From: Propionibacteriaceae bacterium
GTDB taxonomy: Bacteria; Actinomycetota; Actinomycetes; Propionibacteriales; Propionibacteriaceae
DNA length: 64,000 nt
Assembly (NCBI GenBank): GCA_027492545.1
Contig: JAPUEL010000032.1
Span: forward strand, 1-64,000
Reading direction: 5' to 3'
Positions within the stretch are counted from its first letter, which is position 1; every line of letters starts with the position of its first letter. The notes under the pieces were generated by a model. It did no database searches. It was not told the origin of the DNA and was given only the letters and a program-made list of their open reading frames with translations. Of the stretch, positions 1 to 64,000 are shown piece by piece. The translations under genes were made by a program, and so were the position numbers.

Positions 1-47
1 TGTCCTACGCGCGATCACCCTCTGGCTTCACGCATAAGGAGACACGC

Positions 48-103
48 CCTAGTGGTCACCTCCCCCCTACCGGCCCGCACCAGCAAGGGCGGTGACCACT
101 AGG
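48..103. repeat. 13-bp perfect inverted repeat upstream of cobF
   Basis: CCTAGTGGTCACC at 48-60 is mirrored exactly by GGTGACCACTAGG at 91-103, with 30 bases between the arms. The right arm runs into TAGGCT (100-105), a plausible -10 element for cobF, so the repeat may be a regulator-binding site or a pair of back-to-back promoters. The 11-mer TGACCACTAGG of the right arm recurs on the minus strand just upstream of the tRNA-Val gene. Confidence 0.6.
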
Positions 104-105
104 CT
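100..105 (+). promoter_or_regulatory. -10 element (TAGGCT) of cobF
   Basis: TAGGCT lies 8 bases before the ATG at 114 and there is no Shine-Dalgarno sequence. This fits a leaderless or near-leaderless transcript, which is common in actinobacteria. No good -35 is visible. Confidence 0.4.
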
Positions 106-113
106 CAGGGCCC

Positions 114-842
114 ATGGGACGCAGGGTGTACGTGATCGGGATCGGCCCTGGTGGCTTCGGGCAGCTCACGCTCGACGCGGTGGAGGCCATGAACCACGTC
201 GACGTGTTCCTCGTGGGTGACCACAGCGACGATCAACCGGAGCTGGTCTGGCTCAGGAGCGAGCTCTTGCGCCGGCACGTCAACCGTCCCCACCGGGTGA
301 TCACCGTGCTCGACCCCAAGCGGGAGCATCCCGGCGACGTGGATGCCGGGCGGCTGGCCACCTACAGCCACATCCTGAGCGGGCTCGCCCCCGACGACGC
401 GGTGGGGTTCCTCGCCTGGGGCGATCCGGGGCTCTACGACTCGATCCTGCGCGTCGTCGACGCTCTCCGGGACAAGCTGGCGCTCACCGTGACGGTGATC
501 CCGGGCGTCAGCGCGCTCCAGGTGCTGGCGGCCGCGCATCAGATCGCCCTGAACGCCGGCTCATCGGTGCACATCACCACCGGCGCCCGGCTGCTGGCGG
601 AGTACCGGCCTGATCTCGGCGACGTCGTGGTGATGAACGACGGCGACCTCGCGTGCAGGGGGCTGGTGGAGGAGTTCCCGGACACCGAGGTCTTCTGGGG
701 CGCCTACCTGGGCACGCCGGATCAGGTCCTCGCGAACGGTCCGCTGCGCACCGTCGCGGGGGAGCTGGCTGACCTGCGACGACGGCTCGTCGACCATCAC
801 GGCTGGATCCTGGACACCTACCTGCTTCGGCCCGCGCCCTGA
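114..842 (+). CDS. cobF: Precorrin-6A synthase (deacetylating), CobF family
   Basis: This 242-residue protein is a tetrapyrrole (corrin/porphyrin) methylase. In the aerobic cobalamin pathway CobF uses S-adenosylmethionine to methylate C-1 of precorrin-5 and release the acetyl group, giving precorrin-6A. The N-terminal glycine-rich loop, the WGDPGLYDS motif near residue 103 and a PGVSA segment near residue 130 support the family, and the length is close to the usual 250. The loop reads GIGPGGFGQLT, where related methylases usually have GD after GxGxG, so the expected aspartate is missing. No other cobalamin gene is in the window, so it stands alone here. Cobalamin methylases resemble each other, so the exact step is less certain than the fold. 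Confidence 0.8.
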   Translation: MGRRVYVIGIGPGGFGQLTLDAVEAMNHVDVFLVGDHSDDQPELVWLRSELLRRHVNRPHRVITVLDPKREHPGDVDAGRLATYSHILSGLAPDDAVGFLAWGDPGLYDSILRVVDALRDKLALTVTVIPGVSALQVLAAAHQIALNAGSSVHITTGARLLAEYRPDLGDVVVMNDGDLACRGLVEEFPDTEVFWGAYLGTPDQVLANGPLRTVAGELADLRRRLVDHHGWILDTYLLRPAP

Positions 843-939
843 CACACGTTAACAACGCGTAACAAAGTCCGGGCCGACGCGACGTGAACCCGAGCCGTTG
901 CTAGGTTGACGCCGTTCGTCGAGATCGGAGGGCCTTGCC

Positions 940-2346
940 ATGGAAGAGCTGACCAAGCTGCTAGAAACGATCGCGGGATTCGTGTGGGGACCGTTCCTGC
1001 TCATCCCGCTGCTCCTGCTCACGGGCCTGTGGCTGACCATCAAGCTGCGCGGCATCCAGTTCCGCACGCTGGGGTCCGCGCTGCGGTTGGCGCTGTGGGA
1101 GCGCAAGGATGCCGACGCCGAGGGTGGAGACATCTCGCAGTTCCAGGCCCTCACCACCGCCCTCGCGGCCACGGTGGGCGTCGGCAACATCGTCGGCGTG
1201 GCCACCGCGATCTCGATCGGCGGTCCGGGCGCGTTGTTCTGGATGTGGGTCACCGGCCTGGTGGGCATGGCGTCGAAGTATTCGGAGGCATTCCTGGCCG
1301 TCCGCTTCCGCACCGTCGATGCCAGGGGCGAGGCCTCTGGCGGGCCGCAGTACTACCTGAAGAAGGCGCTGCCCGGGAAGTGGGGCGTGGCACTGAGCAT
1401 CGTGTTCGCAGTCTTCGCGGTCCTGGCCAGCTTCGGCATCGGCAACATGACGCAGGGCAACGCTGTCGCGGCCAACGCCCACGACGCCTTCGGGATCGAT
1501 CCCCAGATCACCGCGATCCTCATGGCCGTCTTCGTCGGGGTCGTCATCATCGGCGGCATCAAGTCCATCGGCAACGTGACGGCCGCGTTCGTCCCGTTCA
1601 TGATCGTCTTCTACATCCTCGGCGCCCTCTACATCCTGGTCGTCAACATCGCCGACGTCCCGGGCGCGCTGGCGCTGATCTTCGGGCAGGCGTTCACCGG
1701 CACCGGGCTCGCCGGAGGCGCGTTCGGCAGCTTCATGCTCGCGGTGCAGATGGGCGTGGCGCGCGGCATCTTCTCCAACGAGTCCGGCATGGGTTCGGCT
1801 GCCATCGCCGCCGCAGCGGCCCAGACCACCCACCCCGTCCGTCAGGGCCTGGTGTCCATGACGCAGACCTTCATCGACACCCTCGTCGTGGTGTCCTTCA
1901 CCGGACTCGTGCTCGTCACCACAGGCGTCTGGAACGCCGACGCGAGCCCGGCCGTGCTCACCTCGATGGCCTTCAGCCACGGGCTGCCGGGGGACTGGGG
2001 CGGGTACATCGTGTCAGTGGGTGTCATCCTCTTCGCACTGTCCACCATCATCGGATGGTCCTACTACGGTGACCGCTGCGTCGAGAGGCTCTTCGGGGCG
2101 CGCGCCACCATGGTCTACCGGATCGCGTTCACCATCGTCGTCTACATCGGCGCGACCGTGCCGCTGGGCGTGGTGTGGGCATTCGCCGACATCATGAACG
2201 GGCTGATGGCGCTGCCCAACCTCATCGGCCTCCTGCTGTTGTCGGGTCTCATCGCACGGGAGACCAGCCACTACCTGAAGAACGACCCGAAGCTGAGGGC
2301 CGGCCGCAAGGAAGTCGACGCGTTCATGGTGGACCAGCCCTCCTGA
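940..2346 (+). CDS. Sodium:alanine/glycine symporter (AGCS family)
   Basis: This is a 468-residue integral membrane protein with about ten to eleven hydrophobic segments, typical in length for the alanine or glycine:cation symporter family. Members import small neutral amino acids with Na+. Family signatures are visible: LTTALAATVGVGNIVGVATA near residue 70, the conserved GPGALFWMW segment after it, and IFSNESGMGSA near residue 280. The ATG at 940 follows GGAGG at 928-932. A possible -10, TAGGTT, sits at 902-907. The neighbouring PHP gene begins five bases downstream and is probably co-transcribed. The substrate cannot be told from the sequence beyond the family's alanine/glycine preference. 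Confidence 0.9.
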   Translation: MEELTKLLETIAGFVWGPFLLIPLLLLTGLWLTIKLRGIQFRTLGSALRLALWERKDADAEGGDISQFQALTTALAATVGVGNIVGVATAISIGGPGALFWMWVTGLVGMASKYSEAFLAVRFRTVDARGEASGGPQYYLKKALPGKWGVALSIVFAVFAVLASFGIGNMTQGNAVAANAHDAFGIDPQITAILMAVFVGVVIIGGIKSIGNVTAAFVPFMIVFYILGALYILVVNIADVPGALALIFGQAFTGTGLAGGAFGSFMLAVQMGVARGIFSNESGMGSAAIAAAAAQTTHPVRQGLVSMTQTFIDTLVVVSFTGLVLVTTGVWNADASPAVLTSMAFSHGLPGDWGGYIVSVGVILFALSTIIGWSYYGDRCVERLFGARATMVYRIAFTIVVYIGATVPLGVVWAFADIMNGLMALPNLIGLLLLSGLIARETSHYLKNDPKLRAGRKEVDAFMVDQPS

Positions 2347-2351
2347 CGCAC

Positions 2352-3374
2352 GTGCCGCACCTGGACCCCGTCGCCGTGTTGCGCGAGTGCGCGTTCTGGC
2401 TTGAGCGCGCACTCGCCGACACCTACCGGGTCAGGGCATACCGGGATGCGGCCGACATCGCAGAGTCGATCCCGCCCGGCGAGCGTCCGACGACCGAATC
2501 CGGGTGGCGTGAGTTGAGCGGATTCGGCCCGAAGACCTCCTCGATCGCGGCGGCCTGCGCGGCAGGGCTCCTCCCGGATGCGCTGGCCCGGCTGAGGGAG
2601 GCTGGTGCCGCCTCGCTCGATCCTGGTGGCGATGCCCTGCGCGGGCAGCTCCGTGGAGACCTCCACACCCACACCGTGTGGTCCGACGGCGGTTCCCCGC
2701 TGGCCGAGATGGCCGCTGTCGCGGAGGCGCTCGGCCACCACTACATCGCGATCACTGATCACTCTCCACGGCTCAGGGTGGCCAACGGGCTGAGCCGCGA
2801 ACGGCTCCTGGCCCAGTGGGAGGAGATCGCCCGGGTGCAGGAGGAACGGTCGGTCCGCGTGCTGCGCGGCATCGAGGTCGACATCCTCGCCGACGGATCG
2901 CTCGACCAGGCCGACGACATGCTGAGCGGCCTGGATGTCGTCGTCGCCTCGATCCACTCGGACTTGAAGGCGGATCCGGCCACCATGACCGCGAGGATGG
3001 TGGGCGCGATCTCGAATCCGCACACCACTGTGCTGGGCCACTGCACCGGCCGGAAGCGGCGGGGCGACGGCAGCTGGCGTGATCAGTCCAGATTCGATGC
3101 GGACCTCGTGTTCGCGGCGTGCGCGATGTTCGGGGTCGCGGTCGAGATCAACTCCCGGCCGGAGCGGCAGGATCCGCCCCTCGATCTCCTACGGATGGCC
3201 TCAGAGGCCGGGTGCATCTTCAGCATCGACTCCGACGCGCACGCGCCGGGCCAGTTGGACTTCCTCACCTACGGCGCCGCCAGGGCCGTCGAGGCCGGCA
3301 TCGAGCCCGACCGCATCATCACGACCTGGCCCGTGGACCGGCTTCTCGCGCACGCGAGGCGGCATCGCCCGTGA
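2352..3374 (+). CDS. PolX-like helix-hairpin-helix plus PHP-domain hydrolase
   Basis: This 340-residue protein is predicted to be a metal-dependent phosphoesterase. The first ~90 residues resemble the 8-kDa helix-hairpin-helix part of family X polymerases (YRVRAYRDAADIAES, then ELSGFGPKTSSIAAA). The rest is a PHP domain with the metal ligands DLHTHTVWSDG near residue 103, AITDHSPRL, a histidine in VASIHSD, GHCTGR, and SIDSDAH near the end. The nucleotidyltransferase domain of full PolX is absent. The GTG at 2352 is preferred because the symporter gene stops at 2346 and the protein's first structured segment follows at once. No Shine-Dalgarno is obvious, so translational coupling is likely. 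The substrate is unknown; histidinol-phosphatase-type or DNA 3'-end processing activities are known in the superfamily. Confidence 0.75.
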   Translation: MPHLDPVAVLRECAFWLERALADTYRVRAYRDAADIAESIPPGERPTTESGWRELSGFGPKTSSIAAACAAGLLPDALARLREAGAASLDPGGDALRGQLRGDLHTHTVWSDGGSPLAEMAAVAEALGHHYIAITDHSPRLRVANGLSRERLLAQWEEIARVQEERSVRVLRGIEVDILADGSLDQADDMLSGLDVVVASIHSDLKADPATMTARMVGAISNPHTTVLGHCTGRKRRGDGSWRDQSRFDADLVFAACAMFGVAVEINSRPERQDPPLDLLRMASEAGCIFSIDSDAHAPGQLDFLTYGAARAVEAGIEPDRIITTWPVDRLLAHARRHRP

Positions 3375-3520
3375 CATGGCGATGGCCCCGTCGCGGCTGA
3401 TCCCCCCAATCACCTGCCACGACGCGGCCATGTGCTGGTCCCATCCTTGGGCACGACGCTTCCCGCGTCCCCAGTGGGCGGCACTGGATCAGCGCGGGGA
3501 AGCACTGGGATTGCGGCTGA

Positions 3521-6307
3521 TCACTGCGACGTGCGCACCAGCAGCTCACGTAGTTGCACCCTGGAGCCGGCCCCGAGCTTCGCGAGCGCGTTGCGCACGT
3601 GGAACTCCACCGTGCGCACCGAGAGGAACAGGATCTTCGCGATCTCCTTGTTGCTGTGGCCCTCCAGGACCAGGTGGGTGATCTCGCGCTCGCGCGCCGT
3701 CAACCGGCTCAGCAGATCGGGCGGGAGCGCGACAGGTTTGCCGTCGGACGGCTCCGGCTGGGCCGCGGCCATCCCCGCCAGAAGCGACTCCAGCCTTTCG
3801 GACCATGGTCTGGCGCCCACCCTCAGCAGCATGCCCATGGCGAGGTGGAGCTGCGCCGCGCACTCGTCTCGTGTCGCCGCCCCCCGGTTCGTGTCGACGT
3901 GGAAGCGTGCCCAGTCCTCCACGAACACGGCATGGATCAGCTGCAGTCCGCGCGGGCTGTCGTCGCGCGCCCGCTTCTTCAGGGCCGCGTGCGCCTGCGC
4001 GAACGAGACCTCCGCCGCCGCGTGGTCGCGGGTGCCCATCGCCAGCAACGCGCCGATGTGATGCCGCAGATAGCTGAGAGCGTCCGGGTCGACGTCCAGT
4101 GACGACAACTGGTTGCCCGCGACGTTGGCCTCGGCGAGATCGTCCAGCGCCACGAGTGCCCGGACGCGCAGCACCGCCGACTCCGCCCCGGCGAAGGCGC
4201 CCGTGAGCGGGCTGGACCACAACTGGCCGAAGGCGTCCGCCGTCACGCGCGGCTCCCCGTTGACTGTGGCTGCCCACCCACGCGCCCAGAGGACTGCTCC
4301 CATGGCCGAACTGAAGGGGCGGGACGCGGCCAGCGCCGTCACATGATCGAGCATGCGGGCCCCCACCTCGTCGCCGCGACACAACGGGATCAGCCCCGCC
4401 GTCGCCTGTGCCTGCAGCGCCCCGACATCACGCATGTCTTCGAGCGCCAGGGCGAGGCTGGGCTCGATCGCCGCCTGTGCGACGTCCCACTCGCCGCTCT
4501 GGAATGCCATGCGGTGTCTGATGAGGGCGGCGGAGAGTTCGAAGTCCGCATGGACCGCTGGAATGGGCGCCAGCAGATCCAGCTGCGCCTGTGCCCTGCG
4601 ATTGCGCATCGCCGAGTGGTTGAAGGCGGCGGCCACAGAGAGGGCCGCCGCATGGGCTATCCGGGCGGCAGGGTTGGCGGACAGGGACGCCGCGAGGGCG
4701 TCGAGCGCTGCCGACGGCGCCGACGGATCCGAGCCGTGCGGTGCGAGGGCGAGCCACACCTCCAGCAGACCCTCGAGGTTGGTGGCTTCGGAGGCACCCA
4801 GCTCTGTCACGGCAGGATCGGTGTGTCGGGTGCGGAGACGCCGCGTGAGCTCGTCTCGGACGGCGGCCATGGACTGCGGCATGTGGGTGAGGCCGACGGA
4901 CGCCCGGTTGCGTCCGAGGATGACGAGCGCGTGGGCAAGGATCGCGAGGTGCGTGTCGTGGAGATCGATCGGGCGGATCGCTTCGGCGAAGGGCAACGCC
5001 TGAACCCCGGAGCTGACGTCGAGCGCACACTGGAGCAGGGATCGTTCCAGCCCCGGCAGGAGCGCCTTGATCCGGGGCTCCAGGACCTCCAGCAGGGCTG
5101 GGCGGCGTGCCCGGAGGGCGTGCAGGCAGGCCAGAGGGAGGTAGCTCTCATCCATCTCCGACGCCCAGGCCATGAGCCTTGATGCCAACGCGAAGTCCCG
5201 CACCTCGGCGGCAGCGCGCGCGCTCGTCAGCAGGTCGCTGATCAGCACCGGATCCGGGGTCCCGGCGCCGGCCAGCATCCGGTGACGGAGGCGTTCCACG
5301 CCGGTCAGGGCTCCGGCCAGGGCCTGGTGGGTGGCAGCCAGGTCTGCCGGTGAGGCGTGCGCCACCACGGCGGCGGCCACGCTCCGTCGAGCCATGCGGA
5401 GCGCGCCCGAGTCCAGCAGCCCCGTCGAACGCAGTCGGTGCGCGTCAGGGCGGGGATGACCCAGCGTCATCAGGGCGTGGTCGAGCTGGCTCTGACTCAG
5501 TGGACCCCCGAGTGCGATCGCGAGCAGCGACGTGGCGTCGGTATCGGTGAGGCCACGGAGGATCTCTTCCACCTGTGCCGAGTCGTCCAGGTCGTGACGG
5601 CGCTCAAGCTGCGCCAGCGCAGCGTCCAGGGTCGTGCCGCCGCCGCGTCTCATCAACGAGACGAGTTCGGTCACCATGGCGGGAGAGCCCCCGGTGGCAT
5701 CCATCACCTTCTGGGTCTGCCTCGGATGCAGTGGGGCGAAGAGGGTGGTGCGCATCAGCGACTGGACCGCGTCCGAAGTCAGCGGTCCGAGGTGGATGTG
5801 ACGACCGCGCCGGCCGACGGTGACGTGCTGGATGATGCGTTCGGCGAACGATCCGTGGGTGTTCCTGCTGGTGGCCACGAACAGCGCAGGCACGTGGTCG
5901 AGGCGGCGGATGACGTGCCAGAAGGCCTCCTGCGAGGGCTTGTCCAGATGGTGGAGGTCGTCGATCACGAGTGCGAACGGCCCGTCGAGGCGCTCGATGA
6001 GATTGACGATGCCGATGGCGAACGTCGGCACGCCGGCCCTGTCGCGCATCTCCAGGAGCTCCGGTGCCGTCTCCGGGAGCTGCTCGTCGATGAGGCGATC
6101 GATGGCGCCGAAGGCCACCCCCCGTTCCGACTCAAGGAGGAGGTGGGTGTAGGTGGGCAGCTCAGAGGCGATGGTGCCCGCCAGGCGGGACTTGCCGATC
6201 CCGGCGGGACCCGTGATGAAGAGGACCCGTGTGCGGCCGTCGCGGACTGCGTCCAGGAGCGCCGCGATCTGGCGCTGCTCCTCGACCCGGCCCACCAACG
6301 GTTCCAT
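3521..6307 (-). CDS. Large ATPase/LuxR-type transcriptional regulator (LAL-like)
   Basis: This is a 928-residue signal-integrating regulator. An N-terminal STAND/AAA ATPase module has Walker A GPAGIGKSR near residues 33-41 and Walker B-like LVIDDLHHL near 120. A long helical, TPR-like middle follows. A C-terminal LuxR helix-turn-helix carries LTAREREITHLVLEGHSNKE and a VEFHVRNALAKLG recognition segment. Architecture and length fit the MalT/LAL group, which bind ATP and an inducer and activate transcription. The start at 6307 is chosen because GGGGGG lies a few bases upstream; an ATG at 6325 is also possible. It is divergent from aceE with ~210 bases between, so control of aceE, itself, or both is plausible but unproven. 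The inducer is unknown. Confidence 0.8.
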   Translation of the reverse strand: MEPLVGRVEEQRQIAALLDAVRDGRTRVLFITGPAGIGKSRLAGTIASELPTYTHLLLESERGVAFGAIDRLIDEQLPETAPELLEMRDRAGVPTFAIGIVNLIERLDGPFALVIDDLHHLDKPSQEAFWHVIRRLDHVPALFVATSRNTHGSFAERIIQHVTVGRRGRHIHLGPLTSDAVQSLMRTTLFAPLHPRQTQKVMDATGGSPAMVTELVSLMRRGGGTTLDAALAQLERRHDLDDSAQVEEILRGLTDTDATSLLAIALGGPLSQSQLDHALMTLGHPRPDAHRLRSTGLLDSGALRMARRSVAAAVVAHASPADLAATHQALAGALTGVERLRHRMLAGAGTPDPVLISDLLTSARAAAEVRDFALASRLMAWASEMDESYLPLACLHALRARRPALLEVLEPRIKALLPGLERSLLQCALDVSSGVQALPFAEAIRPIDLHDTHLAILAHALVILGRNRASVGLTHMPQSMAAVRDELTRRLRTRHTDPAVTELGASEATNLEGLLEVWLALAPHGSDPSAPSAALDALAASLSANPAARIAHAAALSVAAAFNHSAMRNRRAQAQLDLLAPIPAVHADFELSAALIRHRMAFQSGEWDVAQAAIEPSLALALEDMRDVGALQAQATAGLIPLCRGDEVGARMLDHVTALAASRPFSSAMGAVLWARGWAATVNGEPRVTADAFGQLWSSPLTGAFAGAESAVLRVRALVALDDLAEANVAGNQLSSLDVDPDALSYLRHHIGALLAMGTRDHAAAEVSFAQAHAALKKRARDDSPRGLQLIHAVFVEDWARFHVDTNRGAATRDECAAQLHLAMGMLLRVGARPWSERLESLLAGMAAAQPEPSDGKPVALPPDLLSRLTAREREITHLVLEGHSNKEIAKILFLSVRTVEFHVRNALAKLGAGSRVQLRELLVRTSQ

Positions 6308-6334
6308 GGCGCCCCCCGAATCCATTCTCAACCG

Positions 6335-6376
6335 GTCCACTGCCACGATTCTGGCAGGCGGACCCCGCCAGTGGAC
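6335..6376. promoter_or_regulatory. Inverted repeat upstream of the LAL regulator
   Basis: GTCCACTGCC at 6335-6344 faces GCCAGTGGAC at 6367-6376, matching at 9 of 10 positions, with arm centres about three helical turns apart. The site is 28 bases upstream of the regulator's start, so an autoregulatory operator is possible. Inner segments can also pair (GGCGG/CCGCC), so an RNA structure is an alternative. Confidence 0.4.
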
Positions 6377-6518
6377 AAACCCTGGCAATGTCGGGGTGAC
6401 GGACGCGGTCGAGGGTTGAGCGGGCCCGACCATTGCGGCTCTCATCGCGCTAGGGTTGGGCATCCGGCATGGGACCCACTGGTGCGTGCCGTTCGATCTT
6501 TCTTCGAGAGGAACTTTC

Positions 6519-9278
<2,760 letters not shown>

Positions 9279-9309
9279 CAGTCGCCTTCGTCGTGTCGTC
9301 GAAGGGAAT

Positions 9310-9339
9310 GGGCGGTTCAGGTGAGAGCCTGGGCCGCCC
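9310..9339 (+). terminator. Hairpin after aceE, likely terminator
   Basis: GGGCGGTTCAGG at 9310-9321 pairs with CCTGGGCCGCCC at 9328-9339 across a six-base loop, with two G-U pairs in a 12-pair stem. No T-run follows, as is frequent for actinobacterial terminators. It sits between aceE and the DUF3052 gene and could instead attenuate read-through. Confidence 0.55.
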
Positions 9340-9419
9340 AAACCCGTCCAGTGGGGGCCTGGTCTCAGCTATTGCGGGGGTGTGATGCGAGAAGGCGGGC
9401 CATCTGGCAGGCTTGGCAC

Positions 9420-9860
9420 GTGGAGAACGCAGAAGGCAAGGGCCTCGCATCGAGCAACGAAGGAGTGACCGGGGCGGACCTCCTGGGACTTGAATCCGGG
9501 TTGGTGGTGCAGGAACTCGGATGGGATGAGGATGTCGACGCGGTTCTGCGTGACGACATCATGGACATCATCGACGGGGAGATGATCGACGAGCCCATCG
9601 AAGCTGTGGACGTCGTCATCCTCTGGTGGCGTGAGGAAGACGGCGATGTGGTCGACGGACTCGTCGACGCGCTGACAGACCTCACCGACTCCGGCTACAT
9701 CTGGCTGCTCACCCCGAAGGTCGGCAGGCCAGGCTTCATCGGCCCGAGCTCGGTGGCCGAGGGGGTCACCATCGCCGGACTCTCGCTGACGAAGACGGCG
9801 AACGTGGGCGCGGATTGGCAGGCGACGAAGGTCGTCCGTCCCAAGGGCGCCCGCAAGTGA
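9420..9860 (+). CDS. DUF3052 family protein
   Basis: This is a soluble ~146-residue protein of a conserved actinobacterial family often found next to aceE, as here. Recognisable segments are VVQELGWDEDVD near residue 30, VVILWWREEDGD in the middle and SGYIWLLTPKVGRPG before the C-terminus. Its biochemical function is not established. The GTG at 9420 is chosen from where family similarity begins; a GTG at 9321 would lie in the terminator hairpin and add an unconserved stretch. Its stop overlaps the PFK start (GTGA), so the two are probably translated together. Confidence 0.8.
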   Translation: MENAEGKGLASSNEGVTGADLLGLESGLVVQELGWDEDVDAVLRDDIMDIIDGEMIDEPIEAVDVVILWWREEDGDVVDGLVDALTDLTDSGYIWLLTPKVGRPGFIGPSSVAEGVTIAGLSLTKTANVGADWQATKVVRPKGARK

Positions 9861-12067
9861 CCGCGCGCATCGGCGTCATGACCTCGGGCGGCGATGCCCA
9901 GGGCATGAACGCCGCGGTGCGTGCCATCGTGCGCACCGGCATCCATGAGGGGGCCGAGGTCTTCGCCATCCGTGAGGGGTGGCAGGGGGCCATCGAAGGC
10001 GGAAGCCATATCGCCCACCTCGGCTGGAGCGACGTCTCCGGCATCCTGAACAAGGGCGGGACCGTCATCGGCACCGCCAGGTCGATGGAGTTCCGGACCC
10101 GCGAGGGGCAGCTGACCGCGACCCAGAATCTCATCCAGTGCGGCATCGACAGGCTGATCGTCATCGGTGGTGACGGCTCGCTGACGGGGGCCCGTAACCT
10201 GTGCGTGGCCTGGCCCACGTATGTGGCCGAACTCGTCGAGACGGGGCGGATCACTGCCGAGCAGGCTGAGGCACACCCCAGACTCCACATCGCCGGGCTG
10301 GTGGGATCCATCGACAACGACATGGTCGGCACGGACATGACCATCGGCACGGACTCCGCGTTGCACCGCATCACCGAGGCGATCGACGCGATCAGCTCGA
10401 CGGCCGAGTCCCACCGACGCACGTTCATCGTCGAGGTGATGGGCCGACACTGCGGCTATCTGGCGCTCATGAGCGCGATCGCCGGCGGCGCGGACTACAC
10501 CTTCCTGCCGGAGTCGCCGCCGCGCCCGGGGTGGGAGGACCGCATGGTCGAGGTTCTCGCCCGCGGCCGCGCCGCCGGACGGCGGGACTCGATCCTGGTG
10601 GTTGCCGAAGGCGCGGCGGACCGAGACGGCGCGCCCATCACGGCAGACCGGATCCAGGGGGTGCTCCGGGAGCGCGCCGGCGAGGAGGCCCGGATCACGA
10701 TCCTCGGCCACGTACAGCGGGGCGGCACGCCGTCGGCGTACGACCGCTGGATGGCGACGGCGTGCGGCGTCGAGGCGGTGCGACGCGTCCTTGACGCCGA
10801 CGACGACAGCGAGCCGGTGCTCGTGGGGGTCCGTCGTGACGCCGTCGCGGGGACCCCGCTCCTGGCGGCCGTCGAGGCCACCCACCGGATCAGCGAGTAC
10901 ATCGCGTCCGGCGAATACCCGTCGGCCGTCTCGGCGCGCGGCCACGGGTTCACCACGATGATCGACATCTACCGCATGCTGTCGGAGGCGAAACCGAGCG
11001 TCGCGCCCTCCGCCAACGCCCGGCGCATCGCGGTCATGCATGCCGGCGCGCTCGCCCCCGGCATGAATCAGCTCGCCCGCGTCGCGGTCAGGTCGGGCCT
11101 GGACCTCGGGCACCAGATGGTCGCGATCCAGGGCGGAGTTCCCGGCCTCATCAACGGCGACTTCCGTGAGGTGGAGTGGTCGGACGTCGAGGGCATGGCG
11201 CACACCGGCGGAGCCTCGTTCGGCACGCGTCGCTACGTGGCGCAGGAGAGTGAGCTGTACCAGATGGCGCGCTCCCTGGAGGAGAACAGGATCGACGCGC
11301 TGCTGGTCATGGGCGGATTCCATGCCTACGCCACCGTCGACCTGATGGAGAAGGAGCGCCGCCGCTATCCGGCGTTCAACATCCCCGTCGCGGTCCTTCC
11401 CGCCAGCATCGACAACAACCTGCCGGGCTGGCCCATGGCGGTGGGCGCCGACACGGCGCTCAACACCGTCGTCAACTCCATCGACATGGTGCGCATGTCC
11501 GCGTCGGCGAGCAAGCGGGCCTTCGTCGTCGAGACCATGGGCCGCACCTGCGGCTTCCTCCCGCTCGTCGGCGGCATCGCCGGTGGCGCCGAGAAGGCCT
11601 ACCTGCCGGAGACGGGCATCACCCTCGATCAGCTCTCGAGCGATGTTGAGGCGTTGGTCGACGCCTTCGAGACGGGCCGCAGCTTCTACCTGGCGGTGAT
11701 GGGCGAGGAGACCAGCCAGCACTACACCTCGGATGTGCTGGCCAAGATGTTCGAGGCCGAGGGCCACGGCCTCTACTCAGTGCGCCAAGCGGTTATCGGC
11801 CACATTCAGCAAGGTGGCAATCCCTCACCGTTCGACCGGATCAACGCCACACGGCTGGCCTACCAGGCCGTGGTGAATCTGGATCTGCAGTTGCGGGAGG
11901 GCAGCACGACCTACGTGGCGGCACACAGCCCCACGCCGGGCCTGATGGCGCCGCTGCGCGTGGTGACCGACGCGATGGACTGGGATCTGCAGCGCCCGCG
12001 GGAGCAGTGGTGGACCACCTTGAGGTCGGTCTTCGACAAGCTGAGCAGGCGCCCCGGCCAGGAGTAG
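9857..12067 (+). CDS. pfk: Tandem two-domain 6-phosphofructokinase, eukaryote-like
   Basis: This 736-residue protein contains two PFK domains in tandem, whereas usual bacterial PfkA has one of ~320 residues. The N-terminal half (about 1-385) looks catalytic: TSGGDAQGMNA near 10, GGDGS at 104-108 (glycine as in ATP-dependent enzymes), SIDND at 151-155, EVMGRHCGYLAL and GHVQRGGTPSA. Between GGDG and SIDND it carries an insertion ending in LVGSIDND, followed by GTDMTIGTDSALHRI, which closely follows animal and fungal PFK-1. The C-terminal half lacks GGDG (GGFHAY instead) but keeps NNLPG, GADTALNT, ETMGRTCGFLPL and GHIQQGGNPSPFDR, like the allosteric half of eukaryotic enzymes. The likely role is fructose-6-phosphate phosphorylation in glycolysis with internal allosteric control. 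The GTG start overlaps the DUF3052 stop. Confidence 0.92.
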   Translation: MTARIGVMTSGGDAQGMNAAVRAIVRTGIHEGAEVFAIREGWQGAIEGGSHIAHLGWSDVSGILNKGGTVIGTARSMEFRTREGQLTATQNLIQCGIDRLIVIGGDGSLTGARNLCVAWPTYVAELVETGRITAEQAEAHPRLHIAGLVGSIDNDMVGTDMTIGTDSALHRITEAIDAISSTAESHRRTFIVEVMGRHCGYLALMSAIAGGADYTFLPESPPRPGWEDRMVEVLARGRAAGRRDSILVVAEGAADRDGAPITADRIQGVLRERAGEEARITILGHVQRGGTPSAYDRWMATACGVEAVRRVLDADDDSEPVLVGVRRDAVAGTPLLAAVEATHRISEYIASGEYPSAVSARGHGFTTMIDIYRMLSEAKPSVAPSANARRIAVMHAGALAPGMNQLARVAVRSGLDLGHQMVAIQGGVPGLINGDFREVEWSDVEGMAHTGGASFGTRRYVAQESELYQMARSLEENRIDALLVMGGFHAYATVDLMEKERRRYPAFNIPVAVLPASIDNNLPGWPMAVGADTALNTVVNSIDMVRMSASASKRAFVVETMGRTCGFLPLVGGIAGGAEKAYLPETGITLDQLSSDVEALVDAFETGRSFYLAVMGEETSQHYTSDVLAKMFEAEGHGLYSVRQAVIGHIQQGGNPSPFDRINATRLAYQAVVNLDLQLREGSTTYVAAHSPTPGLMAPLRVVTDAMDWDLQRPREQWWTTLRSVFDKLSRRPGQE

Positions 12068-12071
12068 CACC

Positions 12072-12938
12072 TCACCCCTGGCAGCTGGCGACGACCACCC
12101 CGAAGGTCTCGGCGGCCTCGCATTCCAGGGCTGCGAGCTCTGCCAGGACCGGTGCGCCCGCGGGAACCGCCGACGGGATGGTGTCTCGGAAGATCAGCGT
12201 CTGGTTGTCCGCCTCGCGCCGGATCAGTGTGAACTCCACCTTCGCCGCGACACCGTCGTCCGCGCGCGTCCCTGTGAAGGCGCAGGACACGCCACCCGCG
12301 GCGCCGGTCATGGGCACATCCACGACCACCGACTCCGCCACCCCGGTGAAGGCCTGCTGTTGGTCGGTCACCAGGTCGCGGCACGCCTGGGCAAGGTCGT
12401 CGCCGACCGTGGTGAGGGTGACGGCCTGCACCCGGGTGTCCGAGAGCGGCTCGCGGACGCGCACGAGTCGACGGCTGTCCTGGACCAGCTCGTCGGCGTA
12501 CAGCTCCCACCCGTCGGGAACGACCAGGACCACGTCGCCGAGGTCGAGGACCGCTGGCGCGGTGCTCGGCGAGGGAGTGGGGGAGGGCGAGGCGAGCGGG
12601 GTAGGGGTCCCCGACGCGGAGCCCGCTGCGGTCGCCGGGGGCGCGGACGACTGCGTGGGCGCGGCGGCGGAGGCCGAGGGACTGGACGGCTCCGGGACGG
12701 ACTCGCGACCGCCGACCACGATGTAGAGCGCTGCGATCACCAGGGCCATGGCGAGGCCGAGGACCCCGATCGCCAGCCAGGCCCGGCGCGTGTCGCTGTC
12801 TCGCGGGGGCTCGGCGATTCCGCGCCTGGGCCCCAGGTTCGCCTGCGGGGGAGCGGAATCGTCGATCCCGCGCCTGGGAGGCGTCGCGGCGACGGGGGGC
12901 CGATTCTCCTCAGGCAGGGCACGTCGACCGGTGGTCAT
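12072..12938 (-). CDS. Membrane-anchored extracytoplasmic protein, unrecognised
   Basis: I do not recognise a characterised family in this 288-residue protein. A ~50-residue cytoplasmic N-terminus, with two similar PRRGI motifs near residues 22 and 38, precedes one hydrophobic helix (about 54-76). A Ser/Pro/Thr/Ala-rich linker of ~50 residues follows, then a globular C-terminal domain of ~150 residues with three cysteines that could form a disulfide. This is the layout of many actinobacterial surface-exposed proteins of unknown function. The ATG follows GGGAGGAGG. The gene starts 21 bases after the 3' end of the tRNA-Val gene with no terminator between, and converges on pfk with a 4-base gap. 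Confidence 0.7.
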   Translation of the reverse strand: MTTGRRALPEENRPPVAATPPRRGIDDSAPPQANLGPRRGIAEPPRDSDTRRAWLAIGVLGLAMALVIAALYIVVGGRESVPEPSSPSASAAAPTQSSAPPATAAGSASGTPTPLASPSPTPSPSTAPAVLDLGDVVLVVPDGWELYADELVQDSRRLVRVREPLSDTRVQAVTLTTVGDDLAQACRDLVTDQQQAFTGVAESVVVDVPMTGAAGGVSCAFTGTRADDGVAAKVEFTLIRREADNQTLIFRDTIPSAVPAGAPVLAELAALECEAAETFGVVVASCQG

Positions 12939-12959
12939 GGTGCCTCCTCCCGCGGTGTG

Positions 12960-13033
12960 TGGGCGCAGAGGGACTCGAACCCCCGACTCCCTGCTTGTAA
13001 GGCAGGTGCTCTAACCAACTGAGCTATGCGCCC
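12960..13033 (-). tRNA. tRNA-Val (anticodon UAC)
   Basis: Read on the minus strand, GGGCGCA pairs with TGCGCCC to form the acceptor stem, with discriminator A. The D arm (AGCTC...GAGC), a five-pair anticodon stem CCTGC/GCAGG and the T arm with GGTTCGAGTCC are all present. The anticodon loop CTTACAA gives TAC, which reads GUA and related valine codons. CCA is not encoded. The minus-strand sequence TGACCACTAGGGT just upstream may contain its -10. Confidence 0.95.
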
Positions 13034-13103
13034 CGGCGGAACCCAACCCTAGTGGTCAATGCCGGACGAGTGGGCCCACCCACGGTACCCCGGCAGCAGG
13101 GGG

Positions 13104-13559
13104 TCAACCGAGCTTGCCGCGCACCAGTGCGGCGATGGCCTTGCCCTCTGCCCGACCCTCTGCGCGCTGGGTCACGGCCTTGACCAGGGACCCCATGTGT
13201 TTCATCGTCGGTGCCTCGCCGAGCGCGGCCACCTCCTCGTCGACCAGCTGGGCCAGCTCTTCGGGGGTCAACGGCGTCGGGAGATAGCCGGCGATGAACT
13301 CCGCCTCGGAGGTCTCCCGGCTCGCCAGATCCTCGCGGCCCGCCTCAGCGTAGGTGGCGGCCGACTCCCTGCGCTTGCGCATCTCCCTGGCGACCACGGC
13401 CAACTCCTCGGTGTCGCTGAGCTCTCGGGCGGTTGCGCCCGCCACCTCCTCCACACCGATCGCCGCCATGACCATCCGGATGGTCGTCTTGGCGGCCTCG
13501 TCCTTGGCCCGCAGTGCAGCCGCGAGGTCCCTCTTCAGCCTGTCCTTGGTCGCACCCAT
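13104..13559 (-). CDS. GatB/YqeY domain-containing protein
   Basis: This is a 151-residue cytoplasmic protein of the YqeY family, whose fold matches the tail domain of the GatB subunit of tRNA-dependent amidotransferase and may bind tRNA; a precise role is not established. Family features include the N-terminal [13 protein letters not shown] helix, [13 protein letters not shown] in the middle, the conserved [17 protein letters not shown] and the C-terminal [18 protein letters not shown] helix. The ATG at 13559 is favoured by an upstream GGAAGAGGA. It is divergent from prfB with about 70 bases between the two starts. Confidence 0.9.
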
Positions 13560-13617
13560 GGCATCCTCTTCCTTCGTCGGGGTCCATTGTGGCAGGCTCC
13601 GGACCTTGAACTGACGG

Positions 13618-13623
13618 TAGGAT
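13618..13623 (+). promoter_or_regulatory. -10 element (TAGGAT) of prfB
   Basis: TAGGAT lies 8 bases before the GTG start of prfB. This suggests a transcript with almost no leader. No convincing -35 is seen. Confidence 0.35.
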
Positions 13624-13631
13624 GGTCGATC

Positions 13632-14744
13632 GTGGCTCACGATGACCTCTCCCAGCTCCTGTCAGACCTCGGTCGCTCACTCAGCTCGATCGAGGCGGTC
13701 GCGGACCTCGAGAAGCTGCGTGCCGAGATCGCGACCCTCGAGGACGAGGTCGCCGCTCCGGATCTCTGGGACGACCAGGACAACGCCCAGCGGGTGACCT
13801 CGCAACTCTCCTCGAAGCAGGGCGAGGTGGATCGGCTGGTCAGCCTCCGCTCCAGGCTCGAGGACGCGGATTTGATGCTTCAGATGGCCGAGGACGAGGG
13901 TGACGCGGAGGCACGCGAGGAGGTCACCCGGGACCTGCGCAAGCTGGCGCAGGACATCGAGGCGCTTGAGGTGCGCACGCTCCTCTCCGGCGACTACGAC
14001 TCCCGCGAGGCACTGGTCACGATCCGCGCGGAGGCCGGTGGGGTCGACGCCGCCGACTTCGCGGAGATGCTGATGCGCATGTACCTGCGTTGGGCGGACC
14101 GGCACGGCTATCCCACGGAGATTTACGACACGTCCTATGCGGAGGAGGCCGGCCTGAAGTCCGCCACCTTCGCGGTGAAGGCGCCCTTCGCCTACGGCAC
14201 GCTCTCCGTCGAACAGGGCACGCATCGCCTCGTGCGCATCTCCCCCTTCGACAACCAGGGCCGCCGGCAGACCTCCTTCGCGGGCGTCGAGGTCCTGCCG
14301 GTCACCGAGGAGACGGACCACATCGACATCCCCGAGGCGGAACTGCGGATCGACGTCTTCCGCTCATCGGGTCCCGGTGGTCAGTCGGTCAACACCACGG
14401 ACTCGGCGGTGCGCATCACGCATCTCCCGACCGGGATCGTCGTCAGCTGCCAGAACGAGAAGTCCCAGCTGCAGAACAAGGCAGCCGCCCTGCGCGTGCT
14501 GCAGTCGAGGCTGCTGGAGCGGGTCCGCCAGGACCGGGAGAAGGAGCTCAACGCACTCAAGAGCGACGGCGGCAACTCCTGGGGCGCGCAGATGCGCTCG
14601 TACGTGATGAACCCGTACCAGATGGTCAAGGACCTGCGCACGGAGCACGAGGTGGGCAACCCCGAGGCGGTCTTCGACGGCGACATCGACGGTTTCATCG
14701 ACGCTGGAATCCGCTGGCGCATGAGGGCGGACCTCGACGCCTAG
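13632..14744 (+). CDS. prfB: Peptide chain release factor 2
   Basis: RF2 recognises UGA and UAA and triggers hydrolysis of the finished peptide from tRNA. The 370-residue protein has the SPF anticodon-mimic tripeptide ([13 protein letters not shown], near residue 202) and the universally conserved GGQ ([15 protein letters not shown], near 250) that places water in the peptidyl-transferase centre. The reading frame is continuous, so the programmed frameshift that autoregulates RF2 in many bacteria is absent. The gene heads the prfB-ftsE-ftsX-smpB-ssrA block, a common actinobacterial order that couples cell division and ribosome rescue genes. Its TAG stop lies within a dispersed repeat (14740-14822). 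Confidence 0.97.
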
Positions 14745-14822
14745 GGAATCACTGATCAATCATGTCCTGGCTGCGGCGCACCGGATCGGGCGATCTGACG
14801 CCCCTCCATCTGGATATGGACG
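14740..14822 (+). repeat. Dispersed ~80-bp intergenic repeat, copy A
   Basis: This segment begins CCTAGGGAATCACTGATCA and matches copy B at 36347-36427 at about 60 of the first 70 positions. It contains a near-palindrome (GATCGGGCGATC) and a potential small hairpin (TCCAT...ATGGA). It overlaps the prfB stop codon and ends at the hairpin at 14824. No open reading frame or full terminal inverted repeats are seen, so it may be a REP/MITE-like element or the remnant of an insertion-sequence end. Confidence 0.7.
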
Positions 14823-14823
14823 T

Positions 14824-14860
14824 CAAGCCCCGGAGCGCGTGTCGCGTTAGGCGGGGCTTG
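14824..14860 (+). terminator. Hairpin between prfB and ftsE
   Basis: CAAGCCCCG at 14824-14832 pairs perfectly with CGGGGCTTG at 14852-14860, and CGCG/CGCG can pair inside the loop. There is no T-run after it. It probably terminates prfB transcripts before the ftsE leader. Confidence 0.6.
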
Positions 14861-14930
14861 TGGCGGTGATCTACACTCGCTGTGCAACTGAGAGTTTCTC
14901 AGGATCTTCCCCACATTGTCGGAGTGCCGC

Positions 14931-15617
14931 GTGATCACGTTCGAGGACGTCACCAAGTTCTACCCAGGGCAGGAGCGCGCCGCTCTGCGCAATATCAACC
15001 TGGAGATCGGGCGCGGTGAGTTCGTCTTCCTCGTCGGCCAGTCGGGATCCGGCAAGACCACCTTCATCCGGCTCATCCTGCGGGAGTACCGGCCCACCAA
15101 GGGAACGCTGTACGTCGCCGGCAAGAACCTCACCACGATGAATCAGTGGAAGGTCCCGGCGCTCAGGCGGCAGATCGGCACGGTGTTCCAGGACTTCCGC
15201 CTCCTCCCGGGCAAGACGGTGTTCGAGAACGTCGCCTTCGCCCTGCAGGTGATCGGCAGGCCCGCCCGCGAGATCCGCAGCATCGTGCCGGACACTCTTG
15301 AGCTCGTGGGGCTGGCCGGCAAGGCTGACCGGCCCTCGGAGGAGTTGTCGGGCGGTGAGCAGCAACGCGTCGCCATCGCACGGGCCTTCGTCAACCGGCC
15401 CAAGATCCTGATCGCCGACGAGCCCACCGGGAACCTGGACCCCGAGACCTCCGTGGGCATCATGAAGCTGCTCGACCGGATCAACAAGGCCGACACCACC
15501 GTGATCATGGCCACCCACGACTCGTCCATCGTCGACCAGATGCGCCGCCGGGTGCTCGAGCTCCGCGACGGCGAGCTCGTGCGTGACCAGGCCAAGGGCA
15601 TCTACGGCACGGCGTAG
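14931..15617 (+). CDS. ftsE: Cell division ATP-binding protein FtsE
   Basis: FtsE is the cytoplasmic ATPase of the FtsEX complex, an ABC-transporter-like machine that uses ATP to activate peptidoglycan hydrolases at the division site. The 228-residue sequence has Walker [10 protein letters not shown] at 36-44, a Q-loop (VFQDFRLL), the [14 protein letters not shown] signature and Walker [14 protein letters not shown] followed by the H-switch ATHDSS. The GTG at 14931 is chosen because GGAG ends six bases upstream. ftsX starts 14 bases after its stop, and the M23 hydrolase follows, so an operon is likely. Confidence 0.97.
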
Positions 15618-15630
15618 GGCAGGAGAGACT

Positions 15631-16533
15631 ATGCGGCATTCACTACGCGAGACCTGGTCAGGCCTCAAGCGCAACCTCGCGATGACCATCGCGGTCATCG
15701 TCACGATGGGCGTGTCCCTGTCGCTCCTCGGGGCGGGACTCCTCACGTCGATGGAGGTGGACCTGGCCAAGCGGAGTCTCTACGACCGGATCGAAATCTC
15801 GGTGTTCCTGTGCACCGAGAACACGCAGGGCGGGCGCTGCGAGGCAGGGAAGGCCACCACAGAGGCCCAGCGGGAGCAGATCCAGGCGACACTCGAGGCC
15901 AACCCCGAGGTGAGCGAGGTCCTCTACGAAAGCAAGGAGGCGGCGTTCGAGGAGTTCCAGCGCGTCTTCGCGGACTCGCCCGTCGTCGCGTCCCGCACCG
16001 CCGAGGACATGCAGGACTCGTTCCGCGTGAGCCTGGTGAACCCCGAGAACTACGAGGGCGTGGTGAGCGAGGCTCGCGGGCTCCAGGGCGTGCAGAACGT
16101 CCAGGATCTGCACACCGTCCTCGAGCCGATGTTCAAGTGGCTGGCCGCACTCCAATGGGCCACCATCACGATGAGCGTGCTGCTTCTGTTGGCCGCCTCG
16201 CTCCAGATCGCCAACACCATCCGGATGGCCGCCTTCACCCGCCGCCGCGAAATCGGGATCATGCGGCTGGTGGGAGCCTCCAACCTCTACATCCTGCTCC
16301 CGTTCCTCCTCGAGTCGCTCGTGGCCGGGGTCATCGGAATCGTGCTCGCCGCAGGAGCCCTGACCCTGGGGTACTGGGTGGTGATCGTGCAGAACGCGCA
16401 AACCTCAATCACCGCTTTACCGTGGATTGGTTGGGGCGACCTGGTCACTGCCATCCTTGCCATTGCGGCGGTGGGGATCGCCTTGTCGGTCATTCCCACC
16501 CTGCTGGCCACCAGAAAGTACCTGCGCGTCTAG
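15631..16533 (+). CDS. ftsX: Cell division permease-like protein FtsX
   Basis: FtsX is the membrane partner of FtsE. The 300-residue protein has one N-terminal transmembrane helix (about 21-45), a ~120-residue extracytoplasmic loop and three C-terminal helices, the standard FtsX layout. The loop contains two cysteines (LCTENTQGGRCEAG), which could form a disulfide. The segment RRREIGIMRLVGAS near residue 205 is the family's coupling region between helices. The ATG at 15631 follows AGGAGAG. The downstream M23 hydrolase is a likely periplasmic-side partner that FtsX would activate. Confidence 0.96.
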   Translation: MRHSLRETWSGLKRNLAMTIAVIVTMGVSLSLLGAGLLTSMEVDLAKRSLYDRIEISVFLCTENTQGGRCEAGKATTEAQREQIQATLEANPEVSEVLYESKEAAFEEFQRVFADSPVVASRTAEDMQDSFRVSLVNPENYEGVVSEARGLQGVQNVQDLHTVLEPMFKWLAALQWATITMSVLLLLAASLQIANTIRMAAFTRRREIGIMRLVGASNLYILLPFLLESLVAGVIGIVLAAGALTLGYWVVIVQNAQTSITALPWIGWGDLVTAILAIAAVGIALSVIPTLLATRKYLRV

Positions 16534-16553
16534 CAGCACGAAGGAGTGACAGC

Positions 16554-17975
16554 GTGAAACGGGAGCTTCCTTCCCTGCCCGGCAATCATCGCCCACTGAA
16601 CCGGATCGTCCGAGGCATCGTCGCCTCGGTGGTCGCTGTCTGCCTGACCGCTTCGCTGACGTCATGGTCGGCGGCTGACGAGCTCGACGACCGGAAATCG
16701 GAGCTGCAGGAGCAGATCGCCGAGCAGGCCGAGGCCGTCGAGGACGCCAACGCGGCACTCGCGTCGGCCGTGCAGGCGCACGACTCCGCCCGCGGTGAGC
16801 TGGCCTCCGCCGAGGCGCGCCTCGCTGAGGCCGAGGCGGCCGAACGCGAGGCCCACGCCCTCGACGAGAAGCGTGCGGCCGAGCTTGCCGAGGCCGAGCA
16901 CAGGCTCGAGCAGGCCAAGGCGGACGTCGCAGCCGCCATGGCGGCGCTGGACTCGGTGAACAAACGCCTCGACGAGGAGATCCTGGTCACCACCCAGCAG
17001 AACCACGGGCTGCTCAATCTCGCCATGCTCTTCTCCGACGTGACCGTGGCCAACCTCAACCAACGCGCGCAGCTGGCGCACACGCTGTTCGACTCCTCCG
17101 CCCGTCAGCTCGACGAGCTGGAGATGCGCCGGCTCATGCTGGAGGACGCCCAGGCGGCGGCCGATGCCGCCGAGGACGAGGCCGCGGCGGCACGAGAGGC
17201 GGCCGCGGCTCAGCTGCAGGCGAGCCAGGCGGCGGCCGAGGCGGCCGCAGACCTCCGCGCACAGGTGGCGACGCTCGTGGCTGAGACCCGTGACGCCGAG
17301 CAGACGGCCGAGAGCCAGCTGGCCTCCGAGGAACAGCGTCAGTCGGCGCTCGCGCAGGAGAGCGCCGCCGTCGAGAAGCGGATCCAGGCCAGGATCGCCG
17401 CCGAGAAGAAGGCTGCCGCAGAGAAGGCGGCCGCGGAGAAGGCGGCCGCGGAGAAGGCTGCTGCGGAGAAGGCTGCCAGGGAAGCGGCAGCCAGGACCAA
17501 GGCGGCTTCGTCGTCAACCACCAAGACCTCGCCCCCGGCCGCCGCGGCCCCCGCGCAGGCCAGCGCGTCAAGCTCGACGAGCTTCATGTACCCGGTGCCG
17601 GCGCGGATCACGTCGCGGTACGGCATGCGGCTCCACCCCGTCCTCGGATACTGGAAGCTGCACGACGGAACGGACTTCGGAGCAGCCTGTGGCACGCCCA
17701 TCCGTGCCGCCGCCTCCGGGACGGTCTCGGAGCGCTACTACAACTCCGGCTACGGCAACCGCCTCATGATCGACCACGGGCGCGTCGACGGTGACTACGT
17801 GACCACCGGCTACAACCACGCCTCCCGCTACATCGTCGGGGTCGGCCAACGCGTGTCCCGCGGCCAGGTGATCGGATACGTCGGCAACACCGGATACTCC
17901 ACCGGCTGCCACCTGCACCTCATGGTGTGGGAGAACGGCTCTGTGGTCAATCCGATGGCCCGGTGGTTCGGCTGA
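16554..17975 (+). CDS. Secreted coiled-coil M23 peptidoglycan endopeptidase
   Basis: This 473-residue exported protein combines a signal peptide (hydrophobic stretch about 20-35), a very long alanine/glutamate-rich coiled coil (about 40-310) and a C-terminal LytM/M23 domain. The layout is that of EnvC/NlpD-type partners of FtsEX. Zinc ligands appear intact: H and D in KLHDGTDFGA near residue 365, and HLH in GCHLHLMVW near 455. So unlike E. coli EnvC it may itself cut peptidoglycan cross-links. Tandem AAAEK units precede the catalytic part. The GTG at 16554 follows AAGGAG. Its place directly after ftsEX supports a role in daughter-cell separation. Confidence 0.88.
   Translation: MKRELPSLPGNHRPLNRIVRGIVASVVAVCLTASLTSWSAADELDDRKSELQEQIAEQAEAVEDANAALASAVQAHDSARGELASAEARLAEAEAAEREAHALDEKRAAELAEAEHRLEQAKADVAAAMAALDSVNKRLDEEILVTTQQNHGLLNLAMLFSDVTVANLNQRAQLAHTLFDSSARQLDELEMRRLMLEDAQAAADAAEDEAAAAREAAAAQLQASQAAAEAAADLRAQVATLVAETRDAEQTAESQLASEEQRQSALAQESAAVEKRIQARIAAEKKAAAEKAAAEKAAAEKAAAEKAAREAAARTKAASSSTTKTSPPAAAAPAQASASSSTSFMYPVPARITSRYGMRLHPVLGYWKLHDGTDFGAACGTPIRAAASGTVSERYYNSGYGNRLMIDHGRVDGDYVTTGYNHASRYIVGVGQRVSRGQVIGYVGNTGYSTGCHLHLMVWENGSVVNPMARWFG
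17398..17490 (+). repeat. Tandem 15-bp repeat encoding AAAEK units
   Basis: About five consecutive 15-base units encode A-A-A-E-K within the coiled coil of the M23 protein, varying only at a few positions. The result is a charged alanine-rich helix acting as spacer. Copy number in such arrays often varies between strains. Confidence 0.75.
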
Positions 17976-17982
17976 CCCGTGA

Positions 17983-17988
17983 CATACT
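17983..17988 (+). promoter_or_regulatory. -10 element (CATACT) of smpB
   Basis: CATACT lies exactly six bases before the smpB ATG and there is no Shine-Dalgarno, consistent with a leaderless smpB transcript in addition to read-through from ftsEX. Confidence 0.35.
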
Positions 17989-17994
17989 GGTCGA

Positions 17995-18477
17995 ATGCCC
18001 AGGGAGACCGGACGCAAGCTGATCGCGCAGAACAAGAAGGCCAGGCACGACTACCTCATCGGTGACGTGTTCGAGGCCGGGCTCGTGTTGACCGGCACCG
18101 AGGTCAAGACCCTGCGCGCCGGGCGGGCCACCCTGCTCGATGCCTACGCGACAGCCGACGAGCACGGCGAGGCCTGGCTCATCAACGCCCACATTCCGGA
18201 GTACGAGTTCGGCACGTGGCGCAACCACGCCGCGCGCCGCACGCGCAAGCTCCTGCTCCATCGCAAGGAGATCGCCAAGATCGCCCGGGAGCTCGAGGGG
18301 TCGAGCAAGACCCTCGTCCCGCTGTCGCTCTACTTCAACGACGGCTACGCGAAGGTGGAGATCGCGGTCGCGACGGGCAAGAAGGACTGGGACAAGCGTC
18401 ACGCCCTTGCGGAGCGGGATGCCAAGCGCGAGGCCGAGCGCGCGTTGGCCAGCCGCAACCGCTACAACCGGGGGTGA
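17995..18477 (+). CDS. smpB: SsrA-binding protein SmpB
   Basis: SmpB binds tmRNA and delivers it to stalled ribosomes for trans-translation. The 160-residue protein has the expected features: [26 protein letters not shown] near the N-terminus, an [11 protein letters not shown] strand, HRKEI, and a basic C-terminal tail ([18 protein letters not shown]) that enters the mRNA channel. Its RNA partner ssrA is encoded 670 bases downstream on the same strand. Confidence 0.97.
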
Positions 18478-18540
18478 GTAGGGGTCGGTTCAGGGAGCTT
18501 CCCGGTGTGCCGGAGGGCGCACGGCGAGGACACTGTAACC

Positions 18541-19134
18541 ATGAGCGCATATCCCCAGCATCCGAACACCCAGATCAGTGAGGCGGCGCGCGATCGCGCC
18601 GTGGCGCACCTCCAGGCGTGCTACGCGACCGGGCAGCTCAACGAGACGGATCTGGACCGTCGGTTGGATCAGGCTCTGGGGGCTCGTGATCGCGCCGAAC
18701 TGAACCGGGCCCTGGTGGGACTGGCGCGCATCGCGCCCGCGGCGCTGCGGCCCCAGGCCCCGGGCCTCCCCTCCCCGGCAGACAACGTCGGCGCAGGGCT
18801 GGCCCAGCTGTCCGGCCTCTTCTCGTCTTTTGTGGGCCCGGCGGTGGTCAAGGCGGTCGCCACACCCGGCTCGCGGGTCTGGTGGGAGGCGGCGCGCGCG
18901 CTCAGCCTTCAGGTCACGATGATCGTGGCCGGCTTCGCGGCCATGGTTGTGGGACTGATCTTCGGGCTGGGCGAGCTCATGGGACTGGTGTGGCTGGTGT
19001 GGTTCGCCGCGACGCTGACGGCGAGCGTCCGAGCCTTCAACGGGCAGTCGGGCACTGGTGGGTTCGAGCGTGTGCTGCTCGCGCGCCCCCAGCCGCCCCG
19101 CGGCCAACTCCCGCAGACGCGCTATGATGGGTGA
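18541..19134 (+). CDS. DUF1707 domain membrane protein
   Basis: This 197-residue protein has an N-terminal SHOCT-like DUF1707 module (about 10-55: ISEAARDRAVAHLQACYATG, then LDRRLDQALGARDRAELNRAL), a Pro-rich linker and two adjacent hydrophobic helices near 125-165. DUF1707 modules are common in actinobacterial membrane proteins; their function is unknown, though interaction or oligomerisation has been suggested for SHOCT-like motifs. It lies between smpB and ssrA with no sign of functional linkage. Confidence 0.75.
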   Translation: MSAYPQHPNTQISEAARDRAVAHLQACYATGQLNETDLDRRLDQALGARDRAELNRALVGLARIAPAALRPQAPGLPSPADNVGAGLAQLSGLFSSFVGPAVVKAVATPGSRVWWEAARALSLQVTMIVAGFAAMVVGLIFGLGELMGLVWLVWFAATLTASVRAFNGQSGTGGFERVLLARPQPPRGQLPQTRYDG

Positions 19135-19148
19135 GTACAACTCAACAG

Positions 19149-19513
19149 GGGGGTGACTGGTTTCGACTTGGGACGGTAGTTCCAGGGGAAGCGGGTCGAG
19201 GATCCATGCTTATCTCGTTAACGCTGCATGGAAACCAATAAGTGCCGAAAATAACCGCGCACAGTTCGCTCTCGCTGCCTGATCAGTGATCGAACGGTCA
19301 GCCCGGACGTGCCTTCCGTCCGGTTCCTGGCCTCATTCAGAAGGCTTGCTGAGCCACCTGTGTTTCAGGGGTAGCTCGGGACTTTACTGAAGCTGGGCTC
19401 GTTTGCGACATGCTGACGTGAGTGCAAGAGCCGAGTAGAACGAGTAGTCAGCTGCACCCGGAGAAGCCCTGGTTCATCTCTCGAGGACGCGGGTTCAATT
19501 CCCGCCACCTCCA
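19149..19513 (+). ncRNA. ssrA: Transfer-messenger RNA (tmRNA)
   Basis: The 5' end GGGGGTG pairs with the 3' CACCTCC to form a tRNA-like acceptor stem with discriminator A, and a T arm containing GGTTCAATTCC precedes it; CCA is only partly encoded. The tag reading frame starts at GCC (19244) and reads AENNRAQFALAA before TGA at 19280-19282, ending in the LAA degradation signal recognised by ClpXP-type proteases. Paired pseudoknot segments fill the remainder. Length (~365) is normal for a one-piece tmRNA. SmpB is encoded just upstream. Confidence 0.97.
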
Positions 19514-19523
19514 CCCCCGCACG

Positions 19524-19571
19524 ACGACGACGTGTCCGCCTGCTCCCGCAGGTGGGCACGTCGTCGTTTTT
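19524..19571 (+). terminator. Rho-independent terminator of tmRNA
   Basis: ACGACGACGTG at 19524-19534 pairs perfectly with CACGTCGTCGT at 19557-19567, extended by inner pairs (GCCTGC/GCAGG), and is followed by a run of Ts to 19571. It is the most canonical terminator in the window. Confidence 0.92.
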
Positions 19572-19578
19572 CCCCGGA

Positions 19579-19584
19579 TAGAGT
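19579..19584 (+). promoter_or_regulatory. -10 element (TAGAGT) of the YqgE gene
   Basis: TAGAGT lies seven bases before the GTG at 19592 and no Shine-Dalgarno is present, which argues for a leaderless transcript and for the GTG start. Confidence 0.4.
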
Positions 19585-19591
19585 GGTCGGC

Positions 19592-20155
19592 GTGATGCAC
19601 ACTGGAGCGGTCGCCGTCGGGCAGCTGCTGGTCGCCAACCAACCGGGGCGCGGCGGCTACTTCGACCGCACGGTTGTTCTGCTGCTGGAACACAACAACG
19701 AGGGCAGCCTGGGCGTGTGCCTGAACCTGTTCTCGGAGCTGCCGGCTGCCAGCATCCAGGAGAGCTTCCGGGACCATCTCAGCCACCCGGCGCGCGTCTT
19801 CGAGGGGGGGCCGGTGAACCCGGACGTCGCCATCGCGCTGGGGGAGCCCGCCACGCCGGACTCCCCGCCACCCGGGTGGGAACGGGTCGTCGGAGACATC
19901 GGCGTGGTGGATCTCAACTTCCCGCCCGAGCTGATGGCGGCGTCGTTCAACCAATTGCGGCTCTTCGTCGGGCTGTCGGGTTGGGCCGCGGGGCAGCTGC
20001 AGAGCGAGCTGATCCGCGGGTCCTGGTTCAGGGTCCCGGCACGCACAGAGGACGTCTTCGGCCATCCCGACGGCCTCTGGCGCCGAGTGCTGCGGCGCGT
20101 GGGCGGCGCCACAGGCCGATGGTCCACGTGGACCGAGGATCCGAATCTCAACTAG
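19592..20155 (+). CDS. YqgE/AlgH family protein
   Basis: This 187-residue soluble protein belongs to the YqgE/AlgH (DUF179) family. Conserved segments are GQLLVANQPGRGGYFDRTVVLLLEHN near the start, GSLGVCLN, the EGGPVNPD stretch and RLFVGLSGWAAGQLQSEL near residue 130. AlgH was first described from alginate regulation in Pseudomonas, but the general biochemical role is unknown. GTG at 19592 is preferred over the ATG three bases later because it sits seven bases after a -10-like element. Confidence 0.9.
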   Translation: MMHTGAVAVGQLLVANQPGRGGYFDRTVVLLLEHNNEGSLGVCLNLFSELPAASIQESFRDHLSHPARVFEGGPVNPDVAIALGEPATPDSPPPGWERVVGDIGVVDLNFPPELMAASFNQLRLFVGLSGWAAGQLQSELIRGSWFRVPARTEDVFGHPDGLWRRVLRRVGGATGRWSTWTEDPNLN

Positions 20156-20340
20156 CGGTGACGCCCAGTAACGTCCTGCGTCAAGGCTCGTTGCTGGGGG
20201 CCGGATGTCCCGGCGGACGGATCGCAGGCCGACGAGGGGACGTAGCACTGGGCAGTTCGTCCGGTGCGGAGAACGCGGGGAAGGCACCCCGGATATCGCG
20301 GGCGAACCTCCGACGCGGGACACGGGTTTCGGCGCGAAGC

Positions 20341-20346
20341 TAGCAT
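20341..20346 (+). promoter_or_regulatory. -10 element (TAGCAT) of mtrAB-lpqB
   Basis: TAGCAT lies 26 bases before the mtrA GTG, leaving room for a short leader that includes AAGGAGG. The ~215 bases between the YqgE gene and mtrA show no gene. Confidence 0.35.
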
Positions 20347-20372
20347 GGAGTGTCCGCAAGCAAGGAGGCTGG

Positions 20373-21074
20373 GTGACCGAGGCAAGGGGCAAGCCCCGCA
20401 TTCTCGTCGTCGACGACGACGCGGCTCTCTCTGAGATGCTGCAGATCGTGTTGAGGCAGGAGGGGTTCGACACCGTGCGCTGCTCCAGCGGTGAGGTGGC
20501 GCTCCACGAGTTCCGGCAGTCGCGCCCCGACCTGGTGCTCCTGGATCTCATGCTCCCGGGGCGCGACGGGGTCGCGGTCTGCCGCGACATCCGCGCGGAG
20601 TCGGGCGTGCCGATCATCATGCTCACGGCGAAGTCGGACACCGCCGACGTGGTGGGAGGGCTGGAGGCCGGAGCCGACGACTACGTGGCGAAGCCCTTCA
20701 AGTCGAAGGAACTGATCGCCAGGATCCGCACCCGGTTGCGGCGGACGAACGGGGAGGCCGGCGCGGACACCCTCGCCATCGGGGACCTGACGATCTCCGT
20801 GTCGTCACACGTCGTCCGACGCGGCGGAAGCCAGCTCTCGCTGACACCACTGGAGTTCGACCTCCTCCTGGCACTGGCGAAGCGTCCCACCCATGTCTTC
20901 ACGAGGGAGGCGCTGCTGGACGAGGTGTGGGGGTACCGGAACTCGGCGGACACCCGCCTGGTCAACGTCCATGTCCAAAGGCTCCGGGCGAAGGTCGAGA
21001 AGGATCCGGAGAGCCCGGAGATCGTGATCACGGTCAGAGGGATCGGGTACAGGGCCGGTGAAGCAGCGCAGTAA
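20373..21074 (+). CDS. mtrA: Response regulator MtrA
   Basis: MtrA is an OmpR/PhoB-class response regulator, usually essential in mycobacteria, that controls cell-wall metabolism, division and replication genes. The 233-residue protein has a receiver domain with the acidic pocket D14-D16, the phosphoacceptor D58 (LLDLMLPGRDG) and K107 (AKPFKSKEL), then a winged-helix DNA-binding domain ending in RLRAKVEKDPESPEI and VRGIGYRAG. The GTG at 20373 follows AAGGAGG with ideal spacing. mtrB overlaps its 3' end by 17 bases, so the pair is co-translated. Confidence 0.97.
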   Translation: MTEARGKPRILVVDDDAALSEMLQIVLRQEGFDTVRCSSGEVALHEFRQSRPDLVLLDLMLPGRDGVAVCRDIRAESGVPIIMLTAKSDTADVVGGLEAGADDYVAKPFKSKELIARIRTRLRRTNGEAGADTLAIGDLTISVSSHVVRRGGSQLSLTPLEFDLLLALAKRPTHVFTREALLDEVWGYRNSADTRLVNVHVQRLRAKVEKDPESPEIVITVRGIGYRAGEAAQ

Positions 21075-22617
21075 GGGCACGCTGGGGCTCCGCCGGTTGT
21101 GGTGGGGGTCGCTCCCATTACGCGTCCTCTTCTCCACGCTGGCCTTGTCGGTCGTGCTCATGCTGCTGGCGGGCATGGTGCTGCTGCAGCAGGCCACCGC
21201 CGGCGTCGTCGCGGCCAAGAAGTCGGCGTCACTCAACGAGGCCGCCGGCGTCTATGCCTTCATGCAGTCACAGCTGCGGAGTCCGGAGAACCGCGGGGTC
21301 GCGGTGCACGAGTCGCTGAACCGGCTGGCGGACCTGGCCGACGCCCAGGCGGCCCAGTACCGGGTGGTGATCCAGGGGCCCGCCTCGAGGCTGGTCTCAG
21401 CCGGGATTCGCGCGGAGTCCGTCCCGGACGCGCTCATCGCGCAGGTCGAGGCAGGTGAGGGGATGTTCGTCACCCCCACTCAGGTGATCTTCACCGACGC
21501 CGCCGCGCAACCGGAGCCTGGCTGGGCGATCGGAACGGCACTCATCGGGTCAGCCGGCGAGCGATTCCCGGTCTACTACATCTTCCCGATGACCACCGAG
21601 ACCCAGACCCTCAGGGCCCTGCAGGGGGCCGTTGCAGGCACCGGTCTGGCACTCGTGGCAGCCCTGGCGCTGGTGGCCTACCTCGTCACGAACCAGGTGG
21701 TGCGTCCCGTGAGGCGGGCGAGCCGGACTGCGCTGAGGCTCGCCTCCGGGCAACTGGGGGAGCGGATGGCGGTGCGCGGCACAGACGACCTGGCCAGCCT
21801 CGCGAAATCCATGAACCGGATGGCGGCACAGCTACAGCAGCGGATCCGTGAGCTGGAGACTCTCTCCACCCTGCAGCAACGCTTCGTGAGCGACGTGTCG
21901 CACGAACTGCGCACCCCCATGACCACCATCAAGATGGCCTCGGACATGATCTACGACTCGCGCTACGCGCTCGATCCCCTCACGGCCAGGTCTGCGGAAT
22001 TGATGAGCCACGAGATCGACCGGTTCGACGGCATGCTGGCGGACCTGCTCGAGATCTCCCGATTCGACGCCGGGGCCGCGGTGCTGAACCTGGATGAGAC
22101 GGACGTCAGCTCGCTCGTCGAGGCCGAACTCGCAGCGGCGCGCCGCATGGCGGAGAAGGTCGGCGTGGAGTTGACCTTCGAGCGGCGCAGCGCCGACACC
22201 ACCGCCGCCGTCGACTCGCGACGGATCCGTCGCATCCTGCGCAACCTCATCACCAACGCCATCGAGCACGCCGAGGGCAAGCCCGTCCATGTGGTGGTCG
22301 CGGCCAACGAGCACGCCGTCGCCGTCACCGTCCGGGACCACGGGGTGGGATTCGAGGCCGAGGACGCGGCGCGCGTGTTCGACCGGTTCTGGCGGGCGGA
22401 CCCCAGCCGCACCAGGATCGTCGGTGGGTCGGGCCTCGGCCTGGCCATCTCCATGGAGGACGCCCGGCTGCACCGCGGCTGGCTGACGGCCTGGGGACGG
22501 CCGCACCGCGGCGCGCAGTTCAGGCTGACGCTGCCCCGGGACCCGGGCCATGAGCTCACCGCTTCGCCGCTGTCGGTCATCCCCGTCGATGACCAGCCGA
22601 TGGAGGTCAGCCGATGA
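21058..22617 (+). CDS. mtrB: Sensor histidine kinase MtrB
   Basis: MtrB is the membrane kinase that phosphorylates MtrA. The 519-residue protein has a transmembrane helix near 20-45, an extracytoplasmic region to ~180, a second helix near 185-210, a HAMP linker (VRPVRRASRTALRLASGQL), a HisKA segment with SDVSHELRTPMTTIK around residue 280, and a HATPase_c domain with N box RNLITNAIEHAEG, DHGVGF and GGSGLGLAI. The C-terminal tail after the ATPase is short. It is followed by lpqB with an ATGA overlap, the canonical mtrAB-lpqB operon. Confidence 0.97.
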   Translation: MKQRSKGTLGLRRLWWGSLPLRVLFSTLALSVVLMLLAGMVLLQQATAGVVAAKKSASLNEAAGVYAFMQSQLRSPENRGVAVHESLNRLADLADAQAAQYRVVIQGPASRLVSAGIRAESVPDALIAQVEAGEGMFVTPTQVIFTDAAAQPEPGWAIGTALIGSAGERFPVYYIFPMTTETQTLRALQGAVAGTGLALVAALALVAYLVTNQVVRPVRRASRTALRLASGQLGERMAVRGTDDLASLAKSMNRMAAQLQQRIRELETLSTLQQRFVSDVSHELRTPMTTIKMASDMIYDSRYALDPLTARSAELMSHEIDRFDGMLADLLEISRFDAGAAVLNLDETDVSSLVEAELAAARRMAEKVGVELTFERRSADTTAAVDSRRIRRILRNLITNAIEHAEGKPVHVVVAANEHAVAVTVRDHGVGFEAEDAARVFDRFWRADPSRTRIVGGSGLGLAISMEDARLHRGWLTAWGRPHRGAQFRLTLPRDPGHELTASPLSVIPVDDQPMEVSR

Positions 22618-24305
22618 GAGGTCTCCTCACCGTGCTGGTGCTCGCGTTGGTCACCACAGGCTGCACCCAGATACCCATCTCCGGCCCCGTGGAGCAGGTC
22701 CCGGTGTCCGCGGAGCCGCGCGGCATCGACATCGCGCCTCAGCCCCCCGAGGCAGGCGTGTCCCCGGCAAGGCTGGTCGACGGCTACCTGCAGGCCATGG
22801 CCTCACCGGACGGTGGATACGCCGTCGCACGCCAGTACCTCACCGAGTCGGCCGGCCGCGGCTGGACGCCGGACGCCGCCGTCGTGTTCGACGGCGTGGT
22901 CGAAGGGAGCGCCGAGACGGCCTCGGTGGAAGGGATCCAGCTGGGAACGCTCGACGAGTTCGGGCACTACACCGCCGCTCCGAGGGCGTTGTCCCACGAC
23001 TTCGAGGTTGTGCGGGAAGAGGGCGAGTGGCGCATCGGCGCGCCCCTGCCGGGCGTGATGCTCTCCCGCTACATCTTCCAGCGGTACTACGATCGCGTTC
23101 CGTTGTACTTCATGAGCCGGGCAGGCAGCCATGTGGTCCCTGACCCTGTCCACATGCCAGAGACCCAGGTCACACCCACGGCGATCGTCGACGCGGTCCT
23201 GAGCGGCCCGTCGGCGGGCATCGCCCAGGCGGTCAGCGACGCCGTCCCCAGCGGCGTCAGTCTCAGCGACGAGGGGGCGACCATCGACCCGAACGGTGTG
23301 GTCACGGTCAACTTCACAGGGCTGCACGACCGGCTCGGAGACGATGCCCGACGCAGGCTGGGTGCCCAGCTCCTCTGGTCCCTCACGGCCATCCCCAGGG
23401 TCACGGGCCTCCTCGTGACCAGCAACGGGTTCCCCTTCACCCTCCCCGGGGCGCGTGCCGACGGAGTGCTCGAGCTCGCCGGGCAGCAGGGCTACCAGAT
23501 CCTCTCGCGTGCCTCCACCGTCGACCTGTTCGGGGTCCGTGAGGGGGTCCCGGGTCGCGTGACCGGCGACGGGGGATTCGACCCGTGGGGCGCGGTGGGG
23601 GTCCCGGCTGCCGACCTCGCGGTATCGCTCGACGGAGACACCACCGCGGTTATCGACGACACAGGCAACGCCCTTCTCATGGGGCCCATGCGCGGCGAGC
23701 TGTCTGCGGTCCCCTTGCCCTACACCAACCTCCGAGCCCCCCAGTTCGTCCTGGGCACGCTGTGGCTCCTGGGCGACGACAGCGCGGGCGTGCCCCGGCT
23801 GATCACGGTGGACAGGGTCGGGTCGGTCGACGAGGTGGAGCTGACCCTCCCGCCAGGGGCGATCCTGGACCAGTTCGCCGTGTCGCCGGCGCGGGCCCGC
23901 ATCGCGCTCCTCGTCTCGACGGGTGAGATCAGGAGCCTCGGCATCGGCACCGTCCTCTCCACGGGGCGCATGTCGGTGGCAGACTGGCGCCCGCTCCCCA
24001 TGATCGCGGCCTCAGGAGTGACCCTGGGCGACGTGAGCGCCGTGGCCTGGAACGCGGAGACCGCGATCGCGGTGGCCGCCATGGACTCCGGGGTCCGATC
24101 CATCTTCGCCACTGAGGTCGACGGCTCGCTGGTCGAGGAGCTGGGCCCCTTCTCGGGTGAGGTCGAGGAGTTGACGGCGGTGGCCCGACTGGGCGGCGGG
24201 GCCATCGCTCTGCGAACCGACGCGGGTGTCACCTGGCGATACGAGGCCCGGACCCGCTGGACCCGCCTGGGGGAGGGCATCAGCGCCATCGCCTACGCCG
24301 GCTGA
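22614..24305 (+). CDS. lpqB: Lipoprotein LpqB
   Basis: LpqB is a cell-surface lipoprotein that interacts with the extracellular part of MtrB and modulates MtrA phosphorylation in mycobacteria. The 563-residue protein begins with a lipoprotein signal peptide whose lipobox is LVTTGC, with Cys-19 the acylated residue. A GerMN domain (around 190-280) and a C-terminal LpqB beta-propeller-like region follow. Its ATG overlaps the mtrB stop, which supports functional coupling of the three genes. Confidence 0.94.
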   Translation: MRGLLTVLVLALVTTGCTQIPISGPVEQVPVSAEPRGIDIAPQPPEAGVSPARLVDGYLQAMASPDGGYAVARQYLTESAGRGWTPDAAVVFDGVVEGSAETASVEGIQLGTLDEFGHYTAAPRALSHDFEVVREEGEWRIGAPLPGVMLSRYIFQRYYDRVPLYFMSRAGSHVVPDPVHMPETQVTPTAIVDAVLSGPSAGIAQAVSDAVPSGVSLSDEGATIDPNGVVTVNFTGLHDRLGDDARRRLGAQLLWSLTAIPRVTGLLVTSNGFPFTLPGARADGVLELAGQQGYQILSRASTVDLFGVREGVPGRVTGDGGFDPWGAVGVPAADLAVSLDGDTTAVIDDTGNALLMGPMRGELSAVPLPYTNLRAPQFVLGTLWLLGDDSAGVPRLITVDRVGSVDEVELTLPPGAILDQFAVSPARARIALLVSTGEIRSLGIGTVLSTGRMSVADWRPLPMIAASGVTLGDVSAVAWNAETAIAVAAMDSGVRSIFATEVDGSLVEELGPFSGEVEELTAVARLGGGAIALRTDAGVTWRYEARTRWTRLGEGISAIAYAG

Positions 24306-24352
24306 ACCTGTGGACAACGGGAGATCGATGCGCCGGCGGCCGACCATGGGGC

Positions 24353-24979
24353 ATGCGACCGATCGTTCATGCCGCGGCCGACCTCCTGCTGGGCGCAGCC
24401 TGCCCCGGATGCGGGGCGCCCGGCTTCGGGCTCTGCCACGGTTGCCTGGCCGCGCTCGATGGGCCGCCGCGTGTGGTCCTCCGGGGGCTGCCGGTGCCGC
24501 TGTACGCGGCCAGCACTTACCGTCCCCTCCTCGCTCACGTGATTCCCCGCTACAAGGATGACGGCGCGTTGCACCTCGACAGGGCACTGGGCAGGCTGCT
24601 TTCGCGCGCGATAGCAGCCCATGACCCGGCACCGGGCACGGTCGTGGTCCCGGTTCCGTCCCGGCCCGGTGCGGTCCGGGCACGCGGCTACGACCACGCG
24701 CTCCGCGTGGCGCGCGCGGCGGCCCGGGCATCGGGACTGCGGGCGGAGCCGCTGCTGCGGCGGGTGTCAGCGGGTGCGGACCAGGAGGGGCTGACCCGCG
24801 CAGAGCGCGCGGCGAACCTGTCGTGGAGCATGCGGGCAGCGGGAAGCGGAGCCTCTGTCCTGGTCGTCGACGATGTGGTGACCACCGGCGCGTCCCTGAG
24901 GGAGGCCATCCGCAGCCTGATGGCGGGCGGCATCACGGTCCTGGGGGCGGCTGTGGTCGCCGACGCGGACAACCGCTGA
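24353..24979 (+). CDS. ComF family protein
   Basis: This 208-residue protein has an N-terminal four-cysteine zinc module (CPGCGAPGFGLCHGC, about 18-32) and a C-terminal phosphoribosyltransferase-type fold with VLVVDDVVTTGASL (PRPP-binding loop) near residue 165. ComF proteins take part in DNA uptake in naturally competent bacteria and occur widely in species not known to be competent. It is probably the last gene of the mtrAB-lpqB unit, starting 47 bases after lpqB and ending 59 bases before a hairpin terminator. Confidence 0.9.
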   Translation: MRPIVHAAADLLLGAACPGCGAPGFGLCHGCLAALDGPPRVVLRGLPVPLYAASTYRPLLAHVIPRYKDDGALHLDRALGRLLSRAIAAHDPAPGTVVVPVPSRPGAVRARGYDHALRVARAAARASGLRAEPLLRRVSAGADQEGLTRAERAANLSWSMRAAGSGASVLVVDDVVTTGASLREAIRSLMAGGITVLGAAVVADADNR

Positions 24980-25037
24980 ACACTTGCGGTTTGCCGATGA
25001 CAGCCTTGCCCGGGAGGGGTAGCGTTGGTTCATGGAC

Positions 25038-25075
25038 AAGCCGCGGGCCGGATCGAAAGACCGCCCGCGGCTTTG
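25038..25075 (+). terminator. Terminator hairpin between comF and hpf
   Basis: AAGCCGCGGGC at 25038-25048 pairs perfectly with GCCCGCGGCTT at 25063-25073 across a 14-base loop, followed by TTG-rich bases. It likely ends the mtrAB-lpqB-comF transcript. A second hairpin (GCCGGGA/TCCCGGC, 25086-25102) follows it. Confidence 0.75.
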
Positions 25076-25153
25076 TTCATCCGCTGCCGGGATGCTCCCG
25101 GCGGCCGTGTTCGAGTCGGGTCCGTAGCGGGCCCCACGACAGACGGAGGAATT

Positions 25154-25759
25154 ATGGACATCGTCGTCACCGGTCGGCACTGTTCGATCAATCCCGAGCT
25201 GAAGGAACTGGTCAACGAGCGATTGGCGAGCGTGGAGAGACTCCGGGACCGGGTCATTCGCGTCGAAGTCGAGTTCCATGCTTCGGAAGGCACGAAGGAT
25301 CCCTCGGACGCCGTCGAGGTGCAGCTGACGCTGCGCAGCCGGGGTCCAGTGGTCCGCGCCGAAGCCCGCTCCAACGACAAGGTGGCCGCCTTCGAGATGG
25401 CGCTCGAGCGCCTCAAGACGCAGCTGCGCAAGGCCGGCGATCGCCGCAAGACGCACCGGGGGCTGCGGGCGAACAACATCGCCGAGATCGTCCAGCCGCC
25501 GGCAGAGGTCAACGGAAGCGCGCACGATGATGTCGAGACCCACGAGGTCGCGGGACTTGTCGTGACGGGCGACGGACCGCTGGTGGTGCGCGAGAAGGAG
25601 TTCAGCACCGCGCCCCTCACGCTGGCACAGGCCCTGGACGAGATGGAGTTGGTCGGCCACGACTTCTTCCTCTACCAGGACGCCGACAGCGGTCGCCCCT
25701 CGGTGGTCTACCGCCGCAAGGCCTACAACTACGGCGTCATCCACCTCAACCTCACCTGA
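25154..25759 (+). CDS. hpf: Long-form ribosome hibernation promoting factor (HPF)
   Basis: Long HPF dimerises and joins two 70S ribosomes into inactive 100S particles when growth slows or oxygen falls. The 201-residue protein has the N-terminal ribosome-binding domain (MDIVVTGRHCSINPELKELV; residues 1-105) and the C-terminal dimerisation domain (VREKEFSTAPLTLAQALDEMEL through SVVYRRKAYNYGVIHL; about 145-198), joined by a variable linker. The ATG at 25154 follows GGAGGAATT. Its leader after the comF terminator holds a small hairpin at 25086-25102. secA follows after a peculiar G/C tract. Confidence 0.95.
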   Translation: MDIVVTGRHCSINPELKELVNERLASVERLRDRVIRVEVEFHASEGTKDPSDAVEVQLTLRSRGPVVRAEARSNDKVAAFEMALERLKTQLRKAGDRRKTHRGLRANNIAEIVQPPAEVNGSAHDDVETHEVAGLVVTGDGPLVVREKEFSTAPLTLAQALDEMELVGHDFFLYQDADSGRPSVVYRRKAYNYGVIHLNLT

Positions 25760-25769
25760 GCCCCCACAC

Positions 25770-25966
25770 GGCGGCGGCCCCGCCCCCCCCCCGGGGGCCC
25801 CCCGGGGCCCCCCGGGGGGGGGGGGGGGTAGGGGTGGGGGGGGGGCTGCCCGGGGGCGCGCGGGGGTGGCACGCCCCCCGCCCCCCCCCCCCCCGCCTCC
25901 CCACCCCCCCCCCCCCCCCCCCCCCCCCCCCGCGCCCCCCCCCGCCCCCCCCGGGGGCCCGCCGCC
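25770..25966. repeat. Extreme G/C homopolymer tract inside a terminator-like stem
   Basis: Between hpf and secA the sequence is almost only long C and G runs, including 15 Gs at 25814-25828 and 28 Cs at 25904-25931. It is flanked by complementary sequences, ACGGCGGCGG on the left and CCCGCCGCCGT on the right, as in a strong terminator. Either a natural G/C hairpin region is present or a read-through failure at the hpf terminator has been padded by assembly. No gene can be read here. Confidence 0.75.
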
Positions 25967-25992
25967 GTGTCCCGCGCGTTGGTGGCGGGCGT

Positions 25993-25998
25993 TAGGAT
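25993..25998 (+). promoter_or_regulatory. -10 element (TAGGAT) of secA
   Basis: TAGGAT is followed by a ~55-base leader to the secA start. It is the first normal-composition sequence after the homopolymer tract. No clear -35 is visible. Confidence 0.3.
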
Positions 25999-26057
25999 GG
26001 CTGGCGGTACTGCCGCGTGCTGTCGCGGTGTTCTCGAGATGAGTAGGAATCAGGCCT

Positions 26058-28810
<2,753 letters not shown>

Positions 28811-28814
<4 letters not shown>

Positions 28815-29221
28815 GCGGCCGTGGCGAGGCTGACGGTGCGCATGCCCATGGGTGCGAGCACCGTCAGCTCTGTGCACCGCCAGCCACCCGTCCTCGTGGC
28901 GTCGAGCCGCAGTGCGCAGCTGACGACCCGGCCGTCCACCAGGAGGCTGACGTTGGCCTCCACGGCCTTCTGGGTGGGCATCTGAGAGCGCACCCGGCCC
29001 ACCCTCACCCGGCGGAACGCTCCTGCGTCGACGTAGCAGGCCAGATTGTCGAAAGCCTGCCACCGCAGGTGGGGGCGGAGCTGGTGGAGTGGACGACGCC
29101 CCATCAAGGCCTCGAGGATGGCGTGAACGAGGCGCAGCGCCGCAGGAGGCGCGGGCGTGTGCGGCACAGCCGCGACATGGCCGGGGTTGGCCAGCAGCGT
29201 GATCGGCAACGGGAAGCTCAT
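28811..29221 (-). CDS. Rv3235-like (DUF6459) protein
   Basis: This is a 136-residue protein of the Rv3235/DUF6459 family, which usually lies next to secA in actinobacteria. The family core is visible in [21 protein letters not shown] (positions 32-52) and [19 protein letters not shown], followed by a small beta-rich end. The function is unknown. The gene converges on secA with a four-base overlap. Four phased 10-bp direct repeats lie 54 bases upstream of its start. Confidence 0.75.
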
Positions 29222-29273
29222 GGGTCCGACGCTAGGCGGCGCGCCTCCCGCGAGCTAGGGTTGGCAGGCCTCC

Positions 29274-29346
29274 TGACAACACCTGCGGCACACGGACAAC
29301 ACCCGCGTCGATCGGGACAACACCTCGCAGCCTCCGGACAACACCT
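29274..29346 (-). repeat. Four direct repeats spaced 20-21 bp (iteron-like)
   Basis: On the minus strand GGTGTTGTC recurs four times (plus-strand GACAAC at 29275, 29295, 29316 and 29337). The spacing of 20-21 bases is two helical turns, so all copies face one side of the helix. The array lies between the end of the membrane-protein gene and the DUF6459 gene it precedes. A cooperative protein-binding site is the simplest reading. Confidence 0.7.
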
Positions 29347-30611
29347 CAGCCACCGAACATGAGCAACAGGCCCCCCACGGTGAAGCCCACCATGATGGCC
29401 AGCAGGGGGAGATGGACCGCGATCCGGTCCGGGTGGGTGCGCACGGCGATGTCGTGGGTGACCAGCACGCCGGCCACATGCCCGCCCACGATCAGGAGGA
29501 CCTGCGCGACGGCGATCACCGTCGGATAGGCGAAGAGGGCGGTGCCCGGCGCGGCCTCCGCCACCCCGAACAGGTTCCAGCCGAGTCCGAGCGGATCGCT
29601 GAATCTGATGAGGGTGCGTTGGCCCTCCAAATAGAGCATCGTGCCGTAGTGCGCCAGGGCGTAGCCGGCCACGAGCGGGATGAGCCCCGGCGCGAGCGCA
29701 TCGGCGCCCAGAGTGCCGTACGGGCGGGTGCCGAACCGGAAGAGGCCGTAGATGAACGCGACGCTCCCCACCAGTCCGACGGTGGCGACGGGCCATGACC
29801 AGGGGCCGAGATCCTGAGTGGCCCGCACCCAGCCCGCCGTGTTGGTGAGCGCGTCGAACAGGGTGCCACCCAGCAGCACCGCGGCGAGCGCGGCCAGGTG
29901 TCTCGGAGCGCGCCACGAGCCGAGATTGCGCAGGGGGTTCATCCAGATGAGCAGCCCACGCCCGCTGCGCCCCCAGGGAGACAGCCGGGCCAGAGCGGAG
30001 GCATAGGCCTCGAAGGGATCGGCCTGTGCGATCCAGCGCTGGCCCCGCAGCGCCACGCCCACGACCACCCACGCCACCCATGCCGCGGCGAAACCACGCA
30101 GGACGGGCAGCGTGGCACCGTCGGGCTGCACCAGTTCCAGGTACAGGAAGACCAGAAGGGCGCCGGCCGCGGGCAGCCGCGACCCCGCCGGTGCGCCGGC
30201 CGGCGGTGCGCCGGTGGCGCCGGTGAAGCGCAGCAGGAGCCGCAGCGGATTCGTCCGACGGTACACGGCGCCGAAGAGCAGCGAGACCGGCACCAGTCCC
30301 ACCCACAGCAGCACATAGACGAAGCCGAAGACCGGATTGTCGATGCGGTCCACCCCGAACGCGAGGGAGATCGCTGCGAGGAGCCAGACCAGCCCCACCG
30401 CGACCCTCAAGGGGCGGGAGAACCACGGCGAGTCCACCAACCGCGTCAACCGTGGCATTTCCGTCCCCGTGTGGTCGCGGAACCTCGGCACGCGCCACGC
30501 GAAAAGGACCACCCAGAACGTGACCAGCAGGACGGCGGCGGCGCCGCCGAGCACAAGGCCGAACGGGAGCGGGAGATCGCCCCGGGAGGCGATCCCATGC
30601 ATCGGGGTCAC
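29346..30611 (-). CDS. Polytopic membrane protein, fenitrothion-hydrolase-like family
   Basis: This 421-residue protein has about ten to twelve hydrophobic helices. Its N-terminus (HGIASRGDLPLPFGLVLGGAA) closely resembles an actinobacterial membrane family often labelled fenitrothion hydrolase; for these proteins that enzymatic name is poorly founded and no hydrolase motif is visible. It is translationally coupled (GTGA) to the upstream cupredoxin-like lipoprotein, which suggests a shared envelope role, perhaps in redox or metal handling. The function should be considered unknown. Confidence 0.65.
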   Translation of the reverse strand: MTPMHGIASRGDLPLPFGLVLGGAAAVLLVTFWVVLFAWRVPRFRDHTGTEMPRLTRLVDSPWFSRPLRVAVGLVWLLAAISLAFGVDRIDNPVFGFVYVLLWVGLVPVSLLFGAVYRRTNPLRLLLRFTGATGAPPAGAPAGSRLPAAGALLVFLYLELVQPDGATLPVLRGFAAAWVAWVVVGVALRGQRWIAQADPFEAYASALARLSPWGRSGRGLLIWMNPLRNLGSWRAPRHLAALAAVLLGGTLFDALTNTAGWVRATQDLGPWSWPVATVGLVGSVAFIYGLFRFGTRPYGTLGADALAPGLIPLVAGYALAHYGTMLYLEGQRTLIRFSDPLGLGWNLFGVAEAAPGTALFAYPTVIAVAQVLLIVGGHVAGVLVTHDIAVRTHPDRIAVHLPLLAIMVGFTVGGLLLMFGG

Positions 30612-30940
30612 TTGACGACCAGATCCAGCCAGACGGCATCGGTGACGTGCGACTCCACCTCGTAGGTCCCCGCCATGGTGGCGTCGAAGACGATGTCCGT
30701 CGGCACCCCTGCTGCGAGGTCCTGTTCGATCTCGTACCCGTGCACGTGGGCGCGATCATCCGCCGGCGTGGTGATGCGCAGTGTGATCTCGGCCCCGAGC
30801 GGCACCTCGACCCTCCGCGTCGCCGCCGGAGGGTCTGTGACGGTGAGCTCGATGGTCGTGGGTTCCGCGGTGGGCGCGGCGCAGGCGAGCAGGCTGAGGG
30901 CAGCGGCACCGGAGACGAGGTTCAGAAGGACGCGCAGCAT
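30608..30940 (-). CDS. Cupredoxin-like lipoprotein
   Basis: This is a 110-residue small exported protein. The ATG at 30940 gives a compact lipoprotein signal peptide with lipobox SLLAC, making the following domain surface-anchored. The remainder is all-beta with a cupredoxin-like pattern: PLGAEITLRITTPADDRAHVHG, then VFDATMAGTYEVESH. Histidines are present (HVHGYE, ESHVTD), but the canonical blue-copper cysteine is not seen, so copper binding is uncertain. It lies four bases overlapping and upstream of the polytopic membrane gene, and divergent from the DUF6912 gene. Confidence 0.65.
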   Translation of the reverse strand: MLRVLLNLVSGAAALSLLACAAPTAEPTTIELTVTDPPAATRRVEVPLGAEITLRITTPADDRAHVHGYEIEQDLAAGVPTDIVFDATMAGTYEVESHVTDAVWLDLVVK

Positions 30941-31010
30941 ATCGCCGTCGAACCTACTCCCTTCTCGCAGCCGGTGCACCTCGTAGCCCGTCGGAGACGC
31001 GAGAGGCCAC

Positions 31011-31016
31011 TAGGCT
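31011..31016 (+). promoter_or_regulatory. -10 element (TAGGCT) of the DUF6912-ku unit
   Basis: TAGGCT lies six bases before the GTG at 31023 with no Shine-Dalgarno, as expected for a leaderless transcript. The preceding CCAC makes the same CCACTAGGCT as upstream of cobF. Confidence 0.4.
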
Positions 31017-31022
31017 GGTCAC

Positions 31023-31493
31023 GTGAAGCGTCAGCTGTTGTTCATCCCCGTCGCGGCCGATGAGTTGGGCGTGCTCGTGGGCGACCCCCCGATCGAGAAC
31101 AGGCCTGCCTACACGGTCACGCCCGAACTGCTGGCCGAGCTGGGCTATGCCGAGGCCGAGTCGGAGGACGCCGAGTACGCAGCCCTCATCCTCGCCTCGG
31201 TGGCCGGCCTTGCTGCGCACGGCGTCCGCCTCGTCGTGGTCGCCGAGGTAGAGCCCTCTCTGATCGAGGTCTCGGAGGACCCCGCCAACGGGGAGGTGCT
31301 CCTGTTGTCCTGCCCGACCAGCTCCATGACGGCCTGGTTCGCCGAGGAGCCGGGCGTGGACGTCACGGACGCCGCGGCGATGGCCCACGGCCTCACCATC
31401 GACCTCGCTTGGGACCTACCCCAGGTGCAGGACCTGCTGCAGGAGCACGAGCTTCTGTGGAACGACGTCGTCGAATACCGGCGAGGAGCGTGA
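31023..31493 (+). CDS. DUF6912 family protein
   Basis: This 156-residue soluble acidic protein belongs to a conserved actinobacterial family of unknown function. It starts with a beta strand (RQLLFIPVAADELGVL) and continues as an alternating alpha/beta protein with FAEEPGVDVTDAAAMAHG and a C-terminal LLWNDVVEYRRG. No catalytic motif is recognised. ku follows 13 bases downstream, so they may share a transcript. Confidence 0.7.
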   Translation: MKRQLLFIPVAADELGVLVGDPPIENRPAYTVTPELLAELGYAEAESEDAEYAALILASVAGLAAHGVRLVVVAEVEPSLIEVSEDPANGEVLLLSCPTSSMTAWFAEEPGVDVTDAAAMAHGLTIDLAWDLPQVQDLLQEHELLWNDVVEYRRGA

Positions 31494-31506
31494 AGGGAAG
31501 AATCAC

Positions 31507-32304
31507 ATGCCGCGATCCATCTGGAAGGGCGCAGTGTCCTTCGGGCTCGTCTCGATCCCCGTCAAGGTCTACGGCGCCACGGAGGACCGGGACGTCTCGT
31601 TCCGCCAGGTGCACTCCACCGACGGGGGGCGCGTCCGTCAGCAGCGCGTCTGTGAGAAGTGCGGCGAGGTCGTGGCCTTCGCGGACATCGCCAAGGGCTA
31701 CGAGGCGGCCGATGGACGGGTGGCCGTCCTCACCGACGAGGACTTCGCCAACCTGCCACTCAGCACGCTGAAGACGGTCGAGGTGGTCCAGTTCGTCGAC
31801 GAGGCCGAGGTGGATCCGACGTTCTTCCAGCGCACCTACTTCCTGGAGGCGGAGGCCGCCGGGCAGAAGCCGTACGTCCTCCTGCGGGAGGCTCTGGCCA
31901 AGGAGGACAAGGTGGCGGTGGTCAAGGTGGCGCTGCGCAGCCGCGAATCCCTTGCCCTGATCAGGCCCAAGGACGACGTCCTGCTCCTGCACACCATGTA
32001 CTGGCCGGATGAGCTGCGCGACGGTGGGTTCGCGTCGCCGTCGGCCGAGGTCACGATCTCCGACGCGGAGATGGAGATGGCCAAGCTCCTGATCGGCCAA
32101 CTCGAGGGGACGTTCGACCCGGACGCGTACCAGGACTCCTACCGCGAGGCCCTGCTCGAGGTGGTCGAGGCCAAGCTGGCCGGCGCCCCGTCGCCCACGG
32201 CTGCGGACACGTCCGCCCCGTCCGGCGATGTGGTGGACCTCATGGCCGCGCTCAAGGCCTCCGTGGAGGCGGCGAAGAAGCGCCGCGAGGCCGCGGCGAG
32301 CTGA
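31507..32304 (+). CDS. ku: Non-homologous end-joining protein Ku
   Basis: Bacterial Ku is a homodimeric ring that threads onto broken DNA ends and recruits LigD for end joining. The 265-residue protein starts with MPRSIWKGAVSFGLVSIPVKVY, the usual Ku opening, keeps YEAADGRVAVLTDEDF near residue 65, and has a basic/alanine C-terminal tail (EAAKKRREAAAS) that in other species assists LigD. Start ATG 31507 follows GAAGGGAAGA. A LigD-type polymerase domain is encoded 5 kb away; a dedicated NHEJ ligase is not in the window. Confidence 0.96.
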   Translation: MPRSIWKGAVSFGLVSIPVKVYGATEDRDVSFRQVHSTDGGRVRQQRVCEKCGEVVAFADIAKGYEAADGRVAVLTDEDFANLPLSTLKTVEVVQFVDEAEVDPTFFQRTYFLEAEAAGQKPYVLLREALAKEDKVAVVKVALRSRESLALIRPKDDVLLLHTMYWPDELRDGGFASPSAEVTISDAEMEMAKLLIGQLEGTFDPDAYQDSYREALLEVVEAKLAGAPSPTAADTSAPSGDVVDLMAALKASVEAAKKRREAAAS

Positions 32305-32311
32305 GCTGGGA

Positions 32312-32782
32312 TCAGCGCGCGAGCCAGTGCGCGGCGCGGCGCTCCAGACCCTCGAAGGCATCCCGGATGAACGGCTCGGTGAGCCCCTCCACCTTCTTGC
32401 CGACCAGGGGGATCTTCACCGTCAGGCTCCCGGTGTACTTGCCCTGGGTTCCCCCGTCGTGCGCACGGAGCAGGGCCGCCGCGTCAACATTGATGGGCAT
32501 CCCTGGTACCTCGACGTCCACGGTGCCGCGCACGGATCCGTCGGCGGCGGGCGGCTGGAAGCGGAAGACCTGCGCGATCGTCACCGATTGGCCGACGAAC
32601 TTGCTGAGCGAACCCGGGACCGGCAGCTTCATCCTCAGCCTGGTGGCGTCGTCGTCGATCGCCACCGTGTGCTCGATGGCCCCGGCGTGGCGGGCCACAT
32701 CAGCGATGAACTCCTCGTTGCGCATCAGCGCGACGACGGCCGAGGGCGGGGCGGCGTACTGGTGGGTGTAGTCGAGATCCAT
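32312..32782 (-). CDS. DUF2505 family protein
   Basis: This 156-residue soluble protein belongs to DUF2505, which has a START/SRPBCC-like fold expected to enclose a hydrophobic ligand. The pattern starts MDLDYTHQYAAPPSAVVALM, as in polyketide-cyclase-type domains, and ends with an amphipathic helix (PFIRDAFEGLERRAAHWL) that lines such pockets. The ligand is unknown. ATG at 32782 is chosen from the family start. It converges on ku and is divergent from the next PHP gene. Confidence 0.75.
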   Translation of the reverse strand: MDLDYTHQYAAPPSAVVALMRNEEFIADVARHAGAIEHTVAIDDDATRLRMKLPVPGSLSKFVGQSVTIAQVFRFQPPAADGSVRGTVDVEVPGMPINVDAAALLRAHDGGTQGKYTGSLTVKIPLVGKKVEGLTEPFIRDAFEGLERRAAHWLAR

Positions 32783-32813
32783 GCCCGCCAGCGTAGCCGC
32801 CACACTCGAACCC

Positions 32814-32819
32814 TAGGAT
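32814..32819 (+). promoter_or_regulatory. -10 element (TAGGAT) of the PHP phosphoesterase gene
   Basis: TAGGAT lies six bases before the ATG at 32826, with no Shine-Dalgarno. A leaderless transcript is likely. Confidence 0.4.
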
Positions 32820-32825
32820 TGCGTC

Positions 32826-33677
32826 ATGAAGATCGACCTGCACACCCACTCCAGGGTCAGCGACGGCACCGACACCCCCACCAGTCTTGTGATGAAGGCC
32901 TTTGAGGCCGGGCTCGACGTCATCGCACTCACCGATCACGACACCTTCGGCGGAGTTGCCGAGGCACAGGAGGCCGGCAAGAGGATCGGTGTCAAGGTGC
33001 TGGGCGGCATCGAGATGTCCGCCGAGAGGAACGGCGCCTCGGTCCACCTGCTCGGATACGGCTGTGATCCCTTCGACCGGGATCTCAACGCCGAGTTGGC
33101 TCGGATCCGCTTCGGCCGGACCGACAGGCTTCCCGCGATGGTGGCCAAGCTCAACGAGGCCGGCCTCGCCCTCACCCTCGACGACGTGATGACAGCCGCG
33201 AACGGTGCACCGGCACTCGGGCGTCCCCATGTGGCCGATGCCCTGGTGGCGAAGGGATACGTCGCTGACCGGGACGAGGCCTTCGCGCAGTGGATCGGCG
33301 ACGACAGGCCCGGCTACGTTCACCGCTACGCCTGCCCCCTCGAGCGCGCCATCGAGCTGGTGCACGCGGCCAAGGGCGCGGCCGTCATCGCGCACCCGTG
33401 GGGCCGCGGGGGGCAGAACGTCCTGCCGGCCCCGTACCTCGAGTCGTTGGTGCAGAGCCACGCTCTCGAGGGGATCGAGGTGGACCACCCCGACCACGAC
33501 GAGGAGACCCGCTCGCTGCTCTTCGAGATGGGTGCCCGACTGGGCCTGATCCGGACAGGATCCAGCGACTACCACGGGTTGGGCAAGAAGCGGAATCCGC
33601 TGGGTGCCAACCTGACCCGTCCGTCCGCCTACCGCGACCTGCTGGCCCGGATCCGCCGACGGGGTGGCGTCGCCTAG
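32826..33677 (+). CDS. PHP-domain phosphoesterase (RNase AM/YciV-like)
   Basis: This 283-residue protein is made of a PHP domain alone. Metal ligands appear in order: DLHTHSRVSDG at the start, ALTDHDTFGG near 37, GGIEMSAE near 63, RPHVADALV near 137, VIAHPWGRGG near 190, and TGSSDYHG near the end. The closest characterised relatives hydrolyse 3',5'-nucleoside bisphosphates or trim RNA 5' ends (YciV/TrpH). It differs from the PHP protein at 2352, which carries an extra helix-hairpin-helix domain. trpS starts 55 bases downstream. Confidence 0.88.
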   Translation: MKIDLHTHSRVSDGTDTPTSLVMKAFEAGLDVIALTDHDTFGGVAEAQEAGKRIGVKVLGGIEMSAERNGASVHLLGYGCDPFDRDLNAELARIRFGRTDRLPAMVAKLNEAGLALTLDDVMTAANGAPALGRPHVADALVAKGYVADRDEAFAQWIGDDRPGYVHRYACPLERAIELVHAAKGAAVIAHPWGRGGQNVLPAPYLESLVQSHALEGIEVDHPDHDEETRSLLFEMGARLGLIRTGSSDYHGLGKKRNPLGANLTRPSAYRDLLARIRRRGGVA

Positions 33678-33732
33678 GGCGCTACGCTGGGGCCTCGCAC
33701 ACCGTCGGACATCACACAGGCAGGTTGAGTTC

Positions 33733-34827
33733 ATGTCGCTTTCCCCCGAGGACGCCTTCGATCCGGAGGCTTCGCTGACCCGTTCGACGCAGCGGAGCGC
33801 GGAGATCGAGCGGCAGCTGGGGTCGGACCCCTCCGGCTTCAGGATCCTGACGGGGGACCGCCCCACCGGCAACCTGCACATCGGCCACTACTTCGGTTCA
33901 CTGCAGAACCGGGTGCGCCTCGCCGCGTTGGGCGTGGAGACGTTCGTGGTCATCGCCGACTATCAGGTGATCACGGACCGAGACGGCGTGGGCCCCATCA
34001 GGGAGCGCGTCTACTCGCTCCTGGCCGATTACCTCGCCGTCGGTCTCGACCCGGACCAGGTGACGATCTTCACGCATTCGCAGATCCCTGCCCTCAACCA
34101 GCTGATGCTGCCGTTCCTGTCAATCGTCACCGATGCCGAGCTCAGGCGGAACCCCACGGTGAAGACCGAGCTCGACGACACGGGTGACCGCCCGATGTCT
34201 GGCCTGATGCTCACCTATCCCGTGCACCAGGCCGCGGACATCCTGTTTTGCAAGGCCAATCTGGTGCCGGTCGGCAAGGACCAGCTTCCGCACCTGGAGC
34301 AGGCGCGGGTCATCGCTCGGCGCTTCGACGAGCGGTACGGGCGGGCGGACGAGGCGAGGCCGGTCTTCCCCTCACCCGAGGCGTTGCTGAGCAAGTCCGG
34401 CACGGTCCTGGGCCTGGACGGCACCAAGATGTCGAAGTCCAAGGGCAACACCATCGAGCTGGGGATGACCGCGGACGAAACGGCGAAGCTCCTCAAGCGC
34501 GCGGTGACCGACTCCGACCGGCACATCACCTACGACCCCGCCACGCGGCCCGAGGTGTCAAACCTGGTCAACCTCGCCGCCCTGTGCCTGGACCGTGATC
34601 CTGTCGACGTGGCCGACGAGGTGGGCGACGGCGGCGGCGGCGGGCTGAAGAAGCTCGTCACCGAGGCCGTGAATCACTACTTCGCACCCATCCGCGCGCG
34701 CCGCGCGGAGCTGGTGGCGGACCCCAGTCACCTGGAGAGGGTCCTCGCCGAGGGAAACCGGAGGGCCGCCGCCGTCGCCGACCGGACGCTCGACGAGGTC
34801 CGGCAGGCGATGCGGATGGTGTACTGA
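33733..34827 (+). CDS. trpS: Tryptophan--tRNA ligase
   Basis: TrpS charges tRNA-Trp with tryptophan. This 364-residue class I synthetase has the HIGH signature (LHIGHYFGSLQN, about 46-57) and KMSKS (GTKMSKSKGN, about 230-239), both fully conserved. The DRPTGNLHIGHY context and MLTYPVHQAADIL in the active site are typical for the family. ATG at 33733 is preferred because family similarity starts shortly after. It converges with the DEAD-box helicase gene, with only three bases between stops. Confidence 0.96.
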   Translation: MSLSPEDAFDPEASLTRSTQRSAEIERQLGSDPSGFRILTGDRPTGNLHIGHYFGSLQNRVRLAALGVETFVVIADYQVITDRDGVGPIRERVYSLLADYLAVGLDPDQVTIFTHSQIPALNQLMLPFLSIVTDAELRRNPTVKTELDDTGDRPMSGLMLTYPVHQAADILFCKANLVPVGKDQLPHLEQARVIARRFDERYGRADEARPVFPSPEALLSKSGTVLGLDGTKMSKSKGNTIELGMTADETAKLLKRAVTDSDRHITYDPATRPEVSNLVNLAALCLDRDPVDVADEVGDGGGGGLKKLVTEAVNHYFAPIRARRAELVADPSHLERVLAEGNRRAAAVADRTLDEVRQAMRMVY

Positions 34828-34830
34828 GGG

Positions 34831-36264
34831 CTACTCGGCGGTGGGAGTCTCCGCCGCGACCTCGACGCCCCCACGGGTGCGACGGCGCCGACGGCGGGGC
34901 TTGCGCTCCCCGTCGGCGTGCTTCTCCGGCTGCGCCGGGTGGTCGCCGGCAGGCTCGGTCGACCGCCGGGTCCGGTGCTTGCGGCCCTCGGTGGGCGAAT
35001 GCCTGGCGTCTGACGCCTTCTCCCGCGCGGCGATGTGGCCGGGCACGCGGCCCTTCGTCCCCTCGGGGATGTCCAGATCCGTGTAGAAGTGCGGCGAGGA
35101 CGAGTAGGTCTCCGGCGGATCAGCCAGATCCAGGCCGAGGGATTGGTTGATGAGCTTCCAGCGGTTCACGTCAGCCCAGTCGACCAGGGTGACCGCGACA
35201 CCGGAGTTGCCGGCGCGGCCGGTACGTCCGATGCGGTGCACGTAGGTGGCGTCGGTGTCGGGGCACTCGTAGTTGATCACGTGGCTGACGCCGATGATGT
35301 CGATGCCGCGGGCCGCGACGTCTGTGGCGACCAGCACGGAGATGGTGTCGGCCCGGAACTTCTTCAACGACCGCTCTCGTGCCTCCTGGTTGAGGTCGCC
35401 GTGGATGGCCGCGGCAGCGAAGCCGCGATCCACCAGTTCGTCGGTGAGCCGCTGCGCCGCGCGCTTGGTGCGGCAGAAGATCATGACCTTCGTCGTCTGG
35501 TTGCCCTGGAGCAGTCGCCCCACCATCTCGGGCTTGTCCAGATCGTGGGCCTGGTAGACGTACTGGTCGATGTCCGGGACCGTCATCTTGGCGTCGTGTC
35601 CCTCGGCCCGGATGTTGACCGGCCGGTTGAGGGTGGCGCGCGCCAGGGTGAGGATGGGCGCCGGCATGGTGGCCGAGAAGAGCATGGTCTGACGGTCGGT
35701 GGGAGTCTTGCGCTGGAGGCGCTCGATGTCCGGCAGGAAGCCCAGGTCCAGCATCTCGTCGGCCTCGTCGAGGACCAGGACCTGCACGTGGGAGAGGTCG
35801 AGGGCGCCGCGGTCTGCCAGGTCGAGAAGGCGCCCGGGGGTGCCCACGGCGATGTCGATGCCGGACTCGAGTGCGCGGAGCTGCTCGTCGTAGCCGGTGC
35901 CGCCGTAGATGGTCAGCACCCGCATCTTGAGGTGCTTGCCGGCCACGTCCAGGTCGCGACCCACCTGGAGCGCCAGCTCACGGGTGGGGCAGACCACCAG
36001 CGCACGGGGCTTGCCGTGGGCCGGTTTCTCGCCGCCGGACCGGGTGACCAGGCGGTGCAGGAGGCTCACACCGAACGCCAGCGTCTTGCCGGTTCCGGTG
36101 CGCGCCTGCCCGATGAGGTCTGTGCCGCTCAGGGCCAGGGGGATCGCCAACGTCTGGATGGCGAAGGGGTGGACGATGCCGGCCTCGGCCAAGGCCGAGG
36201 TGATGGATTCGTGAATGCCGAGGTCGGCGAAGGTCTCGTCGACAGGAGTCTCGTTGTCGCTCAG
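34831..36264 (-). CDS. DEAD-box RNA helicase, apparent CTG start
   Basis: This ATP-dependent RNA helicase is probably involved in ribosome assembly or RNA turnover. Motifs are in order: Q-motif FADLGIHESI...PFAIQ, Walker A ARTGTGKT near 54-61, PTRELALQV, GTPGRLLD, VLDEADEM near 165, SATMP, and HRIGRTGRAGNSG. The C-terminal tail is long and very basic (RRSTEPAGD, RRRRRRTRGG). The first ATG/GTG/TTG in frame is TTG at 36192, which would cut off the Q-motif phenylalanine. A stop codon (TGA, 36268-36270) lies two codons before CTG at 36262-36264. The only start that retains the Q-motif is therefore CTG, giving 477 residues. It lies downstream of repeat B. Confidence 0.9.
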   Translation of the reverse strand: MSDNETPVDETFADLGIHESITSALAEAGIVHPFAIQTLAIPLALSGTDLIGQARTGTGKTLAFGVSLLHRLVTRSGGEKPAHGKPRALVVCPTRELALQVGRDLDVAGKHLKMRVLTIYGGTGYDEQLRALESGIDIAVGTPGRLLDLADRGALDLSHVQVLVLDEADEMLDLGFLPDIERLQRKTPTDRQTMLFSATMPAPILTLARATLNRPVNIRAEGHDAKMTVPDIDQYVYQAHDLDKPEMVGRLLQGNQTTKVMIFCRTKRAAQRLTDELVDRGFAAAAIHGDLNQEARERSLKKFRADTISVLVATDVAARGIDIIGVSHVINYECPDTDATYVHRIGRTGRAGNSGVAVTLVDWADVNRWKLINQSLGLDLADPPETYSSSPHFYTDLDIPEGTKGRVPGHIAAREKASDARHSPTEGRKHRTRRSTEPAGDHPAQPEKHADGERKPRRRRRRTRGGVEVAAETPTAE

Positions 36265-36346
36265 GGCTCAAACCAATCTGGAAGAACTCACGGCACGGTT
36301 GGCGCGCCGGAGGCGGGGCATTGCTGCCCGCAGGCCCTCAGTCTAA

Positions 36347-36427
36347 CCTAGGGAACCGCTGACCAGTCATGCCCTGGCTCGGGCGCACCGGATCGGCCGA
36401 TCTGACGCCTCTCCGTCAGGATGGACG
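36347..36427 (+). repeat. Dispersed ~80-bp intergenic repeat, copy B
   Basis: This segment begins CCTAGGGAACCGCTGACCA and matches copy A at 14740-14822 over its length (about 86% in the first 70 bases). It contains the exact palindrome GATCGGCCGATC. It sits between the DUF3107 gene and the DEAD-box helicase gene, in the helicase leader region. No coding capacity is apparent. Confidence 0.7.
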
Positions 36428-36434
36428 CGGCAGG

Positions 36435-36659
36435 CTAGACGGCACCGAAGCCGACCGTGCGGCTGCTCGGGGAGCCGAGATCCAGGTAGGCGATGCGGTT
36501 GCCCGGGATCAGGATGCGGCGGCCCTTCTCGTCTGCCAGTTCCAGCAGCGAGGAGCTCTGGACGGCCTCGCGGAGCATGGCCGTGAGCTCCTCAGCAGTG
36601 GCGGTGGTATCGATGTTGACTTCCCGGGGGATGTCGGTGATCCCGATCTTTACTTCCAT
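36435..36659 (-). CDS. DUF3107 family protein
   Basis: This 74-residue protein is typical of DUF3107: it opens MEVKIGITDIPREVNID and ends with RIAYLDLGSPSSRTVGFG. Proteins of this family are conserved small actinobacterial proteins without known function. ATG at 36659 lies seven bases after a minus-strand TAGAGT -10 element, suggesting a leaderless transcript. The alternative GTG at 36668 would add three residues. It precedes the DEAD-box helicase gene, separated by repeat B. Confidence 0.85.
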   Translation of the reverse strand: MEVKIGITDIPREVNIDTTATAEELTAMLREAVQSSSLLELADEKGRRILIPGNRIAYLDLGSPSSRTVGFGAV

Positions 36660-36666
36660 GCCCGCC

Positions 36667-36672
36667 ACTCTA
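36667..36672 (-). promoter_or_regulatory. -10 element (TAGAGT) of the DUF3107 gene
   Basis: On the minus strand TAGAGT lies seven bases before the ATG at 36659, and it overlaps the stop codon of the upstream PP2C gene. Confidence 0.4.
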
Positions 36673-37470
36673 GTCAGAACCGCAAACCTCCACGATGCGC
36701 GCCAGGATGACCGTGACGTTGTCCCTGCCCCCCTGCCCGTTCGCCCAGACGGTCAGCGCCTCCGCAAGGTCGCCCGGCCCCGTGGACCGTGGCGCCAACT
36801 CGGCCACCAGAGAGGCCAGCGCCTCCGGCTCGCTGGCGTAGTTCCACAGGCCGTCGCTGCACAGCAGCAGCCAGCCGGGGCCGTCGGGCCGGTAGCGCAC
36901 CAGCGACGGGGTGGCGTCCGTGGACTGGCGCCCCAGCCATTTCGTGAGTGCGTGTGCCTGGATGGACCGCTCCGCCTCGTCGCGCGACATGCCGAGCAGC
37001 ATCCGGGCCTGTGCCATCGAGTCGTCGGTCGACAGCTGGTGGGCTGCGCCGTCGTCTCCCACCCAGTAGGCCCGTGAGTCACCGACGGAGCCCACGGTGA
37101 TCGACCCGTCGTCGACGGCCGCGGCGATGAGGGTGCAGGCCGACGGCGCGTCATGGGCCGCCAGGACGGCCTCGTTCGCGGCCGCGAACGCCCCGGCAAA
37201 GGCGTCCTCGACGCCGGCGCCGGCGGTGCGCTGGTCGAGGAGGGCCGCCACCACGGTGTCCGCGGCCACCATCGAGGCGCGCTCCGACCCCTGTGCCGTG
37301 CTCACGCCGTCGGCCACGGCGATCACGGCCGCGGGGTTGGGGCCGGTCCGGACGGCGATGGCCAGGGCGTCCTGGTTGGTGTGGTGACGGCGGCCGATGT
37401 CGCTGCAGCCGCCCACCCACGGGGCTGGCTCGCGGACGTAGTGGGCACGTGCCGTGGGCGGCTGGTCCAT
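36670..37470 (-). CDS. PP2C-family serine/threonine phosphatase
   Basis: This 266-residue protein is a metal-dependent protein phosphatase of the PPM/PP2C superfamily. Metal-binding motifs are SDIGRRHHTNQDAL near residue 22, AVADGVSTAQG near 52, VGSVGDSRAYW near 130, LLCSDGLWNYA near 205 and GGRDNVTVILA near 250. No transmembrane segment or regulatory domain is attached. The ATG at 37470 follows GGAGGA. Likely targets are phosphorylated serine/threonine proteins, but no kinase gene is in the window. Confidence 0.9.
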   Translation of the reverse strand: MDQPPTARAHYVREPAPWVGGCSDIGRRHHTNQDALAIAVRTGPNPAAVIAVADGVSTAQGSERASMVAADTVVAALLDQRTAGAGVEDAFAGAFAAANEAVLAAHDAPSACTLIAAAVDDGSITVGSVGDSRAYWVGDDGAAHQLSTDDSMAQARMLLGMSRDEAERSIQAHALTKWLGRQSTDATPSLVRYRPDGPGWLLLCSDGLWNYASEPEALASLVAELAPRSTGPGDLAEALTVWANGQGGRDNVTVILARIVEVCGSD

Positions 37471-37507
37471 GGGTCCTCCGTCCTGGCCTGAAGTTGGCAC
37501 CATCTTG

Positions 37508-38446
37508 TCAGAACTCCGCCGGCAGGGCTGGGGACCCGGCGGTGGGGAGGCTGGCGGCGAAGAGGTCCCCGTGCAGCGCCACACGTTCGAGCATCTGGGA
37601 GGGGCTCACCCTGACCGGCGTGTCGGGCGTCAACGCGGCCACCTCCTCCCACGTGAGCGGCGTGGCCACCGACGGTGACTCGAGGCCCCGCACGGAGTAC
37701 GCCGTGACGGTGTTGCGGGCGGCGAGGTTCTGGCCGTAGTCCACGAAGAGCAGATCCGTCCTGGCCTGCTTGCTCATGATCGCCACGAACTGCTTCGGAT
37801 ATCGCTGGGCGAGGTGCTGGGCCAGGGAGGCGGCGAACCCGTGGACCTGCGACGCGGGAGTGGGTTGGATCGGCACGCTCAGTTGAAGACCCTTGTTGCC
37901 GGAGCTCTTGGGATGGGCCTCGAGCCCGAGTTCCGCGAGGACCGTCGCCGCGAGGATCGCCCCCTTGGCGGAGTCCGCCGGGGTGACCCCCGGACCCGGA
38001 TCGAGATCGACGACCAGCGTGGTGGCCCTCGGCTCGTCTGCTCCCGACAGCAGCAGCCCCTCCGGGGACGCGGTGGCGTCCTGGACGCGCCACTGGGGGG
38101 TGTGCAGCTCCACGGAGGCGAGGTTGGCCAGCCAGGCGAGATCCGCCCGGTGCCGGGCGGTGACGTAGCTGACGGTGCCGGCTGAGGTGGCCACGTCCGC
38201 CGTGGCCACCCAGGAGGGTGCACCGGGGGGCAGATTCTTCTCGTAGAACGACTCACCCGCGGTGCCATTGGGGAACCGCACCCTGGTGATCGCACGGTCC
38301 CGGAGATGGGGGAGCATCGTGTCGGCGATGCCCACGTAATAGGCGATCAGCTCGCCCTTGGTGAACCCGGACGGGAACAGTGGCTTGTCCAGGTTGCTCA
38401 AGGTCAGCACCAGGCCGTCGATCTCGGTGGCGATGCGCTCACTCAT
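37508..38446 (-). CDS. LigD-type polymerase domain (stand-alone PolDom)
   Basis: This 312-residue protein corresponds to the archaeo-eukaryotic primase-like polymerase domain of LigD, without ligase or phosphoesterase parts. Features are LSNLDKPLFP near the N-terminus, SFYEKNLPPGAPSWV, the paired metal aspartates VVDLDPGPG near 147, a SGNKGLQLSVP motif near 183, and DLLFVDYGQN near 230. Motif II in LigD-type domains usually has a histidine (KGLH); here it is KGLQ. Such domains add ribonucleotides at gaps and breaks. Ku is encoded 5 kb away. It is divergent from adnA, and its ATG follows GGAGGAG. Confidence 0.85.
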   Translation of the reverse strand: MSERIATEIDGLVLTLSNLDKPLFPSGFTKGELIAYYVGIADTMLPHLRDRAITRVRFPNGTAGESFYEKNLPPGAPSWVATADVATSAGTVSYVTARHRADLAWLANLASVELHTPQWRVQDATASPEGLLLSGADEPRATTLVVDLDPGPGVTPADSAKGAILAATVLAELGLEAHPKSSGNKGLQLSVPIQPTPASQVHGFAASLAQHLAQRYPKQFVAIMSKQARTDLLFVDYGQNLAARNTVTAYSVRGLESPSVATPLTWEEVAALTPDTPVRVSPSQMLERVALHGDLFAASLPTAGSPALPAEF

Positions 38447-38525
38447 GCGGTCTCCTCCCGGGCACAGGCCTCAGCTTGCCACGCCACGTGTGGAATTGTC
38501 GCAGCCACCTGGTTGCATAGGACCC

Positions 38526-41500
38526 ATGCACTACCGGGTCCTGCCGTCACCGCCCGCCGAGACGTTCGACCTGAGCCCCGAGCAGGACGCGGCCGCCACG
38601 CCGGCGCGCGGGGTCACCGTCGTGTTCGGCGGACCGGGCACAGGCAAGACCGCCGTCCTGGCGGCCGCCGCCGCCAGGCGCGTCTCGTCCGGCAGCATCC
38701 TCGAGCGGATCATCGTTCTCTCCCACTCGCGCGCCGCGGCGCAGCAGGTCAGGCGCCAGATCAGCCGCCAGCTGGACCGGGCGCAGACATCCCCCCAGGT
38801 GACCACCATCCACGGCCTCTCCCTCGGCCTCCTGAGGCGCTACTGGCCGCATGAGTCCAGCCCCTGGCGGCTGCTGCGCGCCCCCGAGCAGGAGCGGCGC
38901 ATCCGGGAGCTGCTGGCTGGCATGCCCCCGGAGGCCTGGCCGCAGGAGGTCAGGGCCGCGCTCGGCACCAGGGCCTTCTCGCGCCAGTTGCGCGAGGTTC
39001 TCGCCCGCACCCGGCAGCTGTCGATGGATCCGGAGGTGCTCACCGCGCACGCCTACGCCGCGGGCGATGAGCTCTTCGCGGCCACCGCACGCTTCGTCGA
39101 GGAGTACCTCACCGTGGGGGACTTCTCCGGCACGCTGGACTACGCCGAGCTGGTGTATCGCAGCCGGCTGCTGCTCACGGAGCCCGGTGTCGCGGCAGGG
39201 GTCACCGCCGCCTTCGACGCGGTGCTCGTCGACGATGTGCACGAGGCCGATCCTGCCCAGGTCGGCCTCCTGGCGGACCTGGCCGCGCTCGGCCTTCCCC
39301 TACTCGCGCTCGGGGACCCGCAGCAACGAATCGGCGGGTTCCGCGGCGCCAGCCCGACGGCGCTGGCGGACCTGGCCGCCCTGCCTGGGGCCCGGACCAT
39401 CACACTGGAGCAGGGGTACCGGGCCTCTACCGTCGTGGCGGACTCCCTGGGGCGGTTGAGCCAGCGGATCGAGGCAAGGCTGGCGCCCCCGTCGCCTCAG
39501 CCGCCGCGGGCGGGGGGTGAGGTCCGTGCCCGGGTCTTCGACGACGTGTCCGCCGAGCTCGCGCACGTCGCGGCCGAGTTGCGTCACGCGGTGGCCGTGG
39601 AGGGGTGCGCGTGGTCGGACCTCGCGGTCGTGGCCAGGGCGGGGCGCGCGCAGCTCAGCGCCGTCGCCGGTGAACTGGTCAGGTTGGGGGTCCCGGTGGA
39701 CGTGTCCGGCGATGAGATCGCCTTGGCTGAGCACCCGGCCGTCGCCACGATGCTGCTCGCACTGGCCGTCGCGGCCCGACCAACCGGCCCGGAGGCGGAC
39801 GAGGCGCGCCTCCTGATGTCGTCGCCGCTGTGCGGGCTCGACGGCGTGGCCCAGCGGCGCCTGGGGCGGGCCCTGCTGGCCCGCCACCGGAGCCTGGGCA
39901 CCTCTGTCGCCCTGCTCGGCCGATGCCTCTCGGAGCCGGCGCTGCTGGACGGCATCGCGACGGAGGAGGCGGACGCCGGCCGGGATCTGGCGGCGCTACT
40001 GGCGAAGGTCCGTGCTGCGCTGGCCGGCGGGGCGGAGGTGCAGGAGGCATTGTGGGCGCTGTGGGACGGCACACCCTGGCCCACGCGGTTGCGGGAGCGG
40101 GCGCTCCGGGGGTCCAGGCGGGCGGACGCGGACCTGGACGCCATCGTCGAGGTCTTCGACCTGGCGGCGAGGCATGAGGATCTCCGGGGTGCCGCCGGCG
40201 CGGAGACGTTTCTCAGGGAGGTGTCGGGGCAGGAGATCCCGGCCGACACCGGGCGGGAACTCACGGTGGGCGGTCGGGGTGTTCGGGTTGTCACAGCCCA
40301 CCGGACCCGCGGGCTGGAATGGGAGCGCGTCTGGGTGGTCGGGGCGCAGGAGGGCCTCTGGCCGCGGCTGACGCGTCCCGGGCTGCTGCTGGACGCCGAG
40401 CGGTTGGGGGCCGAACAGCTGGCCCCGCAGGGAACCGCACCGCAGCTCGCGAGCGAGCGTCGGCTCTTCTACGTGGCCTGCTCCCGCGCACGGCGCTCAC
40501 TGCGCGTCAGCGGGGTGCAGGGAGTCGACGGCGAGGGGGGCCGGCCGTCGAGGTTCCTGGGCGAGCTCGGCGTCGAGGTCGAGCGGGCCTACGGCCGGCC
40601 GGGCAAGTTGCTGTCCGTGTCCGCGCTCGTCGGGGACCTCCGCCGGGCTCTGGAGGACGAGGCCTCATCGCCGGGGCTGCGCCGCGCGGCGGCTCTCCGT
40701 CTGGCGGACCTGGCGGCAGTGGTCCAGGCCGACGGCTCGCGTGCCTTCCCCGGCGCGGACCCGGCGCACTGGTGGGGGATCGCCGGAAGCACCTCGGGCT
40801 CCGCCGTGCCGTCCGGGCCGGTCGTCATCACCGGCTCGTCGCTGGAGACACTGCTGCAGTGCCCGCGGCGATGGTTCCTGACCAGGCGGGCGAAGGCCGA
40901 CACGGGCAGGGTCTCCAAGGCCTCCGTCGGCGATGTGGTGCACCTTCTGGCCAAGCACGCGGCCACCGAGCACCTCACGGCGGACCAGATGCGGGCGAAG
41001 CTCGACGACGTGTGGGCCCGGATCCCCTTCGAGACCGAGTGGCTCTCAGCCACCGAGCGCACCGAGATCGACCAGGCCGTCGAAAGGTTCGCGGCGTACC
41101 ACGAGCACAACCCCAACGAGTTGCTGGCGGTCGAGCGTCGGTTCCGGGTGCCGGTCACGGTCGCCGGCCGCGAGGTGGTCCTGGACGGCACGGTGGACCG
41201 GCTGGAGCGCCAACCCGACGGGCGCCTCCGTGTCGTCGATGTGAAGACGGGGCGCCGGGTCCTCCGGGAGGCGGAGGTCGCCGACCACGCCCAGCTCGGC
41301 ATCTATCAGCTCGCCGCTTCGCTGGGCGCCTTCGACGACCTGGCTCCGGGGGCCCGGGCGGTCGCGGCCCCGGCCCTGCTGTTCCTCCGCGACGGCGAGG
41401 CCCTGCCCACCGTCGTCGCGCAGCCGTCGATCGAGGACGCCCCGGCCCTCCCTGGCGAGGATCTCGCGGTGGGTCCCACCTGGGTCCACGACAGGATCGC

Positions 41501-41621
41501 CACGGGCGTGGACATCATCAGGGAGGGCCGCTTCGACGCCATGGAGTGCGACGCCTGCCGGTTCTGCGCCTTCGCCACGTCCTGCCCGGCCCTGGGCCCA
41601 CGCACGGGGGCCCAGCGGTGA
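38526..41621 (+). CDS. adnA: AdnA subunit of the AdnAB helicase-nuclease
   Basis: AdnA with AdnB forms the actinobacterial counterpart of RecBCD/AddAB that resects double-strand breaks. The 1031-residue protein has a UvrD-like helicase core (Walker A GGPGTGKTAVL about 37-47; VLVDDVHEADPA near 235; GDPQQRIGGFRGA near 263; VVTAHRTRGLEWE near 590) and a C-terminal RecB-type nuclease with LDGTVDRLE, RVVDVKTG and QLGIYQLA. Cysteines in LLQCPRRWF and CDACRFCAFATSC likely ligate an iron-sulfur cluster. The motif DDVHE differs from the usual DExQ, as in AdnA relatives. adnB overlaps its 3' end by four bases (GTGA). Confidence 0.93.
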   Translation: MHYRVLPSPPAETFDLSPEQDAAATPARGVTVVFGGPGTGKTAVLAAAAARRVSSGSILERIIVLSHSRAAAQQVRRQISRQLDRAQTSPQVTTIHGLSLGLLRRYWPHESSPWRLLRAPEQERRIRELLAGMPPEAWPQEVRAALGTRAFSRQLREVLARTRQLSMDPEVLTAHAYAAGDELFAATARFVEEYLTVGDFSGTLDYAELVYRSRLLLTEPGVAAGVTAAFDAVLVDDVHEADPAQVGLLADLAALGLPLLALGDPQQRIGGFRGASPTALADLAALPGARTITLEQGYRASTVVADSLGRLSQRIEARLAPPSPQPPRAGGEVRARVFDDVSAELAHVAAELRHAVAVEGCAWSDLAVVARAGRAQLSAVAGELVRLGVPVDVSGDEIALAEHPAVATMLLALAVAARPTGPEADEARLLMSSPLCGLDGVAQRRLGRALLARHRSLGTSVALLGRCLSEPALLDGIATEEADAGRDLAALLAKVRAALAGGAEVQEALWALWDGTPWPTRLRERALRGSRRADADLDAIVEVFDLAARHEDLRGAAGAETFLREVSGQEIPADTGRELTVGGRGVRVVTAHRTRGLEWERVWVVGAQEGLWPRLTRPGLLLDAERLGAEQLAPQGTAPQLASERRLFYVACSRARRSLRVSGVQGVDGEGGRPSRFLGELGVEVERAYGRPGKLLSVSALVGDLRRALEDEASSPGLRRAAALRLADLAAVVQADGSRAFPGADPAHWWGIAGSTSGSAVPSGPVVITGSSLETLLQCPRRWFLTRRAKADTGRVSKASVGDVVHLLAKHAATEHLTADQMRAKLDDVWARIPFETEWLSATERTEIDQAVERFAAYHEHNPNELLAVERRFRVPVTVAGREVVLDGTVDRLERQPDGRLRVVDVKTGRRVLREAEVADHAQLGIYQLAASLGAFDDLAPGARAVAAPALLFLRDGEALPTVVAQPSIEDAPALPGEDLAVGPTWVHDRIATGVDIIREGRFDAMECDACRFCAFATSCPALGPRTGAQR

Positions 41622-44600
41622 GCGTCATTGCCCTCCGTCGGCAGCTGCTCTCGTCGCCGGACCAGCTGATCGACGCGCTGCAGATCCCCTTCTCACCCGA
41701 GCAGCTGGAGGCGATCACCGCTCCGCTCGAGCCGGCCGTGATCATCGCCGGTGCAGGCAGCGGCAAGACCACCGTGATGGCCGCGCGGGTCGTCTGGCTG
41801 GTGGGCACCGGCCAGGTGCGCCCGGAGGAGATCCTCGGGCTGACCTTCACCCGGAAGGCGGCGGCCGAGCTCGGCACCCGGGTCGCGGCCGCCCTGGACA
41901 GGGCCGGTGTCCTCACCGGACTGGAGGGGGAGGGGGCGGAGCTGGTGATGACCTACGACTCGTTCGCCGCCCGGCTGGTCAGTGAGTTCGGGCTGAGGAT
42001 CGGGATCGACCGGGATCCCGTCATGGTCACGGGGGCGAGTCGTTTCCGGCTCGCCACCCGCGTGGTCGCCAACGCCCCGGGGCCGTTCCACAGCATCAGC
42101 AGGCTCAGCCACCACTCCATCCCGGAGCGCGTGCTCGCGCTGGATGCAGAGATGCAGTCGCACCTGGTGTCCGAGGAGAAGGTCCTCCTGGAGTGCGAGC
42201 GCGCCGAGCGCCGCTTCGCCGAGGCTCCCCTGTACCGCGGCAAGACGATGCGCGACGTGGAGAAGGCGCTTGACGCCACGGCCGAGCGGCGAGAACTCCT
42301 GCAGCTCGTCACGGCGTACCAGGAGTTGAAGCAGCGTCTGGGCGTGGTGGAGTTCGCCGATCAGCTCCGGGAGGCGGTCCGCCTCGTCACGACCGTCCCC
42401 TCCGTGGGCGAGGAACTGCGCCGGCGCTTCCGGGTGGTGCTGCTCGACGAGTACCAGGACACCTCGTCGGCCCAGGCTCGCCTGCTCCGCGAGCTGTTCA
42501 CCGGCTCCCCGTTCGGTGAGGCGATGGGCTTCCCCGTCACGGCGGTCGGGGACCCGTACCAGGCCATCTACGGATGGCGGGGCGCCGCCTCCGGCAACAT
42601 CCTCGAGTTCCCGATGCAGTTCCGCCGCAGCGACGGCGCCCCCGCCGCGCGGTACACCCTCAGTGTCAACCGCCGCAGCGGGCAGCGCATCCTGGACGTC
42701 GGCAATGCGCTGGCGCGCGATCTCGCGGCCGCACCAGGGGAGAGCGGCGTTCAGCTGCGCGCCCCGGAGGGGGCCCCGTCGGGCTTGGTGGCCGCGGCCA
42801 CGTTCGACACCTTCCGCGACGAGGTGGACTGGATCGCCGAGTCGCTGGTCGCCAGGCACGAGACGGGCACCGCCTGGGCCGAGCTGGCCATCCTGGTGCG
42901 CCGCAACGCGCTGCTCGCCCCGCTGTTCGAGGCGCTGCGGGATCGTGACGTGCCAGTCGAGATCGTCGGGCTGGGGGGCCTGCTCGCGCTGCCCGAGATC
43001 GCCCCGATCGTGGCCACCCTCCGGGTGATCGACGATGTCGCGGCCAACCCCGCCGTCGCGGCCCTCCTGTCCGGCCCGCGCTGGCAGCTGGGCCTCGCGG
43101 ATCTGGAACTGCTGGGGGAGAGGGCCAGGCGCCTCGCGGCGGCCCCCACCCACGCCTCCGACATGGACGAGGCCCTGGTGTCCGCGGTCACCCAGGCGGA
43201 TCCCGGCGAGACGGTGTGCCTGCTCGACGCCGTCGCGGACCCTGGCGACCTCCCCTTCACGGAGGGCGCCCGTGATCGGCTCAGGCGGTTCCACCTGGAG
43301 GTGGCCGAACTGAGGCGGCACTCGGCCGAGCCGGTGGCGGACCTCGTTACCCGGGTCATCTCAACCCTGGGCCTGGAGTCGGAGCTGATCGCCTCCGGCG
43401 CGCAGACGAGTCAGGTGGCCCGGTTCGTGGCCGAGGTGGCGGGGTACACCGACGTCGACGGAGACGGCAGCCTGGGCGGTCTCCTGGCCTACCTGGACGC
43501 CGAGGAGGACTTCGGGGAGGGCCTCCAACAGGCGGTGCCCAGCGAGGCGGACTCGGTCAAGCTCCTCACCGTCCATCGGGCGAAGGGCCTCGAGTGGGAC
43601 ACGGTCTTCCTTCCGAGCCTGGTGGACAAGGTGTTCCCGTCGGAGCCCAGATCAGGGATCTGGCCCACCCGAGCCGAGACCCTCCCCGCCCCGCTGAGGG
43701 GGGACGCATCGAGCATCCCGCAGCTGCGCGACTACACCAAGAACGGTCTTGGCTCCTACCGGGAGGCCAGCAGGGTGGACCACCGCCTGGCAGAGGACCG
43801 CCTTGCCTACGTGGCCGCCACCCGGGCGAAGCAGCTTCTGGTGGCCTCCAGCCACGTGTGGACACCCGGCAACGTGCGGCCGCGGACCGAGTCGCCGTAC
43901 TTCACGGTGCTGCGTGAGGCGGCGGAGGCCGCGCGGTGCTATCTCGACGAGGCCACCCGGGGCACCGACACCAACCCGGTTCCGGCCGTGCCGGGTCGTG
44001 CCGCCTGGCCGGCGGCGCTCGACGCAGACGTCGTCGCGGCGCGGGCCGCGGCGGCCCAGCTGGTGACGCAGGCCGTCTCAATGATCGGTGCCGATGCCGC
44101 GGAGCGCACCGGATGGGTGTGGGAGTCCGGGCTCCTCACCCCGGACGAGGAGGCGCGCATCTCGTCCTGGGACGAGAGCACTCGGCACCTGGCCGCACTC
44201 GCCGGCCGGCGTGGGGGTCGCGAAGTGGTCCTGCCGGAGGGGCTCTCCGCCACGGCTCTGATGTCGCTGCGTCGGGACCCGTCCGGGTTCGCCGCCTCCC
44301 TCCTGCGGCCCATGCCGAGGCCCCCGTCGATGGCGGCCAGAGTGGGGGACCGGTTCCACGCCTGGGTGCAGCGGCGCTTCGAGCTCCCCGCGGCACTCGA
44401 AGAGGTCGAAGCAGAGGGGGCCGCCGACCCGGCCCAACTGGGGCCGCTCATCGCGGCCTTCGAGGCCGGGCGCTTCGCCGATCGCGCGCCCCTGGGCGTC
44501 GAGGTGCCCTTCGTCATGTCGTGGGGGTCGCAGGTGCTCCGGGGGCGGATCGACGCGGTCTACGCGTGGGACCGCGACGGGGTGGACTACCTCGTCGTCG

Positions 44601-44794
44601 ACTGGAAGACCTCCGCCCGCCGGGCGGACCCGCTTCAGCTGGCGGTCTACCGCCAGGCCTGGGCGCAGGCGCGGGGCGTGGATCCGGCCAGGGTTGGCGC
44701 CGCGTTCTACCATGTCCTGGCAGACGAGTTGCGCCTCGTGGACGCCCCGGCGTCCCTGATCGACGATGCGCTGAAGGCGGGAGTGGAGACATGA
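41618..44794 (+). CDS. adnB: AdnB subunit of the AdnAB helicase-nuclease
   Basis: AdnB is the dominant motor of AdnAB. The 1058-residue protein has Walker A AGAGSGKTTVM near residue 45, TFTRKAAAELG, VLLDEYQDTSSAQ near 275, GDPYQAIYGWRGA near 310, TVHRAKGLEWDTV near 650 and YVAATRAKQLLV near 730. The C-terminal nuclease has RGRIDAVY, YLVVDWKTS and LQLAVYRQ, with no iron-sulfur cysteines. It is translationally coupled to adnA on one side and to nudC (ATGA) on the other, so the three form one operon. Confidence 0.94.
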   Translation: MSVIALRRQLLSSPDQLIDALQIPFSPEQLEAITAPLEPAVIIAGAGSGKTTVMAARVVWLVGTGQVRPEEILGLTFTRKAAAELGTRVAAALDRAGVLTGLEGEGAELVMTYDSFAARLVSEFGLRIGIDRDPVMVTGASRFRLATRVVANAPGPFHSISRLSHHSIPERVLALDAEMQSHLVSEEKVLLECERAERRFAEAPLYRGKTMRDVEKALDATAERRELLQLVTAYQELKQRLGVVEFADQLREAVRLVTTVPSVGEELRRRFRVVLLDEYQDTSSAQARLLRELFTGSPFGEAMGFPVTAVGDPYQAIYGWRGAASGNILEFPMQFRRSDGAPAARYTLSVNRRSGQRILDVGNALARDLAAAPGESGVQLRAPEGAPSGLVAAATFDTFRDEVDWIAESLVARHETGTAWAELAILVRRNALLAPLFEALRDRDVPVEIVGLGGLLALPEIAPIVATLRVIDDVAANPAVAALLSGPRWQLGLADLELLGERARRLAAAPTHASDMDEALVSAVTQADPGETVCLLDAVADPGDLPFTEGARDRLRRFHLEVAELRRHSAEPVADLVTRVISTLGLESELIASGAQTSQVARFVAEVAGYTDVDGDGSLGGLLAYLDAEEDFGEGLQQAVPSEADSVKLLTVHRAKGLEWDTVFLPSLVDKVFPSEPRSGIWPTRAETLPAPLRGDASSIPQLRDYTKNGLGSYREASRVDHRLAEDRLAYVAATRAKQLLVASSHVWTPGNVRPRTESPYFTVLREAAEAARCYLDEATRGTDTNPVPAVPGRAAWPAALDADVVAARAAAAQLVTQAVSMIGADAAERTGWVWESGLLTPDEEARISSWDESTRHLAALAGRRGGREVVLPEGLSATALMSLRRDPSGFAASLLRPMPRPPSMAARVGDRFHAWVQRRFELPAALEEVEAEGAADPAQLGPLIAAFEAGRFADRAPLGVEVPFVMSWGSQVLRGRIDAVYAWDRDGVDYLVVDWKTSARRADPLQLAVYRQAWAQARGVDPARVGAAFYHVLADELRLVDAPASLIDDALKAGVET

Positions 44795-45624
44795 CGAACC
44801 ACTGGAGCGTGCCGTCGGGCCTGGATCGCGCAGCCATCGCCCGCAGTGAGGCGGACGTCCACGCCTCGTGGGCGACGGCTGTGGTGCTCGAGGTCGACTC
44901 GGACGGCAACGTGGCCGCGCGCAACGGGCGTCCCCTCCCGCTGACCCAGCCAGGGCTCCGCCGGCCGGAGGACATCCTCCTCGGCTGGTTCCAGGGCCGG
45001 CCCTGGTTCGCCCGGCCCGCCCAGCTCCTGGACGGCGAGACCTTGGGCTGGCGGGACGTGGACCCGGCGGATTACGACCCCCTCGCAGCGGCCGTCGCGC
45101 TGACCAGGTGGCACCTCCAGGCCCCGGCCTGCGAGCGCTGTGGGTCTCCCACGCGCCCCGACCAGGCGGGCGCGCGGCGCGTCTGCGACGGGTGCGGGGC
45201 CCTGGCCTTCCCCCGCATAGACCCGTGCGTGATCGTCGCCATCACGGACCCCCAGGACCGCCTGCTCCTGGCACGTCAGCAGCAGTGGCAGGCGCGGCGC
45301 GTCTCGATCGTCGCCGGGTTCATCGAGGCGGGCGAATCAGCCGAGCAGGCATGCCACAGGGAGGCCGGGGAGGAGGTCGGCGTGGTCCTTGAACGGCTGG
45401 AGTACGTCTCCAGCCAGCCCTGGCCGATGCCCCGCTCGCTGATGCTCGGCTTCAACGGCCGCGCGGCGGACTCCCGGATACGCGTCGACGGCGACGAGAT
45501 CGTCGAGGGTGCGTACTACACCCGCGCGGATCTCGCCGCCGCCGTCGGGTCCGGTGACGTGACGCTCCCAGGCAGGGCGTCGATCGCCCGCCACCTGATC
45601 GAGCGGTGGTTGGCTACCGGCTGA
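44791..45624 (+). CDS. nudC: NAD(+) diphosphatase NudC
   Basis: NudC hydrolyses NAD(H) to NMN(H) and AMP and can remove NAD caps from RNA. The 277-residue protein has a zinc ribbon (CERCGSP and CDGCGA, about 113-135), the Nudix box GFIEAGESAEQACHREAGEE near 175-195, and SQPWPMPRSLM just after it, which distinguishes NudC from other Nudix enzymes. The ATG overlaps the adnB stop. Coupling to a DNA repair helicase-nuclease is common in actinobacteria, though no functional link is known. Confidence 0.95.
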   Translation: MTNHWSVPSGLDRAAIARSEADVHASWATAVVLEVDSDGNVAARNGRPLPLTQPGLRRPEDILLGWFQGRPWFARPAQLLDGETLGWRDVDPADYDPLAAAVALTRWHLQAPACERCGSPTRPDQAGARRVCDGCGALAFPRIDPCVIVAITDPQDRLLLARQQQWQARRVSIVAGFIEAGESAEQACHREAGEEVGVVLERLEYVSSQPWPMPRSLMLGFNGRAADSRIRVDGDEIVEGAYYTRADLAAAVGSGDVTLPGRASIARHLIERWLATG

Positions 45625-45811
45625 GCCTGTCCGTCTCGTCCTGGATCCTGCTGGCCACTTCGGTCAGCTTCTCCCGGTGCTGAGTCGCGTGGTGCGCGCA
45701 GAACAGCAACTCGCCACCGGAACGCAGGAAGACGCGGAGATATGCCTGCGCACCGCAACGATCGCATCTGTCGATCGCGGTGAGCGTCGGGTCCATGGTT
45801 ACTTCAGTCAT
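45614..45811 (-). CDS. Small zinc-ribbon-like protein (DUF7455)
   Basis: This 65-residue protein has paired cysteine/histidine sites DRCDRCGAQAYLRV and LLFCAHHATQH, a likely zinc site, and a C-terminal helix ending IQDETDRL. It belongs to a small conserved actinobacterial family without a known function. The ATG at 45811 follows GAGGAG at good spacing; a second ATG at 45796 is in frame. Its 3' end overlaps the convergent nudC by 11 bases, and it is divergent from parE. Confidence 0.85.
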   Translation of the reverse strand: MTEVTMDPTLTAIDRCDRCGAQAYLRVFLRSGGELLFCAHHATQHREKLTEVASRIQDETDRLSR

Positions 45812-45886
45812 CGTGGGCTCCTCACCTTTCTGCTTCTTGGTAGTCAAACGTAGCGGGCCTCCACAATGTTCCCTGTGAGGCGTGGG

Positions 45887-45892
45887 TAATCT
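45887..45892 (+). promoter_or_regulatory. -10 element (TAATCT) of parE
   Basis: TAATCT lies six bases before the parE GTG with no Shine-Dalgarno, as for several other genes here. A leaderless transcript is likely. Confidence 0.4.
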
Positions 45893-45898
45893 GGGCCG

Positions 45899-47977
45899 GT
45901 GCAGACCCCGAAGAGCAAGCAGCCCCACTCCCGCGACTACGAGGCGAAGAACCTGCTGGTCCTTGAGGGGCTCGAGGCCGTGCGCAAGCGGCCCGCCATG
46001 TACATCGGGTCCACCGACACACGCGGGCTCATGCACTGCCTGTGGGAGATCATCGACAACGCGGTCGACGAGGCGCTGTCCGGGTTCGGTGAGGCCATCG
46101 AGGTGACGCTGGGCCGCGACGGGTCGGTGGCCGTCACGGACCACGCCCGCGGCATCCCCGTCGACACAGAGCCGCGCACCGGCCTGTCCGGCGTGGAGGT
46201 GGTGTTCACCAAGCTCCATGCCGGGGGCAAGTTCGGCAACTCGTCCTACAACGCCACCGGCGGCCTGCACGGGGTGGGCGCGTCCGTGGTCAACGCACTG
46301 AGTTCACGGCTCGATGTGGAGGTGGACCGCAACGGCGCCACGTGGTCGATGAGCTTCCGTCGAGGCGTGCCCGGTGTGTTCGACGGCGAGGGTCCCGACG
46401 CGCCCTTCTCGCCGGGCGGAGGCCTGCGGAAGTCCGGGAGGGTGGCGAAGGGCAGCACAGGCACCCGCGTGCGCTACTGGCCCGACCGCCAGATCTTCCT
46501 GGCCGATGCCGAACTGTCGCTCACCCACCTGCATGACCGCGCCAGGCAGACGGCGTTCCTGGTCCCAGGGCTCCGCATCGACGTCGACGATTCGCGAGGC
46601 GGTGAGCCCGTTCGCGAGTCCTTCGTGCACGTCGGCGGGATCACCGAGTTCGCGGACTTCCTGGCCGCAGACGCGCCGCTCACGGAGGTGATCCGGCTCC
46701 AGGGGCGGGACTCCTTCGTCGAGACGGTCCCCATGCTCGACGAGGCCGGTGCCATGACGCCGACCGACGTGGAGCGCGACCTCGACGTCGACATCGCGGT
46801 GCGGTGGGGGACCGGCTACGACGCGCACGTCAAGTCGTTCGTCAACATCATCGCCACCCCGAAGGGCGGCACGCACGTCACCGGATTCGAGCGTGGCCTC
46901 ACCCGCGCGTTCGTGAAGTCGCTCGACGGCACCCGTCTCCTCAAGGCCGGGGAGGAGGTCCTCAAGGACGACTGCCTCGAGGGCCTCACAGCGGTCGTGA
47001 CGGTGCGCCTCGCCGAGCCCCAGTTCGAGGGGCAGACCAAGGAGGTGCTCGGCACCCCGCCGGTGCAGAAGCTCGTGGCCGGGATCGTCGAGCGGGAGAT
47101 GGGCGAGTTCCTCACCAGCACGAAGGCCGCCATCCGTCCCATCGCGCGCACGCTGATGGAGAAGGTCGTCAATGCGTCGCGGACGCGGGTGCAGGCGAGG
47201 GCGCACAAGGACAACCAGCGTCGGAAGAATGCACTCGAATCCTCGGCCCTCCCCACGAAGCTCAAGGACTGCCGCTCCAGCGACGTCGACGCCACCGAGC
47301 TGTTCATCGTCGAGGGCGACTCCGCGCTCGGCACGGCCAACGTGGCGCGCAACTCCGAGTTCCAGGCGCTGCTGCCCATCCGCGGCAAGATCCTCAACGT
47401 CCAGAAGGCCTCGGTGGGCGCCATGCTCGAGAACGCGGAGTGCGCCTCCATCATCCAGGTCGTCGGCGCCGGGTCCGGCCGGACGTTCGACGTGGAGGCG
47501 GCCCGCTACGGCAAGGTGGTGTTCATGGCGGATGCGGACTCCGACGGGGCCCACATCCGCTGCCTCCTGGCCACCTTGTTCTTCCGGTACATGCGACCCC
47601 TCGTCGAGGCTGGCCGGGTGTACTCGGCCGTGCCGCCGCTGCACCGCTTCGAGCTGATCAACCCCAAGCGCGGCTACGACAAGTACATCTACACCTACTC
47701 GGACGCCGAGTACCAGCGCAAGGCCGCGGAGCTGACCAAGCGCGGACAGGCGTTCAAGGAGCCGCAGCGCTACAAGGGTCTTGGTGAGATGGACGCGGAC
47801 CAGTTGGCAGACACCACGATGAGCCCGAGGCACCGCACCCTCCGGCGCCTCACCGTCGACGACGCGGCGGCCGCCGAGCGGGTGTTCGAGATGCTCATGG
47901 GCAACGAGGTGGCACCCCGCAAGGAGTTCATCATCCAGGGCGCCTACGCGGTGGAGGCTGATCGCATCGACGCGTGA
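45899..47977 (+). CDS. parE: DNA topoisomerase IV subunit B
   Basis: ParE is the ATPase subunit of topoisomerase IV, which unlinks replicated chromosomes. The 692-residue protein has the GHKL ATPase (EIIDNAVDEALSG near 50; TGGLHGVGASVVNALS near 120), the transducer domain, and Toprim with IVEGDSALG near 468 and MADADSDGAHI near 543. It ends with the GyrB-type C-terminal piece (RYKGLGEMDADQL). The GTG start at 45899 has a -10-like element six bases upstream. The partner parC lies 5.9 kb away in convergent orientation. Assignment to ParE rather than GyrB rests on the neighbouring ParC-type gene. Confidence 0.88.
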   Translation: MQTPKSKQPHSRDYEAKNLLVLEGLEAVRKRPAMYIGSTDTRGLMHCLWEIIDNAVDEALSGFGEAIEVTLGRDGSVAVTDHARGIPVDTEPRTGLSGVEVVFTKLHAGGKFGNSSYNATGGLHGVGASVVNALSSRLDVEVDRNGATWSMSFRRGVPGVFDGEGPDAPFSPGGGLRKSGRVAKGSTGTRVRYWPDRQIFLADAELSLTHLHDRARQTAFLVPGLRIDVDDSRGGEPVRESFVHVGGITEFADFLAADAPLTEVIRLQGRDSFVETVPMLDEAGAMTPTDVERDLDVDIAVRWGTGYDAHVKSFVNIIATPKGGTHVTGFERGLTRAFVKSLDGTRLLKAGEEVLKDDCLEGLTAVVTVRLAEPQFEGQTKEVLGTPPVQKLVAGIVEREMGEFLTSTKAAIRPIARTLMEKVVNASRTRVQARAHKDNQRRKNALESSALPTKLKDCRSSDVDATELFIVEGDSALGTANVARNSEFQALLPIRGKILNVQKASVGAMLENAECASIIQVVGAGSGRTFDVEAARYGKVVFMADADSDGAHIRCLLATLFFRYMRPLVEAGRVYSAVPPLHRFELINPKRGYDKYIYTYSDAEYQRKAAELTKRGQAFKEPQRYKGLGEMDADQLADTTMSPRHRTLRRLTVDDAAAAERVFEMLMGNEVAPRKEFIIQGAYAVEADRIDA

Positions 47978-47990
47978 CGCCATCGCAGGC

Positions 47991-48641
47991 TCAGTCGACG
48001 AGCACCACCCACAGGTGGCGCGGTCCATGCACCCCCTCGACCCGGCTGAGTTCGATGTCGCTGGTGGCCGAGCCTCCGCTCAGCCACGTGACGGGGCGGC
48101 GTGCCCGCATGGCCGGCGCCAGCCGGGCGATGCCCTCCGGCACGTCGCTGACCACTTGATCGGAGCGCACCACACAGATGTGCCGGTCCGGCAGGAGGCT
48201 CAACGCGCGGCGGCCCTGCCCCTCTGAGTGGTCGAGCGCGATGGTGCCGGAGTCCGCCATCGCCACGGCGCAGGTGGAGACGACGGCGTCGATGGTGTTG
48301 AGCTGCCCGTGGGTCAGGGGAGGCTCGTCCGAGTGCAGAGTCAGGCCAGCGGCGCGCAGGGCGCCCGTCCACTCGTCGGGGAATCCGCCGGGGACGACGA
48401 CGCTGGTGGCTCCCAGATCCTGCAGGGCCGTGACCAGAGCCTGGCCCACCTGCGCCTCATGGCACCGGGTGACCGTCGCCTTGTAGTCCTCGACCTTCTC
48501 GACGAAGTCGGCCAGCACATCCGCGGTGGGCAGGGGCTGCCCGTAGGTCCAGTCGACGGGGACGTCGACCTCGGGCCGGGACTCCTGGACGTCGGCGGTG
48601 GCCCGTCGGATCCTGCTCAGGACCTCGTCGCGTGCGCTCAC
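47991..48641 (-). CDS. lutC: Lactate utilization protein C (LutC, LUD domain)
   Basis: LutC is a subunit of the LutABC complex that oxidises L-lactate to pyruvate with iron-sulfur centres. The 216-residue protein is a LUD-domain protein with TSVVVPGGFPDEW, the AVSTCAVAMADSGTI core and LLPDRHICVVRSDQVV near the middle, and SGGSATSDIELSRVEGVHGP towards the end. It overlaps lutB by four bases. It is the last gene of the operon and converges on parE. Confidence 0.92.
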   Translation of the reverse strand: MSARDEVLSRIRRATADVQESRPEVDVPVDWTYGQPLPTADVLADFVEKVEDYKATVTRCHEAQVGQALVTALQDLGATSVVVPGGFPDEWTGALRAAGLTLHSDEPPLTHGQLNTIDAVVSTCAVAMADSGTIALDHSEGQGRRALSLLPDRHICVVRSDQVVSDVPEGIARLAPAMRARRPVTWLSGGSATSDIELSRVEGVHGPRHLWVVLVD

Positions 48642-50113
48642 TTCGCGCCTCCTTCATGGTTCTTCTTCCACCACTGGCGGAAGGTCTGGGTGGGCGGTGC
48701 CTCGGTGTCGCGGGCGTCGAGCCAGCGGGAGGCGATCGGGATGGGCATCGGGCCGAGCCACCTGCCCCTGAACACCCGCCCGGCGAGGCGGCTGCCCGCC
48801 TGGACGGTCTCCAGGTGCGACCCGTCGGCCATGACCCAGCCGGCCCCCTTCATGATCGCCTGCTCCCCGGTGGGATGCTTCGACGTCTTGTAGTCGACCA
48901 CCTTGTGGCGCAGATGCACCAGGATGTCGGTGAACGGGATCCGCACCGGACACACGTCGTTGCAGGCCCCGCACAGGGTGGACGCGAACGGCAGCGCGCG
49001 GTCGTTCGGGTTCTCCATGCCACGCAGCTGCGGTCCCAGGATGGCGCCGATCGGTCCCGGATAAGGGGAGCCGTAGGCGTGCCCGCCCACCCGCTCGTAG
49101 ACCGGGCAGATGTTGAGGCAGGCGGAGCAGCGGATGCAGCGCAGCGCCGCCCGTCCCTCCGGGTCCGCCAGGACGTTGGTGCGGCCGTTGTCCAGCAGGA
49201 TCACGTGCAGGTCCTGCGGGCCGTCCCCTGGCGTGACACCGGTCCAGAACGACGTGTAGGGGTTCATCCGCTCACCGGTGGAGGAGCGGGGGAGGAGCTT
49301 GAGGAAGACCTCGAGGTCAGCCATGGTGGGCAGGATCTTCTCGATGCCCACCACCGAGACGAACGTCTCAGGCAGCGTCAGGCACATGCGGCCGTTGCCC
49401 TCGGACTCGACGATGACCAACGTGCCGGTCTCGGCCACGATGAAGTTGCCGCCGGAGACGCCCATCTTCGCGCGGAGGAACTTTTCCCGGAGGTGGGCCC
49501 TGGCCGCGTTGGTGAGCTCGGTGGGGTCGTCGGAGATGCCCTCCGGCGCGGCAACCCCGTAGCGCCCCATCTCCTCGGTGAAGATCTCGCGCACCTCCGA
49601 GCGGTTGCGGTGGATGGCCGGAACCAGGATGTGGCTCGGCAGGTCATGGCCGAGCTGCACGATGAGTTCGGCCAGGTCCGTCTCCCATGCCGCGATCCCC
49701 TCCGCCTCGAGATGCTCGTTCAGGTCGATCTCCTGCGTGACCATGGACTTGATCTTGACGACCTCGTCCACGCCCTTGGCCTTGGCGATGTCGGCGACGA
49801 TCCGGTTAGCGTCCGCGGCGTCGCGCGCCCAGTGGACGGTGATGCCCGCCGCGGTCATGGCCTCCTCGGCCTGGATGAGGTATTGCTCGAGATGTCGGGC
49901 CACCCGGTCTTTGATCTGGGCGCCGGCGGTGCGGAGCTCCTCCCAGTTGTCCACCTCGGCGGCGCGGGCGACGCGCTTGCCGCGGATGGTGCCGGTGGCG
50001 TGGCGCAGGTTCTTGCGCTGCTCGGCGTTCTCCAGCCCCGCCTTCGCGGCCTGCGGGAACGGCGGGATCCCCAGCCAGGAGCCGGGCTCCGGGGTGCGAC
50101 GGGTGGTGGTCAT
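48638..50113 (-). CDS. lutB: Lactate utilization iron-sulfur protein LutB
   Basis: LutB is the central electron-transfer subunit of the lactate oxidation complex. The 491-residue protein has a LUD-like N-terminal part, then two four-cysteine clusters, CIRCSACLNICP near residue 322 and CGACNDVCPVRIPF near 375, each expected to hold a [4Fe-4S] centre. A helical C-terminus follows. Its ATG overlaps the end of lutA (50110-50113), and lutC follows with a four-base overlap. Confidence 0.93.
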   Translation of the reverse strand: MTTTRRTPEPGSWLGIPPFPQAAKAGLENAEQRKNLRHATGTIRGKRVARAAEVDNWEELRTAGAQIKDRVARHLEQYLIQAEEAMTAAGITVHWARDAADANRIVADIAKAKGVDEVVKIKSMVTQEIDLNEHLEAEGIAAWETDLAELIVQLGHDLPSHILVPAIHRNRSEVREIFTEEMGRYGVAAPEGISDDPTELTNAARAHLREKFLRAKMGVSGGNFIVAETGTLVIVESEGNGRMCLTLPETFVSVVGIEKILPTMADLEVFLKLLPRSSTGERMNPYTSFWTGVTPGDGPQDLHVILLDNGRTNVLADPEGRAALRCIRCSACLNICPVYERVGGHAYGSPYPGPIGAILGPQLRGMENPNDRALPFASTLCGACNDVCPVRIPFTDILVHLRHKVVDYKTSKHPTGEQAIMKGAGWVMADGSHLETVQAGSRLAGRVFRGRWLGPMPIPIASRWLDARDTEAPPTQTFRQWWKKNHEGGAK

Positions 50114-50862
50114 CGCGATGCCTCCTCGGTGGTGGCCAGGATCTCGGCCAGGTGGATGGTCCTGATGCCCGCACGCTGACGGTGGAGCACCCCGCCGATG
50201 TTCATCAGGCAGGCGTGGTCGCCGGCCACGAGGTACTCGGCGTCGGTGGATCGGACGTGACGCGCCTTGTCGGAGGCCATGGCCACCGACACCTCGGGGT
50301 TCTTGACGGAGAACGTTCCGCCGAATCCGCAGCACTGGTCCGCGTTCGGGAGGTCGACGAGATCGATCCCCCGCACGGCCTGGAGGAGCCGGAGAGGTCG
50401 GTCGCCCACTTTCGCGATGCGCATCGAGTGGCAGGTGGGGTGGTAGGTCACCCGGTGGGGGAAGTAGGCGCCCACGTCGGTGACGCCCAGAACGTCGACG
50501 ATGAACTCGGAGAGCTCATACGTGCGGGAGGCGACGGCCGACGCCTCGGCTTCGAGTCCTGAGTCGCCGGCGTGGCGCGCCAGCATGGCGTGCTGCTCAC
50601 GCACAGAGCCGACGCAGGAGCCGGAGGGGGCCACGATGTAGTCGTACCCGCCGAAGCTCGCGGCGTAGTTGCGGACCGTCGGTAGAGCCTCCTTCCAGTA
50701 CCCGGTGTTGGTCATGATCTGCCCGCAGCAGGTCTGCTTCTCGGGGTAGGAGACGCGGCAGCCGAGCCGCTCGAGGAGCCTGACGGTGGCGATGGGGACC
50801 GACGGTTTCATCGTGTCGGTGATACAGGTCGCGAAGAGCGCGACATGGGGTGCGGTGGTCAT
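50110..50862 (-). CDS. lutA: Lactate utilization protein A (LutA, CCG domain)
   Basis: LutA belongs to the two-CCG-domain family like the glycolate oxidase iron-sulfur subunit GlcF C-terminus. The 250-residue protein shows two cysteine-rich motifs, one with CCGQIM near residue 46 and one with ADQCCGFGGTF near 178, plus VAPSGSCVGSV and TYHPTCHSMR. Together with LutB and LutC it makes the soluble lactate-oxidising complex. The ATG at 50862 follows a GAAAGG site. lctP ends 14 bases upstream. Confidence 0.93.
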   Translation of the reverse strand: MTTAPHVALFATCITDTMKPSVPIATVRLLERLGCRVSYPEKQTCCGQIMTNTGYWKEALPTVRNYAASFGGYDYIVAPSGSCVGSVREQHAMLARHAGDSGLEAEASAVASRTYELSEFIVDVLGVTDVGAYFPHRVTYHPTCHSMRIAKVGDRPLRLLQAVRGIDLVDLPNADQCCGFGGTFSVKNPEVSVAMASDKARHVRSTDAEYLVAGDHACLMNIGGVLHRQRAGIRTIHLAEILATTEEASR

Positions 50863-50876
50863 CGTTGGCCTTTCGA

Positions 50877-52571
50877 TCAGGGGAGCAGCCAGCTCAACAC
50901 TGGGGTGGACATGAGGCCTGAGATCAGGCACAGGAGGGCGAGGAGGATGAAGCTCCACTTGATGATCCGGCGCAGGATCACGGACTCGGCGCCAGGGATG
51001 CCGATCGAGGTGGCCGCGACCGTGAGCGACTGCGGTGAGATCATTTTGCCCACGACACCGCCGGCGGCGCTGGATCCGACGAGAAGCGCGCGCATGTCCT
51101 CGGTGCCGAGGTGGCTGCCGGGTCCGATCTCGGCACCGACGCCGGACTGGAGGCCGGAGAACAGGATGTTGGCCGAGGTGTCGGAGCCGGTGACGTACAC
51201 ACCGATCCAGCCGAGGACGGGGGCGACGAAGGGGTAGGCGATGCCCGCCCCGGCGAAGAAGAGCCCGAGTGCCAGCGTCTGTCCGGAGTCTCCCATGACG
51301 TAGGCGAGGGCCACGACCGAGCCGATGGTCAGCATCGCGAAGCGCAGCTTCTTCACCTGTGCCCCCAGGACCGTGAAGATCTGCGAGAGCGGCATGCGGT
51401 AGATGAGGCCGGTGACGATCGCCACCAGCGCGAGCAGTATGCCGGGCGTGGAGGCCCAGGCGAACGTGTAGGTCTGGTGCGACGCGGGCTCGCCCGCGAC
51501 GTTGAGCATCTCCGACAGGCCCGGCCAGGCGATCTTGATGTCGGTGGAGACGAGCGCCGCCTTGACCGCGGGGAGCGCGGCGACGGCGAACACGATGATG
51601 ACCAGGATGTAGGGCACCAGGGCCATCAGGATCCGGCGGCCGGTCAGCGGGGCGGCGCCCTCGTCGGAGACCATGGCGTGCGTCGCGTGGCCCTCGATCT
51701 CAGGATCCAGCGGAATCCCGATGCGGCCCGTGGCGCTCTCGCCGCCGGTGGGGTGCCAGACCCGGAGAAAGGCGATGGCGACGCCCACGCTGACGACCGC
51801 CGCGAAGACCTCGGTCAGGTTGTAGAGGGGGGTGGCGGACACGATCCACTTCGTCACGCCGAAGCTGATGCCCACGACCAGACCGAAGGGCCAGACCTCC
51901 TTGAGGCCGCGGCGGCCGTCCATCACCGCGAGCAGCAGGAACGGCACAACCAGGCACAGCATCGCCGTGATCCGGCCGGTGATCGGGGAGATGGCCAGCA
52001 CGTCGTCGAACCCACCGGTCTTGGCCGCCATGAGCACCGGCAGGCCGACGGCGCCGAACGCGACGGGCACGGTGTTGGCGAGCAGGGCGATCATCGCCGA
52101 GCGGATGGGGGAGAAGCCGATGGCCACGAGCATCGCGGCGGTGATCGCCACTGGCGCCCCGAACCCGGCCATGGCCTCGAGCAGGCCGCCGAAGGAGAAC
52201 GCGATGAGCATCGCGAGCACTCGGGGATCGTCGCTGATCAGGAAGAACGTGCGCCGCAGGTCGTCGAAACGCCCCGACGCGACGGTGACCTCGTACATCC
52301 AGATGGCGGTCAGCAGGATTCACACGATGGGGAAGATGCCGTAGACGAAGCCGTGTGTGCTGGTGGCGAGCGCCGTGGTGACAGGCATGCCGAAGGCCGT
52401 GACCGCCACCACGAACGCCAGGGCCCAGGAGAACGGCCCCGCGTGGTGGGCCTTCCACCTCAGAAGGCCGAGGGTGACCAGCATCCCCACGATCGGGACG
52501 GCCGCAATCAGCGCGGACACCCATTGGGCACCCAGGGGGTTGGTGTCTGGTTGGAAGGATTCCAAGAGCAT
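50877..52571 (-). pseudogene. lctP: L-lactate permease gene with in-frame TGA
   Basis: The sequence encodes a lactate permease of the LctP family (about 564 residues, twelve or more transmembrane helices). Codon 84 is TGA (plus-strand TCA at 52320-52322). The following frame continues without further disruption in ILLTAIWMYEVTV, FSFGGLLEAMAGFGAPVAITAAM and TGSDTSANILFS. Homologs have tryptophan at this position (FPIVWI), so TGG to TGA by one base is the likely change. The upstream reading frame starts at ATG 52571 with GGAG before it. Permease function is probably lost unless the stop is read through, translation restarts at ATG 52298, or the base is a sequencing error. Confidence 0.85.
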
Positions 52572-52593
52572 GGGCGAACTCCGTCGTTCGTAT

Positions 52594-52622
52594 TGGTCAG
52601 ACCCACCTATCTGGTCTGACCA
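52594..52622. promoter_or_regulatory. Twin operator for the lactate regulator
   Basis: TGGTCAGACCC (52594-52604) and TGGTCTGACCA (52612-52622) lie 18 bases apart between lctP and the GntR-type regulator gene. Site 2 fits TNGTNNNACNA, the consensus of LldR/PdhR-like GntR regulators. The two sites together also form a perfect 10-base inverted repeat (TGGTCAGACC/GGTCTGACCA). It is the likely operator for the divergent permease-lut operon and for autoregulation. Confidence 0.75.
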
Positions 52623-52674
52623 TATGGCAGTGCGTTGTGAATGTCAATACGTTTCCATGCGCCACAATGGGCCC

Positions 52675-53361
52675 ATGACCACCGGAGGCTTCGACACCGT
52701 GCTGGACTTCCTGACCGGCGAGATACTCGCCGGCCGGGTGGCTCCTGAATCGAGGCTGCCCAACGAGCGTGAGCTCGCAGCGCAGCTGGGCGCCAGCCGT
52801 AGCGCCGTACGGGAGGCCATCAAGGTGCTCCAGGCCCAGGGCGTGATCACGTCGAACACCGGCCCGGGTCGTGGCACCCGGGTCGCCGCCAGCCAGGGTG
52901 CGGCGCTCGGGCGGATGCTCAAGCTGCACGTCGCGCTGGATGCCGTCTCATTCGATGAGCTGACCGAGACCCGGGTCGTGCTGGAGCGGGCCGCCGCGGA
53001 GGCCGCGGCGGTCCACGGCGCACAGGCCGCGGTGGAGGAGTTGAGGGTCATGGCCGCTGACATGACCGAGGTGACCGACGCGGCCCTCTTCAACGAGCTC
53101 GACACCGCATTCCATGTGGCGATCGCTGGCCTGGGGGCGAATCGGCTGATCCGCGACATGACCATCGCAATCCGTGAGGCGGTCGCGACGCCCATCCTGA
53201 ATGCGGAGGAGAGGCTGGGGGACTGGGAGACGCTGCGCCGACGGCTCGTCGCCGAGCACGGTCTCATTCAGCGGGCGATCGCCGATCACGACGGGCCAGG
53301 TGCGGCGGATCTGTGCGAGGCGCACATCCGGGGAGCGCACCGGGTGCTGCTTCCCGCCTGA
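52675..53361 (+). CDS. FadR/GntR-family lactate regulator
   Basis: This 228-residue regulator has an N-terminal winged helix-turn-helix (about 1-70: LPNERELAAQLGASRSAVREAIKVLQAQG) and a helical FCD ligand-binding domain (about 85-225). The divergent position next to a lactate permease/Lut operon and a matching operator at 52594-52622 suggest it is LldR/LutR-like, releasing DNA on lactate or a related acid. ATG at 52675 is used; ATG at 52657 would add six residues. There is no clear Shine-Dalgarno. Confidence 0.88.
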   Translation: MTTGGFDTVLDFLTGEILAGRVAPESRLPNERELAAQLGASRSAVREAIKVLQAQGVITSNTGPGRGTRVAASQGAALGRMLKLHVALDAVSFDELTETRVVLERAAAEAAAVHGAQAAVEELRVMAADMTEVTDAALFNELDTAFHVAIAGLGANRLIRDMTIAIREAVATPILNAEERLGDWETLRRRLVAEHGLIQRAIADHDGPGAADLCEAHIRGAHRVLLPA

Positions 53362-53369
53362 TCAGAGGG

Positions 53370-53861
53370 TCAGATGACCTGGGTCAGCCTGCCGGTGTCG
53401 ACGTCGTACATGAAGCCGCCGACCTCCGCGTAGCCCTTGATGAGGGGGTGGCTGGCCACCATGTCCACATCGGCCTGCAGCCGCGCCTGCTGATCCGGAT
53501 GGGCGCCGAACGAGATCCACGACGTGTCGTGGCCGGTCCGTTCCGCGATGGTGCGACGGATGTCCGCGTCGGTGCCGGAGGCCATGGCGCAGCGCGTGTG
53601 GGGCACGATCATGATGCGCTTGACGTGCAGAAGCTGAGCGCTCAACACGCAGCCCGTCAGCACTGATGTCGAGACTCGGCCGCCGGGCGAGCGCAGAATC
53701 TTGGCGTCGCCCAGCCGGAGGCCCAGCATGGCCAAGGGTTCGATCCGGGAGTCCATGCAGGTCACCATGGCAATGCCCGCCTTGGCGATACCGTCGAAGC
53801 CGCCATCGGTGAACGTGTCGGCGTATCGCTTGTTGTTGGCCAGCAGATCCTCGAAGCTCAT
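53370..53861 (-). CDS. Beta-class carbonic anhydrase
   Basis: This 163-residue protein interconverts CO2 and bicarbonate. It has the beta-class zinc motif: CMDSRIEPL near residues 35-43 (Cys, Asp-Arg dyad) and HTRCAM near 88-92 (His and second Cys). The small size and CMDSRI spacing fit the Rv1284-like group of actinobacterial enzymes. The ATG at 53861 follows GGGAGG, with a minus-strand TAGCAT -10 at 53883-53888. It converges with the GntR-regulator gene and follows parC on the same strand. Confidence 0.92.
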   Translation of the reverse strand: MSFEDLLANNKRYADTFTDGGFDGIAKAGIAMVTCMDSRIEPLAMLGLRLGDAKILRSPGGRVSTSVLTGCVLSAQLLHVKRIMIVPHTRCAMASGTDADIRRTIAERTGHDTSWISFGAHPDQQARLQADVDMVASHPLIKGYAEVGGFMYDVDTGRLTQVI

Positions 53862-53882
53862 GGGGCCTCCCTTCCGTCGGCG

Positions 53883-53888
53883 ATGCTA
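53883..53888 (-). promoter_or_regulatory. -10 element (TAGCAT) of the carbonic anhydrase gene
   Basis: Minus-strand TAGCAT lies 21 bases before the ATG at 53861, leaving a short leader with GGGAGG. It overlaps the end of parC. Confidence 0.35.
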
Positions 53889-56336
53889 CCCGCCTTCGGT
53901 GTCGATCCTGCCGCGTCCCGCGAGCGCGGACACCGGTTGCGTCACCGGCGTGCCTGATCCGTCCCTGCGGCCGTGGGCCGCCGGAAGGTCGACCGGGGAT
54001 CCGCTCGCGGCGGACGCGACCATCGGGCCGGGTCCGATTGCGGCCGTCAACAGCGTGTCCTCACCCCTGAGGAAGCGGTGCGCACGCACTCCGGCGGTGG
54101 CGCGGCCCTTGGCGGGGAACTCGCTCATGGGGGTCACCTTGGCCAGGCCCGTCTCGGTGCCCGGGAGGGAGCTGGATGATCCGGAGATCGTGACCGCCTC
54201 ATCGGTGGCGGGATCGACCGCCCCGAACCAGATGACGCGAGCGCCCGGCGACAGCTTGATCCCCGCCATGCCACCGCCCGCACGTCCCTGGGGACGCACC
54301 GCGGACGCGGGGAAGTGGAGCAGTTGGGCGTCCGAGGTGATGAACGCCAGGTGCGCGCCGTCGTCTGCCATCTCGACGGCACCCACCACCTCGTCTCCCG
54401 GCTTCAGCGCGATCACGTCCCACGCGTCCTTGGCAAGATTCTCCGGATTGACCCGCTTCACCACGCCCTGGGCCGTCCCCAGTGCAAGGCCGGGCGAGCC
54501 GTCGGCCAGTGTGGTCAGGCCCAGCGGCCGTTCCCCCGCCGCCAGCGGCCACAGCTCGTGCGCCAGGCTTCCGCCCTGAAGGCTGGGTGCCGCGGCGGTC
54601 AGGGGGACCGTCGGGAGCTCGATCGCACGGCACCGGATCAGCCTGCCACGGTTGGTCACCACCCCGAACTCGCCGTGCGCCGTGGTCCGCACCCGCGCGA
54701 CCACCACGTCGTGCGCCGACCTGCCGACCGGCGGAAGCGCTCGATCCGAGTCGGTCCGGGCGACGAGTCCCGATCCGCTCAGCAGCACCCAGCAAGGATC
54801 GTCGGCCATCTCCAGGGGAGCACGCGCCGCCGTGGGAACGCCGGACGAGGCCAGGAGCACGGTACGACGGGGGGTGCCGAACTGGCGCCCGACCTCCGCG
54901 AGTTCGCCGCTCACGACCCGACGAAGGACCGCGTCGTCGTCGATGATCTCCCGAAGCCCGGCGATCGTCTCTGCAAGCGCGGCCGCCTCCTTCTCGAGCT
55001 CGATGGTGGAGAACTTCGTCAACCTGCGCAGCTGCATGTCCAGGATGTAGTTGGCCTGGGTCTCGGTGAGATCGAACGCCCCGATCAGTCGGCCCCGCGC
55101 CTCGGCGGCATCCTCGGACGAGCGGATGATCGCGATGACGTCATCGATGTCGGCGATCGCGATCATCAGCCCTCGCACCAGATGCAGGCGGTCCTCCGCC
55201 TTCCGGAGCTGGAACTGCGAGCGTCGTAGCGTCACGGTCAGGCGATGGTCCAGGAAGACCTCCAGCATCTGCTTGAGGCTCAGGGTGCTGGGCTGTCCCT
55301 CCACCAGGGCCACCGCGTTGATGGCGAAGGTGTCCTCCAGCTTGGTGACCTTGAACAGCTGCTCGAGCAGGGCCTCGGGGTTGATGCCGTTCTTGACCTC
55401 GATCACAAGTCGCGTGCCGTTGGCGAGGTCCGTCAGATCCTTGACGTCGGCGATCCCGGTCAGCTTCTTGTCGTCGACGCCCTTCTTGATCTGCTCGATG
55501 ATCTTCTCCGGACCCACCATGTACGGCAGTTCGGTGCACACGATGCCCATCCGGCGTGGCGAGACCTTCTCGATCCGGGTGGTGGCCCTCAGCTTCAGCG
55601 TCCCCCGGCCGGTGGCGTAGGCGTCGCGCACCCCGTCCAGTCCGACGATCTTGCCGCCGGTGGGGAAGTCCGGGCCGGGAATGTGGCGCATGAGGTCGTC
55701 GAGCCCGATGGCGGGGTTGCGGATCAGTTGCTGGAGCGCGGCGACCACCTCCACGAGGTTGTGCGGGGCGATATTGGTGGCCATGCCCACCGCGATGCCG
55801 GCGGCGCCGTTGACCAGGAGGTTGGGGAAGGCGGCGGGAAGGACGACCGGCTCGGATTCCTTCCCGTCGTAGTTCGGCTTGAAATCGACGGTGTCCTCGT
55901 CGAGCCCTCGGGTCATGGCGACGGCGGGCGTGGCCATCCGGCACTCGGTGTAGCGCATCGCGGCGGGCCCTGCGTCGAGGGAGCCGAAGTTGCCGTGCCC
56001 GTCGATGAGGGGCAGTCGCATCGACCACGGCTGAGCCACGCGCACCAACGCGTCGTAGATCGCGGTGTCCCCATGGGGGTGGAGCACGCCCATGACCTGC
56101 CCGACCACCCGGGCGCACTTCACGTGCCCTCGGTCCGGACGGATCCCCATGTCGTCCATGGAGAACAGGATGCGCCTCTGGACAGGCTTCAGGCCGTCGC
56201 GGGCATCCGGGAGGGCCCTGGAGTAGATGACGGAGTAGGCGTACTCAAGGAAACTGGTCTCCATCTCCTCGGTGACGTCGACGTCGAGGATGTGTTCCTC
56301 CTCGTTGACTTCGTCGTCGATCGTCGACCTGGCCAT
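53886..56336 (-). CDS. parC: DNA topoisomerase IV subunit A
   Basis: ParC is the DNA-cleaving subunit of topoisomerase IV. The 816-residue protein has the winged-helix breakage core with the catalytic tyrosine Y129 ([10 protein letters not shown]) and the quinolone region at [13 protein letters not shown], where residue 91 is Thr and 95 is Asp. The coiled coil and tower domain are followed by six-bladed beta-pinwheel repeats in the C-terminal third. A GyrA-box is not obvious, consistent with topo IV. Its partner parE is in convergent orientation 5.9 kb away across the lactate module. Confidence 0.88.
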
Positions 56337-56363
56337 CGTGGCCGCCTCCTTGCCTGGGGTCCT

Positions 56364-57392
56364 TTACAGCAACCCGCGCAGCTTATCGCCCAATCCGTCA
56401 CCGTCAGGGGCACGCACCTCCACCGCGGTGTCCGGCTCCCACCGGTCCTCGGTCGCCGGGACCTCCATCGGCAGGCCATGGGCGAGGGCGTGCTCGCCGG
56501 GCGTGAGCTGCCGGATGGCGCGCGCGCGGACGTGCCCGGGTTGGAGGGAGGCGAACTCCGCATAGAGGTCGGGATCGTGCTGCCCGTCGTCGCCCACCAG
56601 CAGCCATCGGATCTGTGGGAGGTCTCGTGCCAGCTCCCGGAGGCAGCGGCGCTTGTGGTCGGTGCCGCTGCGGAACCAGCCGGTGTTGGTGGGCCCCCAG
56701 TCGGTGAGGAGCATCGCGCCCTGCGGGATGCCGTGGCGGGCCGCGAAGCGCTGGATCATCGGGTAGGTGTTCCAGGCTCCGGTCGACACGAAGATGATGG
56801 GTGCCCCCGGGTGGGCGGCCAGAAGCTGCTGGTAGAGCCGGGCCATTCCGGGCACCGCCTGGCGGGCCTGTTCGGTCAGGACGAACGAGTTCCACGCCGC
56901 CACGAGCGGCCGCGGTAGCCAGGTGGACAAGATGGTGTCGTCGATGTCGCTGACGATGCCGAAGTCCACGTCATCGGCGATCACCTGGATGCTGGCGAGC
57001 GCCGACGATCCACCCTCCCCCTCCAACGTCACCGAATGCCACCCCGGGGGGAGCCCGGGGTTGCGGACCCGCACGTCGATGTAGCCGCCACGATCGGCGC
57101 GCACGGGTATCCGCACGTCACCGATGACCACCCAGACGCTCGCGCCAACTCTCGGGGCGTTGAGGAAGTTGCGCCAACCCCGCCGGTAGATCAGGGCCGA
57201 TGCGGCCTGAATGATCCCGAGGTCCGCCGATGGCCGAAGGACCACCCTGCCGAGGATCCGCAATTGCTCGGAGGTTCCATAGCCGGTGAACGCCAGAATG
57301 GACTCCTGCCATCCGCGGCGCTGCAGTGCGCGGTTGACCAACCAGTTGATCCGATCCTCGATGCGGGCGGCGATGAAGGGGCGGGAGGGCAT
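56364..57392 (-). CDS. App1-like phosphatase domain protein (DUF2183)
   Basis: This 342-residue protein has a C-terminal HAD-like App1/DUF2183 domain. The DxDxT nucleophile motif is VSDIDDTIL near residue 190, then VSTGAWNTYP and LLVGDDGQHDPD. App1 proteins of yeast are phosphatidate phosphatases; many bacterial relatives exist but their substrates are untested. The N-terminal ~120 residues are of separate origin (IEDRINWLVNRAL, then a small beta domain). ATG at 57392 is chosen because similarity begins here. It is divergent from the DUF5998 gene, with about 36 bases between starts. Confidence 0.8.
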   Translation of the reverse strand: MPSRPFIAARIEDRINWLVNRALQRRGWQESILAFTGYGTSEQLRILGRVVLRPSADLGIIQAASALIYRRGWRNFLNAPRVGASVWVVIGDVRIPVRADRGGYIDVRVRNPGLPPGWHSVTLEGEGGSSALASIQVIADDVDFGIVSDIDDTILSTWLPRPLVAAWNSFVLTEQARQAVPGMARLYQQLLAAHPGAPIIFVSTGAWNTYPMIQRFAARHGIPQGAMLLTDWGPTNTGWFRSGTDHKRRCLRELARDLPQIRWLLVGDDGQHDPDLYAEFASLQPGHVRARAIRQLTPGEHALAHGLPMEVPATEDRWEPDTAVEVRAPDGDGLGDKLRGLL

Positions 57393-57416
57393 GAGCCCAA
57401 ACGTAGTGCAACGTGC

Positions 57417-57422
57417 CAGAAT
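57417..57422 (+). promoter_or_regulatory. -10 element (CAGAAT) of the DUF5998 operon
   Basis: CAGAAT lies six bases before the GTG at 57429 without a Shine-Dalgarno. It probably drives a leaderless transcript of the DUF5998-phosphatase-glycosyltransferase-tdk cluster. Confidence 0.35.
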
Positions 57423-57428
57423 GGGCAG

Positions 57429-57992
57429 GTGCCTGAGTCTGTCGAGAGTGTGAAGACCCTGCCGCCGCGGCTCATGGCCGAGATCGCCGAATGCAGCTTC
57501 TATCCGAGTCTGGTGGCCGAGACCGTCGGCCTCGGGCTGGGGGAGCGGGAGGTGCTGGACCATCTGGTCCAGCACGAGGCGACCTTCGCCGGTCACGAAC
57601 TCCACCGCCACATGACGGTGCTGGTGCGCACCGAGCGGCAACTGCTCATCTGTCACATCGACGAAGGCGAGGGCAACCGCACGGAGGCCGTCGCCACCAC
57701 GGAGATCGTGGCGCTCCGCGCGATCGATTCGGTGGTCCTCACCCGGGCGCTGCAGGATCCCGAGAACCGCTCCGGACTCAGCGAGGCCTGGCTGACGATC
57801 GTCTGGGGGGCCGCCCGACGCGTCGACCTCGGTCCCGCCGGCTGCGACGACCCGGCCTGTGAGGCCGACCACGGCTACTCCGGTGTGATCCAGCCGGACG
57901 ATCTCACGGTGCGGATGAGCCCACAGGCGGATGGGGACAACGCCAGGCGGCTCGTCGCCTTCGGCACGCGCCTCCAGGCGGTCGTCGGTTGA
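57429..57992 (+). CDS. DUF5998 family protein
   Basis: This 187-residue soluble protein is of unknown function and belongs to a conserved actinobacterial family. Segments include LPPRLMAEIAECSFYPSLVAETV near residue 14, the central HELHRHMTVLVRTERQLLICHID near 62, and a C-terminal beta-rich part with CDDPACEADHGYSG. GTG at 57429 is used because of the upstream -10-like element. It overlaps the next gene by one base. Confidence 0.8.
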   Translation: MPESVESVKTLPPRLMAEIAECSFYPSLVAETVGLGLGEREVLDHLVQHEATFAGHELHRHMTVLVRTERQLLICHIDEGEGNRTEAVATTEIVALRAIDSVVLTRALQDPENRSGLSEAWLTIVWGAARRVDLGPAGCDDPACEADHGYSGVIQPDDLTVRMSPQADGDNARRLVAFGTRLQAVVG

Positions 57993-59113
57993 TGCGTTCG
58001 GACTTCGTCGAGCCCCGGTACGAGGATCTCGCGCTGGCCAACCTCCTCCCCAGCGTCATGGCCGTGCTGGACGGCACGGTGCCGGTGATCGGCCTGCCGC
58101 GGGCATCGAAGTACGTCGTGCTGCTGGTCGACGGGCTCGGGTGGCACCAGTTGCTGGAGCACGCCGACCACGCAGACACCATGGCCGGGCTCACGCGCGG
58201 CTCGTCGCGGCTCACCTGCTCGGTGCCGTCCACGACAGCCACCTCCTTGACCTCCCTGGGGTGCGGAGTGCCCACCGGCGAGCACGGCATCACCGGGTAC
58301 ACCTTCTTCGAACCCACCGTTTCACGGGTCATCAATGCCCTCACGTGGGAGGGCGGCCCAGAGGACCTCGGCACGTTCGCGCAGACGCCGACCCTCTTCC
58401 AGAGGCTGGCCACCTCTGGCCGCCCGTCCGCGGCGGTCACGCTGGGGAGGTTCGCCGGCAGCGCGCTGACCAACCTCGCCTTCAGCGGCAGCACGCTGTA
58501 CCCGGTGGGCACGGAGGGGGACCCCGACGAGTTCGCGGGCCTTGTGGTCGAGGCGCTCGGTGCCGCCGACGTCGTCTACTGCTACGAGCGGATGCTCGAT
58601 CACGACGGGCACGGGCACGGGGTGGGGTCGTGGCAGTGGCTCGACCGGCTCGCCATGGTCGACGACCTTGTCGCGCACCTCATCGACCAGCTTCCCAGCG
58701 ACGCCTGCCTCATCGTCACCGGCGACCACGGCATGATCAACGTGCCTGCCGCGTCGCGGATCGTGGCAGAAGACGAGCCGCGCCTCGCCGGGTACTCGTT
58801 CCTGGGTGGTGAGCCGCGGTTCCGGCATGTCTACGGTGACGACGCGCGCGCCCTGGCCTGGGCGTGGGAGAGCGTCCTGGGGGAGCGGGCACACGTGCTG
58901 CGACGCGAGGAGGCCATCGAGGCCGGCTGGTTCGGGCCCCAGGTCACCGGGTTGAGCGCGGCGCGGATCGGTGACGTCGTCGCCGCGATGACCGGGGATT
59001 TCGCGGTGATGAGCCAACGCACACCGGGCGAGTTCTCGCTGGTCGGCATGCACGGATCTCTCACTGCGGCCGAGATGGAGGTCCCGCTCCTCATCCACGG
59101 CGGTGCGAGGTGA
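57992..59113 (+). CDS. Alkaline phosphatase superfamily (nucleotide pyrophosphatase-like) protein
   Basis: This 373-residue protein has the alkaline phosphatase/phosphodiesterase fold. Metal and nucleophile motifs are VVLLVDGLGW near residue 45, the STTATS region near 80, a CYERMLDHDGHGHG segment near 210 and VTGDHGMINV near 245. Known relatives are nucleotide pyrophosphatases/phosphodiesterases or phosphoglycerol transferases; no signal peptide is evident, so it acts in the cytoplasm. ATG at 57992 overlaps the previous stop, and a glycosyltransferase gene follows with a GTGA overlap. Confidence 0.85.
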   Translation: MRSDFVEPRYEDLALANLLPSVMAVLDGTVPVIGLPRASKYVVLLVDGLGWHQLLEHADHADTMAGLTRGSSRLTCSVPSTTATSLTSLGCGVPTGEHGITGYTFFEPTVSRVINALTWEGGPEDLGTFAQTPTLFQRLATSGRPSAAVTLGRFAGSALTNLAFSGSTLYPVGTEGDPDEFAGLVVEALGAADVVYCYERMLDHDGHGHGVGSWQWLDRLAMVDDLVAHLIDQLPSDACLIVTGDHGMINVPAASRIVAEDEPRLAGYSFLGGEPRFRHVYGDDARALAWAWESVLGERAHVLRREEAIEAGWFGPQVTGLSAARIGDVVAAMTGDFAVMSQRTPGEFSLVGMHGSLTAAEMEVPLLIHGGAR

Positions 59114-60354
59114 GGCTGCGCATCGCGATCCTGATCGACGACTTCTATCCCGCCTCCGGGGGTATCGGCCGCTCGGTCGAGACCCAGCTGGAGGAACTCA
59201 CGGCGCTGGGTCACGAGGTGACCCTGATCGCGCCCGATCGGCACCTCCAGAAGCCGCGTCTGGGCCGCATCATCGAGTGCCCCACCGTCTACGTGGAGGG
59301 GCTTCCGGCCCATCTGAGCGTCCTGCACTGGTCGTTCAAGCGCGCCAGGCTGATCAGCGACATCGCCACGTTCGACGTCGTTCACACGCAGACGGAGCGC
59401 GGTGCGCTGATCCTCGGGGCGAAGATCGCACGGTTGCAGGGGGTGCCGCACCTGCACACGTTCCACGCCAACATCGCCGGCACCCACCAGACGGTGCACG
59501 GCTCCGTCTTCGGCACCCTCGGCTACCAGGCGCTGATCCTGCCGGCGCTGCGCCGGATTCGTGGGGGCATGGCGACCTCGGCCAGGCTTCCGGCGGCGGT
59601 CAGGGAGACCGGTGGGCTTGCAGCCCGGACGGACTGGATGTCCTTCGCCACGATCGCCCAGATGGTCGACGGCTACGCGGTCCCCTCCCCCTTCATGGGC
59701 GAGCTGATCGACGAGGCGGCCGGCCGACACCTGAACGGGTATGTGGTGCCCACCGGCTACAACCGTCGCATGAAGCGCGCCATCGACGAGGCACCGCGCG
59801 AACGCGCCGACGACGCCGTCCGCTTCCTCTCGGTGGGCAGGCTGGCGAAGGAGAAGCGCCTCGACGTGCTGATCAAGGCGTTCCGGCGCGCGAACATCCC
59901 CAACGGCGAGTTGGTGATCGTCGGAGACGGGGACCAGAGGGACCAGCTGAGGGCTCTGGCCAAGGGCTGCGACGCGATCGACTTCCGATGGCACCTTGCC
60001 TCCACGAGCGCGCTCGCCTACGAGTTCCGCAACGCCGACGCCCTGGTGCTGAGTTCCTACAGGTTCGACTCGCAGGCGCTGGTCATCGCCGAGGCGGTGT
60101 CGGCGGGTCTGCCCGTCATGTACTGCGACGACCGCCTCACCGTGGGGCTGTCCCCGCAGAGCTCGCTCTTGACCGGCCCCGACGTCGCCTCGATGGCGAC
60201 GGGCCTGCGCTCCCTGACGGATCCCGGGGTCAGAACCTCCATGGCCGCCGCGACGGCCGGTCTCATGGCGGACCTGGCCCCGGAGCGCACAGCGCAACGC
60301 TACGTGGCCGCCTACACAGACCTCATCGAACGAAAGGCGGGGCGGCGTGGCTGA
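59110..60354 (+). CDS. Family 4-type glycosyltransferase
   Basis: This 414-residue protein is a GT-B glycosyltransferase. The N-terminal Rossmann half begins RIAILIDDFYPASGGIGRSVE, with FDVVHTQTERGALILG near 95 and HTFHANIAGTHQ near 118. The C-terminal half has LSVGRLAKEKRLDVLIKAF near 240 and ALVLSSYRFDSQALVIAEAVSAG with the EX7E-type nucleotide-sugar site. Glycolipid or cell-envelope glycan synthesis is plausible. It overlaps the previous and following genes. Confidence 0.88.
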   Translation: MRLRIAILIDDFYPASGGIGRSVETQLEELTALGHEVTLIAPDRHLQKPRLGRIIECPTVYVEGLPAHLSVLHWSFKRARLISDIATFDVVHTQTERGALILGAKIARLQGVPHLHTFHANIAGTHQTVHGSVFGTLGYQALILPALRRIRGGMATSARLPAAVRETGGLAARTDWMSFATIAQMVDGYAVPSPFMGELIDEAAGRHLNGYVVPTGYNRRMKRAIDEAPRERADDAVRFLSVGRLAKEKRLDVLIKAFRRANIPNGELVIVGDGDQRDQLRALAKGCDAIDFRWHLASTSALAYEFRNADALVLSSYRFDSQALVIAEAVSAGLPVMYCDDRLTVGLSPQSSLLTGPDVASMATGLRSLTDPGVRTSMAAATAGLMADLAPERTAQRYVAAYTDLIERKAGRRG

Positions 60355-60997
60355 ACTCGTGTTCCACACCGGTCCCATGGACTGTGGGAAGTCGACGCTG
60401 GCGCTTCAGCTGGACTACACCCAGTCCACGCACGGCAGGCAGGGGCGGGTCTTCACCTCCCAGGACCGCGCCGGCGAGGGCGTCATCGCCTCGCGGCTGG
60501 GGCTCAGCGCCCCGGCGCTGGAGGTGCATGAAGCCTTCGACTTCTGGCGCTACATCATCGCCGAGCTCACCAGCGGCAAGCGGGTGGACTACATCATCTG
60601 CGACGAGGCCCAGTTCTACACCGCCGGGCACATCGACCAGCTGGCCCGCATCGTCGACGAGCTGCAGCTCGACGTCTACGCGTTCGGGATCCTGTCGGAC
60701 TTCCGCACCAGGCTCTTCCCGGGTTCGCAACGGCTCATCGAGCTGGCGGACAGGGTGGAGTCGCTTCCGCTGGGGCCGCTCTGCTGGTGCGGCGCACGGG
60801 GCACCCACAACGCCCGCACGGTGGACGGCCTCATGGTCACGGAGGGATCGCAGGTGGTCGTCGGTGACACCGCGGACGGTGGGGAGGTGCGCTACGAGGT
60901 GCTGTGCCGGGCGCACCACCGGCGTCGGGTGACGGCGCGGCGGGCCAAGGCGACGCTCTCCCCGGATCCGCTGCCGTTCGATCCCGAGGACTTCTGA
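60347..60997 (+). CDS. tdk: Thymidine kinase
   Basis: Thymidine kinase salvages thymidine to dTMP. This 216-residue type II enzyme has the P-loop GPMDCGKST at residues 9-17, CDEAQFYTAGHID near 85 with the catalytic glutamate, and a C-terminal lasso-type zinc site with CWCGARGTHNAR and a later CRAHH. The C-terminal tail is short and basic. Its GTG at 60347 overlaps the glycosyltransferase stop. It converges on sepH, and dut for pyrimidine hygiene lies 2 kb downstream. Confidence 0.95.
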   Translation: MAELVFHTGPMDCGKSTLALQLDYTQSTHGRQGRVFTSQDRAGEGVIASRLGLSAPALEVHEAFDFWRYIIAELTSGKRVDYIICDEAQFYTAGHIDQLARIVDELQLDVYAFGILSDFRTRLFPGSQRLIELADRVESLPLGPLCWCGARGTHNARTVDGLMVTEGSQVVVGDTADGGEVRYEVLCRAHHRRRVTARRAKATLSPDPLPFDPEDF

Positions 60998-61010
60998 GGT
61001 CAGGCGCTTC

Positions 61011-61895
61011 TCACGGCGTAGGGGTGGGTCCGCCGAACATGATCTCGTCCCAGGTGGGGATCTTGGCCCGGCGTCTGCGCGGCCGTGGCTTCTTCGGCTC
61101 GTCCCCGGCCTCGACCAGGGGCTCCTGCGTGGGCTCGGCCACGTCCTCGGGCATGGCTTCGATCCCGCCCGGCCTTTCGGCGGTCACGGGCATGGCGGCA
61201 TCCTCGAGTTCCTCGTCGGCGGACTCGCTGCCCTGCGCCTGAGGCACCGCGTCCTCGTCGAGGATGCCGGTGTAGATCCGCACCGAGTCCTCGCTGATGC
61301 CGCTGAGCATGTCGTAGAGCCGATCCAGCTGAGAGGTGTCCTCGTTGCCGTCGTGCATGAGCTCGGAGGCCGGCACGTCGTCGCCGGGCGTGCCCGGGTC
61401 AGGGGTGGTGATGGCGCGCACCAACGCCATCTCGTCCTTGAAGTCGACGGTGTTCTCCTCGTCCGCGCGGCCGTCAAGCGACTCCTCGCCGATCATCCAG
61501 CGCGCGTCGGCGTTGTGCGCGACCGAGAACCGGGCCTTCGGATCAAAGATGAACTCGGCGGAACGGGACTCGGCCTCGAGGGCGAGCCGACCAAGGATGC
61601 GCCATTTGAGGTCTGGTTGGCGCCACGCGTCCCACTCGATCGAGTCGGCGTCGATTCCGCGTGACCGCAGCCGTTGCCCGATCAGGTCTCCCAGCCGACG
61701 GTGGGTTCCGGCCTCGCCGCGGCGCCTGACGGTGGCCGTCTGCGCCGATTGCGCCATGTGCTCGCGCTCGGCCAGCACCGGCCCGGCGAAGGCCTCGATG
61801 CGCTCAAGCTCCATGCCCGTCTCCTCGGCGACCTCGGCGACGGAGGCGCCCGAGCGTATCCGTAGCTGGATCTCGCGGGGGGTCAGAGCATTCAC
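61011..61895 (-). CDS. sepH: SepH cell division regulator lacking its usual N-terminal segment
   Basis: SepH stimulates FtsZ assembly in actinobacteria through a conserved helix-turn-helix domain. This 294-residue protein has the HTH region (LTPREIQLRIRSGASVAEVAEETGM at the very start), WDAWRQPDLKW near 85, an acidic linker and the C-terminal RRAKIPTWDEIMFG signature. Usual SepH proteins have about 55 residues before LSPKEIQ (DGKHI...DDRLR). Here translation starts at GTG 61895 with GAGGAA before it, and no reading frame upstream recovers that part. It converges with tdk by a 13-base gap. Confidence 0.88.
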   Translation of the reverse strand: MNALTPREIQLRIRSGASVAEVAEETGMELERIEAFAGPVLAEREHMAQSAQTATVRRRGEAGTHRRLGDLIGQRLRSRGIDADSIEWDAWRQPDLKWRILGRLALEAESRSAEFIFDPKARFSVAHNADARWMIGEESLDGRADEENTVDFKDEMALVRAITTPDPGTPGDDVPASELMHDGNEDTSQLDRLYDMLSGISEDSVRIYTGILDEDAVPQAQGSESADEELEDAAMPVTAERPGGIEAMPEDVAEPTQEPLVEAGDEPKKPRPRRRRAKIPTWDEIMFGGPTPTP

Positions 61896-62026
61896 GTTGT
61901 TCCTCGTCCGGTCGGGTTCCTTCGGGCCAACTTACCAGCGCGCCACCGCTCAAGGGTCCGTGGCTTGCGCGGCCGCGCACAATGGTGCCGAGAACGTCGC
62001 AGGCCGGTGTACCGCCGCGACCGATC

Positions 62027-62039
62027 ATGTGATACACAT
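62027..62039 (+). promoter_or_regulatory. Small palindrome in the DUF4193 promoter
   Basis: ATGTG-ATA-CACAT is a perfect 13-base palindrome in the intergenic region between sepH and the DUF4193 gene, and contains a TACACA that could serve as -10. The binding protein is not known. Confidence 0.3.
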
Positions 62040-62074
62040 AGGGCCGTTCGCGGCACAGGAAGGGACACTGACGG

Positions 62075-62371
62075 ATGGCAACCGATTACGACGCACCCCG
62101 CAAGACCGACGAAGAGATGAGCGAGGACTCCATCGAGGAGTTGAAGACGCGTCGCAACGACAAGAACTCGGGCAAGGTCGACGAGGACGAGGTGGAGGCG
62201 GCGGAGTCCTTCGAGCTCCCCGGCGCCGACCTGTCACACGAAGAACTGACGGTGCGGGTGCTGCCGCGCCAGGCCAACGAGTTCACCTGCGCGTCGTGCT
62301 TCCTGGTGAAGTCCCAGAGCCAACTGGCCGAGGTCCGGGGCGGGCAGAGCTACTGCGTCGACTGCGTCTGA
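62075..62371 (+). CDS. DUF4193 family protein
   Basis: This 98-residue protein is highly conserved in actinobacteria. It is acidic, and ends in a probable zinc site: CASCFLVKSQSQLA and YCVDCV. It opens MATDYDAPRKTDEEMSEDSIEELK. Function is unknown; a transcription-associated role has been guessed from similarity of the cysteine pairs to zinc ribbons, which is weak. The ATG follows AGGAAGGGAC. Its stop forms a hairpin with the stop of the convergent DUF4235 gene. Confidence 0.9.
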   Translation: MATDYDAPRKTDEEMSEDSIEELKTRRNDKNSGKVDEDEVEAAESFELPGADLSHEELTVRVLPRQANEFTCASCFLVKSQSQLAEVRGGQSYCVDCV

Positions 62372-62380
62372 GGCACGGCC

Positions 62381-62674
62381 TCAGAGGTCCAGCCGGCTGC
62401 GCAACCGGCTCGGCCCCGCATGCGAGAACGTGGACATCCAGCGTCGCTGGATGAAGCGGTTGATCACGATCTGTGACATCCCGACCCCCAGGCCGCTGGC
62501 GGCCGCCCAGATGAAGGCCCTGGCCATCGGCGTCTCGGGGTCGTTGATGTCGGGGACCGGTTCGCCGGTGGCGGCCTCCCACGCCTTGGTCACCAGCTTC
62601 TGGGCGATGAGCGTGGTCAGGGCGCCGAGTACCCCGGCATAGATCTTCCACATCAGCTTCTCGGTCAGGGCCAT
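62381..62674 (-). CDS. DUF4235 family membrane protein
   Basis: This 97-residue protein has two hydrophobic helices (about 8-27 and 51-70), with PDINDPETPMARAFIWAAASGLGVG between them as the family signature. Function is unknown. The ATG at 62674 follows GAAAGG. It converges on the DUF4193 gene and is divergent from the DUF3093 gene. Confidence 0.85.
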   Translation of the reverse strand: MALTEKLMWKIYAGVLGALTTLIAQKLVTKAWEAATGEPVPDINDPETPMARAFIWAAASGLGVGMSQIVINRFIQRRWMSTFSHAGPSRLRSRLDL

Positions 62675-62722
62675 GGGGTTCCTTTCGCTGGGACCATCAC
62701 TGCCACCTTAGGTGCTGCGGAG

Positions 62723-62728
62723 TAGTGT
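62723..62728 (+). promoter_or_regulatory. -10 element (TAGTGT) of the DUF3093-dut unit
   Basis: TAGTGT lies six bases before the GTG at 62735 with no typical Shine-Dalgarno, consistent with a leaderless transcript. Confidence 0.4.
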
Positions 62729-62734
62729 GGAAAG

Positions 62735-63184
62735 GTGACCTACCGCGAACGTCTGTACATTCCCTGGTGGTGGGTGGTGATCGCTCTGCTGTTCTGGCTC
62801 AGCCTGGCAGTGGCCGTTCTCGCCTACATTCCCGCCGGCCCGGCCATCGCGTTCTCGGTGCTGGCGGCGGTCGGAATGGGTCTGGCCCTCGTGGCCTACA
62901 GCCTCACGCTCGTCGGTGTCGACGGCGACACGCTCACGGCCGGTCGGTGCCGGGTGGCAGGGGAGTACATCTCGGGGGTGTCTCCCCTGCGCGGGGAGGC
63001 GGCGCGCATCGCCACGGGTCCCGGGGCCGATCACCGGGCGTTCCTCTTCACTCGCCCGTTCGTCCCAGGGCTGGTCCGGGTTGACCTGGCGGACCCCGCA
63101 GACCCCCATCCGTACTGGCTCGTCAGCACCCGCAGGCCGGAGGAGTTGGCCGCCGCGATCGACGCCGTCAGAGGGCGCCGATGA
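62735..63184 (+). CDS. DUF3093 family membrane protein
   Basis: This 149-residue protein has two transmembrane helices near the N-terminus ([19 protein letters not shown] to AVLAYIPAG) and a small C-terminal domain with [19 protein letters not shown] and [17 protein letters not shown]. It is a conserved actinobacterial family regularly found beside dut; function unknown. The GTG at 62735 has a -10-like element six bases upstream. It overlaps dut by four bases (ATGA). Confidence 0.9.
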
Positions 63185-63627
63185 GCACGAACATTCCCAC
63201 CGTTGCGGCCGCGCAGCACGTCCCCACGTACGCACACCCGGGCGATGCGGGGGCGGACCTGCGCACCACACACGACGTCACGCTGCAACCAGGCGAACGG
63301 GCGCTCGTGGGCACCGGCGTGCGCTTGGCCCTCCCCGAGGGCCACGTAGGCCTCGTCACACCCCGCTCCGGCCTGGCCGCACGCCATGGGCTCAGCGTCG
63401 TCAACTCGCCGGGCATCATTGATTCCGGTTACCGGGGCGAGATCAGAGTGAGCCTCATCAACCTCGACCCGGCCGAACCGCTCACCCTCCTGGCCGGAGA
63501 CCGCATCGCCCAACTGGTGGTGCTGCCCTTCGTCTCGGCCACCTTCACCCGGGTCGACACCCTCGATGACACCTCGAGGGGCGCGGGTGGCTATGGTTCT
63601 ACGGGCGGATTCACCACTTCCTCCTAG
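63181..63627 (+). CDS. dut: Deoxyuridine 5'-triphosphate nucleotidohydrolase (dUTPase)
   Basis: Dut hydrolyses dUTP to dUMP and pyrophosphate, keeping uracil out of DNA and feeding dTMP synthesis. The 148-residue trimeric-type enzyme shows all motifs: [10 protein letters not shown] (1), [10 protein letters not shown] (2), [17 protein letters not shown] (3), GDRIAQLVV (4) and the P-loop-like [11 protein letters not shown] (5) at the C-terminus. It follows DUF3093 with a four-base overlap and precedes DUF3710, the usual actinobacterial order. Confidence 0.96.
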
Positions 63628-63643
63628 CTAAGGACGCACAGCA

Positions 63644-64000
63644 GTGATCTTCGGACGCAAGAAGCGCAACGAGAACGTCGACGACGACATCGAGGCCGAG
63701 GAGGCTGTCGTCGAGGCCGACGAACAGGGCCCCGCCCTGGGTGACCCGGAGCGCTGGGACGCGGAGTTCAGCCGTGACGAGGGCCCCTTCGACATCACGG
63801 AAGTAGACCTCGAGGCCGACGAGCATGAGGTCAACCGGCTGGACCTGGGCACCCTGATCATCACGCCCTTCCAGGACATGACCATGCAACTCCAGGTCAA
63901 CCGCGAGAGCAACCAGGTCCAGTCCATCCTCGTCGGGGACGGCCAGTCGGCACTGGAGGTGGCCGTCTTCGCAGGGCCCGCCAAGTCGTCGATGACGGGC
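63644..64000 (+). CDS. DUF3710 family protein (cut by window end)
   Basis: Only the first ~119 residues are in the window. The sequence MIFGRKKRNENVDDDIEAEE with a long acidic stretch and RLDLGTLIITPFQDMTMQLQVNRES matches the DUF3710 family that follows dut in actinobacteria. It is a soluble protein of unknown function. The GTG at 63644 follows AAGGA at slightly wide spacing. Confidence 0.85.
   Translation, partial: MIFGRKKRNENVDDDIEAEEAVVEADEQGPALGDPERWDAEFSRDEGPFDITEVDLEADEHEVNRLDLGTLIITPFQDMTMQLQVNRESNQVQSILVGDGQSALEVAVFAGPAKSSMTG

Follow-up and report, generated by a model that had tools for sequence, protein, structure and literature searches.

Textbooks describe the tandem 6-phosphofructokinase PFK-1 as the product of a eukaryotic gene duplication that created new allosteric sites. 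In the eukaryotic enzymes (human PFKM, PFKL and PFKP, yeast PFK1 and PFK2; TIGR02478 / IPR009161) two PfkA halves are fused, the N-terminal half (N-half) being catalytic and carrying an insertion and the C-terminal half (C-half) being dead but still having a sugar-phosphate pocket, whereas single-domain bacterial PfkA (E. coli, Geobacillus; TIGR02482 / NF002872) consists of one domain of about 320 residues with an intact active site and no insertion. According to the parts of a 2025 superfamily review drawn on here, the C-half of the eukaryotic enzymes no longer has an ATP pocket, its old F6P pocket serving as the effector site for fructose 2,6-bisphosphate (F2,6BP), human PFKP holds F1,6BP in this former F6P pocket, and the tandem duplication is treated as eukaryotic, with no bacterial case mentioned in those parts (PMC12203962). 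A wastewater study has reported that EC 2.7.1.11 was laterally transferred in communities of this kind, at a level of description without domain detail (PMC4502571). Sequence databases would already name bacterial tandem proteins, via TIGR02478; in the open-access literature we came across neither a description nor an assay of a bacterial tandem PFK.

Here we analyse a tandem PFK gene on a 64,000-nucleotide stretch of DNA (the window) from a Propionibacteriaceae bacterium, which an earlier note, made from the letters alone, had already singled out as encoding a PFK of eukaryotic type. We consider it very likely that its product is an ATP-dependent PFK-1 of the duplicated and fused eukaryotic type in a bacterium, with a dead C-half that acts as a sugar-phosphate effector half and with a single fusion at the root of all these enzymes. 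Its architecture, fold, residue conservation, distribution and common ancestry with the eukaryotic enzymes were all established by computation.

A bacterial enzyme built like eukaryotic PFK-1

The open reading frame (table 1) extends from a GTG start at 9857 to a stop codon at 12065-12067, has no internal stops and encodes 736 residues with two PF00365 domains (Pfam, E 7.8e-181), in agreement with the earlier note. Against TIGR02478, the NCBIfam model of eukaryotic 6-PFK, the protein scores 918 bits over model positions 2-742 of 744, the curated equivalog cut-off being 708.4 bits. Its best matches among sequences of solved structures, nearly full length, are human PFKP (671 bits), PFKM and PFKL, followed by yeast and Pichia PFK, with single-domain bacterial PFKs scoring far lower; identity to eukaryotic PFK-1 amounts to 41-44%. 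Taken together with the purifying selection in both halves described below, these scores exclude a chance resemblance.

Table 1. Positions of the tandem PFK gene, its parts and its upstream neighbours in the window.
Feature	Position	Strand	Evidence
Tandem (eukaryote-type) 6-phosphofructokinase gene, predicted ATP-dependent	9857..12067	+	TIGR02478; PDB matches; AF2 model
N-half, residues 1-372, catalytic (by residues)	9857..10972	+	E. coli PfkA residues kept
N-half insertion, residues about 117-143, between GGDG and SIDND	10205..10285	+	alignments
Linker between halves, residues 373-385	10973..11011	+	alignment with eukaryotic PFKs
C-half, residues 386-736, non-catalytic, proposed sugar-phosphate effector half	11012..12064	+	residue map, dN/dS
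C-terminal EQWW motif, residues 716-719	12002..12013	+	alignment with animal PFK-1
DUF3052 protein gene, upstream of PFK	9420..9860	+	PF11253, 157 bits; start codon inferred
aceE, pyruvate dehydrogenase E1, upstream of DUF3052	6456..9278	+	TIGR00759, 1344 bits

The predicted structure gives the same picture. An AlphaFold2 model computed from an alignment of 44 bacterial sequences (mean pLDDT 90.8, pTM 0.91) finds human liver PFK-1 (8w2g) as its first Foldseek match, over the whole chain (TM 0.96, rmsd 1.9, 745 columns), and every listed eukaryotic PFK-1 chain, with TM values of 0.92-0.96 to the structures of this family, precedes any bacterial PFK. The linker is mostly of non-regular structure in this model. 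The window enzyme thus has the fused halves, catalytic N-half, dead C-half with its sugar-phosphate pocket and N-half insertion of the eukaryotic enzymes, and with animal PFK-1 it also shares the C-terminal EQWW motif, of which Q717, W718 and W719 are at least 90% conserved among the 44 bacterial sequences; it differs from eukaryotic PFK-1 in having no extended C-terminal tail and from yeast PFK also in having no N-terminal glyoxalase-like domain. With single-domain PfkA it has the fold, the catalytic residues of the N-half and the ATP type in common, but at 736 residues, and with both halves in clades made up of tandem enzymes only, it is not a PfkA of the TIGR02482 type.

All motifs that the earlier note had quoted are present, i.e. 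GGDGSLTG, LVGSIDND, GTDMTIGTDSALHRI and EVMGRHCGYLAL in the N-half and SIDNNLPG and GADTALNT in the C-half, where GGFH stands in place of GGDG. The insertion it had described between GGDG and SIDND is equally real: residues about 117-143 align without a gap to human PFK-1 (PFKP), and most of the single-domain bacterial PFKs compared pass directly from about residue 115 to residue 144 of the window protein. In E. coli numbering, the N-half keeps G11, R72, D103, G104, S105, G124, D127 and D129 as well as R162, M169, G170, R171, E222, R243, H249 and R252, its changes relative to E. coli PfkA (T125S, F73S, R82Q) being conservative or peripheral.

Ancestry of the fused enzyme

The phylogeny with each half treated separately that had been suggested in the earlier note was run with 47 single-domain sequences from the loci plus three reference PfkA, the eukaryotes being represented by human and two yeasts, with sequences taken from solved structures. 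Checked against PDB chains, the yeast PFK1 and E. coli PfkA references are exact, and the PFKM reference differs by one residue near the C-terminus, outside the stretch used. With support drawn from FastTree and AU tests, the N-halves of bacteria and eukaryotes form one clade (0.91), the C-halves another (1.0) and both together a third (1.0), outside of which lie the single-domain PfkA; a grouping of the two window halves with ordinary PfkA duplicates was not seen. When the halves are paired, eukaryotes and two bacterial groups each receive 100 UFBoot, with group A drawn largely from a different class of Actinomycetota and group B uniting the window's own group with proteobacteria, and both bacterial groups are comparable in depth to the eukaryotic one. 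Human PFKP shares 51% identity with a Competibacter sequence and 43% with yeast PFK1. A single-domain PFK with the N-half insertion, i.e. a form preceding the fusion, was not evident among the single-domain sequences compared.

AU tests with the root of this tandem clade placed at eukaryotes, group A or group B let all three survive (pAU 0.20-0.34); C20-PMSF favours group A as the root by 5-10 lnL over the other two, and the C-half tree is rooted there as well. The C-half change D129N, which is the sole informative site in a positional count of polarised changes, is common to eukaryotes and group B only. This sharing and the C20-PMSF root preference lean weakly towards a fusion that would first have occurred in bacteria. 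We offer as a tentative idea, more doubtful than probable, that the fused PFK-1 is of bacterial origin and was passed to the animal/fungal ancestor, and that its dead C-half sensed an ordinary sugar phosphate, such as F1,6BP or F6P, at a time when there was as yet no PFK-2 and no signalling by F2,6BP.

Conversely, the bacterial genes could stem from recent or old transfers out of eukaryotes, as would fit the N-half FastTree, in which eukaryotes branch first and the bacterial tandem PFKs are united in a single clade (0.96), and a root at eukaryotes does survive (pAU 0.28 and 0.20). However, no bacterial sequence nests within the sampled eukaryotes, groups A and B are strongly supported and as deep as indicated above, and both the C-half tree with its D129N pattern and the advantage of about 10 lnL that the group A root has over the eukaryote root under C20-PMSF speak against this direction, which we consider unlikely. 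Thus, the kinship with the eukaryotic enzyme asserted in the earlier note stands, on the clades of the halves and on the rejection of independent fusions (see below), whereas the trees do not decide between the directions of transfer that it had considered, since three roots survive the AU test.

A dead active site as a putative effector half

In the C-half, D103 has become F, G104 H, G124 A, D129 N and R252 Q (E. coli numbering), and the loss of D103 and G104 is seen in all three lineages, i.e. eukaryotes, group A and group B. R72, R162, M169, G170, E222, R243 and H249 are retained in the compared bacterial sequences, and the window C-half is identical to the human one at R471, R566, M573, G574, E629, R655, H661 and Q664 (PFKM numbering). 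At position 127 the window group has Asp, bacterial group A has Asn and eukaryotes have Ser; with this Asp kept, unlike in eukaryotes, the pocket would not be identical to the F2,6BP site. The column of human Arg735, which we take to be a contact to the effector phosphate, holds Gln, and at D543, F308, F671 and K678 of PFKM, presumably the inhibitory ATP site N1, the window protein has D, Y, F and R.

Relative to five relatives, dN/dS is 0.05-0.17 for the N-half and 0.07-0.17 for the C-half, values that indicate purifying selection on both halves, with a constraint on the C-half that is nearly as strong as that on the N-half; the C-half is thus not decaying. It could nevertheless be a structural or oligomerization scaffold only, with no ligand-binding or regulatory role, given that it is catalytically dead by sequence, that Arg735 is not conserved and that no PFK-2 gene would supply F2,6BP. 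We hold this to be quite unlikely, because not only the selection on the C-half but also the seven retained residues of its sugar-phosphate pocket argue against it.

ATP use, the C-half ligand and the oligomeric state, like the direction of transfer, are what we infer from these data. In the effector-half reading that we prefer, the N-half would catalyse the reaction F6P + ATP -> F1,6BP + ADP, and the C-half, as a dead copy that lost its ATP pocket and kept its sugar-phosphate pocket, would most likely bind F1,6BP, F6P or a similar sugar phosphate, the first two being our best guesses; such a ligand would then, as in the animal and fungal enzymes, switch the oligomer from an active to an inactive state or back. 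Internal allosteric control as such, which the earlier note had announced as new for bacteria, is an overstatement, as ordinary bacterial PfkA is already allosteric; what is out of the ordinary here is that a former active site, now dead, would have become an effector half.

What this effector half could respond to depends on the metabolic setting. The genome of the window encodes a class I FBPase (a glpX-type FBPase was not found in it) and a separate PPi-PFK; no ATP-type PFK of this superfamily other than the tandem enzyme was found in it. PPi-PFK and FBPase represent opposing enzymes at the F6P/F1,6BP node and therefore a reason for control, and the tandem PFK is likely to provide committed, regulated glycolytic flux, with its C-half pocket sensing a sugar phosphate. 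Unlike in eukaryotes, no 6PF2K (PFK-2) gene was found in the genome of the window, nor in any of the 35 tandem-bearing genomes searched for it, which makes F2,6BP an unlikely effector of the C-half in these genomes. Bacterial enzymes in genomes with no detectable PFK-2 thus offer a natural way to ask for the ligand that this pocket had before F2,6BP.

Propionibacteriaceae use PPi-PFK, and the presence of one in this very genome might suggest that the tandem enzyme, too, depends on PPi. The two proteins share superfamily and metabolites, but the separate enzyme, which scores 730 bits with its own family NF005121, is a single domain with the PPi-type residues GGDD and PKTIDND, whereas the tandem N-half has Gly104 and Gly124, the ATP-type residues of the PFK family, and has ATP-type TIGR02478 as its best family match. 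PPi dependence was rejected on these residues and is very improbable.

The gene neighbourhood is consistent with central carbon metabolism. aceE is a conserved neighbour of the tandem PFK, i.e. context and no part of the enzyme, and in other lineages PGI (Actinomyces), lipoate ligase and lipoyl synthase (Propioniciclava) or oxaloacetate decarboxylase (Competibacter) are found nearby. The DUF3052 gene, which has no known function, shares its last 4 nt (GTGA) with the beginning of the PFK gene, an arrangement that suggests translational coupling; it lies between aceE and PFK and occupies the same place in Tessaracoccus/Arachnia loci.

One fusion in several bacterial lineages

That bacteria independently fused ordinary PfkA copies and came to resemble eukaryotes by convergence has a negligible probability: both halves and single-domain bacterial PFK do belong to one PfkA-like superfamily, but the insertion and the C-terminal EQWW are common to the bacterial enzyme and animals, and trees constrained to independent fusions were rejected, being worse by 193 lnL under LG+R4 (pAU 1.5e-8) and by 177 lnL under C20-PMSF (pAU 7.9e-23). 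With N-halves grouping with N-halves, C-halves with C-halves and independent fusions rejected, one fusion underlies the bacterial and eukaryotic enzymes; a single duplication and fusion, along with loss of the nucleotide pocket in the C-half, would have taken place before the bacterial and eukaryotic lineages diverged.

Tandem PFKs are common in Propionibacteriaceae and present in some other bacteria. From a genome scan 80 loci were retained, almost all of them full length and 51-92% identical, with Tessaracoccus, Arachnia, Propioniciclava, Raineyella, Austwickia, Buchananella, Actinomyces, Schaalia, Cellulomonas and Actinotalea as main carriers and Accumulibacter, Competibacter and Contendobacter as further ones beyond Actinomycetota. 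The TIGR02478 cut-off was passed by 51 of the 77 sampled Propionibacteriaceae genomes and 25 of the 396 sampled Actinomycetota genomes (the window genome being counted in both), by one genome out of 299 in a sample around Accumulibacter, namely the Accumulibacter genome itself, and by none of 14 control genomes. The possibility raised in the earlier note, that this type is widespread and already characterized, therefore turns out to be right for its spread within the family but not, in the literature we searched, for its characterization. Propionibacteriaceae, other members of the Actinomycetota and proteobacteria from wastewater all have the fusion by common descent, so a design with one dead half is found beyond the eukaryotes too.

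An assembly artefact or a lone transfer was ruled out by the intact gene in many genomes, some of them single contigs of several Mb. A mobile-element origin was likewise rejected: among the matches listed for plasmids, phages and viral contigs there was no convincing tandem copy, these matches being either of single-domain pfkA length (about 0.9-1 kb) or shorter fragments.

Some individual loci deviate from the common pattern. In one genome of the same family (L191, G781:C1:3401000-3404600), N-half and C-half lie in two overlapping frames, with a frame shift around residue 350, not far from where the halves join, which may be due to a sequencing error or may represent a pseudogene or a split enzyme. 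An in-frame TGA is reported for a group A tandem PFK (L099), and a tandem PFK is present in a genome titled Phycisphaerales (isolate GAO1; L032), a title that is probably wrong, as sampling the phylum around this genome yielded the set of genomes already obtained around Accumulibacter. Finally, in one Accumulibacter genome (L034, G396) no PFK other than the tandem one was found, and each of the other 11 genomes searched has at least one further PFK-family match.
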